Positions 1 to 45,052 of a stretch of DNA of 45,052 bases are shown here, piece by piece. The position numbers and the translations under genes are program-made. The notes beneath the pieces were generated by a model, which saw nothing but the letters and a program-made list of their open reading frames with translations, had not been told where the DNA came from and ran no database searches. The stretch lies in IMG/VR virus record IMGVR_UViG_3300047311_000367, positions 1-45,052 of that record. One strand, written 5' to 3'. Source of the DNA: a virus. Numbering within the stretch: the first letter of the stretch is position 1; the number at the start of each line of letters is the position of its first letter.

Positions 1-127
1 CATGCAAATAGCGATTTATCATAAGACTAGGTAGTTAGTGCAATGACATATCTACATGCACGAAAAAATAGCATTTTGTCATATAAATAAGCCGATAGAA
101 TACTAAAACTAGTTACCACTCACCGGT
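1..127. repeat. Terminal direct repeat, left copy (assembly overlap)
   Basis: Bases 1-127 are identical to 44926-45052. An exact 127-bp overlap equals a common maximum assembler k-mer, so it most likely marks closure of a circular or circularly permuted genome rather than physical phage ends. The primase-helicase stop codon begins right at base 127. Confidence 0.95.
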
Positions 128-2568
128 TATAACAACGTGACTCTGTCCAATTCATCGTAAGATATGAACTTGTCATCCATCCATTTCTTCAATAGTTTTT
201 TGCAAAGTTTATGTCGGAGTTTTTCGACGGGTATTTCAGACATGAACATGGCGCTATTAGATAGCTCATGTTTAATTGATGACCAAGGAATTGGTTCTTT
301 AGAGGACAACAGAAGTTTACAAAGTTCTTTTAATTCGTTTTCGCAAGCTATTTCATTTAAATCTTCTTTTACATTTTCGACATCCGTCCATTCCACTTCC
401 GAAGATTGCACATGTTTGATCGATACGCCTATATCTTGATCACCATATTCATCAACGCCAAACACGTGCTGTTCGAGAGTGAATTTGATCTGTTGTGAAT
501 CAAGGGCTTCCTTCACTTTGTAATTGACGAGTGTTCGAGTCTTTTCGTATACGGGGGGTTTCGTCGCGCTACCCATGACTTTGATGTCGCGCATCACATC
601 CCACTGGGCATCCAAAGCCCCCATCAGAGAGCCGTGTCCACGTACGCCACGTGATATGTCTTTGCCCAAGTGTGCAACGAAGACAACCAAGCCTTTCGTT
701 TTCTCTTGTACGTACTGGGCGGCTTTGATCAATTTGCCCATGCCTTCGGACGAGTTCTCGTCGACGTTGCCAGCGGCCTGGGCCATCGTGTCGATGATCA
801 CAACGCCTTCTTGCACACCGTTCGCAATGAGGTCTTCGGCAAGGGCATCGACTTCGCTGTCGCTAGTCAGCGTCAGCGTCGCCGTGCGCAAATAGAACGT
901 GTCTGGATAATGTTCAAGACTGTATTTAGCCGCAATGCCGCGCAACCGTCCCGGCAGCCCGCCAATACCCTCCAAAGCCACGTACGCAACTGGCACCTGC
1001 TTGCGTACGCGCATACCAAGGAATGGCACTTGCGCAGACAGGCAGTAGCACAGTTCAAGCGCGATGTGACTTTTACCTGCACTAGGCTGACCGGCAATAA
1101 TCGCAAATCCCGTCATCGGCAACCAATCCTTGATCAGCCATAGGCTCTTGTGTTCTTGTTGCAAGTAGTCATTGACCTTGATCAGTTTCGATGCGCCGTC
1201 TTCGATCTCGGCAACAAGCCGTATCGTGTACAGAATACTGCTGGCGTGCGATTTGATCGTGATGATGCCGTTGCGCACGAACAGCGTGGCGTGATCGATG
1301 CGTCCGTCTTCGCGGTCGTTGTCGATGGGGTCATTGCAATTGCGCCCATTGAAGACTGATGCGTTGGCGATCACGGTCTCCCACATATGGACGGTGCCGT
1401 CGCTCATTTGCACGGTGTCGGTCTTGAGTTGCAAGAAGACTTTGTCGGCGCGTAATTTAGCGTATTGCGCAGACAATTGCGCGAGCGCCTTGCGATATTC
1501 ATCAGACCCCTGCGGATGCCCCGACCGTGCCTCGGCACGCGCACAGGCCCACAAGTGAAAAGTCTCGGCGGCCGCACTTTTTTGCGCCTCCCATAACTCG
1601 GCGCGGCGACGCTCAGCGCGAATTTCACTCGACACCCATTCATGACCATCTGGCACAATCGGCGCTGTCGGGTCTAAGGCAGGGAAGAATTCAAACGCAT
1701 CATCGGGATACTGAAAAGACATGCCATCATCGATATCCGCCGGTCGACAATAGACTATGCGCGAAGGGAACAACACCATGAAGTCAAGGATGCCGAGATA
1801 TCGAGGACTGCCCCGTGAGCTGAATGCGACATAGCCGCCGCCATGCTCACTCTCGAATGATTGTGTTTTTGCAATCTCGCGGATGCGATCAAGATCAAAA
1901 CCGCGCGGCAACTCTGCATATCCGTGAAAAGCCTTGTACTCACCATTCAGTCCACTTGTCGAGGAGGGCATTACCTGAATATCGATATTGCGCGTGAAGG
2001 GAAGTTTGTCACGGAGGAGATCGATACCTTCCGTCGCATTCGTGAAGTGGAATTCTGCCGAACGGTCGATGTCGAGCAAGAAGGGCATGCGCAGATTCGG
2101 TCGTACACCAAAACACGATGACGTGCGTGTCACCGCATTGGCGTCGCGCGCAGTCGAGAGCGTGTACAAAGGCCCTTCGGTCTCGTCGCGCAAGCAATGC
2201 GTAAAACCTAGACACGCGTTATTCGGCAGCTGAGCAACCACGTCTTTGATTTTGCTCAAATGACTTACCGCGTACGTATAGTAGTAACCGCCGCCAAGAT
2301 TTGCAGCAGCCGTCTTTACATATTTTCCAAGTTCATGTTCGGGAGTAGCCCAGCGCACGCTCTTGCGCATATCTTGTTGGGCCAAGAATATCGTGAACAC
2401 TATCCAGCCTAAGGCATCCGCCTGGTTCCACGACTCTATCTTCACAACACCATCTATAGACTCTCGCATGCGCAAGCTCTCATAGGGGAAGATACAAAAG
2501 GGCATGTACTGGCGTACACGCCCCACACGGGTAATCCTCAGTATAAGCATGCCTTTGACAAAAGTCAT
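127..2568 (-). CDS. Primase-helicase (prim-pol-like N-terminus, RepA/RecA-like hexameric helicase C-terminus)
   Basis: An 813-residue replication protein. The C-terminal half is a RecA-fold ATPase of the RepA/AAA_25 type, with Walker A GQPSAGKS at residues 493-500, Walker B VVIIDTM near 589-595 and a following VVFVAHLGKD motif near 628. The N-terminal half resembles an archaeo-eukaryotic prim-pol fold, with LLDIDRS around 164-170 carrying the D-x-D metal pair; this assignment is less certain than the ATPase. It should unwind and prime DNA for the phage polymerase at 9840. It is transcribed alone, divergently from the early operon. The start is uncertain: internal Met codons at residues 7, 22 and 34 are alternatives, and no clear ribosome site precedes the first. 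Confidence 0.85.
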   Translation of the reverse strand: MTFVKGMLILRITRVGRVRQYMPFCIFPYESLRMRESIDGVVKIESWNQADALGWIVFTIFLAQQDMRKSVRWATPEHELGKYVKTAAANLGGGYYYTYAVSHLSKIKDVVAQLPNNACLGFTHCLRDETEGPLYTLSTARDANAVTRTSSCFGVRPNLRMPFLLDIDRSAEFHFTNATEGIDLLRDKLPFTRNIDIQVMPSSTSGLNGEYKAFHGYAELPRGFDLDRIREIAKTQSFESEHGGGYVAFSSRGSPRYLGILDFMVLFPSRIVYCRPADIDDGMSFQYPDDAFEFFPALDPTAPIVPDGHEWVSSEIRAERRRAELWEAQKSAAAETFHLWACARAEARSGHPQGSDEYRKALAQLSAQYAKLRADKVFLQLKTDTVQMSDGTVHMWETVIANASVFNGRNCNDPIDNDREDGRIDHATLFVRNGIITIKSHASSILYTIRLVAEIEDGASKLIKVNDYLQQEHKSLWLIKDWLPMTGFAIIAGQPSAGKSHIALELCYCLSAQVPFLGMRVRKQVPVAYVALEGIGGLPGRLRGIAAKYSLEHYPDTFYLRTATLTLTSDSEVDALAEDLIANGVQEGVVIIDTMAQAAGNVDENSSEGMGKLIKAAQYVQEKTKGLVVFVAHLGKDISRGVRGHGSLMGALDAQWDVMRDIKVMGSATKPPVYEKTRTLVNYKVKEALDSQQIKFTLEQHVFGVDEYGDQDIGVSIKHVQSSEVEWTDVENVKEDLNEIACENELKELCKLLLSSKEPIPWSSIKHELSNSAMFMSEIPVEKLRHKLCKKLLKKWMDDKFISYDELDRVTLL

Positions 2569-2599
2569 GTAAAAAATAACAGTGTGAAAACAGTAACTT

Positions 2600-2646
2600 A
2601 AAATTTTAAAATTTTTCTTGATCTTCGTTTGCGCTCTTGCTAAGCT
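2600..2646 (+). promoter_or_regulatory. Early promoter with AT-rich UP-like element
   Basis: TTGATC at 2618-2623, a 17-bp spacer and TAAGCT at 2641-2646 form a sigma70-like promoter facing the early genes. It is preceded by a run of AAAATTTT repeats (about 2600-2616) where an UP element would lie. The -10 box is weak (3 of 6), so the call is moderate. Confidence 0.45.
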
Positions 2647-2652
2647 TCGGTC

Positions 2653-2760
2653 GTGAAGTCAGTAAAAGCCCGTGAAACATTTCGCCATGTGTGCGCACCG
2701 CAGTCTATTTTAACGGGGTAGGCTGACTTCACCCTACGGTGCGCACACATGGCGAAATGT
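2653..2760 (+). promoter_or_regulatory. Nested inverted repeats with pseudoknot topology in the early leader
   Basis: A perfect 24-bp inverted repeat has arms at 2677-2700 and 2737-2760 around a 36-nt loop. A second perfect 10-bp inverted repeat pairs GTGAAGTCAG (2653-2662, outside the hairpin) with CTGACTTCAC (2723-2732, inside the loop). Within the loop, GTAGG (2718-2722) and CCTAC (2733-2737) can form a small stem whose loop is exactly CTGACTTCAC, presenting it for pairing. The order A-B-A'-B' is that of a pseudoknot. The element ends just before the ribosome site of the first early gene, so control of that operon by RNA structure or by a DNA-binding dimer is plausible. Confidence 0.75.
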
Positions 2761-2777
2761 CGTCTAGGAGATTTGAA

Positions 2778-3119
2778 ATGCCGCTTAATCCTGGTCAGTA
2801 TTACACGATAGAAGATGCAGTTACCGAATGCTTTCCACATCTCGGTAACGCAGGCGACGTGGCAGAGAGTTCCGATCTGGCAAAAGTCATGCGCACACTC
2901 GGCGGCGATTGTTCACGGTTAATGAAGCACAGCGAAATCGTCAAGGCCAAGATTGAACGCGTCAAAGTCCCCGTGTACGGTCGGTCATATCCGTACATGT
3001 GGGCCTATCCCGCATATGTCGTAGACTTTGTGTTCAAGCAGACAGACGGCATTTCGGCGCACTACAAAGCCTTTGGTGATAACCCCCTCGATAGTCTAAT
3101 TGGAGGGCTTGTAAAGTGA
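2778..3119 (+). CDS. Early hypothetical protein, first gene of the plus-strand operon
   Basis: Start ATG 2778 is set by TAGGAG at 2765-2770 with 7-nt spacing; an upstream in-frame Met at 2739 lies inside the inverted repeat and is unlikely. About 113 residues. The N-terminus (YYTIEDAVTECFPHL) followed by a basic stretch, KHSEIVKAKIERVKVP, could be a small DNA-binding fold, but no family is recognised. It is the first product made from the leader at 2653-2760. The stop overlaps the next start (GTGA). Confidence 0.7.
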   Translation: MPLNPGQYYTIEDAVTECFPHLGNAGDVAESSDLAKVMRTLGGDCSRLMKHSEIVKAKIERVKVPVYGRSYPYMWAYPAYVVDFVFKQTDGISAHYKAFGDNPLDSLIGGLVK

Positions 3120-3331
3120 TCGACGCAATTCAACTACTATGCAATGAGCCCCGTCAAACATTCGAAGAGTTTTCTCCTCGATTGCCGAGAAGTGATAAAA
3201 CTTCGGCATGGATAATTCACTATGACGATAGTGTTATATACGAAACGCGAGACGAGGTGATTGCCATATACGCATTGGCTAAGGGATATATAGTAGAGAC
3301 GTTAGAGCAGTATCTAGCCGAAGGAGAATAG
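3116..3331 (+). CDS. Hypothetical protein, 71 aa
   Basis: Uses a GTG start at 3116 that overlaps the preceding TGA, with GGAGGG about 10 nt upstream, so it is translationally coupled. The product is acidic with no transmembrane segment and no recognised motif. The stop is followed after 1 nt by the first of three tandem paralogues. Confidence 0.65.
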   Translation: MIDAIQLLCNEPRQTFEEFSPRLPRSDKTSAWIIHYDDSVIYETRDEVIAIYALAKGYIVETLEQYLAEGE

Positions 3332-3332
3332 A

Positions 3333-3584
3333 ATGGATACATATTATGGATGTCTGTATACCTATGATGACACATACGAATGGCCTATACAAGCAGGCGA
3401 TTATAACGAAGCTTTAAACATATTCATCAAAACCTTTGTAAAACCTTTGGAATGCTACGAGGTAGAAATTGAAATTGGAATAAAGAATAACCGAGGCATC
3501 GATCTCTGTACTGCTGGTTATCACACCAGAGATAAAAAGATAATAAGCCTCGAAACGTATAACTCACGAATAGATCAAGATTAA
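3333..3584 (+). CDS. Small early protein, tandem paralogue family A, copy 1
   Basis: 83 residues beginning MDTYYGCLYTYDDTYEWPI. It aligns with the next two genes: an N-terminal M-x-x-Y strand, a central aromatic plus EW.I (or TW) motif, an A/T-L/F..FI helix, then a V.I.IR strand followed by a C/G-x-Y segment. The conserved length and order suggest one compact alpha/beta domain duplicated in tandem. No known family is recognised. Such families in early phage regions often counter host functions, but nothing here proves that role. Confidence 0.7.
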   Translation: MDTYYGCLYTYDDTYEWPIQAGDYNEALNIFIKTFVKPLECYEVEIEIGIKNNRGIDLCTAGYHTRDKKIISLETYNSRIDQD

Positions 3585-3593
3585 GAGTCTACC

Positions 3594-3842
3594 ATGGATA
3601 GCTATATAGCCGAACTTTATATAGGTCAACGATATCGCATTGAATGGGTAATAGAAGCAGAAAACCCTACACAAGCTTTTGAAATTTTTATGGACAAATA
3701 CATACTATCTGCTAATATAAATTGTTGGACGATAAATTTGGAAATTAGAAAACTCTCAAACGGAAAACGCTTAATAGCTTGTCGATATGATTGCGAAAAA
3801 AGAACATATTATAATTTCGAAGATTTGACAAACGGAGATTGA
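3594..3842 (+). CDS. Small early protein, tandem paralogue family A, copy 2
   Basis: 82 residues beginning MDSYIAELYIGQRYRIEWVI. It shares the layout of its neighbours: YIAELY strand, EWVIEAENPTQAFEIFMDKYI helix region, LEIRKL strand and ACRYD. By eye copies 1 and 2 are the closest pair. The stop overlaps the ribosome site of copy 3. Confidence 0.7.
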   Translation: MDSYIAELYIGQRYRIEWVIEAENPTQAFEIFMDKYILSANINCWTINLEIRKLSNGKRLIACRYDCEKRTYYNFEDLTNGD

Positions 3843-3844
3843 AA

Positions 3845-4099
3845 ATGAACATCTATACCATAATACTCGAATATTTAGAATATCCCGAAGATTACTCTCT
3901 TACATGGAGAAGAACTGCGGATACGGAACAAGAAGCCTTAGACTATTTTATAAGCGATATACTGCCGCATTATTACACAAAAGAAAACGAAACTGTAGGA
4001 ATACATGTACGAGATTTCAAAACTGGACTATGTTTGATAATGGGAAACTACGATACGAAAACTAAGTCATTTACTAGAAACTTCACACTCGAAAAATAA
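3845..4099 (+). CDS. Small early protein, tandem paralogue family A, copy 3
   Basis: Start ATG 3845 is chosen over the in-frame TTG at 3839 because GGAG lies at the right distance upstream. 84 residues beginning MNIYTIILEYLEYPEDYSLTW. Segments TEQEALDYFISDIL and VGIHVRDFKTGLCLIMGNYD match the helix and strand of copies 1 and 2. It is the most diverged member. Confidence 0.7.
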   Translation: MNIYTIILEYLEYPEDYSLTWRRTADTEQEALDYFISDILPHYYTKENETVGIHVRDFKTGLCLIMGNYDTKTKSFTRNFTLEK

Positions 4100-4100
4100 G

Positions 4101-4205
4101 ATGTATCTAATTCATAAGTTAATAGAAAACGAATATGATAAATGCTTTTACTTGGGATTGGTAATTGGAATATTTATAATTCTTATGCACGCGTGGCGTA
4201 GATAA
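4101..4205 (+). CDS. Small single-pass membrane protein, 34 aa
   Basis: ATG 4101 to TAA 4205. The product is a charged N-terminus followed by one hydrophobic segment (CFYLGLVIGIFIILMHAW), ending in Arg-Arg. It fills the gap between two real genes. The ribosome site is weak, so its reality rests on position and the clean hydrophobic pattern. Function unknown. Confidence 0.45.
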   Translation: MYLIHKLIENEYDKCFYLGLVIGIFIILMHAWRR

Positions 4206-4219
4206 AAGGAAACTTGAAA

Positions 4220-4399
4220 ATGGAAAATTTGCCTAAAGATGGAAGAGCCTTCAACGAAGGTATAGAAGCCGCTAAGAATGGGTTAAAATGTCAAGATAAT
4301 CCGTATAAAGGACGATCAGCATTCGGAAGAATTCAAAGTGAAATAGATTATAATGACTGGCTAGATGGATATTTATTTGAAAAAGGAATAGTGCTATGA
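4220..4399 (+). CDS. Ribosome modulation factor (RMF/CrpP)-like small protein
   Basis: About 59 residues. The pattern A-F-x-E-G-x-E-A-A-x-x-G ... NPY ... R ... DWLDGY matches the RMF/CrpP signature, in which a G-x-x-A-x-x-G helix is followed by a C/N-P-Y turn and a W-x-x-G-W helix. RMF binds 16S rRNA and dimerises stationary-phase ribosomes; CrpP-like relatives occur on plasmids and phages. The length matches. Start ATG 4220 has AAAGGA 9 nt upstream; a TTG at 4214 is less likely. The stop overlaps the mazG-like start (ATGA). Confidence 0.6.
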   Translation: MENLPKDGRAFNEGIEAAKNGLKCQDNPYKGRSAFGRIQSEIDYNDWLDGYLFEKGIVL

Positions 4400-4719
4400 A
4401 AATCTACAACGACAACTTCGATACTTTCGATACTTTCGATAAAATACGAAAATGGGCAAAAGATAAAAATATAACACAAGGTTCTTCTCCTCAAGCGCAA
4501 ATGCTGAAACTTACAGAAGAAGTGGGCGAACTTGCGGCCGCAATAGCTCGAAACGAACAAGGAAAAATAATAGATAGCATTGGAGATTGTATCGTGGTGC
4601 TGACTATTCTTACCGCGCACTACGGTTTATACGTCGAAGATGCCGTAGATGCTGCATACGAAGAGATAAAAGATAGAAAAGGTAAACTTGTCGACGGTAT
4701 ATTTATTAAAGAGGAATAG
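4396..4719 (+). CDS. mazG-like: MazG-like nucleotide pyrophosphohydrolase
   Basis: 107 residues with the all-alpha NTP pyrophosphatase signature: KLTEEVGELAAAIAR supplies the E-E-x-x-E metal motif and IIDSIGDCIVVL supplies the second acidic helix (D-x-x-G-D). It hydrolyses nucleoside triphosphates to monophosphates. In phages it is thought to affect nucleotide pools or (p)ppGpp signalling. The N-terminus contains a 9-bp tandem repeat (GATACTTTC, encoding DTF DTF). It is coupled to the upstream RMF-like gene by ATGA. Confidence 0.85.
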   Translation: MKIYNDNFDTFDTFDKIRKWAKDKNITQGSSPQAQMLKLTEEVGELAAAIARNEQGKIIDSIGDCIVVLTILTAHYGLYVEDAVDAAYEEIKDRKGKLVDGIFIKEE

Positions 4720-4723
4720 GCGC

Positions 4724-4972
4724 ATGAGTCATTACGATATTGATATTTATTGCGTTTACTGCACAAAATATGTGTGTAGCTATTCGAGAGATGTTCACTA
4801 CACTAAATACGAAGGAAATCATTTTTGCAAAGACTGCACTGCATTATTAAAGAGTGGTCGTATAAAGGAGGAACGCATAAATAGAAATTTAAAGAGTGAT
4901 CATGATTTGATCAAGCAAGGGATTGCACAGAAGGCGATAAGTTTCTTTCAGAAAAATGTACATTTCATGTGA
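4724..4972 (+). CDS. Zinc-ribbon-like hypothetical protein
   Basis: Start ATG 4724, preceded by GAGGAATAGG. About 82 residues with two Cys pairs, CVYC near residue 10 and FCKDC near 36, spaced as in a small zinc-binding ribbon. The C-terminal half is basic and helical. Partner unknown. Confidence 0.65.
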   Translation: MSHYDIDIYCVYCTKYVCSYSRDVHYTKYEGNHFCKDCTALLKSGRIKEERINRNLKSDHDLIKQGIAQKAISFFQKNVHFM

Positions 4973-5334
4973 AAAACGGGAAAAGTATAACAACCGAGGG
5001 ATGTACAGATTCTAACGAAGCTATGCACAGGCTTGCGAATCTCGACGAAACAAATAAACACGCTAAACTTATCGACTTGTGGATAAATGGGGCGAAGATA
5101 CAAGTATATGATAATTTCTATACAAACGAACCGCAGTGGATAGATGACCCAATTCCAAGTTGGAACGAAGATTGGGAATACCGAGTGAAGCCTAGTCAAT
5201 TAATTCTCGATTATGCCGATTTGAGCAAAGATGACCTGCGCAAAAGAATGCATGCGCTTCTAGACAAAATGCTCGATGAAGAAATAGGAATTGAGGGATT
5301 ACGCGATTTTCTTCACCCTTTTGATAAATCCTGA
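4969..5334 (+). CDS. Hypothetical protein with HK-W-G-IQ-W-YR-KP domain, copy 1
   Basis: Likely starts at GTG 4969, overlapping the previous TGA; an internal ATG at residue 19 is an alternative. The core NKHAKLIDLWINGAKIQ, then W(I/D), then W..(E/D)WEYRVKP recurs in the gene at 6679, so the two share a small phage domain. The pattern is common in phage early proteins of unknown function. The C-terminal 50 residues are helical and acidic. Confidence 0.65.
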   Translation: MKNGKSITTEGCTDSNEAMHRLANLDETNKHAKLIDLWINGAKIQVYDNFYTNEPQWIDDPIPSWNEDWEYRVKPSQLILDYADLSKDDLRKRMHALLDKMLDEEIGIEGLRDFLHPFDKS

Positions 5335-5345
5335 GGAATGATAAC

Positions 5346-5579
5346 ATGTTAACTAGTTTCGGAAGACAACTTCGTTATATTCGAAGAGATAACTATCAAC
5401 TGCTAAAGGATATGGCAGATTTATTAAATGTTTCTTCATCTTATCTTAGCGCCGTGGAAATGGGTAAAAGAAATGTTCCCGAAGGCTGGCCTGATAAGAT
5501 TGGAGAACTGTATAAATTAGATGCTGAGTATATAGATAAGTTGAAAACTTTTATGATTCTCGATCTTCAGAGGAAATAA
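5346..5579 (+). CDS. XRE-family helix-turn-helix transcription regulator
   Basis: 77 residues. FGRQLRYIRRDNYQLLKDMADLLNVSSSYLSAVEMGKRNVP is a classic lambda-repressor-like HTH, with the recognition helix around SSSYLSAVEMG. GAGGAA lies upstream of ATG 5346. There is no dimerisation or peptidase domain, so it is Cro-sized. It is the only obvious transcription regulator in the genome; candidate targets include the repeats at 2653-2760, 42965-43058 and 44872-45007. Confidence 0.85.
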   Translation: MLTSFGRQLRYIRRDNYQLLKDMADLLNVSSSYLSAVEMGKRNVPEGWPDKIGELYKLDAEYIDKLKTFMILDLQRK

Positions 5580-5580
5580 T

Positions 5581-5928
5581 ACGGATACTTTTAATACGGA
5601 ACAGTTAATAGAACTCAGTGCCAGAGCTATTGGTTACGTAGGATTATGGGAACATAATTTTGATTTTGATGAACAAGGTTTTGTTCGCAATGTCTTCAAG
5701 ATAAATGGAGTCATTTGGAATCCAATACTTAAGGACTGTCAAACCTTAGAATTAGTCGCCAAACTACGTCTAGACATCCGCAATAATTGGCTCGAAAAAA
5801 ATTCTATAAATGTCGTTGCGCCTACTGGGATATGTTCTTATGTCGATAAAATCTTAGATGGTACGCGCCACGGTATTATTCGCGTTGCTGTGACAATCGC
5901 TGCCGCACGTATAGGAGCCTCAAAATGA
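5581..5928 (+). CDS. Phage ABA-sandwich-domain protein, copy 1, with no standard start codon (ACG)
   Basis: An intact 116-codon frame runs to TGA 5926-5928, which overlaps the next ATG. It reads (ACG)DTFNTEQLIELSARAIG, then VIWNPI and LELVAKLRLDI, matching copies 2 and 3 and the WNP-L...A..L...L.L.V signature of the phage ABA-sandwich domain. No ATG, GTG or TTG is in frame after the upstream stop. ACG 5581 sits about 6 nt after AGAGGAAA, just where a start belongs. Either ACG is used inefficiently, or an ATG has mutated or was miscalled. The gene body shows no decay. Confidence 0.7.
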   Translation, partial: TDTFNTEQLIELSARAIGYVGLWEHNFDFDEQGFVRNVFKINGVIWNPILKDCQTLELVAKLRLDIRNNWLEKNSINVVAPTGICSYVDKILDGTRHGIIRVAVTIAAARIGASK

Positions 5929-6296
5929 GTGATGACGAATTAACCGAGCTATCTGCAAAGGCGTTCAATTTGCGCGGACAATGGGAACTATGGCATCAAG
6001 AACCACGGGGAATGTGGAGACAATTCACACTCGACCCCGAGTCTGCCGTATTTTTCAATAATTCTAGATGGAATCCTTTATACGACAGTGAACAAGCTTT
6101 CGAACTCATGACCTTTTGTCATATCGACGTAGTACACGATTCACCTGACAGCGACGTACCTTGCATTATTGGTATGGTGTTCACCGGTCATTATTGGGAG
6201 AAATCCGTAGAAGTTGTACACACTGAGAAACTGCGAAGTTATTGTCTTCGACGTGTAATCGTAAAGCTTGCCGCGCTTATAGGAACCCTAAAATGA
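5925..6296 (+). CDS. Phage ABA-sandwich-domain protein, copy 2
   Basis: 123 residues beginning MSDDELTELSAKAFNLRG, with SRWNPLYDSEQAFELM in the centre and a C-terminal RRVIVKLAALIG helix. This matches the Phage_ABA_S domain seen in many proteobacterial phages; its function is unknown. Both ends overlap neighbours by ATGA, so the three copies are translationally coupled. Confidence 0.75.
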   Translation: MSDDELTELSAKAFNLRGQWELWHQEPRGMWRQFTLDPESAVFFNNSRWNPLYDSEQAFELMTFCHIDVVHDSPDSDVPCIIGMVFTGHYWEKSVEVVHTEKLRSYCLRRVIVKLAALIGTLK

Positions 6297-6682
6297 CAGA
6301 CGACGAACTAACCGAATTATCCGCGAAATCCGTTGGGCTGGAAGGTAGCTGGCAATATGGTCAATCGGAGCGTTATAGTTTATTAAAGAATTTTGTGCTC
6401 TTCCGAAATGCCGTGAATAATAGCTTCAATGTAAAATGGAATCCTTTAGAAAACCATTTACAAGCGTTAAGATTGTCGAAAGACCTGGATCTTAAGGTTG
6501 AAGAAAATGATTCTTTGAATATAGATAGTGGAAAATATCGCTCACACATATACTGTACAGTAAAGTATAAAAACGATTCTTTACAAATACACGAAACCAT
6601 ATTTAACGCAGAAGATTATCCGCGTGTATTTCGATATGTCATTGTCCAAGCGGCAGCTTTTATAGGGAGTAAACTTAAATGA
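6293..6682 (+). CDS. Phage ABA-sandwich-domain protein, copy 3
   Basis: Start ATG 6293 overlaps the TGA of copy 2. About 129 residues: MTDDELTELSAKSVGLEG, VKWNPLENHLQALRLSKDLDLKV and the terminal RYVIVQAAAFIG helix repeat the layout of copies 1 and 2. The first eleven residues of copies 2 and 3 are nearly identical while the middles have diverged. Confidence 0.75.
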   Translation: MTDDELTELSAKSVGLEGSWQYGQSERYSLLKNFVLFRNAVNNSFNVKWNPLENHLQALRLSKDLDLKVEENDSLNIDSGKYRSHIYCTVKYKNDSLQIHETIFNAEDYPRVFRYVIVQAAAFIGSKLK

Positions 6683-7032
6683 ATAACCCACACAAACACG
6701 CAGACTTGATCAAAGCTTGGGCAGATGGTGTAGCTATTCAGATTAAAAGCGGAGATGACTGGATAGACATTCATAATCCATCATGGCAAGAAGAATCTGA
6801 ATACCGCCCACATCCAGACACTTTCGAAGATCGACTACCTTCTCCATATCCAAAATTGTACGAGATGGCGCTCGAAGATATAAAGAAGGCCGAAATGAAT
6901 TTGCGTGACCAGATAGCCGTTGCGTTAATTCCGATTATACACTCGGAACTGCGTGAGGACTCCTTTTTCAAAGAGATTGCGAGAGTTTGTTATGCTTTGG
7001 CGGACGAAATGTTGATATATAGAGGAGAGTAA
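6679..7032 (+). CDS. Hypothetical protein with HK-W-G-IQ-W-YR domain, copy 2
   Basis: 117 residues. The N-terminal 45 residues (HKHADLIKAWADGVAIQ, DDWIDI, PSWQEESEYRPHP) match the domain in the protein at 4969. The rest is a helical region unlike copy 1. The start overlaps the previous stop by ATGA. Function unknown. Confidence 0.65.
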   Translation: MNNPHKHADLIKAWADGVAIQIKSGDDWIDIHNPSWQEESEYRPHPDTFEDRLPSPYPKLYEMALEDIKKAEMNLRDQIAVALIPIIHSELREDSFFKEIARVCYALADEMLIYRGE

Positions 7033-7033
7033 A

Positions 7034-7480
7034 ATGAACGAGTCTATTTTAAAAACTACATACTGGCCATACGATGGAGAAACTTTCAACTACGAAAGTA
7101 TGGGTGATTTATTCGACGATTACGATGGATTGACGCCGGGAAGTATTATATACTACGGATATAAAACCGACGACCCTTTACCTAATTGGATGAACTCCGA
7201 TAAATTAATTGAAATACTAGAATGTGAAGCATTCGAAGAATTTGGAGAAATCGCAGAAGGATTCCCTATTGTCACCCAGCAGGCGAGGAAAGAATTCGAC
7301 ACTTTTATCGCAAAATGGCTCAAGAAACATGTAAAAACAACGTTTTATCACATTGAAGGTATAAAAGAGTACACCGTAACTGAGGAAGATTTGATAGATT
7401 ATTGGGGCGAAGACACGATGAAAACTATTTTGGACATTCGTCAACAGCATCAAGAAATGCAAGAACAAAAAGAGGCTTAA
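7034..7480 (+). CDS. Hypothetical acidic protein, 148 aa
   Basis: Starts 2 nt after the previous gene, with GAGGAG immediately upstream. The product is acidic and rich in aromatic residues, with a C-terminal helical stretch ending in a Gln/Glu-rich tail (QQHQEMQEQKEA). No family is recognised. The segment YYGYKTDDPLPNWM could be a small beta domain. Confidence 0.6.
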   Translation: MNESILKTTYWPYDGETFNYESMGDLFDDYDGLTPGSIIYYGYKTDDPLPNWMNSDKLIEILECEAFEEFGEIAEGFPIVTQQARKEFDTFIAKWLKKHVKTTFYHIEGIKEYTVTEEDLIDYWGEDTMKTILDIRQQHQEMQEQKEA

Positions 7481-7482
7481 TA

Positions 7483-7923
7483 ATGAAACTAATCGAAAAA
7501 CTAGTAAAATACGCCTTGAAACGTCCATATTCTCATATAGGTTCATATATGGAGCGATATTGGATAATCCCTTATAACCGTTTTACACCCGCAGTTAGAA
7601 TACACTACATAAAAGAATCTGACGACAGTCGTGTTTTTCATGACCATCCTTGGTGGTATATAACGATTATTTTAAAAGGGGGTTATACAGAAGTAAAACC
7701 CATATTTGATGATCTCGGCAATTTAATTGGGGAGCAACGTCGACGCTTTAATGCGGGTTCAATACTTTTTCGTCGAGCAAAATCATGGCATCGCTTAGAA
7801 ATAGAACCAAACGACAATACTTGGACGTTATTCATCACCGGAAAATGGCAGCAACGTTGGGGTTTTTTGATACATTCTCAAAAGAAAATGTACTATAAAG
7901 AGTATCTAGGCAAAAGCGAATAG
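7483..7923 (+). CDS. Cupin-like protein
   Basis: Start ATG 7483 has AGAGG 8 nt upstream; an in-frame ATG further upstream overlaps the previous gene and is rejected. 146 residues. VFHDHPWWYITIILKGGYTE followed by GSILFRRAKSWHRLEI matches the two cupin motifs, with His residues of H-D-H and W-H as likely metal ligands. Substrate unknown. It could modify a nucleotide, sugar or peptide, but no partner enzyme is visible next to it. Confidence 0.6.
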   Translation: MKLIEKLVKYALKRPYSHIGSYMERYWIIPYNRFTPAVRIHYIKESDDSRVFHDHPWWYITIILKGGYTEVKPIFDDLGNLIGEQRRRFNAGSILFRRAKSWHRLEIEPNDNTWTLFITGKWQQRWGFLIHSQKKMYYKEYLGKSE

Positions 7924-7932
7924 GGTGCGCTC

Positions 7933-9843
7933 ATGGCTAAGACGTTACGTTGGTATCAGGCGCTAGCCGTTGAGCGGCTCTTGTCACACATAGATGTGCA
8001 CGCCGACACGCCGGTACCGCGCAACCCCATCGCCGCTATCCCCACTGCCGGGGGCAAATCACTCATCGCCGTCGAGCTTGCGCGTGCCATACTCATGCGT
8101 GATTCTGCCGCACGCATACTTGTCTTGTGCCCGAGCAAAGAGCTTGTGAATCAAAACTACGACGAGGCGCGTGCCTATCTCGAAGCCCCTCTCAAACTGC
8201 AAACGGGTATTTACTGCGCGGGGTTGAATCGCAAAGATCGTGCGGCACGCGGAACCTTCGGCACTGCCGCATCCATCGTGCGTTCCGCCGAAGCGCTATG
8301 CGGCAAGCACAATGAGCGTCCAATCACACATATCATCGTCGACGAATGCCACCTGGTGAATGTCGACAACCCGAAACTGACCTACGCGCGTATCTTCGCG
8401 GTATTTGGTGCCAAATGGGTCATCGGATTGACCGCCACACCATTTCGTCAGCAACGCGCGCGTTATTTGCCCATGACCGAACTGGAACGTCCGGCCTTTC
8501 ACGATATAGTCGTCGATCTGACTTCACCGAAATACTTCAACCGCATGATGCGAGAAGGATATCTCTCACAGCTCGTTAAGCCCGACCGTTTACCAATCCA
8601 AATCGATCTGACAGGTATCAAAACCGTCATGGGGGATTTCGATGAAGTCGGCTTGTCCAAGAGCGCACTATTGACAACTAAGCCATGCGTCGATGACGCA
8701 TTAGAGTTGGCGCAAGCCAGGAAACACCTCATGTGGTTTTGCGTGTCCATAGAGCACGCGGAAGCCGTACACGCTTATCTTGTCGAGCGCGGGGAAAGTA
8801 GCAGCATAGTCCATGGGGAACTCGACACTGAGGAACGAGACAAGAGCGTTGCCGAGTTCAAGGCCAAGGATGCCCGCCACATCGTAAGTGTCGGCACCTT
8901 AACGACAGGCTTCAATGCGCCGCATGTCGACTGTGTCGTTATATTACGGCCGACCAAATCCCCAATTCTGCATCGGCAAATCATTGGTCGAGGTCTGCGA
9001 ATTGAAGAGGGGAAACAAGACTGTCTCATCATCGACTGCGGCGGCAACCTCGCCCGCTTAGGAGCTGTTAATGCACCGATGTTCGACCGCGAAGATTCGC
9101 GAGAGGCTCTCTGGGAGTGCGGAACTTCGAGCAAATCCGTCGATGCCAAAGAGAATGAAGCCAAAATACGCGCACGCGAAGGTGATCGGAAACGATCACT
9201 TTTCTCTCTGCCGAATATACAGGGAGAAACAGTTGCGACGCTCGATCTTTACGAATTGGATATTCTGACTTTCGAGGATGATCTTCCGAACCCGCATGGA
9301 CAAGAGCCGTGTGGGTTTTATAACCTTCAAAATCGCCATTTCTGCGAAAACTGTGGCCGTCCTCGGCATCTCCGACTATCCGTCCGCGAAGAGAAAAGCA
9401 AAACCCGCAAAAACGATTTCGATGAAGAGAAACTGCTAAAAGCAAAGTTGCTGGTGGATGATGCTCCGACATGCTATCACACTAAACACGACGTGATTGA
9501 TCTTGTTGTACGCGTACACGAAGGGCGTGTCTTGTGGGAGTTGTCGTACATGTATCAGGACAATATCGCCACCAAACAAATCATAACGGACTTCGATGTG
9601 AATTCCGTGACACCGCAAAATTATGCAGCAGCAGCCCAATTATGGCGTAAGGCGACTGGCACAAATTCCGCTCCTCGACGAAATTTTGGTGCTATAACCC
9701 GAATGGACACGATACAAAAACCGATCAGTTTGGAAATTTTCCACAACGAAAACGGCGAGGCCAAGTACATCAGCAAAATCACATGGGCACCTGACAAGGA
9801 ATCCAGTCGTCAACGCATTTTCAAATTTGAGCCTGCAAAATGA
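7933..9843 (+). CDS. Superfamily 2 DNA/RNA helicase (DECH box)
   Basis: 636 residues with a full SF2 set: motif I PTAGGKS near residue 38, motif II VDECH near 136-140, motif III TATPF near 167 and motif VI QIIGRGLR near 349. A later C-x12-C-x2-C segment (C..FYNLQNRHFCENC, about 459-473) looks like a zinc finger. It probably unwinds forked or recombining DNA during phage replication. GC content rises at this gene relative to the AT-rich genes before it, a sign of mosaic origin. It is coupled to the polymerase by ATGA. Confidence 0.9.
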   Translation: MAKTLRWYQALAVERLLSHIDVHADTPVPRNPIAAIPTAGGKSLIAVELARAILMRDSAARILVLCPSKELVNQNYDEARAYLEAPLKLQTGIYCAGLNRKDRAARGTFGTAASIVRSAEALCGKHNERPITHIIVDECHLVNVDNPKLTYARIFAVFGAKWVIGLTATPFRQQRARYLPMTELERPAFHDIVVDLTSPKYFNRMMREGYLSQLVKPDRLPIQIDLTGIKTVMGDFDEVGLSKSALLTTKPCVDDALELAQARKHLMWFCVSIEHAEAVHAYLVERGESSSIVHGELDTEERDKSVAEFKAKDARHIVSVGTLTTGFNAPHVDCVVILRPTKSPILHRQIIGRGLRIEEGKQDCLIIDCGGNLARLGAVNAPMFDREDSREALWECGTSSKSVDAKENEAKIRAREGDRKRSLFSLPNIQGETVATLDLYELDILTFEDDLPNPHGQEPCGFYNLQNRHFCENCGRPRHLRLSVREEKSKTRKNDFDEEKLLKAKLLVDDAPTCYHTKHDVIDLVVRVHEGRVLWELSYMYQDNIATKQIITDFDVNSVTPQNYAAAAQLWRKATGTNSAPRRNFGAITRMDTIQKPISLEIFHNENGEAKYISKITWAPDKESSRQRIFKFEPAK

Positions 9844-11822
9844 CCTATCTACTACTGGATTTCGAAACACAGTCGGGGTGCGACCTTGTCGAATTTGGTC
9901 TTGGTAGACACGCCAGTGACCCCACGACGCTTCCATACTGCATGTCTTGGTGCTGGCATGATGGCATCTCTAAACTCGGTGACACGCAACTGTGGAGCTA
10001 TTACGCACGCGACAACTTTCCAGATGAAGTTTTAGCCCATGTGTTTGGAGGCGGTTTTGTCGTGGCGCATAACATTGGATACGACCGCGCAATCTGGAAT
10101 CAAACCCTGGGGCGAGCTCTTGGTCGCGGCATACCAAACATCACCGCTGAGCAGTGCATCGACACTGCGTACATGGCACGTTATTACGGTCTAGCAGGTA
10201 GCCTAGCTGGCGCTTGTGAAATGCTCGAACTTCCCATTCAAAAAGACAAAGCTGGCAACGCTGCGATGCTCAAGATCATGGGGAACGTGCGCGCCACACC
10301 GCAGACGCATCCAGAAGAGTTTCGGCTCATACACAATTACGCCAAGACCGACACTGATGCTATGGCGGGTTTATTCGAGAATTTTCTAGCGCGTAAACAT
10401 CAATTACCGGCTCTCGAATTTGAAGTCATGCGCATGGATATTGCGCTCAACGACCGTGGTATGTACGTCGATGAGGAACTTGCCTACAACATGATGATCG
10501 CGCACGAACGGTCGCTACGTCCCGTATACAACGAAATCAGGCAATTAACCGGATGCGATGCAACACAAGTCGAAGCACAAAAACAATGGCTAAATCGACA
10601 AGGGGTGCAACTTACATCTCTCGACAAAGAACACATTGACGATGAGCTGGCTTCGGACTTGGTTCATCAGCACTTGTCGCGCGAAGTACGGCGTTTCTTC
10701 GAGCTAAAACAGTCCCTCAGCCGTACCCCGAAAAAAGGGCATGCAATCATTAACGGCAATGTAGACAGCCGCATGCGCCATACACTGATGGGGTATGGTG
10801 CGGTTCCTACAGGACGCTGGTCAGGTCGCGGCGGTGCGGGCATACAGATGCAAAACATCTCGCGACCCCGGCCGACAACCAAACTCGCCGATCAGATGAA
10901 GATCGTTGACTGGCTGCTTGCGAACAATGTTAAAAACATAGAGGAAAATTATCCACCCGTACTTGCGGCACTAAGTGACATTCAGCGGCAACTATTTCGC
11001 GCACCGCCCGGAAAAGTCCTGATCGATTGCGATTACAAAGGTGTCGAAGCACGTGCGCTACCGTGGTTAGCAGATGACGAGGAACTACTACAAGCCTTTG
11101 AAGCCGGGATTGACCCCTACATCATGGCAGCAGCCGTCATTTTTGACGTGCCCTATAAACAAGTCACTAAGGCGCAACGCTTTGTCGGAAAGATTGCGAT
11201 TCTGTCCGGGCAATTTGGAGGCGGGGCAGATGCCTATCAACGGATGGCGGCAAAAAACGGCGTCAAAGTGCCTTTGGAAGAGGCTCAGCGGGCCACAAAT
11301 GGATATCAGAAGGGGCGTCCATGCATTGTGATGTTTTGGCTTAGCATTGAAGAACTCTGTCGTTGTGCATTAGACGGACGCGTCACAGCACTACGGGTAG
11401 GTCGCGGACGCAAGCAAAAAATCGTCGCCGAATTCGTCGACGATGCGCTGCATTTAACACTTCCATCCGGTCGCGACCTTGTCTATCACCAAGCACAAAT
11501 CGAAGAGGAAGACGGCTCTCTAAGTTATATTGACCCGACGGGATTGAGAACGCGTCTCGACTTCAAACAACTCACGAATAATGCAACACAGGGACTTTGC
11601 CGAGACCTGTTTGCCTACTGCACGTTGCTCCCTCTACATCGTGCAATGCTCGATATCGTCCATCACGTACACGACCAAGTGCTCGTGGAAAGCGGTGCAG
11701 AAGAGGGCGAAGCTATATTGAAGATCGTGGAAAACGAAATGCGACACGTGCCAGATTTTGCAGAGGGACTCCCTCTCGATTGTGACGGCTTCATAACAGA
11801 GAGGTGGTGTAAAGAAGATTAA
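9840..11822 (+). CDS. Family A DNA polymerase with 3'-5' exonuclease
   Basis: 660 residues. The exonuclease domain begins at once with LLLDFET (Exo I, residues 4-10). The palm motif A DCDYKGVEAR is near 395-404, the finger motif B region KIAILSGQFGGG near 450-461 and motif C VHDQVLVE near 611-618. There is no 5' nuclease domain, as in other phage replicases. It replicates the genome together with the primase-helicase at 127-2568 and the ssDNA-binding proteins that follow. The start overlaps the helicase stop. Confidence 0.93.
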   Translation: MTYLLLDFETQSGCDLVEFGLGRHASDPTTLPYCMSWCWHDGISKLGDTQLWSYYARDNFPDEVLAHVFGGGFVVAHNIGYDRAIWNQTLGRALGRGIPNITAEQCIDTAYMARYYGLAGSLAGACEMLELPIQKDKAGNAAMLKIMGNVRATPQTHPEEFRLIHNYAKTDTDAMAGLFENFLARKHQLPALEFEVMRMDIALNDRGMYVDEELAYNMMIAHERSLRPVYNEIRQLTGCDATQVEAQKQWLNRQGVQLTSLDKEHIDDELASDLVHQHLSREVRRFFELKQSLSRTPKKGHAIINGNVDSRMRHTLMGYGAVPTGRWSGRGGAGIQMQNISRPRPTTKLADQMKIVDWLLANNVKNIEENYPPVLAALSDIQRQLFRAPPGKVLIDCDYKGVEARALPWLADDEELLQAFEAGIDPYIMAAAVIFDVPYKQVTKAQRFVGKIAILSGQFGGGADAYQRMAAKNGVKVPLEEAQRATNGYQKGRPCIVMFWLSIEELCRCALDGRVTALRVGRGRKQKIVAEFVDDALHLTLPSGRDLVYHQAQIEEEDGSLSYIDPTGLRTRLDFKQLTNNATQGLCRDLFAYCTLLPLHRAMLDIVHHVHDQVLVESGAEEGEAILKIVENEMRHVPDFAEGLPLDCDGFITERWCKED

Positions 11823-11830
11823 AATTTTCC

Positions 11831-11858
11831 TTGCGTTATTTTTGCGATGTTGTATATT
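11831..11858 (+). promoter_or_regulatory. Sigma70-like promoter before the SSB cassette
   Basis: TTGCGT (11831-11836), a 16-bp spacer and TATATT (11853-11858). GTACAGA follows at 11867-11873; the same heptamer lies just after the -10 boxes at 14742 and 37241. Confidence 0.55.
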
Positions 11859-11881
11859 TCCATCACGTACAGAGGATAATC

Positions 11882-12718
11882 ATGATAAAGCTTACTTGCA
11901 CATTGGATTTTGACGGTATCGAAGAGGCGAAAAACTTGGCAGACGTGCTGGCCTTGTTGTCGCGCGGTTATGTGCCCTCATTCCGAGACGCGATTCCACC
12001 TGAACCGACTTCCGCATCGGAACCGCTTCTTGAACAAGACGAAAATACTGACAGCTCCGAAACAGCTTCATCAGAAAACACCGCCAACACAAGGGTATCT
12101 CACAGCCAACAAAATATACCTCTTGAGCCAACGACTAAAACCGAAACTGCGCTACGGGATATGCAGGGGACTGTGTGGAACAGCGACGAACATTCCACAC
12201 CGCCAAAACTGACTGCACAAGGCCAATGGCGTCGTCGACGTGGCATATCCGCAAAAGAGGTCACTGTCGATAATGCAACACCCGACGTTGTGAGTACAAC
12301 TACCGCAAGTGTCGAACAACCGGTAAGCCTTAAGGAATATTTCAAAGATGTGGTAAACCCTTATAGCGAGCAAGTAAAACAATTCGAAAAAGAGCCGACT
12401 ATAGAAATTCCTGAAAAAACGAAAGATGAAATTCCGTCAGAAAGTGTTGTTTTCACCGAACAAGAACTAAAAGACATCGCTGATTTATCCATACCAGGTG
12501 TGTACAGCGGGTTTCAATATCTAACTGTGAAAAAAAGTTTCGCCGCCCAGCACGGTCAACAAGCACTCGATGACAGTATTAAAGCATTAGGCATAGGATA
12601 TGGGTACGATATACCACAAGAATCTATGGCGCGACATCATGTATTGATGGTGCGTTTAGATGCGCAGTACAATGCAAAAACGAAAAGTTCGGAACCTGAC
12701 AACGATATCCCTTTTTAA
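11882..12718 (+). CDS. Hypothetical replication-associated protein with an SSB-type C-terminal tip
   Basis: Start ATG 11882, with AGAGG upstream. 278 residues: a short N-terminal fold (MIKLTCTLDFDG), a long Pro/Thr/Glu-rich disordered linker, a folded segment around 205-265 and a final SEPDNDIPF. The last residues mimic the D-D-D-I-P-F tip by which bacterial SSB recruits PriA, RecO, ExoI and other partners. No OB fold is visible. The next gene encodes an SSB that lacks such a tip, so this protein may supply it. Function inferred from the tail and context only. Confidence 0.6.
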   Translation: MIKLTCTLDFDGIEEAKNLADVLALLSRGYVPSFRDAIPPEPTSASEPLLEQDENTDSSETASSENTANTRVSHSQQNIPLEPTTKTETALRDMQGTVWNSDEHSTPPKLTAQGQWRRRRGISAKEVTVDNATPDVVSTTTASVEQPVSLKEYFKDVVNPYSEQVKQFEKEPTIEIPEKTKDEIPSESVVFTEQELKDIADLSIPGVYSGFQYLTVKKSFAAQHGQQALDDSIKALGIGYGYDIPQESMARHHVLMVRLDAQYNAKTKSSEPDNDIPF

Positions 12719-12739
12719 ATTCAGAAAGAGACACTTATC

Positions 12740-13420
12740 ATGGCACTCGATACCATACCGACAAATTACAAAGATGAATTTGGCGAAATTTTAGTCAACG
12801 ACAGCGGTGCAATATCCTTAAAACTGAATAGAGTTATCCTCTGGCCCGGGAGCTATTTAGATAAACCTGGAATAAGCCGAAAAGTGCAAAAAGATTATCC
12901 AGATGCGCAACCGCAGTATGCAGCCACTTTGTACGCACCGGCAACACATGCGGTAGTTGTAAAAGAATTTGCCACAAGATATGTCTTAACAAATTGCAGT
13001 CTAGCACAGCAGGCACAGCTAGCCGCACTCAAAGGAACTTATTTGCCTTTAAACAAATTTCGTGCTATCAATAAACAAATAGAAGGAATATCTCCAGATG
13101 ATGTCGTGCTTAGAGCTTCAGCAAATATTAATGTGCCTATTGCGTATAAGCGCGGACAAGAGGTTAGTGATCCCGTGGAGATATCGAAATTATTCTATCC
13201 CGGATGTATCGTGGATTTAGTAGTTTCTCATTTTTATCGCGAACGCCGTGATATAGGATTGGGGTATAACCTACTTGCCATAAACTTTGCAGATGATGGT
13301 GAACCTATAAAGACTAAGGCGAATCCTTTGCAAGGCATTAATGTGAGTAGGCTATTTGGTGGGAGCGGTGAAGAAAAGAAACCTGATAGCGCGGTGCAAG
13401 GATTTAATTTAGGGTTTTGA
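12740..13420 (+). CDS. Single-stranded DNA-binding protein, Enc34-like (DUF2815)
   Basis: 226 residues. QPQYAATLYAPA followed by a late YPGCIVDLVVSHFYRERRDIGLGYNLLAINFADDGEP match the beta-strand pattern of DUF2815/Enc34 ssDNA-binding proteins, in which an OB fold ends in a flexible tail. It should coat single-stranded DNA during replication. It follows the polymerase as DUF2815 often does in phages. The C-terminus is QGFNLGF, not the acidic SSB tip. Confidence 0.7.
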   Translation: MALDTIPTNYKDEFGEILVNDSGAISLKLNRVILWPGSYLDKPGISRKVQKDYPDAQPQYAATLYAPATHAVVVKEFATRYVLTNCSLAQQAQLAALKGTYLPLNKFRAINKQIEGISPDDVVLRASANINVPIAYKRGQEVSDPVEISKLFYPGCIVDLVVSHFYRERRDIGLGYNLLAINFADDGEPIKTKANPLQGINVSRLFGGSGEEKKPDSAVQGFNLGF

Positions 13421-13450
13421 TGGAAGTCCTGCAAGTTTTGGGAGCTGAGC

Positions 13451-13819
13451 ATGAAATTGAAAAATTTACGTGTGTCCGTTTTTGAAGAACTTGCAGGACG
13501 CCTTACCGTCAAAGACAAAAAACATACAAAAAGCGCCAAAGATGAAACTAGACAAAGTATATTGGGAGTACTTTTAATCCCTTGGAACAACAAAAATCGT
13601 CATACGTGTTATAAAGATTTTGGAGTGCCGAAGGATTATATACCTTCCCTAGAACAGTCAAGTCGAATAATTACAAAGGTAAGAAATATCAGACAAGAAC
13701 CTTCCGGGGTTTTACGTGTAATAATCAGAAAGAATGGAGTTTATATATCGAAAAGTTTTAAAAATATGGAAGATGCGCAAAGATTCAAAGACGGAATTTT
13801 AACTAAATTAGAAAGCTAG
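13451..13819 (+). CDS. Hypothetical protein with AP2-like DNA-binding segment
   Basis: 122 basic residues. The C-terminal VRNIRQEPSGVLRVIIRKNGVYISKSFKNMEDAQRFKD fits the three-strand plus helix pattern of AP2/ERF-like domains found in phage and mobile-element proteins. No nuclease domain is attached. Likely DNA-binding, with low certainty. Confidence 0.55.
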   Translation: MKLKNLRVSVFEELAGRLTVKDKKHTKSAKDETRQSILGVLLIPWNNKNRHTCYKDFGVPKDYIPSLEQSSRIITKVRNIRQEPSGVLRVIIRKNGVYISKSFKNMEDAQRFKDGILTKLES

Positions 13820-13821
13820 AA

Positions 13822-13995
13822 ATGAAAAGTTCTATACTACTCCTCACTTTTTTCATACTTTTGATTGTTAAGTTAGACGGGACTTTTGAAATGTCCTGGG
13901 CAATTACTTTTATCCCGCTATTAGTAAAAGTCGCATTTGATCTTTACGAAGACGCAATTGCCTTTTTGGATAAGAGAGATAAACACGACAAATAA
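13822..13995 (+). CDS. Small membrane protein, 57 aa, two transmembrane segments
   Basis: ATG 13822 to TAA 13995. Residues 4-18 (SILLLTFFILLIVKL) and 25-41 (SWAITFIPLLVKVAF) are hydrophobic, followed by a charged tail LDKRDKHDK. The L-x-G...SW.....PL pattern is seen in many short phage inner-membrane proteins of unknown role. It lies far from the lysis genes, so holin is not the first guess. Confidence 0.6.
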   Translation: MKSSILLLTFFILLIVKLDGTFEMSWAITFIPLLVKVAFDLYEDAIAFLDKRDKHDK

Positions 13996-14007
13996 AAGGA
14001 TTCAAAC

Positions 14008-14379
14008 ATGACTAAGCGTTTTGGAAAAGCTAAATTCGGTAATATCAAAACTGGAAAGTATGACAGCAAAAAAGAAAGTCAGTACGCAACCGGTTTGAAA
14101 TTACAAATGCAAATAGACAATAGCCCAAATTCTGAAACGCCTAGTTATGAAAGAATAACCAATATCGAAGAACAGGTTGTTTATACCCTCATCCCTGCAC
14201 AAAGAGGCGCGGATGGGAAAATCAAAGAACGAGCTTGTAAATATATTGCAGATTTTCGAATCACGTATGGAAGCGGCAGAACGGTTGTTGTAGATGTAAA
14301 AGGTTTTCGTACTGCGGATTACGTTATAAAACGAAAACTCATGCTCCATATGTATAACATCGAAATTAAAGAAGTCTGA
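14008..14379 (+). CDS. DUF1064 family endonuclease-like protein
   Basis: 123 residues. YDSKKESQYATGL (acidic catalytic helix), YIADFRI, then VVVDVKGFRTADYVIKRKLM (D-x-K strand) form the PD-(D/E)xK-type core of DUF1064, a phage family likely to cut DNA junctions or recombination intermediates. Its position near polymerase and SSB fits a Holliday-junction-resolvase-like role. Confidence 0.75.
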   Translation: MTKRFGKAKFGNIKTGKYDSKKESQYATGLKLQMQIDNSPNSETPSYERITNIEEQVVYTLIPAQRGADGKIKERACKYIADFRITYGSGRTVVVDVKGFRTADYVIKRKLMLHMYNIEIKEV

Positions 14380-14390
14380 AAGGGGCTAAT

Positions 14391-14738
14391 ATGAATACAG
14401 ATATTCCGCATAAAGAGTCCAAAGTAAATATTGTATGGAAACTTTGCGAAGAAGCGCTGAAAAAAGGCCAAACTACCAAATACGTGTATGAACACGCGGC
14501 AGATGAAGGCGTAGAGGCTGCTACGACGAGAACCTACATCTGCTTATGGCGATCTCGCACCAGAAAGAAACTGACGTCCGCACGTGGCCAAGCTCGGGAA
14601 CAGCGCATCGAGAATTTGTTAGAGAACTATCGTGCTGTGTTTGGTCGCACTTTGCCTTGGAAGCGCTATCTCAGAACAGAAGAAATCAAAAAAGCCATTG
14701 AAAATAAAATAAAAAATCTTGATAAATTGCTAGATTAG
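14391..14738 (+). CDS. Hypothetical basic protein, 115 aa
   Basis: No known family recognised. The region VWKLCEEALKKGQTTKYVYEHAADEGVEAATTRTYICLWRS may be an HTH: helix, turn, then a helix with TTRTYICLWR. It is followed by a strongly basic helix. It may bind DNA. AGGGGC is upstream of the ATG. Confidence 0.55.
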   Translation: MNTDIPHKESKVNIVWKLCEEALKKGQTTKYVYEHAADEGVEAATTRTYICLWRSRTRKKLTSARGQAREQRIENLLENYRAVFGRTLPWKRYLRTEEIKKAIENKIKNLDKLLD

Positions 14739-14747
14739 TATTATAGT
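14719..14747 (+). promoter_or_regulatory. Sigma70-like promoter
   Basis: TTGATA (14719-14724), a 17-bp spacer and TATAGT (14742-14747) overlap the end of the preceding gene. GTACAGATAG follows at 14750-14759, as it does after the promoter at 37218-37246. It would drive 14773 onward. Confidence 0.6.
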
Positions 14748-14772
14748 TTGTACAGATAGCAAGGAGATCATC

Positions 14773-14991
14773 ATGCCGGATGTGTTCATATTTTTAGGTG
14801 GCTTGGGTGTGTTCATCCTTCTGGTGTTCTTTGTAGGGATGATGTTCGTGTTGAAGATGTTCAATATGCTATCCGGCGAGACTACCCTTCAAGATGCCGA
14901 GAGTACTTCTGAGGGGATGCCGAAATGCACAACCCCGTTGGAATCATCACGCACTCTTACGAAAAAGTATATCAATGACGAGGAGTACTAA
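14773..14991 (+). CDS. Single-pass membrane protein, 72 aa
   Basis: Residues 4-32 are strongly hydrophobic (FIFLGGLGVFILLVFFVGMMFVL), with a polar C-terminal tail. AAGGAG precedes the ATG. No family recognised. Confidence 0.6.
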   Translation: MPDVFIFLGGLGVFILLVFFVGMMFVLKMFNMLSGETTLQDAESTSEGMPKCTTPLESSRTLTKKYINDEEY

Positions 14992-14992
14992 C

Positions 14993-15202
14993 ATGCGCCA
15001 TATCGTTATTCGATCTGAACACGATCATCAGAGGACAAGAACACCTGTCTGTCCACATTGCGGGGCCGAACTTGAAGACATGAGGGACTACCTCATACGT
15101 ACTGAGCCCCGTTCGCAAACCGTATCGGACATATGCGATGCTTGTAGTAAACCGATGACTATACAGGTAAACTATTCTGTGACGTTCACGACGGAGCCAT
15201 AA
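14993..15202 (+). CDS. Zinc-finger-like protein, 69 aa
   Basis: Start ATG 14993 has AGGAG upstream. CPHC near residue 20 and CDAC near 48 form two C-x2-C pairs, a probable zinc ribbon. Possibly a small nucleic-acid- or protein-binding regulator; target unknown. Confidence 0.6.
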   Translation: MRHIVIRSEHDHQRTRTPVCPHCGAELEDMRDYLIRTEPRSQTVSDICDACSKPMTIQVNYSVTFTTEP

Positions 15203-15252
15203 GCTTTCTGTTGAACTTTCGTGTAGTTGAACTTTTGAAATGGAGACTGAAA

Positions 15253-15597
15253 ATGAATTTCCTCGAACTTTTACAAGATTTATCGGCAATATTGAAAAAG
15301 CATCAGAACACCATTGACGCGGTCGAAACCCTGGTATCGGCAACGGTTCCCGGCGCAGCACCGGTGATCGCCGCAGTAGACGCTGTCCAAAGTGCAGCGT
15401 CGACAGCGTCGACGGCAGAGGCAGATTCAGCTAGTACCATCGCCGAGGTTGTAAATACCGTGGCGTCAGCCGCTGCCGCACCTTTGGCGGGCGTTGCGGG
15501 GGCGTCGACCGTCTTGGAGGCTGCCAAGGCCATCGGCTCCATTGCACAAGCGGTGGCCGACGACAGTGAAGGAAAGACGCCAGACACGCCTAAATAA
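15253..15597 (+). CDS. Ala-rich hypothetical protein
   Basis: Start ATG 15253, preceded by GGAG; an in-frame upstream ATG at 15211 lacks a ribosome site. 114 residues. A helical N-terminus (NFLELLQDLSAILKKHQ) is followed by a long Ala/Val/Ser-rich stretch that could be amphipathic or membrane-associated. GC-rich codons contrast with the AT-rich neighbours. Confidence 0.6.
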   Translation: MNFLELLQDLSAILKKHQNTIDAVETLVSATVPGAAPVIAAVDAVQSAASTASTAEADSASTIAEVVNTVASAAAAPLAGVAGASTVLEAAKAIGSIAQAVADDSEGKTPDTPK

Positions 15598-15610
15598 GCA
15601 TTTATGTTCA

Positions 15611-15639
15611 AAAACGAAGCGTCATAAGCGCTTCGTTTT
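15611..15639 (+). terminator. Hairpin, possible intrinsic terminator
   Basis: AAAACGAAGCG (15611-15621) pairs with CGCTTCGTTTT (15629-15639) over 11 bp with a 7-nt loop. The U run after the GC core is only four long, so termination may be partial. It lies between two plus-strand genes. Confidence 0.55.
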
Positions 15640-15652
15640 ATAGGAGACGAGT

Positions 15653-15847
15653 ATGTCCGAAGTACTCTATGTTGGAGCTGCTTATACAGCATCAGTCAGA
15701 GATGACGGAGCATTCAAACTTCAAACGCATTACGGAGGTAGCGTAACGTTTGAAGGTACTAGTGGGAATCATTGGATATCGAAACTTCGCAAAGCCAAAA
15801 CCGACGCTGCAAAATTGAGAATTTGTAAAAGTATTTTTAAACTTTGA
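15653..15847 (+). CDS. Hypothetical protein, 64 aa
   Basis: AGGAG precedes the ATG. Short beta-strand segments at the N-terminus (VLYVGAAYTASVRDDGAFKLQTHYGG) and a basic helical C-terminus. No family recognised. Confidence 0.6.
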   Translation: MSEVLYVGAAYTASVRDDGAFKLQTHYGGSVTFEGTSGNHWISKLRKAKTDAAKLRICKSIFKL

Positions 15848-15859
15848 AAAGGAACAATT

Positions 15860-16141
15860 ATGTCTGTTCTATCTACGGAATTATTATCCGCACGACAGGT
15901 CGGAGAGATTTACAAAAAGTCCACCAAAACTGTTGAAGAATTTGTAAAACTAATAGCACACGAGATAAATCAACATGCCGAGAATTATCACACAGCGATC
16001 ATAATACACTTTCCGTCTTATCTAAATATTTCTGATCGCGTTTCTATTATCAAAACTTTACAAGGAAAAGGATACGTCGTGCACAGAGACGCCTCTTTGA
16101 ATGGTATATCCATACATTGGGAACACACCAGCTTTGAATGA
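15860..16141 (+). CDS. Hypothetical protein, 93 aa
   Basis: AAAAGGAAC precedes the ATG. Mixed helix/strand protein; FVKLIAHEINQHAENYHTAIIIHFP and VVHRDASLNGISIHWE give an alternating alpha/beta pattern. Function unknown. Confidence 0.6.
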   Translation: MSVLSTELLSARQVGEIYKKSTKTVEEFVKLIAHEINQHAENYHTAIIIHFPSYLNISDRVSIIKTLQGKGYVVHRDASLNGISIHWEHTSFE

Positions 16142-16157
16142 TTTTAGGAGACTAGCC

Positions 16158-16826
16158 ATGGCCACGACTAAAGACACCCTAGCAAACTATTTAAAGTTTT
16201 TTATTTCTACGGATTATCGCGTAGTGAATAAACTCTTAGATAAGACGAGCTTATATCGTTTTGTACAAATTGTATTCGATACTCTAAATGATGAATTAGT
16301 GTCGGGAAACGCCGTCAAGATAAAAAACTTCGGCTTGATAGGAGTGTTTAAAAACAAATTGAAAATAGTCAGAAATCCTAGAAAGCCAAAAGAACTACAC
16401 CATCAAAAACAACTCTTAACTGTACGCGTGGCTTTTTCTTCGGCGACCAAGTACGCACCCGCCTATGAGATGGTAATTGCATACACGGAATTTTGTAAAA
16501 ATGTGCATGTACAATTCGAAAATTTTCTTAAAGGGAAAAGTAAAATAACCCGTTACTGCATAGACGATGTGCGATTGTTGATGGCCGAGCTTTTTACGCG
16601 ACTCCAAAAAGATCGCCAAGTCCAAATTCGCGATTTTGCCTGCTTCAACAGAATGAGCTCTCATAGACATGTCGTGAACCCCACAAACGGCGTCGTCATT
16701 GATAAACGAATTGTGTACCGACATGGACAACGTTTTTCGTCGAAGCTTATTGCCCGGATACACGCCAGCCCTGCATACGAAAACCACATACTCGCACAAC
16801 GACTGTTGTTCGGACTTCAAAACTAA
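16158..16826 (+). CDS. Tandem double HU/IHF-like DNA-bending protein
   Basis: Start ATG 16158, with TTAGGAG upstream. 222 residues contain two HU/IHF-like units. Unit 1 (about 5-95) has FVQIVFDTLNDELVSGNAVKIKNFGLIGVFKNK then VRNPRKPKE..., matching the HU helix-turn plus G-x-V-x-I-x-x-F-G-x-F and R-N-P arm tip. Unit 2 (about 115-215) repeats it: LLMAELFTRLQKDRQVQIRDFACF..MSSHRHVVNP, then V.YRHGQRFSSKL. HU and IHF normally work as dimers of ~90-residue chains, so one chain with two units could act as a built-in dimer that bends DNA for replication or packaging. Confidence 0.7.
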   Translation: MATTKDTLANYLKFFISTDYRVVNKLLDKTSLYRFVQIVFDTLNDELVSGNAVKIKNFGLIGVFKNKLKIVRNPRKPKELHHQKQLLTVRVAFSSATKYAPAYEMVIAYTEFCKNVHVQFENFLKGKSKITRYCIDDVRLLMAELFTRLQKDRQVQIRDFACFNRMSSHRHVVNPTNGVVIDKRIVYRHGQRFSSKLIARIHASPAYENHILAQRLLFGLQN

Positions 16827-16843
16827 AAAATTTCACAAAATTC

Positions 16844-16871
16844 TTGCAAACCGTACAAAGTGATATAGACT
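16844..16871 (+). promoter_or_regulatory. Sigma70-like promoter
   Basis: TTGCAA (16844-16849), a 16-bp spacer and TAGACT (16866-16871) in the gap before the gene at 16900. Confidence 0.5.
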
Positions 16872-16899
16872 CAAAGTATCGACGAAGCAGAGAACCAAC

Positions 16900-17100
16900 A
16901 TGAGTACTGACCAGATAATCTCAAGATTACAACTTGACATAGCAACAAGCGAATGTGAACTATATGCGCGCATAGTACTGCACGCACAACAGTATTTTCG
17001 GAATTCGGATATTTCCAGCTATAAAGCCGCAAAACATTTAAATTGTGCGCTTGATCTCAAAAGGAAATTACAATGCCAGTCTATGAATACTCATTTATGA
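16900..17100 (+). CDS. Hypothetical protein, 66 aa
   Basis: ATG 16900. A predicted helical protein with two Cys near the N-terminus and one near the C-terminus. Its last 28 bp overlap the start of the next small membrane-protein gene in another frame. Function unknown. Confidence 0.5.
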   Translation: MSTDQIISRLQLDIATSECELYARIVLHAQQYFRNSDISSYKAAKHLNCALDLKRKLQCQSMNTHL

Positions 17101-17252
17101 TAGATACTATGATCGAAATAGTTGCTCTAGGCATTCCAATTATATCAATCTGCCTAATATCGAGCGGTCGTGATAGTACCGCCAATACCATAATGTTTAT
17201 TTACGTATGTTTGACAATTTTTATTTGCGCACTATTATGGGAAAGGATATGA
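17073..17252 (+). CDS. Small membrane protein, 59 aa
   Basis: ATG 17073, with AAAAGGA upstream, to TGA 17252. Two hydrophobic segments (IVALGIPIISICLI and IMFIYVCLTIFICALLW) separated by a polar loop GRDSTANT, a hairpin topology. Function unknown. Confidence 0.55.
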   Translation: MPVYEYSFMIDTMIEIVALGIPIISICLISSGRDSTANTIMFIYVCLTIFICALLWERI

Positions 17253-17253
17253 T

Positions 17254-17427
17254 ATGTTATTTACAATTGTTATTATAAGCACTGACGATGGTTTAGTTCG
17301 TGGAAGTACCTTAGATTCCGATGTTGTCATTGGAAAAGTCGTCGAAGTGCTGACCAAGAATGATTACGGAGCTAACATACTTCGTAAAGGTTCAGTTGTA
17401 CAAATTCTCAGTACTTTCTACGTATAA
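17254..17427 (+). CDS. Hypothetical protein, 57 aa
   Basis: ATG 17254, with AAGGA at the end of the previous gene, to TAA 17427. Beta-rich pattern (MLFTIVIIST, VVIGKVVEVLT, GSVVQILSTFYV). No family recognised. Confidence 0.5.
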   Translation: MLFTIVIISTDDGLVRGSTLDSDVVIGKVVEVLTKNDYGANILRKGSVVQILSTFYV

Positions 17428-17437
17428 GGAATTCGTC

Positions 17438-17695
17438 ATGATCTCGATACAACCAATTTCGCCTATCCGGTGTCTTCCGCCTAAAACACCAGATAAGCCT
17501 CCACGTCGTTTTTACGTCATCGGGCCGCACTTTCACCAGTATAGAGTGTTCTTCACGTACAAAGCGGCTTCCGAATACTGTGCTCATCTTTTCGAAACAA
17601 CAAAGGAAAAAGATCAACAGCCCGCTATTTACGAAGTTCTTGATAACGGAAAATATGCTAAGATGCATTTAAAGGAGGATAGACATGAACGATAA
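17438..17695 (+). CDS. Hypothetical protein, 85 aa
   Basis: Start ATG 17438, with AAGGA 7 nt upstream; a longer in-frame start overlaps the previous gene and is rejected. A Pro-rich N-terminus is followed by a small alpha/beta unit (RRFYVIGPHFHQYRVFFTYKAASEYC). Overlaps the next gene by 11 bp. Confidence 0.55.
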   Translation: MISIQPISPIRCLPPKTPDKPPRRFYVIGPHFHQYRVFFTYKAASEYCAHLFETTKEKDQQPAIYEVLDNGKYAKMHLKEDRHER

Positions 17696-18095
17696 GATAA
17701 ACCCTAGTCACTATAAGAACCACCCCTCTGGAATTGAAGTAATAGAGATTACCGAAATGTTAGATTTTTGTGTGGGAAATGCTGTCAAATATGTATTACG
17801 AGCGGGTAAAAAGGATACCGAGACAACCGAAACTGATTTACAAAAGGCGTTATGGTACTTAGAAAAAGCTATAAATGACGAAAGCCTTGGTTTTGCTCAT
17901 TTTAAGAATCATTTGAAAAATGTTCCGAAGACTTTGGAAAAGTCTCGTTTCTCATATTTACAGCATCTCATACAGAAGTATCTTAAATACGAAATCACCG
18001 GAAGCTTCATTTACGAATTCCTGACTAATATATCTCATGGAGATATAAAAGCTTGTCGCGTTATTCTGCGTAGTGAATTGATAACATTAAAATAA
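17685..18095 (+). CDS. DUF3310 (SaV-like) protein
   Basis: 136 residues. INPSHYKNHPSGIEVIEITEMLDFCVGNAVKYVLRAGKKD...DLQKALWYLEKAI is the hallmark of DUF3310, a small phage domain often called nucleotide-kinase-like. The C-terminal half is helical and unlike the usual family end. AAAGGAGG is upstream of the ATG. It probably belongs with MazG and ThyA in nucleotide metabolism. Confidence 0.8.
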   Translation: MNDKINPSHYKNHPSGIEVIEITEMLDFCVGNAVKYVLRAGKKDTETTETDLQKALWYLEKAINDESLGFAHFKNHLKNVPKTLEKSRFSYLQHLIQKYLKYEITGSFIYEFLTNISHGDIKACRVILRSELITLK

Positions 18096-18103
18096 ACTAA
18101 AAC

Positions 18104-18131
18104 TTGACTTTAGAGTTGTGCAATCTATATT
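18104..18131 (+). promoter_or_regulatory. Strong sigma70-like promoter
   Basis: TTGACT (18104-18109), a 16-bp spacer and TATATT (18126-18131), directly upstream of the small gene at 18161. One of the best promoter matches in the window. Confidence 0.65.
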
Positions 18132-18160
18132 GAAATCGTAATTACTCCAGGGAGACTGCG

Positions 18161-18319
18161 ATGAAAAATCTAGATGTGAAACCTGTCAAATACAGCAATG
18201 ATTGGTGGAAAATGAGAGCCGCCTTAGTCTATGCGGCTAATCCGAAATTGCGCGACAAGCAATTCATCAGCTCCGCAACACCTCGAATACCTACCATGTT
18301 CGCGAGAACGTTGAAATAA
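18161..18319 (+). CDS. Hypothetical basic protein, 52 aa
   Basis: ATG 18161, with AGGGAGA upstream, to TAA 18319. It is the last plus-strand gene and has its own promoter and terminator, so it forms a one-gene unit. Sequence NDWWKMRAALVYAANPKLRDKQF is basic and helical. Function unknown. Confidence 0.6.
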   Translation: MKNLDVKPVKYSNDWWKMRAALVYAANPKLRDKQFISSATPRIPTMFARTLK

Positions 18320-18320
18320 A

Positions 18321-18346
18321 ACTAAAGCGGCCTAGGCCGCTTTAGT
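18321..18346. terminator. Perfect 26-bp palindrome, bidirectional terminator
   Basis: ACTAAAGCGGCC, TA and the reverse complement form a perfect palindrome between converging genes (plus stop 18319, minus stop 18346). A-rich and T-rich flanks on both sides suit termination in both directions. Confidence 0.85.
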
Positions 18347-19086
18347 CATTCCGGAAAACTCCACCATCCTGCTCGCGCCGTCAAGGCACCTGTCACCCCC
18401 GCAAGCGTCAATGCACCGTACTCGATGCGACCTCGGAACGTCGGAGGCACATACGTCGCTGCGGCGCTAATATCCGTACCTTGTATTAACGTTGCACCCG
18501 CCGCCGTACTCAACCCCAACGTCGTCGGGATCGTCGATCCTGTGCACTCAGTGATAGTGGATTGAGAGCCTATGGTACCGCTGTGAAATATGAATTGTGA
18601 GGTGCCAGAATCCCACGTGCATGTTTGACCGCCAGTCAACGCGAGCCTGGTCGCCATAAAGGCAGCGGCATCCTCGAAGCTGGTGACGTTAAGAAAGTTG
18701 AGCAATCCGACTGCGGCATGGACGACACCATCAATGGTGATACTTAACGTACCACTCGTAGCTTGCAGTGCAGCCAGATTAAGAGCCGATATATCAGCGC
18801 CTGTCAATGATGCCCCAGTCGCGCCTGCAACAACGCCTGTACACGTGATGGCGTTGTTCGTCGGTGCCAACCAGACGTTGCCCATGGGCGCGACAAGTAC
18901 AGTAGCCGTCCCGGCGGTAGGCGTGACGGGGACGAGGGCATCAATGTCCGAGAAGAATTCGATATAGAAAATACGGTTATTATCATAGCTTGAGGACATA
19001 GACATAGTATATAACGTACCGTCCGTAACCGGTAGTACCGTGTCGTTAGCCGCTAAAATTGGGAAATATTGATTATTCGCACTCAT
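18346..19086 (-). CDS. Tail-fibre-like or adhesion protein sharing a domain with the tail sheath
   Basis: 246 residues. Residues about 100-205 match residues about 100-205 of the sheath at 30465-31988: L.ALQATSGTLSITIDG, SFEDAAAFMATRLALTGGQTCTW, SGT.GS.STIT.CTG, and a following GATLIQG. Similarity is visible even in the DNA at 18610-18640 and 31510-31540. The N-terminal 75 residues are beta-rich and unlike the sheath. It is the last gene of the late operon, after the lysis genes. Probably a virion surface protein; a host-binding role is inferred. Confidence 0.6.
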   Translation of the reverse strand: MSANNQYFPILAANDTVLPVTDGTLYTMSMSSSYDNNRIFYIEFFSDIDALVPVTPTAGTATVLVAPMGNVWLAPTNNAITCTGVVAGATGASLTGADISALNLAALQATSGTLSITIDGVVHAAVGLLNFLNVTSFEDAAAFMATRLALTGGQTCTWDSGTSQFIFHSGTIGSQSTITECTGSTIPTTLGLSTAAGATLIQGTDISAAATYVPPTFRGRIEYGALTLAGVTGALTARAGWWSFPE

Positions 19087-19338
19087 TTAAGGCTCACTCC
19101 CTTGTTTTACCCGGACGCCCACAGCCGCCGTAGTGATCGCGCCGGAAACGACGCCCGCGCCGCCTGCAAAAAGCGTCAAGTCGAATGTACCGCTTTTTAG
19201 AGTGACGTAAAAAAATAAACAAAAATACATCACGGCAAGCATAAAAGCGAACCCATAACCCGCAACGCGCGCGGGGTCGAATGTCTCATTATCCTTGCCT
19301 GTAAAACAGTGCAAGAGTAGGATATATAACCTATCCAT
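19087..19338 (-). CDS. Holin-like membrane protein
   Basis: Start ATG 19338 is chosen because it nearly abuts the previous stop; a longer frame begins inside the upstream gene. 83 residues with two hydrophobic segments (VAGYGFAFMLAVMYFCLFFYV and LTLFAGGAGVVSGAITTAAVGV). The FDPARVAGYG...FDLTLFAGGAGVVSG layout is typical of a small phage protein next to endolysins that is assumed to be a holin. Confidence 0.6.
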   Translation of the reverse strand: MDRLYILLLHCFTGKDNETFDPARVAGYGFAFMLAVMYFCLFFYVTLKSGTFDLTLFAGGAGVVSGAITTAAVGVRVKQGSEP

Positions 19339-19552
19339 GCTTCTTGCCGGCGAACAGATGATCTTGACGTGCTTCAATCCGCGCGACGTTGATCGCCAGG
19401 TCAGTCACGACGTCAGTCAGACGTTCGAATTTCTCGGCAAGCGATGATACACTTTCCGACGTTGTTATGCAAAGTTTATAAAACAACCCCGCGTTAAAAA
19501 CAAACGTCAAGAGTGCTATGGCATAGCCAATACCGCTGTTAAGGTCGATCAT
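19331..19552 (-). CDS. Membrane-anchored coiled-coil protein, spanin-like or lysis accessory
   Basis: 73 residues. One transmembrane segment at about 8-27, then a heptad-like helix (VSSLAEKFERLTDVVTDLAINVARIEARQDHL). The N-in anchor plus coiled coil resembles inner-membrane spanins or DUF2730-like proteins. It sits between endolysin and holin-like genes. Confidence 0.5.
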   Translation of the reverse strand: MIDLNSGIGYAIALLTFVFNAGLFYKLCITTSESVSSLAEKFERLTDVVTDLAINVARIEARQDHLFAGKKHG

Positions 19553-19565
19553 ATTCTGTCCTCCT

Positions 19566-20231
19566 TTATAGTTGTGCAGCTTGAAACAAAGACTTGCGGC
19601 GTGCTAATGCCATAATCTTACTAGGGTCAATACGGGCGTTGCCGCAGTTAATGATGGCGCTAATACTCGTAATGTCGTTAACGTCGGCAAACGCATTACA
19701 ACCGCGAGAAGAGAAAAAGTAAGCCGCGCTCAACGCAGCCGCAGCCTTACCACATAGCAAATCTGGATTGTCAACCAAAGGCAGCCCAATTGCCTTACCC
19801 ACTTGTTCGTAGTTACTTTTCATAGTGATCTGGATCAAGCCACGTCCACGATATTTCCAGCCGTCGCCGGATGCTGAATCCCCATTACCACCGCGATTGG
19901 CATAGACTAAATTGGCTATTGCTGCCTGATCTGCAGGATGAGACGCATTGCGTCCATATCGAGCTGCAAAATCGGCAGTCACCCGGTTAGGCCACGTGCG
20001 TTTTAGGGCGTCTTCGGCGTAACTTAAACTTTCTACCAGACGCATTAACCCCGCCGATTCAACGCCGATTTGCGACAAAAAAGCGGCGTATCTGAGCTTG
20101 GTATTGATCTGGTACGCGTCGCATGCAGTTTGCAAAAGCGGCGTCCACACCATGGCCACGCCGATATCGGCGCCTGTGCCTGCGGATACCTGCAAAGGGG
20201 TTAATTTGTCCAAAAGCAATCTCCCTATCAT
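19566..20231 (-). CDS. Endolysin, glycoside hydrolase family 19
   Basis: About 221 residues. FLSQIGVESAGLMRLVESLSY supplies the catalytic Glu of GH19, and YRGRGLIQITMKSNYEQVGKAIG is the family's second signature. It cleaves peptidoglycan, as many GH19 lysins of phages of Gram-negative bacteria do. No signal peptide is seen, so release depends on a holin. ATG 20231 overlaps the previous TGA. A TTG at 20213 lies about 7 nt after AGGGAG and is a credible alternative start that would remove six residues. Confidence 0.9.
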   Translation of the reverse strand: MIGRLLLDKLTPLQVSAGTGADIGVAMVWTPLLQTACDAYQINTKLRYAAFLSQIGVESAGLMRLVESLSYAEDALKRTWPNRVTADFAARYGRNASHPADQAAIANLVYANRGGNGDSASGDGWKYRGRGLIQITMKSNYEQVGKAIGLPLVDNPDLLCGKAAAALSAAYFFSSRGCNAFADVNDITSISAIINCGNARIDPSKIMALARRKSLFQAAQL

Positions 20232-20578
20232 TTGCGCAAAGTAGCTCGCAACGCGGTTATCTGCGCATCTAAGTTTTCCAGCCATCCACCGTCCGTACCG
20301 AGCACGGCTTCACGCGTCCGTCGTCGCGTAACCGATTGTTCCAGTGCGTCAATTTGACTCAATATAGGCTCGTTAAAGAGATCGTCAGTGGGGTCATGTG
20401 CTTTCAATACCGCGAGCACTTTTTTAACCATAGCCGCATTTGCGTCTTCTTGCGGAATTATTTGCCCCAGGTCGTTGTAAAACCACACGTCGCCGTTAGA
20501 ACTCCACCCACAAAAATTATCGGGGACACCGGCGGCGCGTAATTCGGCGATAAAACTAATCGTGATTTTATCTGTCAT
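20228..20578 (-). CDS. Tail-fibre-associated hypothetical protein
   Basis: 116 residues following the fibre gene, the usual place of a fibre assembly chaperone. ISFIAELRAAGVPDNFCGWSSNGDVWFYNDL, then helices LKAHDP..., resembles short tail-fibre-assembly or XkdW-like proteins. The exact family is not certain. Confidence 0.55.
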   Translation of the reverse strand: MTDKITISFIAELRAAGVPDNFCGWSSNGDVWFYNDLGQIIPQEDANAAMVKKVLAVLKAHDPTDDLFNEPILSQIDALEQSVTRRRTREAVLGTDGGWLENLDAQITALRATLRK

Positions 20579-20579
20579 A

Positions 20580-22448
20580 TTAACCTCGAATTGTCACGTG
20601 ATTATAGAGCACTGTGCTCGTGACCGAGCCGGCGCTCGCCGCCCCAAAAGGGGAGAAATAGTAAATCGTACCTCCCGCTGCCGGGAAGAATGTGACTAAG
20701 GAACCCGACACGGATGTCGTCGAAGTCACATTGGTGGCGTCCACACCCCCCACGATAGTCGCACCTGAGACTACATTCTCAACACTTAAGACTAATGTTG
20801 TAGATGCGGTGCCGGTCAACTGCGAGACAAGTTGTACCGTGTCTTCGCCCCAACTAATAAAATTGAGGCGTGCGGATGATGAAATTTCGTGGAAGCTGCC
20901 ACCAGTCAAAGTGACACCACTCACGGTTATTTGCGCGGTCTTCAAACGGCGATTGAAAAAACTTAGGACACCTACCGCATTTTGAGACAAATCGTAAAAC
21001 TGGGATGATGCATTAGTCTGTAATGCTCCAACTAAGGTTTGCGCATTATTGCCTGTCATAACCGAGACGCCTTGATTGTTACCGACCGACGTCGTGGGTG
21101 CGGTTGTTGACGCGGTGAGCACCATATTTGAGCCGGACATCGACGCGTAGACGTAGTAAAAAGTCGAGGCTGACAAACCACTATTGGAGAGTGTCGGATA
21201 ACTGCCGGCGTTGTTGATTAGCTGCGGTATGCCGTTAATAAGCAACGTCTGGCCGTTATATGGCGATAGCGTCAACACGGTAGCTGACGTGTAACCAAGA
21301 TAACACTGACCGGCAGCACCCATTTGCCAAGCTTGCGGCACACCCGTGTATGCGGTCGGCGCACCGACGGTTGCCGCACCCGTTATTGCTGCCGTCGCGC
21401 CAACTTGCAAAGTCCCTGGCGCGCCGGCGGGTGCGTTGGCATCGAGAATCAATCCGCCCAGGTGCACAGTGGTACCGCCTGCACTTTGCACCAACACCCA
21501 GCCTGGGGTGCTGGCAGTGCCTGGTACAGCGCTGGAATATTGCCACTGCACCAACGCGCCGGAATTGATTTCGTTGCCGACAAAACTCGCGCCGGATGCG
21601 GTATAAGCTGTCGCGCTAATGCCATTGACAGTGACGGTGACCGTACCGGATGTGTTCGCGTGCGTGGCGCGCATGCGGATGCGCAAACCGTCGACAAGTG
21701 CGTTAATGGACGGTGTAAAAGTCATCGTGAAAGTGTTGCCGGAACCGGTGTCCACGGCATAATCATTGGACGCGAAAGCTTGGCTTGCGACAATATTGGT
21801 GCCGTCGCAGTATAGCGTCTGGCTCGAACCCGGCGACGTGGCTACTCCAGTACCAGCAGCGGTCTTGCACGTGATCGTAAAAGCGCCCGTGCAACGATTA
21901 GCCAAAATAAATTGCGTAGGGCGTGTCGGGATAACCAAGTTAATATTGGCGGTCAATACACCTGTGATCACAATAATGGGGTAACTTGCCTGCAATGGCG
22001 TCAACGTCACATTGGCGTTTGTCATCGTGATCGATAAAACGTTATCGGCGGATAGCGTACGCCAACCCGTGTACGTGGCGGCATTCTCAGGGTCGTTGGT
22101 GTTGTTTGCAATCGTGTTAACCCAGAAGCCTGTCCCGTCACTATGCGCGACTATTGCGCCTTGCGGATAACCACCAATTGCCGTCGCGAAAGTTCCATCA
22201 AAAGGAAAGCTGCCGCCGGCCTGTTGCCATTGCGAGTATACGGACAAGTCGTATAGGATGCCGTTCATATCCTGACCAAAAGGCGGTATACCGCCGCTGG
22301 CAATCGGCAACATTGTCAACGGTGGAAAACCGTCGGTGAAACTCGCAGCGCCGGGGGTCACCCCAATCTGCGATGGCACGGGTATAGTATTCTTCGCGCC
22401 GCTATTGGCAAATGGCACTGTTACCTTGGTAGGGGCTGTCAAACTCAT
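20580..22448 (-). CDS. Tail fibre (receptor-binding) protein
   Basis: 622 residues, Thr/Ser/Gly/Ala-rich and beta-repetitive. The N-terminus (PFANSGAKNTIPVPSQIG...GFPPLTMLPIASGGIPPFGQDMNGILYDLS) is the conserved virion-attachment segment of many myovirus and prophage fibres, followed by long repetitive beta strands. The distal part should decide host range. Near-repeat DNA in the middle suggests past slippage or recombination. Confidence 0.8.
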   Translation of the reverse strand: MSLTAPTKVTVPFANSGAKNTIPVPSQIGVTPGAASFTDGFPPLTMLPIASGGIPPFGQDMNGILYDLSVYSQWQQAGGSFPFDGTFATAIGGYPQGAIVAHSDGTGFWVNTIANNTNDPENAATYTGWRTLSADNVLSITMTNANVTLTPLQASYPIIVITGVLTANINLVIPTRPTQFILANRCTGAFTITCKTAAGTGVATSPGSSQTLYCDGTNIVASQAFASNDYAVDTGSGNTFTMTFTPSINALVDGLRIRMRATHANTSGTVTVTVNGISATAYTASGASFVGNEINSGALVQWQYSSAVPGTASTPGWVLVQSAGGTTVHLGGLILDANAPAGAPGTLQVGATAAITGAATVGAPTAYTGVPQAWQMGAAGQCYLGYTSATVLTLSPYNGQTLLINGIPQLINNAGSYPTLSNSGLSASTFYYVYASMSGSNMVLTASTTAPTTSVGNNQGVSVMTGNNAQTLVGALQTNASSQFYDLSQNAVGVLSFFNRRLKTAQITVSGVTLTGGSFHEISSSARLNFISWGEDTVQLVSQLTGTASTTLVLSVENVVSGATIVGGVDATNVTSTTSVSGSLVTFFPAAGGTIYYFSPFGAASAGSVTSTVLYNHVTIRG

Positions 22449-22460
22449 TTTAAACTCTCG

Positions 22461-23156
22461 CTATGTAATCGTACGAACGTTAGTCGAACTCATGAATGTA
22501 CCCACACCATCGAAAGGGTATGTCTGACCGTTTGTTCCCCACGGTGTGGCGTCGCCGGCTTCGGCGAAACCGAAATGCGGCATGTTGATATTTGCCACAT
22601 CCGCCAACACGCCGGCGGGGCGGGGCAATGCAATACCCGACGTCAAGATTGCTAACTCATACGGTTGCAACGCAAACAAAAACGTATACCGCATACGCAT
22701 TTGCCCAAGATCATTCACGAAAACCGCCCCTCGTCCCGGGAACATGTTTAGCAGTATTTGATTCAAAGCCGGCGCTGTTGTCGCACTTATATTTGCTAAT
22801 GCTTTCGCCAAAATAAGTATTCGGTATGCATCATCAGACAGGGCAAAAGTTGGCGTCGTATCCTCGGTCGTGTTGAAGACGCCCTGTCCGAAAGGGTACA
22901 CGTCAAGTGTCCCTAGAGTTGGCTGAAAGCCAAATAACGTATTATCAAAATTTCCCGGAATGTACCGCGATACGCCGACAACATCTCCCCAGAAATCTAG
23001 GCCAAAACCTTGGGCGGTTGCCACATTCCAGACATAATTATAAAAATTATCAAAATTCGTAGTCGGGTCAAAATACTGATTCATATTATTCAGCATTTGT
23101 GACAATATCGGACTATCCGCCCATTGTACTTGTTCTGTTTGCAGATAATTTTGCAT
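22461..23156 (-). CDS. DUF2612 baseplate or fibre-attachment protein
   Basis: 231 residues. FYNYVWNVATAQGFGLDFWGDVVGVSRYI and the LSDDAYRILILAKALANIS...LNQILLNMFPGRG segment are typical of DUF2612 proteins, which lie between the J-like baseplate protein and the fibre. It probably links fibre to baseplate wedge. Confidence 0.75.
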   Translation of the reverse strand: MQNYLQTEQVQWADSPILSQMLNNMNQYFDPTTNFDNFYNYVWNVATAQGFGLDFWGDVVGVSRYIPGNFDNTLFGFQPTLGTLDVYPFGQGVFNTTEDTTPTFALSDDAYRILILAKALANISATTAPALNQILLNMFPGRGAVFVNDLGQMRMRYTFLFALQPYELAILTSGIALPRPAGVLADVANINMPHFGFAEAGDATPWGTNGQTYPFDGVGTFMSSTNVRTIT

Positions 23157-23157
23157 T

Positions 23158-24393
23158 TTAGACCAACGTCACGGTTATGTTGGATACCGACAATGTCGGC
23201 TGTTGATCAATACCAAGCGTGACACTGGACGTAATGGGCGATGGCGACGTATTGACATATAGAGATAATATATTGACGTACGGAGATAGGGCGACAATTC
23301 CGGTGTAATAGCGGCTCGAATAAATGCTCGACCCTATTCGTGCAGGTTGTCCGCCGTCTTGCCCCGAAAAAGCCGCCAATACGGCGTTTTGTGTTAGGGT
23401 GATGATATTGGCAGGCAAACCCGAATTGCTAGCGATTCGCACTGCAAAATAGACTGGGGTAGGCAGTGGCACTAAATACGTCACGTCATAGGTCGGATAG
23501 GGTACACTATATCCACTATTGTCCGTGACCGTGACCGTGACGACTGTTGCCCCCACGCCGACGTTTGAGTTGTACGAACATCCCAAGTCTTTTTTTGACC
23601 AAATTGCCTGTGCTATATCCGTGGACTCACCGCCGGTCACGGCGACATAAACCGAGTGAGCGGCAAGAGGGTAGTTTGTCGCGCCATAGTTGACGACCGA
23701 ACCAGACGGATTGTCTACAACAAAGACATCCAGCACGTCTTCAACTGCAAACACTTCTCCATAAATCGCCTGAGGAGACCCATGCGCATTAGCGGCGACA
23801 GACTGTGCACGACGAAATTCAAATTGCTGCGCCATTTCGACATCTGTACCTAAAATTCCTGCGCCTGAATTATTGATCGCATCCCATCCGGTAATGGTTT
23901 GTCCTACTATATTAAGCGTGTTGGCCGGACACCCTATTGGCCCCGTTGCGACATTGGCGAAAGTCGTATTGACAGTTCCACCAGCAGATATCGTGACTTC
24001 GTCTGTATTGAGGTATTGATTATTACTTGTGTCATACGCTATTGCGCCAACCGGAATTACAGTTCCTGCAACCCCGGTAATCGTCACCGTGACAGATGTT
24101 GGTTGTGCAGGCTTACGCGTCATAAAATAAATTCGCCCAATCGCGTCTTGCATAAAGCCGCTTGAGAAATCGGGGTTTATTCCATTGACGTAAAAGGCAA
24201 ATTGGTTATTCATGTCGCCGAGTATGGCAGCTTGAGTCGATGCTAACTGACCTTGCGGGGTGTTCAAAGCGGGATTGAGCAAACCACCAAATGCCGTATT
24301 TAAATCGGATTGTGTCCCTGCTAAAATGTCAGCTTCGGTCGGAAGAACAAGGCCCGTAGACGTGAACTGAATCAATGGCACTGCGCTTGTCAT
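23158..24393 (-). CDS. Baseplate J-like wedge protein
   Basis: 411 residues. FTSTGLVLPTEADILAGTQSDLNTAFGG...LNTPQGQLASTQAAILGD and the central VSVTITGVAGTVIPVGAIAYDT-like segment identify the J/Gp47/XkdT family. It forms the baseplate wedge with the gp25-like protein just upstream. The start overlaps the previous stop by ATGA. Confidence 0.85.
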   Translation of the reverse strand: MTSAVPLIQFTSTGLVLPTEADILAGTQSDLNTAFGGLLNPALNTPQGQLASTQAAILGDMNNQFAFYVNGINPDFSSGFMQDAIGRIYFMTRKPAQPTSVTVTITGVAGTVIPVGAIAYDTSNNQYLNTDEVTISAGGTVNTTFANVATGPIGCPANTLNIVGQTITGWDAINNSGAGILGTDVEMAQQFEFRRAQSVAANAHGSPQAIYGEVFAVEDVLDVFVVDNPSGSVVNYGATNYPLAAHSVYVAVTGGESTDIAQAIWSKKDLGCSYNSNVGVGATVVTVTVTDNSGYSVPYPTYDVTYLVPLPTPVYFAVRIASNSGLPANIITLTQNAVLAAFSGQDGGQPARIGSSIYSSRYYTGIVALSPYVNILSLYVNTSPSPITSSVTLGIDQQPTLSVSNITVTLV

Positions 24394-24746
24394 ATTTGCA
24401 CGGCCCCCGCCTGATTATTTTCATCAACGAACTGAATTTGTCCCGTCAACGATCTGTTTTCGAGTTTCTGAATCACGCACTGTGCCGACACAACACCAGG
24501 CACCGTTAAAGCCACCGCAACATAGATATTTTGTAATATAGCAATACTGGGAAGACTACCAAGCAAATAGCTATAAGGAACTCCTAATGTGGAATCGTAC
24601 CATACCTCTCCCAAATAGGTTTTGCACGCCGTGGCAACGTCTTGAGCCAACGCGTAAGGTGGTGACGCCATGGCTATATTCCCACTTGCATCCACGACTA
24701 AATCCCACGTCGTTAAATCCAACAATAGGGTATTGTACATTGTCAT
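24390..24746 (-). CDS. gp25/W-like baseplate protein
   Basis: 118 residues. The family features are a leading strand pair, LAQDVATACKTYLGEVWYDSTLGVPY, and the ENRSLTGQIQF end. The E-V-W/F-Y segment corresponds to the EPR-type core of gp25. Its neighbours, spike and J, fit a contractile baseplate. ATGA overlap on both sides. Confidence 0.75.
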   Translation of the reverse strand: MTMYNTLLLDLTTWDLVVDASGNIAMASPPYALAQDVATACKTYLGEVWYDSTLGVPYSYLLGSLPSIAILQNIYVAVALTVPGVVSAQCVIQKLENRSLTGQIQFVDENNQAGAVQI

Positions 24747-25501
24747 ACGGGTGCCCCTGTATTTCCGCCACCGGGCGTGACGCCACTGTGTACGTGTGTA
24801 TGCACCGAAGTGCCGCTTGCCACCACATCGCCATTCACTGTCATGGTTCCAACAAACGACGAAGTTCCCGAGCCGGAACCAAGACCCTGCGTGATCATGC
24901 CATTAAGCGCGATGTTCGCATTTACAGTAAAAGTAGGTGCGGTAAGCGTGACGCTAGACGAACCATTAATTTCGATAGTTTGTGCATTCAGCGTGATGTC
25001 AGGGGCGTCTAATGTGATCTTGGTCGGACTGTGAATGGTTATACCGCCACTAGCGAAGCGTACGTATTGGCTAGGTGCCCCATTTAACAAACCACCGAGG
25101 TAGACACCGTCTGACAGGTCGTATTTTCGGTACGTTCCAGGATTACTTTGCGCTTTGGTGGCTTTGACACCCGAAATGTCGCGTGAACAAAATGCTGCAA
25201 TGCCGATATCACCGACTTGGGGGTCGATAATGACCGCATTTGCGCCTCCCTGCAATCGGAAATATGGCAAGCCATGTATCACAACATGCGCATAACCATT
25301 ACCCAGCCCGTCTACTTGGTTGACCAAAGGTTGTACATCGACAAATCCGACCGCAGACACGGCACCCGAGTTTGTGCACGCAACAACTTTCACGAGCGTG
25401 ACGGTTTCGATGTCTTGCAGCATTTGCTGCACAAGAAACTGCATCGCAGTGAAATCGGTATTGGCACTCGTCGGTTGAATCAGACTATTGGCAGGTGTCA
25501 T
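24743..25501 (-). CDS. Gp138-type membrane-puncturing spike
   Basis: Start ATG 25501 is used instead of an upstream Met that overlaps the hub gene. 252 residues: an N-terminal OB-like domain (VDVQPLVNQVDG ... DIGIAAFCSRDI), then a C-terminal beta-helix (SPTKITLDAPDITLNAQTIEINGSSSVTLTAPTFTVNA). Near the end HTHVHSGV carries H-x-H, which in this spike family binds iron at the tip. It pierces the outer membrane on tail contraction. Confidence 0.8.
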   Translation of the reverse strand: MTPANSLIQPTSANTDFTAMQFLVQQMLQDIETVTLVKVVACTNSGAVSAVGFVDVQPLVNQVDGLGNGYAHVVIHGLPYFRLQGGANAVIIDPQVGDIGIAAFCSRDISGVKATKAQSNPGTYRKYDLSDGVYLGGLLNGAPSQYVRFASGGITIHSPTKITLDAPDITLNAQTIEINGSSSVTLTAPTFTVNANIALNGMITQGLGSGSGTSSFVGTMTVNGDVVASGTSVHTHVHSGVTPGGGNTGAPV

Positions 25502-26400
25502 ATTTGCCCCAATGCGGAAACGACCTTGGAACATCGCGCGATGCTAAACCAAGGGCCATCTGGCATGTTGCTGGATAGATGATGGCTTAAACCGATAATA
25601 GTCATTTCGCCATTCGCCCGTGGTAGTGAACTTTCAATGCGCACTAGTGAACCCCAATACGTGTAGGGTTTGTAAAGCATTTGGACAGTCACGGAGACAT
25701 TGTCAAATGCGGGATATCCAATCATACCCGTCTGAGAATTTATAACACGCGCATCGCCTGGTAATGAACCGTTGCGGGGCCAAATGGTTAAAGCCCCGCT
25801 CTCGATTGACCAATAACATCCTGCTTGTTTTGCCAGACGATTTGCCTGTTCAATGACCGTTCCTTTTAGGTATAGCCCGCCTGGGATAGTCACGTTAACC
25901 CCGTTATTCGCAAATGGTCTACCAAGGGCATTCGCAAAATCTCGAAATATCGTATCGACTGTTGTGGGTTGTGCATACGACCGCGCGGTAACCGGGGTTA
26001 CTTGATTAACGAAATATGCCCCCGCTTGCACGTGCATGTAAACGTCGGGCATATTTTCGAATGAGGCCCATGAAGAGTAGATCGTCCCACTGAAAAGTAG
26101 CGAACTCACATCTCCATCTATCGTACTTATCGTCAACGTGTTTTGAAATTGCGTGGTGATGTCACCTTGCAATGTCGTCAATTGATTCATGATGTCGAGC
26201 GATATGCCATATATTTGGCATGTCACGGACGACAACGCGTTACCTTCGGCAGTATAGGTCACCATCGCGCGCAAGCCGCTAATTGTCACGGAGTTGCCGG
26301 TCTGGCCGGTAAAGTTCTGACCCGCCATTGTGAATGTAAATTGCAGGTCTTTCTGCGTGAAGCTGTTTTGTCCTATGCCGACAAGTGCGCCGGGAATCAC
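25498..26400 (-). CDS. Baseplate hub protein (gp44-like)
   Basis: 300 residues from a GTG start that overlaps the tape-measure TGA (GTGA). A beta-rich N-terminus, then TVDTIFRDFANALGRPFANNGVNVTIPGGLYLKGTVIEQANRLAKQAGCYWSIESGALTIWPR, the hub-type segment found in phage T-like/Mu gp44-like proteins. It joins the tail tube to the spike. Confidence 0.7.
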   Translation of the reverse strand: MIPGALVGIGQNSFTQKDLQFTFTMAGQNFTGQTGNSVTISGLRAMVTYTAEGNALSSVTCQIYGISLDIMNQLTTLQGDITTQFQNTLTISTIDGDVSSLLFSGTIYSSWASFENMPDVYMHVQAGAYFVNQVTPVTARSYAQPTTVDTIFRDFANALGRPFANNGVNVTIPGGLYLKGTVIEQANRLAKQAGCYWSIESGALTIWPRNGSLPGDARVINSQTGMIGYPAFDNVSVTVQMLYKPYTYWGSLVRIESSLPRANGEMTIIGLSHHLSSNMPDGPWFSIARCSKVVSALGQI

Positions 26401-28139
26401 GACAAACCCCCCGCCATGTTCATCACTAACGACTGACGTCGAACTGCTTCAAGCGCGCCTTTTGCCATTCCTTGGGCATCTGTCGCATTTGTTTGCACAT
26501 TCAGTGTGCCGATATTGGTTGAGTTTGTAATCTGTCCAGGCGCGCTGTTTTGCGCAACCATTGTGGGACTTTGTCTGCCCGAAATACTGGCAATATGCGT
26601 GTCGATAGCAGGCTGAAACGCGCGTAGGGATTGTGCACCCCCTTCAATAGTGGTAATTCCTTCAAGCAGCGCTCGCATAGTCCCGGGGTCACGCACATTC
26701 AATTTTTGATCGGAGCTCACGCCCAATTTTCGTGATAATGATTGGATATATGCCTTCGTGTTATTCTCACTTGGGGGCGCGTACTTAGCGACGATGCTGG
26801 CTACGGTGTCTGTACCTCGCGCGGCATAGCGCTCTAATTGCGCTCCCAAAGCTCGCACGCCCGCGTCCGCATTTGCAAAAGCTGCAAAACGTGGGCTACT
26901 AGTTCCAGTCTCTAACGATGCGCCAGGTTGTCCGGCAAAATTCAGGTTGCCCGGGTTGAAATTCCGCACATTTCGCGGGGCGTTTCCCCGCCGTTTAGTT
27001 AATTCTGCCGCACTCGTAGGAGCGACGTATGCAGAACTATCAATCGGCGTGCCAGTAGCCCCTGACGTCCCCGCAGCGTGCCGACGTCGTTCTTCTAGTA
27101 CTTTTGGGTCTGTCGGTAGGGCACGACCTTCGGCGAGACCAGATCGAATTCCAAACAAATCCACCTGATCAGCTTTGCGGAATATTCGATCTATTTCATC
27201 ATCCAAGCCGCTCAAAAAGGGTTTTATCGCCTCTGACATAATACGAAAGCCATCAGCAATCGTCGCAAAAGTCGAAGTTGCCACGGTGCCAATAGCCGAA
27301 ATACTTCGCGCCAAAGCATTAGACGAGTTTTCACCCTTCTTCATTTCGCCAACAAAGTCAGTCAAGCTCTTCGCACCTTCTTCCATCGAGGGTGCGAAGA
27401 GATTTGCCGTGTTTAAAGCTGCTGACTTGATCGCATTACCGAGTCGATCAAACGACTGTTGTGCCTGATCAGCGGCCTCAGCATTTTGTCGTGCTATCGC
27501 GCCTTGTTTGCGTGCCTCTTCGAAGACCGTATTGATGTCTTTTCCCGAACGAACCAAATCTTGGAATGCCTTGGATATGCCCAGCGCGTTCGCTATCGTA
27601 TTTGCTTGCGTCGTGCCGTATTTGTCCTGAAAATCCTTTAAGGCGATCAGGGTTTTCCGCATTGTGTCGGCTGCGTCAGAGTTACGGTCGAACTGCACAC
27701 CTAGCAAACCGAGCGCGTTTAGATACCCCGTGTCGACTCTACCAAGCGCCAAATCGCCCTGTACTTGTCGAAACTTTCCAAGCGTCTGGGCTACGTCCTC
27801 TATCGAGCCTCCGAACGTGCTGGCGGCAGCGGCCCAAGTGCCCAAGTTCTCGGTAGATACGTTCAGTTCTTTGCCGAAACGATTTAACTGTGCACCCGCC
27901 GCTACCGTGTCGAGTGTCATTTTGGCGAAACCGCCGATGCTTGTCGCAATGCCAATCGTGGTCAGGAAACTTTTGCCCAACTTGAGAACTGCCGCACTCG
28001 TCTTGTCCGTAGACGCGCTAAGTTCCTTTTGGCCCTTGTCGAGTTTTTCGAGCCTTTTCGTCGCGTCTTCTTGCGATGTTTTAAAATTCTTGGTTTCGAG
28101 CCCGAGTAAAACTACCAGTTCATCGATTATCCGCGCCAT
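26397..28139 (-). CDS. Tape measure protein with C-terminal PRD1-P5-like muramidase-type domain
   Basis: 580 residues. The N-terminal ~300 are helical with coiled-coil heptads and membrane-like stretches typical of tape measures. Residues about 390-500 (NFNPGNLNF...FAAFANADAGVRALGAQLERYAARGTDTVASIVAKYAPPSENNTKAYIQSLSRKLGV) match the phage structural P5-like domain associated with cell-wall hydrolysis. Such a domain could open peptidoglycan during injection. At 580 residues the tape is short for a myovirus. Confidence 0.8.
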   Translation of the reverse strand: MARIIDELVVLLGLETKNFKTSQEDATKRLEKLDKGQKELSASTDKTSAAVLKLGKSFLTTIGIATSIGGFAKMTLDTVAAGAQLNRFGKELNVSTENLGTWAAAASTFGGSIEDVAQTLGKFRQVQGDLALGRVDTGYLNALGLLGVQFDRNSDAADTMRKTLIALKDFQDKYGTTQANTIANALGISKAFQDLVRSGKDINTVFEEARKQGAIARQNAEAADQAQQSFDRLGNAIKSAALNTANLFAPSMEEGAKSLTDFVGEMKKGENSSNALARSISAIGTVATSTFATIADGFRIMSEAIKPFLSGLDDEIDRIFRKADQVDLFGIRSGLAEGRALPTDPKVLEERRRHAAGTSGATGTPIDSSAYVAPTSAAELTKRRGNAPRNVRNFNPGNLNFAGQPGASLETGTSSPRFAAFANADAGVRALGAQLERYAARGTDTVASIVAKYAPPSENNTKAYIQSLSRKLGVSSDQKLNVRDPGTMRALLEGITTIEGGAQSLRAFQPAIDTHIASISGRQSPTMVAQNSAPGQITNSTNIGTLNVQTNATDAQGMAKGALEAVRRQSLVMNMAGGLS

Positions 28140-28441
28140 TGAGGAACCTCATTGGGTAGTAAATATCCAAGTACCCAGCGTGTGCCTAATCCTTGATAAC
28201 TTGGGTTCTCGGTGCCTTGCGTATCAAACATGACGAGTCCACCGATGAAACCGTAATAGGATTGCTGAATCAGATTCACACCGGTCATGACTTGAAAACA
28301 TGAAAAGATCACGACACCATTGAGCGCACAATCGATAAACATACCCGTCGTTTTTTGGTACAACGAAACCTGCACATTTTGCCCATTCAACACACAAGTG
28401 ACAATTTGTGAGGGCGTCGCTGCGAGAGGTATGATTTGCAT
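28127..28441 (-). CDS. Baseplate plug-like protein (DUF6983-like)
   Basis: 104 residues: IIPLAATPSQIVTCVLNGQNVQVSLYQ...MFIDCALNGVVIFSCFQVMTGVNLI. The pattern L-x-A/I-x-P-S-Q, then N-G-Q, then D..L-N-G-V/I-V matches small baseplate plug proteins. It overlaps both neighbours. Confidence 0.6.
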   Translation of the reverse strand: MQIIPLAATPSQIVTCVLNGQNVQVSLYQKTTGMFIDCALNGVVIFSCFQVMTGVNLIQQSYYGFIGGLVMFDTQGTENPSYQGLGTRWVLGYLLPNEVPQWRG

Positions 28442-29166
28442 CAGTATAAGGCCTCTTCAATTAAGCTATCCTGCGTTTGTTCCGATGGCGTAACCGCTTG
28501 TTGCGTTCCGGTGTTTACTGGACTCTGCGCACTCGGAGATAAACTATTTATCGTCGAGCTAAAATATGCGGCCACTTGGTTTACCGCTACCAAATGAATG
28601 TCTACTTGCACGAGTGTTGCGCCTTGCGATGCCGAACGTGTGTACCGATACGATTCAATCGTGCAGTTCGTGTAAGTAAAACCATCCGTCACGACATTCA
28701 CGAGAGTAGTGTTGTTCGTCAGCGTGTCGATCTGCGTGAGAAACTCGTTAACAGCACTTGTACCCCCGGACTTAGCCAGTCGCACAATCGGTTTTGCCGG
28801 ACGCAGTACTTTGTTATACGTCGCAAACGCGCCGCCTTCGACTGGAAAATCACTGACTTTGTTTTCGACAGTGCCGGTAACGGATATGCAGGAATCGGCC
28901 AAAATTGCGGCATTGCCGGATATGAGAGACCCTAAACCCGCAGGTGCGACAGCGTTCACGAGAGAATTTATGAAAACGTCTGTGGACGAGGGGTTGAGTT
29001 GCGCACTATCCGCAGGATAAATTCCCCATGGCGGCGATAACGTCAATGCATCCCACAACGCACCTTCCACAATTCCGAGCAACGCTTGTTCGGAAGGCGG
29101 GAATAGAGGTGATCTAGGAAGCTGCGGAACACCTGGCAAATTTGGTACATTTGGAAAGAAACTCAT
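28441..29166 (-). CDS. Tail/baseplate protein of unknown family
   Basis: 241 residues between the chaperone and the plug protein. Pro-rich N-terminus (FFPNVPNLPGVPQLPRSPLFPPS), then a globular part with VRLAKSGGTSAVNEFLTQIDTL and a beta-rich DGFTYTNCTIESYRYTRSASQGATLVQVDIHLVAV. The latter resembles LysM-neighbouring tail proteins, but no name is certain. Start overlaps the frameshift product's TGA by ATGA. Confidence 0.6.
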   Translation of the reverse strand: MSFFPNVPNLPGVPQLPRSPLFPPSEQALLGIVEGALWDALTLSPPWGIYPADSAQLNPSSTDVFINSLVNAVAPAGLGSLISGNAAILADSCISVTGTVENKVSDFPVEGGAFATYNKVLRPAKPIVRLAKSGGTSAVNEFLTQIDTLTNNTTLVNVVTDGFTYTNCTIESYRYTRSASQGATLVQVDIHLVAVNQVAAYFSSTINSLSPSAQSPVNTGTQQAVTPSEQTQDSLIEEALY

Positions 29167-29381
29167 CGCCGTGCCTTATCCATCAAGTACGTGTTGTGAT
29201 TATTGGTCTCCAACACATCCAACAATGAGAACATGTCCTCAAGACTATACACGGTCTGTAATTCGTGCAAAGTCGCCAGTTTTGATGTTATCACGACTCC
29301 CATGTAGGTAGACATGGTCAGATACCTAATCGGCGTGATGTCGTTTCTTCGGCCACTTAACTGGCGTCCGTGGCGTTTGTA
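29163..29381 (-). CDS. Tail assembly chaperone, -1 frameshift extension
   Basis: A 72-residue open frame in the -1 frame relative to the chaperone gene. It starts at the slippery T7 run (29387-29381) and ends TGA 29163, overlapping the next ATG. Its core LHELQTVYSLEDMFSLLDVLETNNHNTYLMDKARR matches the second half of the G/GT-type tail chaperones. It is probably made only as a fusion with 29357-29764, though an internal ATG at 29315 exists. Confidence 0.75.
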   Translation of the reverse strand, partial: YKRHGRQLSGRRNDITPIRYLTMSTYMGVVITSKLATLHELQTVYSLEDMFSLLDVLETNNHNTYLMDKARR

Positions 29382-29764
29382 AAAAAATCAGTATGTAATT
29401 TGAAAATTGCCACTCTGAGTTTGACCCGTGTTGCTACTTCTTCTGCACCATCGTCATTCCAAGGGATAGACACTTCGGCGTGTTGTTTGTCCGGATGAAT
29501 GCGCACGCACTTTAGTAAGTCATTTAGCAAGTCGCGAGCTTGTTCCGAAGGAAGATGCGCAATTTGTCGAAACCCATGTTTTAACAACCCGAGCATTCCC
29601 TCCTCAACCAAACTTTCTGCAATAGACGAATCTGCGGCAAGCAAAATTTGTCCAATACGGAGTGCCCAATATTCGGCATCTGCGGCAGACATTTCTGTGA
29701 TCGTGTAGAGCTTCCCTTTGTCTCTGCCATCTTCGCCCTTCCACACCACAGTCTTTCTCGCCAT
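29357..29764 (-). CDS. Tail assembly chaperone (short form)
   Basis: 135 residues. KLYTITEMSAADAEYWALRIGQILLAAD...LLNDLLKCVRIHPDK...VATRVKLRVAIFKLHTDFF is typical of myovirus tail chaperones that hold the tape measure during tube assembly. Near the 3' end, codons GAT TTT TTT ACA give a T_TTT_TTT slippery heptamer. A fraction of ribosomes shifting -1 would make the longer form. The gene is preceded by the conserved leader element. Confidence 0.8.
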   Translation of the reverse strand: MARKTVVWKGEDGRDKGKLYTITEMSAADAEYWALRIGQILLAADSSIAESLVEEGMLGLLKHGFRQIAHLPSEQARDLLNDLLKCVRIHPDKQHAEVSIPWNDDGAEEVATRVKLRVAIFKLHTDFFTNATDAS

Positions 29765-29776
29765 GTCGGCTCTCCC

Positions 29777-29923
29777 GGCTTAGTGAATCTTCGGAAAATG
29801 GTAGTTGCACACGGAGCCGCCAAGCGGAGTTTGCACCTTGTACAGATGATCAACGGTAGTAGATCAGATGTACATCATCTACCCTGTGCGGTGATGCTAC
29901 CATTTTTCGTGTTCACTTGTCAA
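29777..29923 (-). ncRNA. Conserved structured leader element, copy 2
   Basis: Three blocks are identical to copy 1: 29777-29789, 29873-29896 and 29911-29923. CTACCATTTT (29897-29906) pairs with AAAATGGTAG (29795-29804), a perfect 10-bp helix (P1). A hairpin (about 29859-29882) and a small CCGC-TTG-GCGG hairpin (about 29817-29827) lie inside P1. Outside it, TTCACT and AGTGAA from the end blocks can pair. The ribosome site GGGAG and chaperone ATG follow 12 nt later. An intrinsic terminator lies directly upstream. TTGACA with an 18-bp spacer to TAGCAT also fits a promoter, so the transcript start is unresolved. Confidence 0.7.
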
Positions 29924-29974
29924 TTTTTTAATATTTACGACTTTACGAATCTATTACATTGTCATTGTCGAAGC

Positions 29975-30000
29975 AAAAAAAAGCACCGCCGAAGCGGTGC
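29975..30000 (-). terminator. Rho-independent terminator after the tail tube gene
   Basis: On the minus strand GCACCGC, CGAA-type loop, GCGGTGC (30000-29983) is followed by eight T (29982-29975). A textbook terminator, separating the head/sheath/tube operon from the tail/baseplate operon. Confidence 0.9.
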
Positions 30001-30017
30001 GAGAGTCGTGCAAACTT

Positions 30018-30452
30018 TTACAACAGTGCGATGTCTATATTACCCCAGTGTACGGTAAATTGCTGACTCTGCAAAATCTTTTTGGCATCTGCAATCGTCT
30101 TGGACTTGACCAAGACACCGTTGGTGAGCGTATAACTTTTTCCAACGGAAGGGTACTGAATCGTCAACGAGCCCACGTAAATCGTACGACCGGCTTTCTG
30201 TGCGGCACGCCAAGTTTCAAAAATGGACAGTGACGGACTGGAAGCCAAAAACGTGAAAGTGGTCGGCGTGATAACAGGCACATAGCCTGCTGCCATCACA
30301 CCATCGACTCCAATTACGGTTTCAGCTTCGTCCACGGCTTCGGCCATGAACGCGTCGTCAACATAAAACGCGCTTAAATTCTGTGGTACAGGATACAACG
30401 TTGTGACGCTTAATGTCGCAACGAGATTGGCGCTGGAAATATCTATGCTCAT
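30018..30452 (-). CDS. Tail tube protein (DUF3277)
   Basis: Start ATG 30452, with AGAGGAC upstream; a TTG at 30458 is less likely. 144 residues: SIDISSANLVATLSV then FTFLASSPSLSIFETWRAAQKAG, typical of DUF3277 tube subunits that follow DUF3383 sheaths. It forms the inner tube of the contractile tail. Confidence 0.8.
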   Translation of the reverse strand: MSIDISSANLVATLSVTTLYPVPQNLSAFYVDDAFMAEAVDEAETVIGVDGVMAAGYVPVITPTTFTFLASSPSLSIFETWRAAQKAGRTIYVGSLTIQYPSVGKSYTLTNGVLVKSKTIADAKKILQSQQFTVHWGNIDIALL

Positions 30453-30464
30453 GATCAAGTCCTC

Positions 30465-31988
30465 TTACTGTACGTTAATAGAGGCAAGCGTAATCTGTTG
30501 CACAGATTGGCCGTCCATATACCAGAAATTAATCACCGGACTACCACGCGCGGCCCGAACAATTGAGCCCGGGTCGAGAATTTGCAAGTAATAACCTTGC
30601 GTTTCGAGCATCGTGGTGATGTCTTTGCCTGCGGCAGCATTTATAACAGCAGCTTGTGCATCCGACACAGTCACGCCAACGCGTGCTGCGCCAAAATTCA
30701 ACATTTGCTGAATCGTCGTTTGCATGACCAAGGCAATTTGCGCGTACCCCGATTGGTTGTAAGGCACACTTCCTATCTGCGTCAGAAAGTTCAATAAACC
30801 AAGCTGAAACGCGGCATTGAAATAAATCTGATTGGTATAACTGTCGAGCCAGTCCCACGTGCCGGTCACGTGCCCATCGTCGTAGAAGGTGAAGTTTTGA
30901 TTCGCCGTACTTGCCAGCGATACCATGTTGTACCCATTTCCGAGCAAATTGGCGCGCGATTGCTCGCTTTTACACGTCGGAAGCATACCGCTTTGTGTGC
31001 GGTACTTAAATGCGACGCGACCGTTCGTCTGCGTAAAATTCACCGACGCGACAGCACCGCACAAAAAATACGCCGCAGAAGCTACCAACGCCGCTAACGT
31101 TGAACCATCGGGAACCGCCAAAGGGTCGCCGCCTATCGGACTGACGCCTTCATATTCGGCCGCAACGCACTGTGCACCGGCAGTGGCAGTTGCATTTGGC
31201 GTGCTGGCGCTTTCGTCGCTGTCCCACATTGCATAGTGATAGCGCAGATTCTGATCGTTGTTCCACGCGGCGAACAATACTTTTGTCGCCGTATCCGGCT
31301 CGAAGATCGTCGTGAAAGACGCCCAATTCAGCGTATTCGACACTACATTTTCCATGGCAGTTGTCGGCGTATCCGCATCCGCACCTTGACTGAGCGTGAT
31401 GCCGCTGGTGCTGCTCAATTTCAACGCTGCCGCTGTCGTTCCCGTACATGCAGTGATGGTCGATGACGCGCCGGTCGTGCCACTGGTGATCTGAAACTCG
31501 GCGAGTTGTGCGTTCCACGTGCACGTTTGACCCCCGGATAATCCGAGCGCTGTCGCAATTAACGTTGCGGCATTCGTGAAACTCGACGCTGCGCTCAGAT
31601 TAAGTGACGCCGCTGTCAACGTGACACCATCGATATCGACTATCAACGTACCGCTGATCGCCTGCAACTCAGTAAGCGACACCGATGCGAGCGAACCGCC
31701 GCGTACCCACGCAGCAACGTCCGCAGCGTGATAAGGTGCGAAATACAACAGACCAGGTGTTAGAGTCTTGTTTTGATAGCCGAGATAGTAGTCACCCGCT
31801 GCGGCGTATTCGGCGGATGACAAACCGTACACAGCCCCCACGGCAGCTTGTGACACGTACCCAAGTACTTGCCCAGAGGGAGTGAGGGAATTTTGCGTCA
31901 AAAATACGGCATTCATGGCAAGCGAGTTCCCGCCGCCGTTCACAACGCCTGGATTGATCTGTACGTACACGCTAGCTGGAATAGTCAT
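30465..31988 (-). CDS. Tail sheath protein (DUF3383)
   Basis: 507 residues. Of ATGATG at 31991/31988, the second has better spacing to AGAGG. The N-terminus (IPASVYVQINPGVVNGGGNSLAMNAVFLTQNS) and the C-terminal FWYMDGQSVQQITLASINVQ identify DUF3383 contractile sheath proteins. Residues about 100-205 form a beta domain inserted between the sheath core parts, ending GADADTPTTAM. That domain recurs in the terminal gene at 18346. Confidence 0.88.
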   Translation of the reverse strand: MTIPASVYVQINPGVVNGGGNSLAMNAVFLTQNSLTPSGQVLGYVSQAAVGAVYGLSSAEYAAAGDYYLGYQNKTLTPGLLYFAPYHAADVAAWVRGGSLASVSLTELQAISGTLIVDIDGVTLTAASLNLSAASSFTNAATLIATALGLSGGQTCTWNAQLAEFQITSGTTGASSTITACTGTTAAALKLSSTSGITLSQGADADTPTTAMENVVSNTLNWASFTTIFEPDTATKVLFAAWNNDQNLRYHYAMWDSDESASTPNATATAGAQCVAAEYEGVSPIGGDPLAVPDGSTLAALVASAAYFLCGAVASVNFTQTNGRVAFKYRTQSGMLPTCKSEQSRANLLGNGYNMVSLASTANQNFTFYDDGHVTGTWDWLDSYTNQIYFNAAFQLGLLNFLTQIGSVPYNQSGYAQIALVMQTTIQQMLNFGAARVGVTVSDAQAAVINAAAGKDITTMLETQGYYLQILDPGSIVRAARGSPVINFWYMDGQSVQQITLASINVQ

Positions 31989-32041
31989 CATGACCTCTAT
32001 TATGTTGCGACATGCGTAAAACGATGGATTATTGTACGCGG

Positions 32042-32578
32042 TTAATCCGTGATAATGTCCACCGCCTCGAAAATGGTTATATCCGCTTCTTGAGCGAACT
32101 GTTGTGCTACGGCAACAATTGGTATGTACATCAATACAACGTCAAACTTCCATCGTTCTTCGAATTGCTGTTCGCCGTCTATAAGCGCCATTTGCACGGG
32201 GTCTTCCATGTACAGCGGCTTGATATTCGACGGGAAATTATCGTATGCAAAATCATCTCGAAACACGGATTGCATAGTTGCAGCCCAATTAGGGGACTCG
32301 TCACCATACATGTTGACGGCGATGCGCACTTCGGTTGCTGTGATAATATTTTTTGATCCTTGTACCGGGCCGGTATTACATAAATCCGTGTACGTATCTT
32401 GATTAGTGGCTAACCGTCTTGTCGCTGATTGCGTCATCGAGATAAAGGGGCCTTGCGGCATTGGCACTAGATTATCTTGTCCGACAATCACCTCAACATC
32501 CGGCAATACCAATTTGATGAAATTACCCAATCCCGTGAATATTTGAGAGTTTGTAATGTCGACGTTCATGTTCGCCAT
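32042..32578 (-). CDS. Neck/tail completion-like protein
   Basis: 178 residues in the connector block upstream of the sheath. IFTGLGNFIKLVLPDVEVIVGQDNLVPMPQGPFISMT fits the LIC_12616-like/gp12-like neck proteins that close the tail top. Assigned mainly by position and this N-terminal pattern. Confidence 0.6.
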   Translation of the reverse strand: MANMNVDITNSQIFTGLGNFIKLVLPDVEVIVGQDNLVPMPQGPFISMTQSATRRLATNQDTYTDLCNTGPVQGSKNIITATEVRIAVNMYGDESPNWAATMQSVFRDDFAYDNFPSNIKPLYMEDPVQMALIDGEQQFEERWKFDVVLMYIPIVAVAQQFAQEADITIFEAVDIITD

Positions 32579-32586
32579 GACAACCC

Positions 32587-32979
32587 CTATATCGTAGATG
32601 GATTAAGCATGCAAACGATCACATGCGCCCAATCAGGCCACGTTTCGACAACTTTCACGACTTTCCAAGACTGCGTAGGGCCACTTGGCACTTCGACAAA
32701 ATCCAGAATATCGCCACCCATCTTGTCGGCTCGTACAATACCTTGTAAATTGCCATAAATGTAGACTGATCTAACGACGCCTTCGATGTTGAGTTCTTGT
32801 ATGTGCTTCAAGTCTTCGGCGGTCATCGCCTGTACTTGCACTTTAACGGTTGTGGTTGTGTACGTCGGCGTACGCGTATAGTCTGCATTGTTCGTATAGC
32901 CGGACGAATGTTTCCATGTCGCCGATATATTCGGATTAATGTTTTGAGTGTTCGTATTGGCCAACAAGCGCAGGTTCAT
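32587..32979 (-). CDS. Head-tail connector/collar protein
   Basis: 130 residues, overlapping the previous stop by ATGA. The C-terminal IVRADKMGGDILDF...SWKVVKVVETWPDWAHVIVCML is the compact beta barrel typical of head-closure or stopper proteins in this position. Specific family not certain. Confidence 0.55.
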   Translation of the reverse strand: MNLRLLANTNTQNINPNISATWKHSSGYTNNADYTRTPTYTTTTVKVQVQAMTAEDLKHIQELNIEGVVRSVYIYGNLQGIVRADKMGGDILDFVEVPSGPTQSWKVVKVVETWPDWAHVIVCMLNPSTI

Positions 32980-33497
32980 TGTTTGGGCACCACGGCATTT
33001 GTCACGGTCGCGATCATATGACCAGTATCCGTGAGTGGCTCAGTTGGTGCGCCGCTGTAATCGGCACCTTGCGCGATGGCGCGAGCCGCTTCCCCGACGG
33101 TCTTGCCCGTGATCGTTCGCCCCTCTCGGCGCCATAATCGGAGCAACAGCGTAATCGGAGACAGTTCGGGGGACGATGTTTCCTCTATTTGCTGAGCAAT
33201 ATCAGCACTCATCATGTTCCCGACAGCTTCGAGCGTGTTATTCGCGGTCTGTCCTTGCTTGATCAAATACGCAACGGCATCCGTCCATTTCGCCTTCTGT
33301 TTTTCGACGCAGGGGCGCAGGAATGGGCGTGCAGGCGAGCGTGTAGTGCCCTCTTCATTCCATTCTGCGACTTGGGCGACCGACACTCCGGACTCGTATA
33401 CGGCGCCCGGAAACCATCCGGCTGCTGCATTTTGCCCTTCGTAATCGGCGACGACCGTGTCCAGCGCCACTTTGATTTTGTCGAGCTTGAAGGCCAT
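32976..33497 (-). CDS. HK97 gp10-like neck or minor tail protein
   Basis: Start ATG 33497 overlaps the previous TGA by one base. 173 residues; VAQVAEWNEEGTTRSPARPFLRPCVEKQKAKW matches the R-P-F-L/F core of HK97-gp10-type neck proteins. It links connector and tail. Confidence 0.65.
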   Translation of the reverse strand: MAFKLDKIKVALDTVVADYEGQNAAAGWFPGAVYESGVSVAQVAEWNEEGTTRSPARPFLRPCVEKQKAKWTDAVAYLIKQGQTANNTLEAVGNMMSADIAQQIEETSSPELSPITLLLRLWRREGRTITGKTVGEAARAIAQGADYSGAPTEPLTDTGHMIATVTNAVVPKQ

Positions 33498-33937
33498 CAA
33501 AAATAGCCTCCGGCCTTGCGAAAACTACCGATTTCGCACGAGCCACCGACATACACACCGCCGATACTCTGTATTTGCAACAACGCCCATAGTTGCTGAC
33601 CATACTGCGTTGTCGCGAGCCACCATTGGTAACCGGTCTTCGTCGGCGGTGGCAACATTGAAACTGTTACTGTACCCTCAGTCGCGCCAGTAACTATGAC
33701 GTTGTTCTGACCCGAGTTGATCAGCGTGTACGACTGTGCAAAATGTGCAGTTAAAAGATTTAGGGCGGTGATCAATGTCGTGCCATTAAGCATCCACTGA
33801 TCCGTTCCAGGCATAAAACCACTTTCCGCAAGCGTCCAATAACCTTGCAACATGCCAGTTGGGTATGTCGTCGTATTCGCGAACGCCGGAAACGTCGCGC
33901 GGAAATACGTGTCATCGTACGCGTAGGGAGTGGTCAT
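33497..33937 (-). CDS. DUF4054 head-tail adaptor
   Basis: 146 residues. FRATFPAFANTTTYPTGMLQGYWTLAESGF...ALNLLTAHFAQ...TEGTVTVSMLPPPTKTGYQWWLATTQYGQQLWALL is diagnostic of DUF4054, an adaptor bound under the portal. Confidence 0.85.
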   Translation of the reverse strand: MTTPYAYDDTYFRATFPAFANTTTYPTGMLQGYWTLAESGFMPGTDQWMLNGTTLITALNLLTAHFAQSYTLINSGQNNVIVTGATEGTVTVSMLPPPTKTGYQWWLATTQYGQQLWALLQIQSIGGVYVGGSCEIGSFRKAGGYF

Positions 33938-33940
33938 GTC

Positions 33941-34321
33941 TTAACGCACCTTTGGAATGGCTTCGATATCGGAATTTTTATTTTCGAAATCCGACGGCGT
34001 TAAGGGCTTGGACGAATCCTCTTGATTCAAATCCGGCGCAATAGTTTCGACGTCCGGTGCTTTCTTTTTGCCCTGCACGATGCTGACAAAACCATTTGCC
34101 AAATGAATTTTAAACACTGGATTGTTTTCGAGCACGGGCAATAGCTCGTCCTCGACTTCGGTGGCTAATCCCAAAGGCGTAATTAATCGATTATCGTTCG
34201 AAATAACACCAGCCCCGCCTTTAATAAAGACTTCGCGACCTTTGATCATCAGATCATTGCCGCCTTTGACCCATTCGGTATATAACTGACTATTAGCAAG
34301 TGTGCTGTAAACAAAAGCCAT
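33941..34321 (-). CDS. Hypothetical virion protein next to the capsid gene
   Basis: 126 residues. An N-terminal beta-rich domain (KGREVFIKGGAGVISNDNRLITPLG) and an acidic, likely disordered C-terminus (TIAPDLNQEDSSKPLTPSDFE). Position suggests a head or connector protein. No family recognised. Confidence 0.55.
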   Translation of the reverse strand: MAFVYSTLANSQLYTEWVKGGNDLMIKGREVFIKGGAGVISNDNRLITPLGLATEVEDELLPVLENNPVFKIHLANGFVSIVQGKKKAPDVETIAPDLNQEDSSKPLTPSDFENKNSDIEAIPKVR

Positions 34322-34375
34322 GGTTTACTCTCCCCGATGTGCGGCGGCTCATGCCGCCGCTTTATTTGCCGCTTA

Positions 34376-35500
34376 TTAGATGCCTGTATAACGCACAACA
34401 GCATACGGACGCTTTAATAGCACGCCCGCAGTCGCGTTGGCAAAATCCTCGATATACGACTTCGCCAAACGCTGCACGCCCAAAGCTTGGAACTTAGCGG
34501 GAACGACTTGTACCCAAGTACGGGAATCATCAGAAGCGCCATCGATCACCGATTCCGCGTACATGTAAAACACGTTCGCGCCGCCATTCGCCGCATTGAG
34601 CTGTGGAGCCGACACAACACGCATCTTCGGATATGTCTGACGAATCCAATCACGTACTGATACATTACCGTACACGGCTACAACGCTCAGGTACTGGTAC
34701 ACAGACGTCGGTAATGCGAGTGTGATTTCGGTGTCTTCGGGATTGATATTGTCTTGCGACTGGTTTTGCAAAGCGGCGGCGGCGGTACGGATATCTGCCG
34801 TGATTTCCAAGAACGTCTTGGTCGACCACAACGTGGACGCACTAGCACCAGTTGCGACAGTCACGTACGAGGGCAATGACGGATCGTTAAGAAAACCGTA
34901 CGTCTGATTTGCGCCCGAGTTATAACCAAAAAAACCGACTAAGTTGCGAGTCACTTCGAGTGCAATCGCCGCCTGACCACGCTTTTCGGCGGCCGAACTA
35001 ACTCGCATACGCGAACTACGTGCTTCTTCCATTACGCCGACTTCGAGCCCTTTTTCGAACTGTACAACCGTGCGCGTGTTAAAGTTGACGTTCCAAGAAG
35101 CGAGCGGGACGTTGGTGTAATCGCCGTAAGGCACCGCCGAACCGACGGGTTCCAGCACGCCCTGGACGATTTGCTCGTCTTCCCACGAACCAGCAGTCGT
35201 AATACCGACCAATTCGTCGATCTTACGTGCCGCAGTTATAATGCGGACAAAACCGGGTAGCCAATTTTGCAAAAACTGAATCGGCGTAGCCACGGATGCG
35301 GTAGTAATCAACCCTTGCTGATCATCCATCGCATGACCGAGTTCGCGCTGCATGTCCCGCAAAGCGCGCGATTCGAAGCCGATGCCTAACGCTTCCAAAT
35401 CTTTGTACATGGCGCAGTCTTTGGCATCCATAGTGATGCCCTTCGACAACGCCTGCACTTCGCGAGGGCCAATATGCCCATGTTCTACTGTAGCTCTCAT
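34376..35500 (-). CDS. Major capsid protein (DUF2184 family)
   Basis: 374 residues. FLQNWLPGFVRIITAARKIDELVGITTAGSWEDEQIVQGV, the central GFLNDPSLPSY segment and the C-terminal LLKRPYAVVRYTGI match DUF2184 HK97-fold capsids. It has no long cleaved delta domain; scaffold functions probably come from the protease gene upstream. Confidence 0.9.
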   Translation of the reverse strand: MRATVEHGHIGPREVQALSKGITMDAKDCAMYKDLEALGIGFESRALRDMQRELGHAMDDQQGLITTASVATPIQFLQNWLPGFVRIITAARKIDELVGITTAGSWEDEQIVQGVLEPVGSAVPYGDYTNVPLASWNVNFNTRTVVQFEKGLEVGVMEEARSSRMRVSSAAEKRGQAAIALEVTRNLVGFFGYNSGANQTYGFLNDPSLPSYVTVATGASASTLWSTKTFLEITADIRTAAAALQNQSQDNINPEDTEITLALPTSVYQYLSVVAVYGNVSVRDWIRQTYPKMRVVSAPQLNAANGGANVFYMYAESVIDGASDDSRTWVQVVPAKFQALGVQRLAKSYIEDFANATAGVLLKRPYAVVRYTGI

Positions 35501-35511
35501 GATGGCCCCTA

Positions 35512-36048
35512 TTAATTAGTCAGGTTGATGGCGATCAAGCCAGCAGCCGTAGTTGGATAATCGCGTACGTACGCGTTAGGCACCGCAGCCCAGCCGGCCG
35601 GGATCGACACGCCAGGTGTCAAAGCCGAGATAGCGCCTACTGCTATGCCGGATGCCGACAAGTTGTACAACACAACGTCACCAATCTTGGCACCAGTCTG
35701 CGTCGCGTTGGCCACGCAGTTAACAACGATAGTGCCCATGGTCACAAACTCGCCTTGGCTGTTGTCTGGTAGCACCAGGCTAGGCGCTAAAGGCTGACCA
35801 CTAGTACCACGTGATGCGTAAACTTTGGGATTGCACAGAATGCCTGCAAAGGCCGTTGCGCCTGGAGTAATCGCACCGCCAACTACTGCAATGTTGGTTG
35901 TGGCCGATTTGGTAAACGCGTAGCCAATGACGTTAGGCGTACCGCTCGAATTCATAATCAAACTATCCGCACGTTGAGGGCCGTCGAATATCAATTCGCC
36001 GACCACGCCAAAGGCATAGTTGATATTAACTGTGGACTGGAAACCCAT
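35512..36048 (-). CDS. Capsid decoration (structural cement) protein
   Basis: 178 residues, beta-rich. GELIFDGPQRADSLIMNSSG...VIGYAFTK...FAGILCNPKVYAS matches Gp24-like cement proteins, which bind between capsomers. Start overlaps the previous TAA (TAATG). Confidence 0.75.
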   Translation of the reverse strand: MGFQSTVNINYAFGVVGELIFDGPQRADSLIMNSSGTPNVIGYAFTKSATTNIAVVGGAITPGATAFAGILCNPKVYASRGTSGQPLAPSLVLPDNSQGEFVTMGTIVVNCVANATQTGAKIGDVVLYNLSASGIAVGAISALTPGVSIPAGWAAVPNAYVRDYPTTAAGLIAINLTN

Positions 36049-37157
36049 TATTTTGCTCCTCGGATTTGTTTAGCGAAAAACGGCTCGGCTTTGTCGGCGG
36101 TGTCTTGCACTACGGCTAGTGCAGCAGGCTTTTTAGCCGCTCCCTGCAAAAAACCACGCAACGTGTGCAATTCAGCACCGGCAGCGGTTTTGATGCCGAG
36201 CTTTTTAACGCCGTATTTAGCCACGTCGATCTCGGTCATTTCGGCATGGTCAAACGCGCCAATATGCCAGGACAAGTCTTTAGCCAGCGAATCGCGCGCC
36301 GCCACTTGCTTCATGACGGTTTTAAAAGTGACCAAAGCGGAATCTTCAGCTTTAGCTTGTTTTTCCTCTTTCATGTCGTCTTCCTTCTTGTCCTCTTTCT
36401 CATCCTCGGCGGTTTCTTCCTCGGTGTCATCGTCTTTGGCGACTTCCGCAGGCGAATCCTTGTCGGCGTCATAAGTCTCTTCGACTTTTTCTTCCTCGGT
36501 CTCGCCAAGCAATGGAGCCAAATGATTCATCGCTTCCATGACCTTCTTTACTGCTTCCTTAAGGCTCAATTCGCCAGTTTCCATTTTCGTTTCCTCGTTA
36601 GAATCCAAAACCGCAACGTCCGGGCCACAGCGGCCAGACTCTACCAATGCAAGGTGATTACCTCGCAAATTCCTCTGTACACCGTCATAGTGGACACCAT
36701 CATAGGTGCCGGATGTCCATTCAAAATCACACCGATAGCCGCATGACAACTCACGTTTACCCTGTTCGATCAAATCGACCAAGGACTGGCTAAATACTTT
36801 AATGTTTGCTCTGAGCACCCCGGCTTCGTCGATATACACATTCTCACCGGTAACGCCGTGTACACCTTTTTCTTCGGCGGGTGTAAGGCCCGCACCACTA
36901 CCTAACATCGTATGCTCATCGACGAAAGGGATGAGCTTGAAACTATTCAAACATTCGACGTCTTGCAATTCGACGAGAGGTCGGTATATAAAGTAGATAT
37001 GATCGGGGTCGATATCATCTCGACCAGATAGTTGGCTACCCCGATAGGGGAACACGCCAACTTTGGATATCGGATTGCCCGCAATTTCGGGCCACCCATT
37101 GGTATCGTATAGCCGCGCGGTATCGTCTTGTGCGCACGTATCGTGTTGTGCATCCAT
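36048..37157 (-). CDS. Prohead protease/scaffold (DUF2213)
   Basis: 369 residues. The N-terminal protease-like part contains the [21 protein letters not shown] motif, with the H and S typical of prohead serine proteases. A very acidic Glu/Asp/Lys stretch follows at about 215-275, then a C-terminal domain: a scaffold-type layout. It should guide and then process the capsid shell. The gene reads out of the divergent region with thymidylate synthase. Confidence 0.8.
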
Positions 37158-37178
37158 GATTCATACCTTATACATATC

Positions 37179-37196
37179 ACGGGAGTATATTCCCGT
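37179..37196. promoter_or_regulatory. Inverted repeat in the divergent region
   Basis: ACGGGA, GTATAT, TCCCGT forms an inverted repeat 22 bp upstream of the DUF2213 start. It could be an operator or an RNA hairpin in its leader. Confidence 0.45.
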
Positions 37197-37217
37197 TGAC
37201 GGAGATAGGTTTTATAT

Positions 37218-37246
37218 TTGCTTTTTGATCAAATGCAAACTATGCT
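37218..37246 (+). promoter_or_regulatory. Promoter of the thymidylate synthase cassette
   Basis: TTGCTT (37218-37223), a 17-bp spacer and TATGCT (37241-37246), followed by GTACAGATAG at 37249-37258. The same decamer follows the promoter at 14719-14747. Confidence 0.6.
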
Positions 37247-37282
37247 ACGTACAGATAGTAATTCTAGTGGAGAGGGGTGATC

Positions 37283-38074
37283 ATGAAACAATACCAGGAT
37301 TTAATTAAGCATATATTAACTCACGGCGGCGCCAAAGATGACCGTACCAAAACTGGCACTCTATCGGTGTTCGGCTATCAGATGCGCTTTGATCTTGCCG
37401 AAGGGTTTCCGCTCGTTACAACAAAATACGTGCCGATAAAATCTGTCATCCACGAATTGTTATGGTTTCTCAAGGGCGATACCAATGTTAAATATTTGCA
37501 CGGTAAAGGTGTCAGTATCTGGGATGAGTGGGCTGACGAAAATGGCGATCTCGGGCCTATCTACGGCAAGCAATGGCGCGATTGGGAAACTCCATTTGGA
37601 GGTATTGATCAGATTGCAAATGTCATCTCGAATATCAAACACGATCCCGCATCTAGGCGTCATGTCGTCAGTATGTGGAACGTTGCGGATATAGACAAAA
37701 TGGCGCTCGCGCCCTGCCACACGTTGTTCCAGTTTTATGTGAGGAACGGTTATTTATCGTGTCAACTCTACCAACGCAGTGCCGACGTGTTCCTCGGTTT
37801 GCCATTCAACATTGCGAGTTACGCGTTGCTAACGATGATGATCGCGCACGTTTGTAATCTGCAAGTGGGCGAATTCATCCACACGTCGGGGGATGTGCAT
37901 TTATACAATAACCACCTCGCGCAGGCGCTCACAGTTTTGGGACGTGAACCATTAGCACTACCACAAATGCACCTCGACCCGAGAGTCAAACACATCGACG
38001 ATTTCACCATTGACTCTTTCCAGCTGCAAGACTATCAACATCACGGCGTTCTTCGCGCGCCGGTGGCGGTGTGA
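37283..38074 (+). CDS. thyA: Thymidylate synthase
   Basis: 263 residues, close to E. coli ThyA (264). It converts dUMP to dTMP using methylene-tetrahydrofolate. The active-site Cys lies in [11 protein letters not shown] (Cys145, equivalent to Cys146 of E. coli). The [20 protein letters not shown] folate/dUMP loop and the final APVAV are present. AGAGGGG precedes ATG 37283; a GTG at 37277 is less likely. It is on the strand opposite its late-gene neighbours with its own promoter, so it is probably an early-expressed insertion. Confidence 0.95.
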
Positions 38075-38075
38075 T

Positions 38076-38324
38076 ATGAATATTACATCGCAAAAACGGG
38101 GGAGTGCGCCAATAGGCCCATGGCCGACTTGGGCACGCTACGCGGCGCAGAATGATAATGGCAATTGGCACTATTACGAATTTGTGCCTTTCCGAGGACG
38201 CTTTAGCTGGATTCGGCTATACGGCAAAACGGAGTATGCGGGATGGACTGATCCGCCGACTTTTCTAATGCCGATTGTGAAAAATTCGTCGCATCCGTAC
38301 TTTGCACAGCGTGAAAAGAGATAA
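38076..38324 (+). CDS. Hypothetical protein in the thyA cassette, 82 aa
   Basis: Starts 1 nt after the thyA stop. Aromatic-rich (WPTWARYAAQ, NWHYYEFVPFRGRFSWIRLYG) with no recognised family. Co-transcribed with thyA. Confidence 0.6.
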   Translation: MNITSQKRGSAPIGPWPTWARYAAQNDNGNWHYYEFVPFRGRFSWIRLYGKTEYAGWTDPPTFLMPIVKNSSHPYFAQREKR

Positions 38325-38327
38325 GAT

Positions 38328-38552
38328 ATGCGTAATAAATACCCCGATAACTGCTATCGCTGTGGCAAACTCGTCGAATCCGGTGCCGGACATTTTGAGC
38401 GGTACAAAGGGCATTGGCGGGTGCAGCATGCACGCTGTTGTCTTGAACATCGCAAACTGACGCTTGTACATGCAGTCGAAAAACCAAAAGCGGAACATGA
38501 AGAAGAGATCATCGACGCAGCAATTACACACGCAGAGAAACTCAGCTGGTGA
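38328..38552 (+). CDS. Zinc-finger-like protein in the thyA cassette
   Basis: 74 residues. CYRCGKLVESGAGHFERYKGHWRVQHARC supplies a C-x2-C pair plus later His/Cys, as in short phage zinc fingers that begin YRCG..V..G.G. The stop directly abuts the stop of the converging head gene, with no spacer. Confidence 0.6.
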   Translation: MRNKYPDNCYRCGKLVESGAGHFERYKGHWRVQHARCCLEHRKLTLVHAVEKPKAEHEEEIIDAAITHAEKLSW

Positions 38553-39353
38553 TCAACCGATCTTTGGGCGTTCTTGGCCGGGCAAAACGAGTAATGGCTG
38601 CATGCGGCATCGACAATTGATCAACTGCCCGGGAAAGCCGCGTGTGTCGGTCTTTTTTTCAATGATCGGCGGGTCATCATAACGGTACACCTTGCCATCC
38701 ATATGCACATGCTCACTACGCGGATGCGTCTCGCCGCCGGTGTGCCGCCATGTGAAGTATTCGAATCCGGCAGCTTTGCACCGTTCGCGCGCCAAGCTAC
38801 TGTACACTTTCCGCGTCTGATCCATCGCGACAAGGCGTGCATGCTTTTGCGTCTTGCCATAGCGCGCGTTGAGATAGGGCACAAGCCGCGACAACCCCGT
38901 ATTACTGACGATTGACCGCATGACTTCGCCCTGTACCTCGGTGAGAAACTGCTGAGGTATCAACTTGATCAAACTAACGGCCTCGGCAGTTGATGCTTTG
39001 ATCACTTCCTTCATCGTGTCAGGTAGATAATTTATGTCGATAGTCACAGCATCCTTCAACGACGCTTTTACCGACACATCGGCACTGTTCAGTGCTTGCT
39101 TCATCATGCGCCCTGTGGCGTTATAGGCCAGCTCGTTGAACTTGGGCAGATACCGCTGCAATAGCGCATTAAACGCGATGCGCATGGCGCTCGCGCCTTG
39201 GCGCTTGTCGACAACAACACGCGTGCTTTTGTACATGCTCTTAAGCAACTTCTGAATAGCGTCGTTGTATCGGTCGGCGATGACTACGGGCAAATTTAAC
39301 GTTTTGCCCTTTACCGGCTTAGACGTCGGTTTCAGGCTCTTCTTGATCTTCAT
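38553..39353 (-). CDS. Phage head morphogenesis protein (SPP1 gp7/Mu F-like)
   Basis: 266 residues. The C-terminal RTKLVAMDQTRKVYSSLARERCKAAGFEYFTWRHTGG-like segment, then HPRSEHVHMDGKVY and GFPGQLINCRCRMQPLL, is the conserved domain of minor head proteins of the SPP1 gp7 family. A few copies associate with the portal in the procapsid. The gene overlaps the portal gene by 35 bp. Confidence 0.85.
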   Translation of the reverse strand: MKIKKSLKPTSKPVKGKTLNLPVVIADRYNDAIQKLLKSMYKSTRVVVDKRQGASAMRIAFNALLQRYLPKFNELAYNATGRMMKQALNSADVSVKASLKDAVTIDINYLPDTMKEVIKASTAEAVSLIKLIPQQFLTEVQGEVMRSIVSNTGLSRLVPYLNARYGKTQKHARLVAMDQTRKVYSSLARERCKAAGFEYFTWRHTGGETHPRSEHVHMDGKVYRYDDPPIIEKKTDTRGFPGQLINCRCRMQPLLVLPGQERPKIG

Positions 39354-40797
39354 TCCTGTCCCCGATTAAGGCGCTGTAATCGCTCTCTTTGTCGCGCGCC
39401 AAACGCTGCGCTTCGGTATAACCGTCGATAGCACCAGACTCGATGAGCACTTGGCCTGTCTGCGCCTTGACGAGCTCGATATTCGCCGCCTCGATTGCTG
39501 TCGGACTGTCGAGTGCATTCCACGACACCTCAGTGTCGATAGATGCAATTTTCAATCGCGGCTCGATGAATGATTTCATCACAAGCAAATGATGACGTTC
39601 GGCCATCGGCGTGAGATCATGCGTCTGGATGGATTCGAGCATCTCGTGATAGCTTTGCAATTCGAACTCGCCAGTTGACTGGAAGCCCTTTGGCGTGGTC
39701 TCCAATAGCTTAGTGCCGGGCACGCCCGCGATAGCCGCGACAATCTGAAACTGGCCCATAATCACCGCGTCGAGATCGGCAAGTCCGATATCGAACTGCT
39801 GAAACTCTTCCGATTCTTTGTCTCCAAGCTGTATACCATAGTTATCCCGATATTTTGCAAACTGCATAATCTTGTCAATTGCCTGATCACCCTTACTCGC
39901 CATTGCCACCATGTCGGTCAACCATACGTTGGCGCGCTTCGTTAGGCACAGCAACGGCGCTTCATTGGCGACGCGTTCAGCAGCATAGACGCGTTCGTAA
40001 ATCTGCTGCGTGAGCGGTACGCCGCCGTACATGTACTGCGGCGCGAGTAAGTCGGCGGGTGGAGAATTGCGGAATACGATCAGGTGCGAACGATGGTATT
40101 TGACATTGCCGATAATCCACCATGTTGGCTCGTAAAAGTGCAATGCGTCTGCCTGTGCACTATCAACTGCGTCGAGCATCGGCGCTGTCCAATAGGGGTC
40201 GACACACTTCATACCGCGATAGGAACCTGGCTTCACGCCATCAATGTTGAATGGCTTTTCGTAAAACTTCTCATCGTCCGAGTCGATCTTGAACACGCAA
40301 ATGCGCACACCGAAGCCACGGCCTTTGCGTACAAGATCAACCATGTGCGAATTGAGTTGATAACGCTTGTCGTAATACTTCAAAATCTCAAGAGCCTCGA
40401 TTGGCAATTCCGCACCATGCGCAGCAGCGATTGTATACCCTTTGCGAACGGCGTCGCGCGCCGGTATCGTACACGCCTTGTCGATCAGCCAATGCTTCAT
40501 CATGATCGCACAGAGTTGATACCCAATGAAACCGGATTGCGAGTTATACCAATCAATAAGCGCACTCGAGAGGGCAGGCTGCTGATAAGCAAATTTCAAC
40601 GACGGCCATGCACCACCACTCGCGTCATCCATCGCGCCGGATGCAACTTTCGGAATCTGCGATTCATACAGGCGCGCAACGTCTGCGGCATTGCGCAGCT
40701 TTGACTCATGCAATGTCTCGTCGAACACGTGCGTCGAAAAAATCGACTTTTTGGGCTCGGGCAAAGGCGTGGGTTCAGGCTTTTTGCGAAACCACAT
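39319..40797 (-). CDS. Portal protein (DUF1073 type)
   Basis: 492 residues. LIDWYNSQSGFIGYQLCAIMMKHWLIDKACTIPARDAVRKGYTI, the YWTAPMLDAVDSAQADALHFYEPTWWIIGN region and IAGVPGTKLLETTPKGFQSTGEFELQSYHEML are DUF1073 portal hallmarks. It forms the dodecameric DNA gate at one capsid vertex. Some databases label this family anti-CBASS Acb1-like; the position between terminase and minor head protein supports portal. TTGGAG precedes ATG 40797. Confidence 0.88.
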   Translation of the reverse strand: MWFRKKPEPTPLPEPKKSIFSTHVFDETLHESKLRNAADVARLYESQIPKVASGAMDDASGGAWPSLKFAYQQPALSSALIDWYNSQSGFIGYQLCAIMMKHWLIDKACTIPARDAVRKGYTIAAAHGAELPIEALEILKYYDKRYQLNSHMVDLVRKGRGFGVRICVFKIDSDDEKFYEKPFNIDGVKPGSYRGMKCVDPYWTAPMLDAVDSAQADALHFYEPTWWIIGNVKYHRSHLIVFRNSPPADLLAPQYMYGGVPLTQQIYERVYAAERVANEAPLLCLTKRANVWLTDMVAMASKGDQAIDKIMQFAKYRDNYGIQLGDKESEEFQQFDIGLADLDAVIMGQFQIVAAIAGVPGTKLLETTPKGFQSTGEFELQSYHEMLESIQTHDLTPMAERHHLLVMKSFIEPRLKIASIDTEVSWNALDSPTAIEAANIELVKAQTGQVLIESGAIDGYTEAQRLARDKESDYSALIGDRNEDQEEPETDV

Positions 40798-40811
40798 GTT
40801 TTAATCTCCAA

Positions 40812-42185
40812 TCATGAATCTGTCCACCACGATGCTTTGCGAATGTGTGTAGCCGCCATGATGCAGGCATCGGCCAGATTCGGACTCGGTATTTCGCGTT
40901 TGTCCAAATCCTTTTTGCTTTCAACTTTCAGCTTGCCCGTGTTATCCGTGTCCTGCTTCGGTGTGGACAATTCTGTGAGTAATTTTTCCAAATGCGGCAT
41001 TTTGCTGTCGAAGAACAGCATATCAGCTTCGTCGTATGTACGCCCGAGATTAATCGCCTCGTACGTGTTTCGCGCGCGCTGTGCCAAGAGTGCCCAATCT
41101 TGGGCCTTGACGTTTAGAAAGAGGTCTTTGTTCTTTTTTTTGTTCGTCGGGTCGATTTCATTGCGCGCGTCCGGTCTGCGTACGCCACCTCCGGCATTGT
41201 AGGCGATATACTCCACTCGATTATGCGGATTGATTTCGTTCAACTCGGCGAATTTACTGCCCGCACCTACGCCCATGCCACACACGTCGTACACCAATTC
41301 GGCATTACGCGTTTGTGCTTCATAATACGCTTGCCTACATGATCGCAATAAGCCGTCTTCGGTGCCGCGCCATTCGCTGCACCAGCTCACAAGGGAACCT
41401 GTCATCTCAACGAGTGCACACAAGTCACTTTTGGGGCCGCCATCCGCCACATCAAAACCCAGACGGCGGTTATCCGTCGGTACGATCCCTAGCTTAATAT
41501 GCGCATCTACGCACGCTTGCAACCACGATCTGCGAATGATCACACCTTCACTGTCCACTTTCGGCACGCCGAGATAGACATTTTCGAATAGCTCAGGGTC
41601 ACGTTCTTTGGCCTCGGCGATGATCGTGAGAGCTTGTTCGCTGAGAAAAGGATTTTCGTCATAATTGATCAAACGAACTATCGATTTTGCTGGTGGATTC
41701 ACGACGAAATATTGATAGGCAAAATCTTGTTGAAATTGTGGATTGAACACAATCCACACTTCGCTACCGGCCTTGCGCAATAGCGTCGGTTCAAGAATTT
41801 CCCATTGCTTCGCGGTCAAACCTTCCGCTTCTTCAATCCACGTGATGTCAATGCCTTCCATGCCTTTGACTTCGTTCAAATTGCGCGCGATGCCGTAGAA
41901 CAGAAATTCTGAGCCTGTGTACGTATTCCGAATGGTCGTGTCGGTCACGACGAACCGATGCATGAGCTTTTGTTCGACGATTTTGTGTTTGAGCACAGTG
42001 TGCACGGAGTCAGCTATTTTACTTTGAAACTGGCGCAGACAAAGAAAGCGCACCTCGAAACAGTCGGCAGTGAGTATCGCCATGCCGGCAGCGTCATGCG
42101 TTTTGCCAGACATTCGACCGCCTGCCAATGTGCGGAATATTATATCGAGCTTTTCCCAAAAAGCTCTAAGATTCGGATTGAGCAT
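40812..42185 (-). CDS. terL: Large terminase subunit
   Basis: Start ATG 42185, inside the end of the small-subunit gene; a longer frame has no ribosome site. 457 residues. The ATPase is marked by the P-loop variant LAGGRMSGKT and Walker B DITWIEEAEG. The nuclease shows RLGFDVADGG (first Asp) and a late NLADACIMAATH. PBSX/Terminase_3 type. It cuts and pumps DNA into the prohead. Confidence 0.93.
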   Translation of the reverse strand: MLNPNLRAFWEKLDIIFRTLAGGRMSGKTHDAAGMAILTADCFEVRFLCLRQFQSKIADSVHTVLKHKIVEQKLMHRFVVTDTTIRNTYTGSEFLFYGIARNLNEVKGMEGIDITWIEEAEGLTAKQWEILEPTLLRKAGSEVWIVFNPQFQQDFAYQYFVVNPPAKSIVRLINYDENPFLSEQALTIIAEAKERDPELFENVYLGVPKVDSEGVIIRRSWLQACVDAHIKLGIVPTDNRRLGFDVADGGPKSDLCALVEMTGSLVSWCSEWRGTEDGLLRSCRQAYYEAQTRNAELVYDVCGMGVGAGSKFAELNEINPHNRVEYIAYNAGGGVRRPDARNEIDPTNKKKNKDLFLNVKAQDWALLAQRARNTYEAINLGRTYDEADMLFFDSKMPHLEKLLTELSTPKQDTDNTGKLKVESKKDLDKREIPSPNLADACIMAATHIRKASWWTDS

Positions 42186-42963
42186 TGTCGTTATCCGGCT
42201 TAGCGTAAAGCTCGTCAAAACGTTTGGCAAAAGATCGCATCTCACTCGCGATTTCGTTCTTGAGCGCGGGTACGACGCCCGCGAGTTTTAGACTATCCGA
42301 CGCGCACTTTTGCAAGGAAGCCGCCAAGTCCAAGAGACACTTATTGCGCACGGCGGCAGCTTGCATGACTGTCACTCCATCGGGCGGCAACATATGCTGA
42401 TCGACCATTTCCTGCACTGTGGGGAGGGACATGAACTCTTCTTGCGCGCGTTCGACAATGGCGACGGCTAATGAGGACAAATGCGCACTTTTGTTGAGCA
42501 GAATTGCGCGCGTATCCAATAGCTGACTGACAAGCTGTTTACCAGTCTGCCTGAGCGTGATTGTCACCCCACCACTATCCAGTGTTGTTGATTTGCGTCT
42601 TTTATCACGTTGGAGATTCAAATCGTCGGAGTTAGGGAACATCACCGTAGCCGAATTTTCGGGCAATTGTACCCGCAACTCATTCTCTAGTTCTCGTGTT
42701 ATATCGAGCACCGCTCTATTAACTATCGTATGTCCAGTCTGAGCCTGAGCAGCGGCAACTTCTGAAAAAGTCGAGGGCGGGATAACTTCAAGTTCTACGG
42801 CATCGGGAGTTTCGTTCTTCTGCCATTTATACCGCATGGCCCAATTGCGTATCTGTGCCGCGCCGACGCCCGTTAAGCGCGATATTTGCGCGCTCGAATA
42901 CTTGCCGGTTCGGTAAAGTTCTTCGACTTTTTTTCGAGTTTCTAAGGGTAAGGGTGCGGCCAT
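42166..42963 (-). CDS. terS: Small terminase subunit
   Basis: 265 residues. The N-terminal HTH LETRKKVEELYRTGKYSSAQISRLTGVGAAQIRNWAMRYKW is the DNA-recognition domain of TerS proteins that start with a homeodomain-like fold. The rest is helical for ring assembly. A GTG 9 nt upstream of ATG 42963 is an alternative start. The start lies inside a cluster of TGATAC/GTATCA half-sites. Confidence 0.82.
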   Translation of the reverse strand: MAAPLPLETRKKVEELYRTGKYSSAQISRLTGVGAAQIRNWAMRYKWQKNETPDAVELEVIPPSTFSEVAAAQAQTGHTIVNRAVLDITRELENELRVQLPENSATVMFPNSDDLNLQRDKRRKSTTLDSGGVTITLRQTGKQLVSQLLDTRAILLNKSAHLSSLAVAIVERAQEEFMSLPTVQEMVDQHMLPPDGVTVMQAAAVRNKCLLDLAASLQKCASDSLKLAGVVPALKNEIASEMRSFAKRFDELYAKPDNDNAQSES

Positions 42964-42964
42964 T

Positions 42965-43058
42965 TGATACACGCCCGTATCACTGGATAATCCTTATTCT
43001 ACCTACGTTTTTGAGGCGTAGGCCAGCAGAATGATACAGACCGTATCATCGGTGATAC
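42965..43058. promoter_or_regulatory. Cluster of TGATAC/GTATCA inverted half-sites upstream of terminase
   Basis: Half-sites lie at 42965-42970, 42977-42982, 43032-43037, 43043-43048 and 43053-43058, alternating in orientation. The pairs are TGATAC-6-GTATCA, TGATAC-5-GTATCA and GTATCA-4-TGATAC. Between them CCTACG...CGTAGG (about 43001-43021) forms a 6-bp hairpin. This is the only gap between the DUF2800 and terminase genes, so a dimeric regulator or the TerS packaging site could act here. Confidence 0.6.
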
Positions 43059-43063
43059 GCGGG

Positions 43064-44131
43064 CTATGCCGCCTTGAAAAGTTTATCGCACATCGCACGC
43101 GTCGCTTGTTGTTCGTCGGCTTTCTTTTCGCCTGCGCGTTCGAGTTCATCGTGTGAGTAGTAATCGACACGACGAGAACGTTTCAATTGCACAATGCGCA
43201 AACGGGGGTCGTTCATGTACTGCGCCATGAACAATTCAGATAGCGTCGCGTGATAGAACGACAACGTCGGTTCGCGTTTGAGTTCCACCGCTTTGTACAT
43301 TTGCGTCAAAACCGCGTAGTCGTGCAGCAATACCTCGAAATCACGCAACGCTCCGAACTGTTGAAACTCTTTCGCGCGCAACAACGTAAGGTCATGAGAT
43401 GAACATGTCAGGCGTGCAGGACAATGTCCGCAATGTCGCCCAGGCACTGTGTGTGATAGATGTGAAGCCCGAGCGCGCGCCACCTCTGTCGTCAAGCGCG
43501 CAGCACGTTCTTCAAACGACGCAAACGGCAGATCGACATACTTAACTTTTCCACCTGCAAAAGCACTTGGAGCCAGAATTGCCAAACGCACCGTCTCGAT
43601 CTCTCGGTAACCATCAAAAACGACTCGTCGCATCAAACTCTGCATAGCCAATATGGCATACCCTTCGATCTGCCTATTCGGATGTTCTCGACTGCCTATG
43701 TCGACAGGGCGTGCACCGAATTTAGCGTCTGTCACAAGGAACAATTTTGCCTGTGGAAACCACGCTGCCACGTCCAATGTACCGCCTACGTCTTCACCGA
43801 CGATTGCATGCGCACTGACGCGTTGTTCAAGCCATATAACGTGTGGGCGCTCGCCGACTGGAAAGATCGATACCAAGGCGTCTACAGCCTCGCGCGCAAG
43901 CATTAGTTGCCGTGCCGTTGGTATGCCATCGTATACGCTCACACGACCCCCTATAGCGCATGCAAAACGCTCGTGCAGCAGATGAGCGAACAATTGATGT
44001 TTGCGTGTCCCATCAATGGCGTAGACGGAATCTTCGTCTTGCTTGCCTGCACTAGAGGCCACTGACGCTGGACACAACGCCCAACGGTCGCGCGCACTCA
44101 TTGAGTACTTGGCTCTTTTAATGTCATTCAC
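43064..44131 (-). CDS. DUF2800 PD-(D/E)xK nuclease-like protein
   Basis: 355 residues from GTG 44131, with GGAGACG upstream. YSMSARDRWALCPASVASS at the N-terminus, ...GGTLDVAAWFPQAKLFLVTDAKFGARPVD (D-x-K core) and the late Cys set CGHCPARLTC match DUF2800, a Cas4/AddB-like nuclease with an iron-sulphur-type Cys cluster. It probably acts in replication or recombination with the polymerase and Enc34-like SSB, which DUF2800 accompanies in many phages. Confidence 0.82.
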   Translation of the reverse strand: MNDIKRAKYSMSARDRWALCPASVASSAGKQDEDSVYAIDGTRKHQLFAHLLHERFACAIGGRVSVYDGIPTARQLMLAREAVDALVSIFPVGERPHVIWLEQRVSAHAIVGEDVGGTLDVAAWFPQAKLFLVTDAKFGARPVDIGSREHPNRQIEGYAILAMQSLMRRVVFDGYREIETVRLAILAPSAFAGGKVKYVDLPFASFEERAARLTTEVARARASHLSHTVPGRHCGHCPARLTCSSHDLTLLRAKEFQQFGALRDFEVLLHDYAVLTQMYKAVELKREPTLSFYHATLSELFMAQYMNDPRLRIVQLKRSRRVDYYSHDELERAGEKKADEQQATRAMCDKLFKAA

Positions 44132-44618
44132 TGTCGTCTCCTACAAAGCATCCGGTCATTGTTATATAGCTGTCTCTGTGAACTTTGCTAGCTATTTTTT
44201 GTACAATTTTTTGAGCTTTGGGAGAACACTGACTGAGGTTATACAAAGCATCCTTTTTGAATTTATAGTGCTGCTCAAATAATAGTTTTATATCCTCACT
44301 ATCCAGATTGTTTAGACAGTTCGCAATTGATTCGTGATCGGCAACTATTTTGTTTTCATGTGTCGGTTCGAAGTGCATGACTTTTACGCCATTGCAAATG
44401 AACGTTCTTGGGAGTTTGTTCTCTTCTATGAGGTCACAAATTTTGCGTGATCGCGCTTTGACTGCCTCTTCGAGTTCGCGAATTTTTTTACGGTATGCGC
44501 GAATGTCTTTGAGGTCTGGGTAAATATCTGCCAAGACCGTAGGGTCAGCTTTGCAGATACGAGGGAGGGCAGATGCCCCCTTTTGGTATACCAGGGCGTT
44601 GAACTTTTTTTTAGCCAT
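44124..44618 (-). CDS. Hypothetical protein, first gene of the late operon
   Basis: 164 residues. Lys-rich N-terminus, helical middle (LKDIRAYRKKIRELEEAVKARSRKICDLIEENKLP) with coiled-coil heptads, then a small alpha/beta part. No family is certain; host-nuclease-inhibitor/Gam-like proteins share the coiled coil and the place before DUF2800. Overlaps DUF2800 by 8 bp. The conserved leader element precedes it. Confidence 0.6.
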   Translation of the reverse strand: MAKKKFNALVYQKGASALPRICKADPTVLADIYPDLKDIRAYRKKIRELEEAVKARSRKICDLIEENKLPRTFICNGVKVMHFEPTHENKIVADHESIANCLNNLDSEDIKLLFEQHYKFKKDALYNLSQCSPKAQKIVQKIASKVHRDSYITMTGCFVGDDSE

Positions 44619-44925
44619 GTTGACATGTACCTTTCTAAAGGTGGCGTCGGGCTTAGTGAATCCACGGAAGATGATACTTCATAACGTAGCGCCAGGCGAA
44701 GTATGACGAATGCATAAGGGCTCAGGCTTCCGTTAGGATGAATGAGCACTTGTGCATCATCTACCCTGTGCGGTGATGGTATCATCTTACAGGTTCACTT
44801 GTCAAGCTTTGAACACATATTACATTGTCATACACGAAAAGGGGTTATTTTTGTACGTTATTCAAGGTAAAAAATAGCATTTTGTCATATTCGACATTTT
44901 CCGAATTCTCTAAATAGCATTTTGT
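44619..44925. other. Non-coding region between the late operon start and the genome join
   Basis: Together with bases 1-126 this is the largest gene-free stretch. It holds leader element copy 1 (44650-44805), an ATGACAATGTAATA motif on the minus strand (about 44817-44830, also at about 29951-29964) and the first 17-bp repeats from 44872. No credible small gene was seen: minus-strand frames crossing it overlap the structured element. Confidence 0.7.
44650..44805 (-). ncRNA. Conserved structured leader element, copy 1
   Basis: Blocks identical to copy 2 lie at 44650-44662, 44755-44778 and 44793-44805. Between them GTATCATCTT (44779-44788) pairs perfectly with AAGATGATAC (44668-44677), forming helix P1. 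Relative to copy 2, three of the ten pairs have changed on both sides and none breaks pairing. Inside P1 lie a hairpin with an 11-position stem (44735-44745 with 44757-44767, one mismatch) and a CGC-CTG-GCG hairpin (about 44690-44698). TTCACT and AGTGAA in the end blocks may pair outside P1. TTGACA, 18 bp, TACCAT also fits a promoter; if that start is used, one P1 strand would not be transcribed. Confidence 0.7.
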
Positions 44926-45007
44926 CATGCAAATAGCGATTTATCATAAGACTAGGTAGTTAGTGCAATGACATATCTACATGCACGAAAAAATAGCATT
45001 TTGTCAT
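44872..45007. repeat. 17-bp direct repeats (iterons), candidate replication origin or operator array
   Basis: AAATAGCATTTTGTCAT occurs exactly at 44872-44888, 44912-44928 and 44991-45007. A copy with three mismatches lies at 44931-44947. Start-to-start spacings are 40, 19 and 60 bp, close to multiples of two helical turns, so bound proteins would sit on one face of the DNA. Because of the circular overlap the last two copies also appear at 6-22 and 66-82. A weaker relative ending in ATTGTCAT lies at about 44817-44830. The array is in AT-rich, gene-free DNA downstream of the primase-helicase and upstream of the late operon. An iteron-type origin or a repressor array both fit. Confidence 0.65.
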
Positions 45008-45052
45008 ATAAATAAGCCGATAGAATACTAAAACTAGTTACCACTCACCGGT
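44926..45052. repeat. Terminal direct repeat, right copy (assembly overlap)
   Basis: Second copy of bases 1-127, exact from start to end. Removing one copy gives a 44,925-bp circle in which the iteron region runs directly into the end of the primase-helicase gene. Confidence 0.95.

Follow-up and report, generated by a model that had tools for sequence, protein, structure and literature searches.

A predicted late promoter that shares its bases with one strand of a conserved helix in two leader elements of a phage genome

Two related elements of about 150 bp stand at operon heads in a viral genome and share base pairing that is kept where their sequences have diverged. This locus raises the question of which molecule folds in this way, RNA or DNA, and what the fold does for the operons that follow.

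Genome organization and placement of the two elements

The window, i.e., the whole 45,052-nucleotide stretch of DNA that was analyzed, comes from a virus record. As its first 127 bases are identical to its last 127 bases, it represents a circular or end-redundant phage genome with 44,925 unique bases. Plus-strand genes between 2.7 and 18.1 kb include those for a helicase, a family A DNA polymerase, MazG, and a Holliday junction resolvase, and minus-strand genes running from 44.6 down to 18.3 kb encode terminase, portal, sheath, tail chaperone, and endolysin proteins. Relatives of the terminase and tail chaperone in phage records are less than 60% identical, and the capsid relatives in IMG/VR show an identity of up to 71%. 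The early region also contains a cysteine dioxygenase-like gene (phrog_4786, 7402-7923) and a gene for a 241-aa protein with an HU-type DNA-binding domain (PF00216, 16101-16826).

Both elements are located on the minus strand at operon heads, with same-strand genes upstream. Copy 1 (44650-44805) lies downstream of a primase-helicase gene on the same strand, and a search for a terminator between this gene and copy 1 found none. The first gene after copy 1 encodes a 164-aa protein of no known family (44124-44618, minus strand) and is followed by DUF2800, TerS-like, TerL, portal, and capsid genes, so that the label "head operon", given to this site in an earlier note made from the sequence, is right. 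Copy 2 (29777-29923) precedes the tail assembly chaperone gene (phrog_1932, 29357-29764, minus strand), and the operon upstream of it is closed by an intrinsic terminator (GCACCGC-TTCG-GCGGTGC followed by T8; 29983-30000, minus strand). In the capsid relatives, no leader separates the tube gene from the tail chaperone gene, which directly adjoin; therefore, the operon boundary at copy 2 is particular to this lineage.

Blocks and helices common to both copies

Alignment bears out the description of the two elements as real, diverged copies with three exact blocks in common, TTGACAAGTGAAC, CATCACCGCACAGGGTAGATGATG, and GATTCACTAAGCC. Helix P1 (AGTGAA/TTCACT) consists of a 5′ strand at 44794-44799 in copy 1 and 29912-29917 in copy 2 and a 3′ strand (44655-44660 and 29782-29787) contained in the third invariant block, GATTCACTAAGCC (44650-44662 and 29777-29789). 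Helix P2 pairs AAGATGATAC (44779-44788) with GTATCATCTT (44668-44677) in copy 1 and AAAATGGTAG (29897-29906) with CTACCATTTT (29795-29804) in copy 2. As the earlier note had stated, this 10-bp helix is perfect in both copies with three compensatory pairs between them, and the joining lengths of 5 nt and 7 nt between P1 and P2 are the same in both. The invariant middle block, which corresponds to the candidate helix P3 (CATCACCGCACAGGGTAGATG; 44758-44778 in copy 1), is identical in copy 2 (29876-29896). It is followed by the P4 hairpin (44710-44757 and 29838-29875), in which two further pairs are changed on both strands between the copies. A weak candidate hairpin, P5 (44680-44705 in copy 1), contains no double changes and has a near zero probability in copy 1.

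The final letters of the invariant block, AGGGTAGATGATG (44756-44768 and 29874-29886), might act as a weak ribosome site for a mini-ORF placed at the start of the late mRNA. This mini-ORF has 12 codons in copy 1 and 4 codons in copy 2, and its peptide is not conserved.

Evidence for selection on base pairing

RNAalifold, given the alignment alone, recovered P1, P2, and P3 together with most of P4; five of the pairs are double-compensatory, a covariation seen in two sequences, both from one genome. It also added a pair at columns 15/142 that changes from U-G to C-G. When the 3′ partners were shifted by 1-3 columns, the paired cells fell from 90% to 24-40% and the double changes from 5 to 0. Under a free-substitution null, a perfect P2 with at least three double changes is expected by chance at ~1e-5, and column permutation produced a shared helix of even 8 bp in none of 1500 trials. 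The pairings of P2 and P4 thus both vary and covary, and P1 and P3 are without covariation evidence because neither of them ever varies.

The hand-drawn structure contains no G-U pair among its 47 pairs, which hinted at DNA, but the pair added by RNAalifold is U-G in one copy. The plus strand folds as well as the minus strand or better; therefore, the folding energy does not name the strand.

A predicted promoter within the 5′ arm

In both copies, the DNA encoding the 5′ strands of P1 and P2 is also promoter-like, supplying a spacer and an extended -10, which the earlier note did not see. A sigma70-type sequence, TTGACA-N18-TGnTAnCAT, spans these 5′ strands in each copy. The -35 hexamer TTGACA is located at 44800-44805 in copy 1 and 29918-29923 in copy 2, and the -10 hexamers are TACCAT (44776-44781, preceded by TGA) and TAGCAT (29894-29899, preceded by TGG). 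In a promoter scan, both copies gave 10 matches out of 12 plus the extended -10. A weight-matrix scan of the whole genome ranked copy 1 second and copy 2 third on both strands together, and the two copies rank first and second on the minus strand alone. The best alternative promoter-like sites upstream score 8.3 (copy 1) and 6.8 (copy 2) versus 12.95. From this match, we infer that transcription starts near 44769 and 29887.

The P1 5′ strand begins directly 3′ of the -35, and the P2 5′ strand ends within the -10. The positions of P2 that vary in the promoter arm fall in the spacer, at the n of TGn, and at position 3 of the -10, all of which are promoter-neutral, and each of these changes is matched by a change on the downstream strand. 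The simplest reading is therefore that promoter and pairing are both under selection. If the predicted starts are used, P1-P2 cannot form in the promoter's own transcripts, and the complete fold would be confined to DNA or to RNA that comes in from upstream. The earlier note had held that the covariation points to a folded RNA rather than a protein operator and that the idea would fail if transcription always started within P1. As it had argued, the evidence for selection on the pairing is good, and a pair of operators explains it poorly. However, the 5′ strands of P1 and P2 fall in predicted promoter DNA and are absent from that promoter's own predicted transcripts, and the predicted starts come close to the failing case, since these transcripts would lack the 5′ half of P1-P2.

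Further motifs are found upstream of the promoters. The motif TGACAATGTAATA occurs at 44818-44830, 12 nt before the -35 of copy 1, and at 29952-29964, 28 nt before that of copy 2 (both minus strand). Three exact copies of a related site, TGACAAAATGCTA, lie between 44875 and 45006, and together with a degenerate fourth they form an array upstream of copy 1 (44869-45009) with a spacing of ~40 bp. The TGACAAAATGCTA repeats are probably regulator or origin sites, and the TGACAATGTAATA and TGACAAAATGCTA sites are candidate binding sites for a phage regulator acting on the late promoters.

Search for related elements

The earlier note had been unable to match the element to a known RNA family, and a search of the window against Rfam at the gathering threshold likewise gave no match. 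No family, riboswitch or other, reached its gathering score. At loose thresholds, the sub-threshold Rfam matches on the element were at chance level; a GcvB-like match covered only the upstream terminator and not the element. The exact block was not found in IMG/VR and GTDB genomes, and a 15-nt sub-block gave 7 chance matches, all without the fold. Gapped patterns of P3 and P1 retrieved 89 and 54 viral stretches, respectively, and the P2 helix was present in none of the loci fetched. Blastn against phages and plasmids returned only chance matches, and no prophage relative was found via the capsid in GTDB.

A covariance model built from the two sequences detected exactly two minus-strand copies in this genome, with plus-strand echoes at the same places, and no copy in eight phage genomes, 80 capsid-related loci, and 25 whole viral contigs that are also capsid-related. 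Because this model is narrow, being derived from two sequences of one genome, distant relatives are possible and the absence of homologues is weak evidence.

A proposed start-site-dependent leader

Our leading reading, which is tentative and falls somewhat short of an even chance, is that a start-site-dependent leader separates the late operons from upstream transcription by a means other than masking of the ribosome site, with processing of the stem as the likeliest route. The element would be a late-promoter cassette, one per late operon head, in which a single stretch of DNA has two jobs. As DNA, it would serve a sigma70-type promoter as spacer and extended -10, and as RNA transcribed from the upstream genes, it would supply the 5′ strand of a long imperfect P1-P2 stem closing over the leader and the P4 hairpin. 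Transcripts started at the promoter would begin within the invariant middle block and would retain P4 but not the 5′ strand of P1-P2, so that the fold of the leader would record the origin of transcription. Read-through RNA would then be handled differently from late-promoter RNA, insulating the operon from its upstream neighbor. For example, an enzyme of the RNase III type might cleave the two-turn stem, and P1-P2 with its internal loop may have a suitable length for such processing.

Ensemble folding of the read-through RNA gave probabilities near 1 for P1, P2, and P4 in both copies, except at the mismatched positions of P4. P3 did not form in the copy-1 ensemble, and it has a pair probability of ~0.95 in the read-through RNA of copy 2. 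An alternative helix of promoter-started RNA, between the invariant block and the P2 3′ strand, appeared in short folds and was rejected owing to its low probability with more context. The mean unpaired probability of the SD and AUG is similar in read-through RNA and RNA beginning at +1; for the AUG, the values are 0.28-0.58 versus 0.60 in copy 1 and 0.52-0.68 versus 0.56 in copy 2. As the accessibility of the ribosome site hardly changes, no direct output of such a switch is predicted, and the reading is therefore committed to a route of operon separation different from T4-like masking. The terminator before copy 2, which should limit read-through there, counts against it. Furthermore, the invariance of P1 and the third block exceeds the needs of pairing, suggesting a sequence-specific partner that lies outside this reading. 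A broader statement is possible and to be held with more doubt than belief: that the promoter spacer and -10 are kept complementary to their own leader in a duplicated cassette, and that the site of initiation sets the multibranch fold, and hence the fate of the entire late operon mRNA, without masking of the ribosome site.

The closest known architecture is the T4 gene e and I-TevI type of leader. In T4 gene e, a late promoter is already known to encode the 5′ strand of a leader structure, and in the leaders of T4 gene e, soc, 49, and I-TevI, a helix hides the ribosome site or start codon (PMC3014915). The likeness is that promoter DNA encodes the 5′ strand of the stem and only upstream-started RNA folds. 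In contrast to these leaders, the ribosome site and start codon lie outside the stem here and are predicted to be about equally accessible, and the structure is a 150-nt multibranch in two copies with a sigma70-type promoter instead of a T4 late promoter. The elements also resemble the EGeRS1 leaders of pLS20-family plasmids, in which multibranch structures recur a short way upstream of the ribosome sites of several operons within a single replicon; however, the EGeRS1 leaders are 420-750 bp long with no constitutive promoter found inside (PMC8708921), whereas the elements described here are ~150 bp long with a strong predicted promoter in the closing stem.

Alternative explanations

It is conceivable, although doubtful, that an unrecognised phage promoter further upstream, perhaps at TGACAATGTAATA, transcribes the whole element, which would then work in cis as a folded RNA, for instance as a put-like antiterminator of the two long late operons, one of the roles considered in the earlier note. 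The covarying structure, the conserved motif upstream of both copies, and the U-G to C-G change, which is typical of RNA, are consistent with this idea, as is the presence of two copies heading two long operons, given that HK022 put also has two copies (PMC9378689). HK022 putL and putR are likewise two related structured cis elements near a promoter, one per long phage operon. An element of the put kind would bind the beta-prime zinc domain of RNA polymerase and suppress termination. However, put is ~70 nt in length and consists of two stem-loops downstream of the start (PMC9378689), whereas here a closing stem surrounds a multibranch of ~145-150 nt in both copies, and the 5′ strand of the outer stem is promoter DNA. 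The 5′ arm overlaps the best predicted promoter, although the start itself is predicted only; this promoter is strong in both copies, the upstream sites are only weak, and copy 2 has barely 60 nt between the terminator and the -35 for a second promoter. Membership of the HK022 put family is unsupported; size, topology, and position differ, and an upstream start would be required.

An unlikely alternative is that the pairing acts in DNA, either as a hairpin in a single-stranded replication intermediate or as a promoter cruciform, akin to Frpo. The lack of G-U pairs agrees with it, as do the good folds that either strand gives under DNA parameters (z -4.2 to -5.8), and the stem runs exactly from the beginning of the spacer to the middle of the -10, the rest of which is open. 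In Frpo, the promoter elements of single-stranded DNA are contained within a stem. The present elements likewise have promoter elements within a stem of a sequence that can fold, and they differ in that the -35 hexamer is outside it: TTGACA lies 5′ of P1 and stands unpaired opposite AAGCC, whereas both the -35 and -10 lie within the stem in the Frpo arrangement. The Frpo mechanism is described in PMC8708921. A single-stranded DNA stage is not known for this type of genome, and the U-G to C-G change also speaks against pairing in DNA.

A quite improbable explanation dispenses with a selected fold altogether and treats the arms as inverted sites for a DNA-looping regulator, equalised by template switching between inverted repeats. 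This would account for the invariance of P1 and its flanks and for the perfect match of the P2 arms within each copy. It does not account for the asymmetric joints of 5 and 7 nt and the P4 mismatches, which persist in both copies, or for P4, which covaries elsewhere in the element. The least probable explanation is that, in early read-through RNA, the leader hides the ribosome site downstream of it in just the manner of T4 gene e. This explanation shares the layout of a promoter within the 5′ strand but conflicts with ribosome sites that lie outside the stem, with the distance of 37 or 18 nt between the end of P1 and the start codons, and with a predicted accessibility that barely changes.

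Implications and further structured sequences

The two copies amount to a natural experiment: the same bases answer to both promoter function and RNA (or DNA) pairing, and a mutation on one strand is compensated on the other. A start-site-dependent fold, if true, would give phages a compact means of distinguishing read-through from promoter-made mRNA while leaving the ribosome site unmasked. At its small size, the cassette is suited to reporter work.

Two other structured sequences were observed in the window near the primase gene. A terminator-like hairpin is located on the minus strand at 2499-2524, just inside the first possible start of this gene, and the true start may lie further downstream, or the hairpin may be an attenuator. 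In addition, where the primase gene and the first plus-strand gene diverge (2654-2760), there is a 27-nt inverted repeat, 96% matched, with a 30-nt loop and a fold z of -6.6. The pairs GAAGTCAG/CTGACTTC and CCCGT/ACGGG interleave with this repeat in a manner resembling a pseudoknot or an alternative fold.
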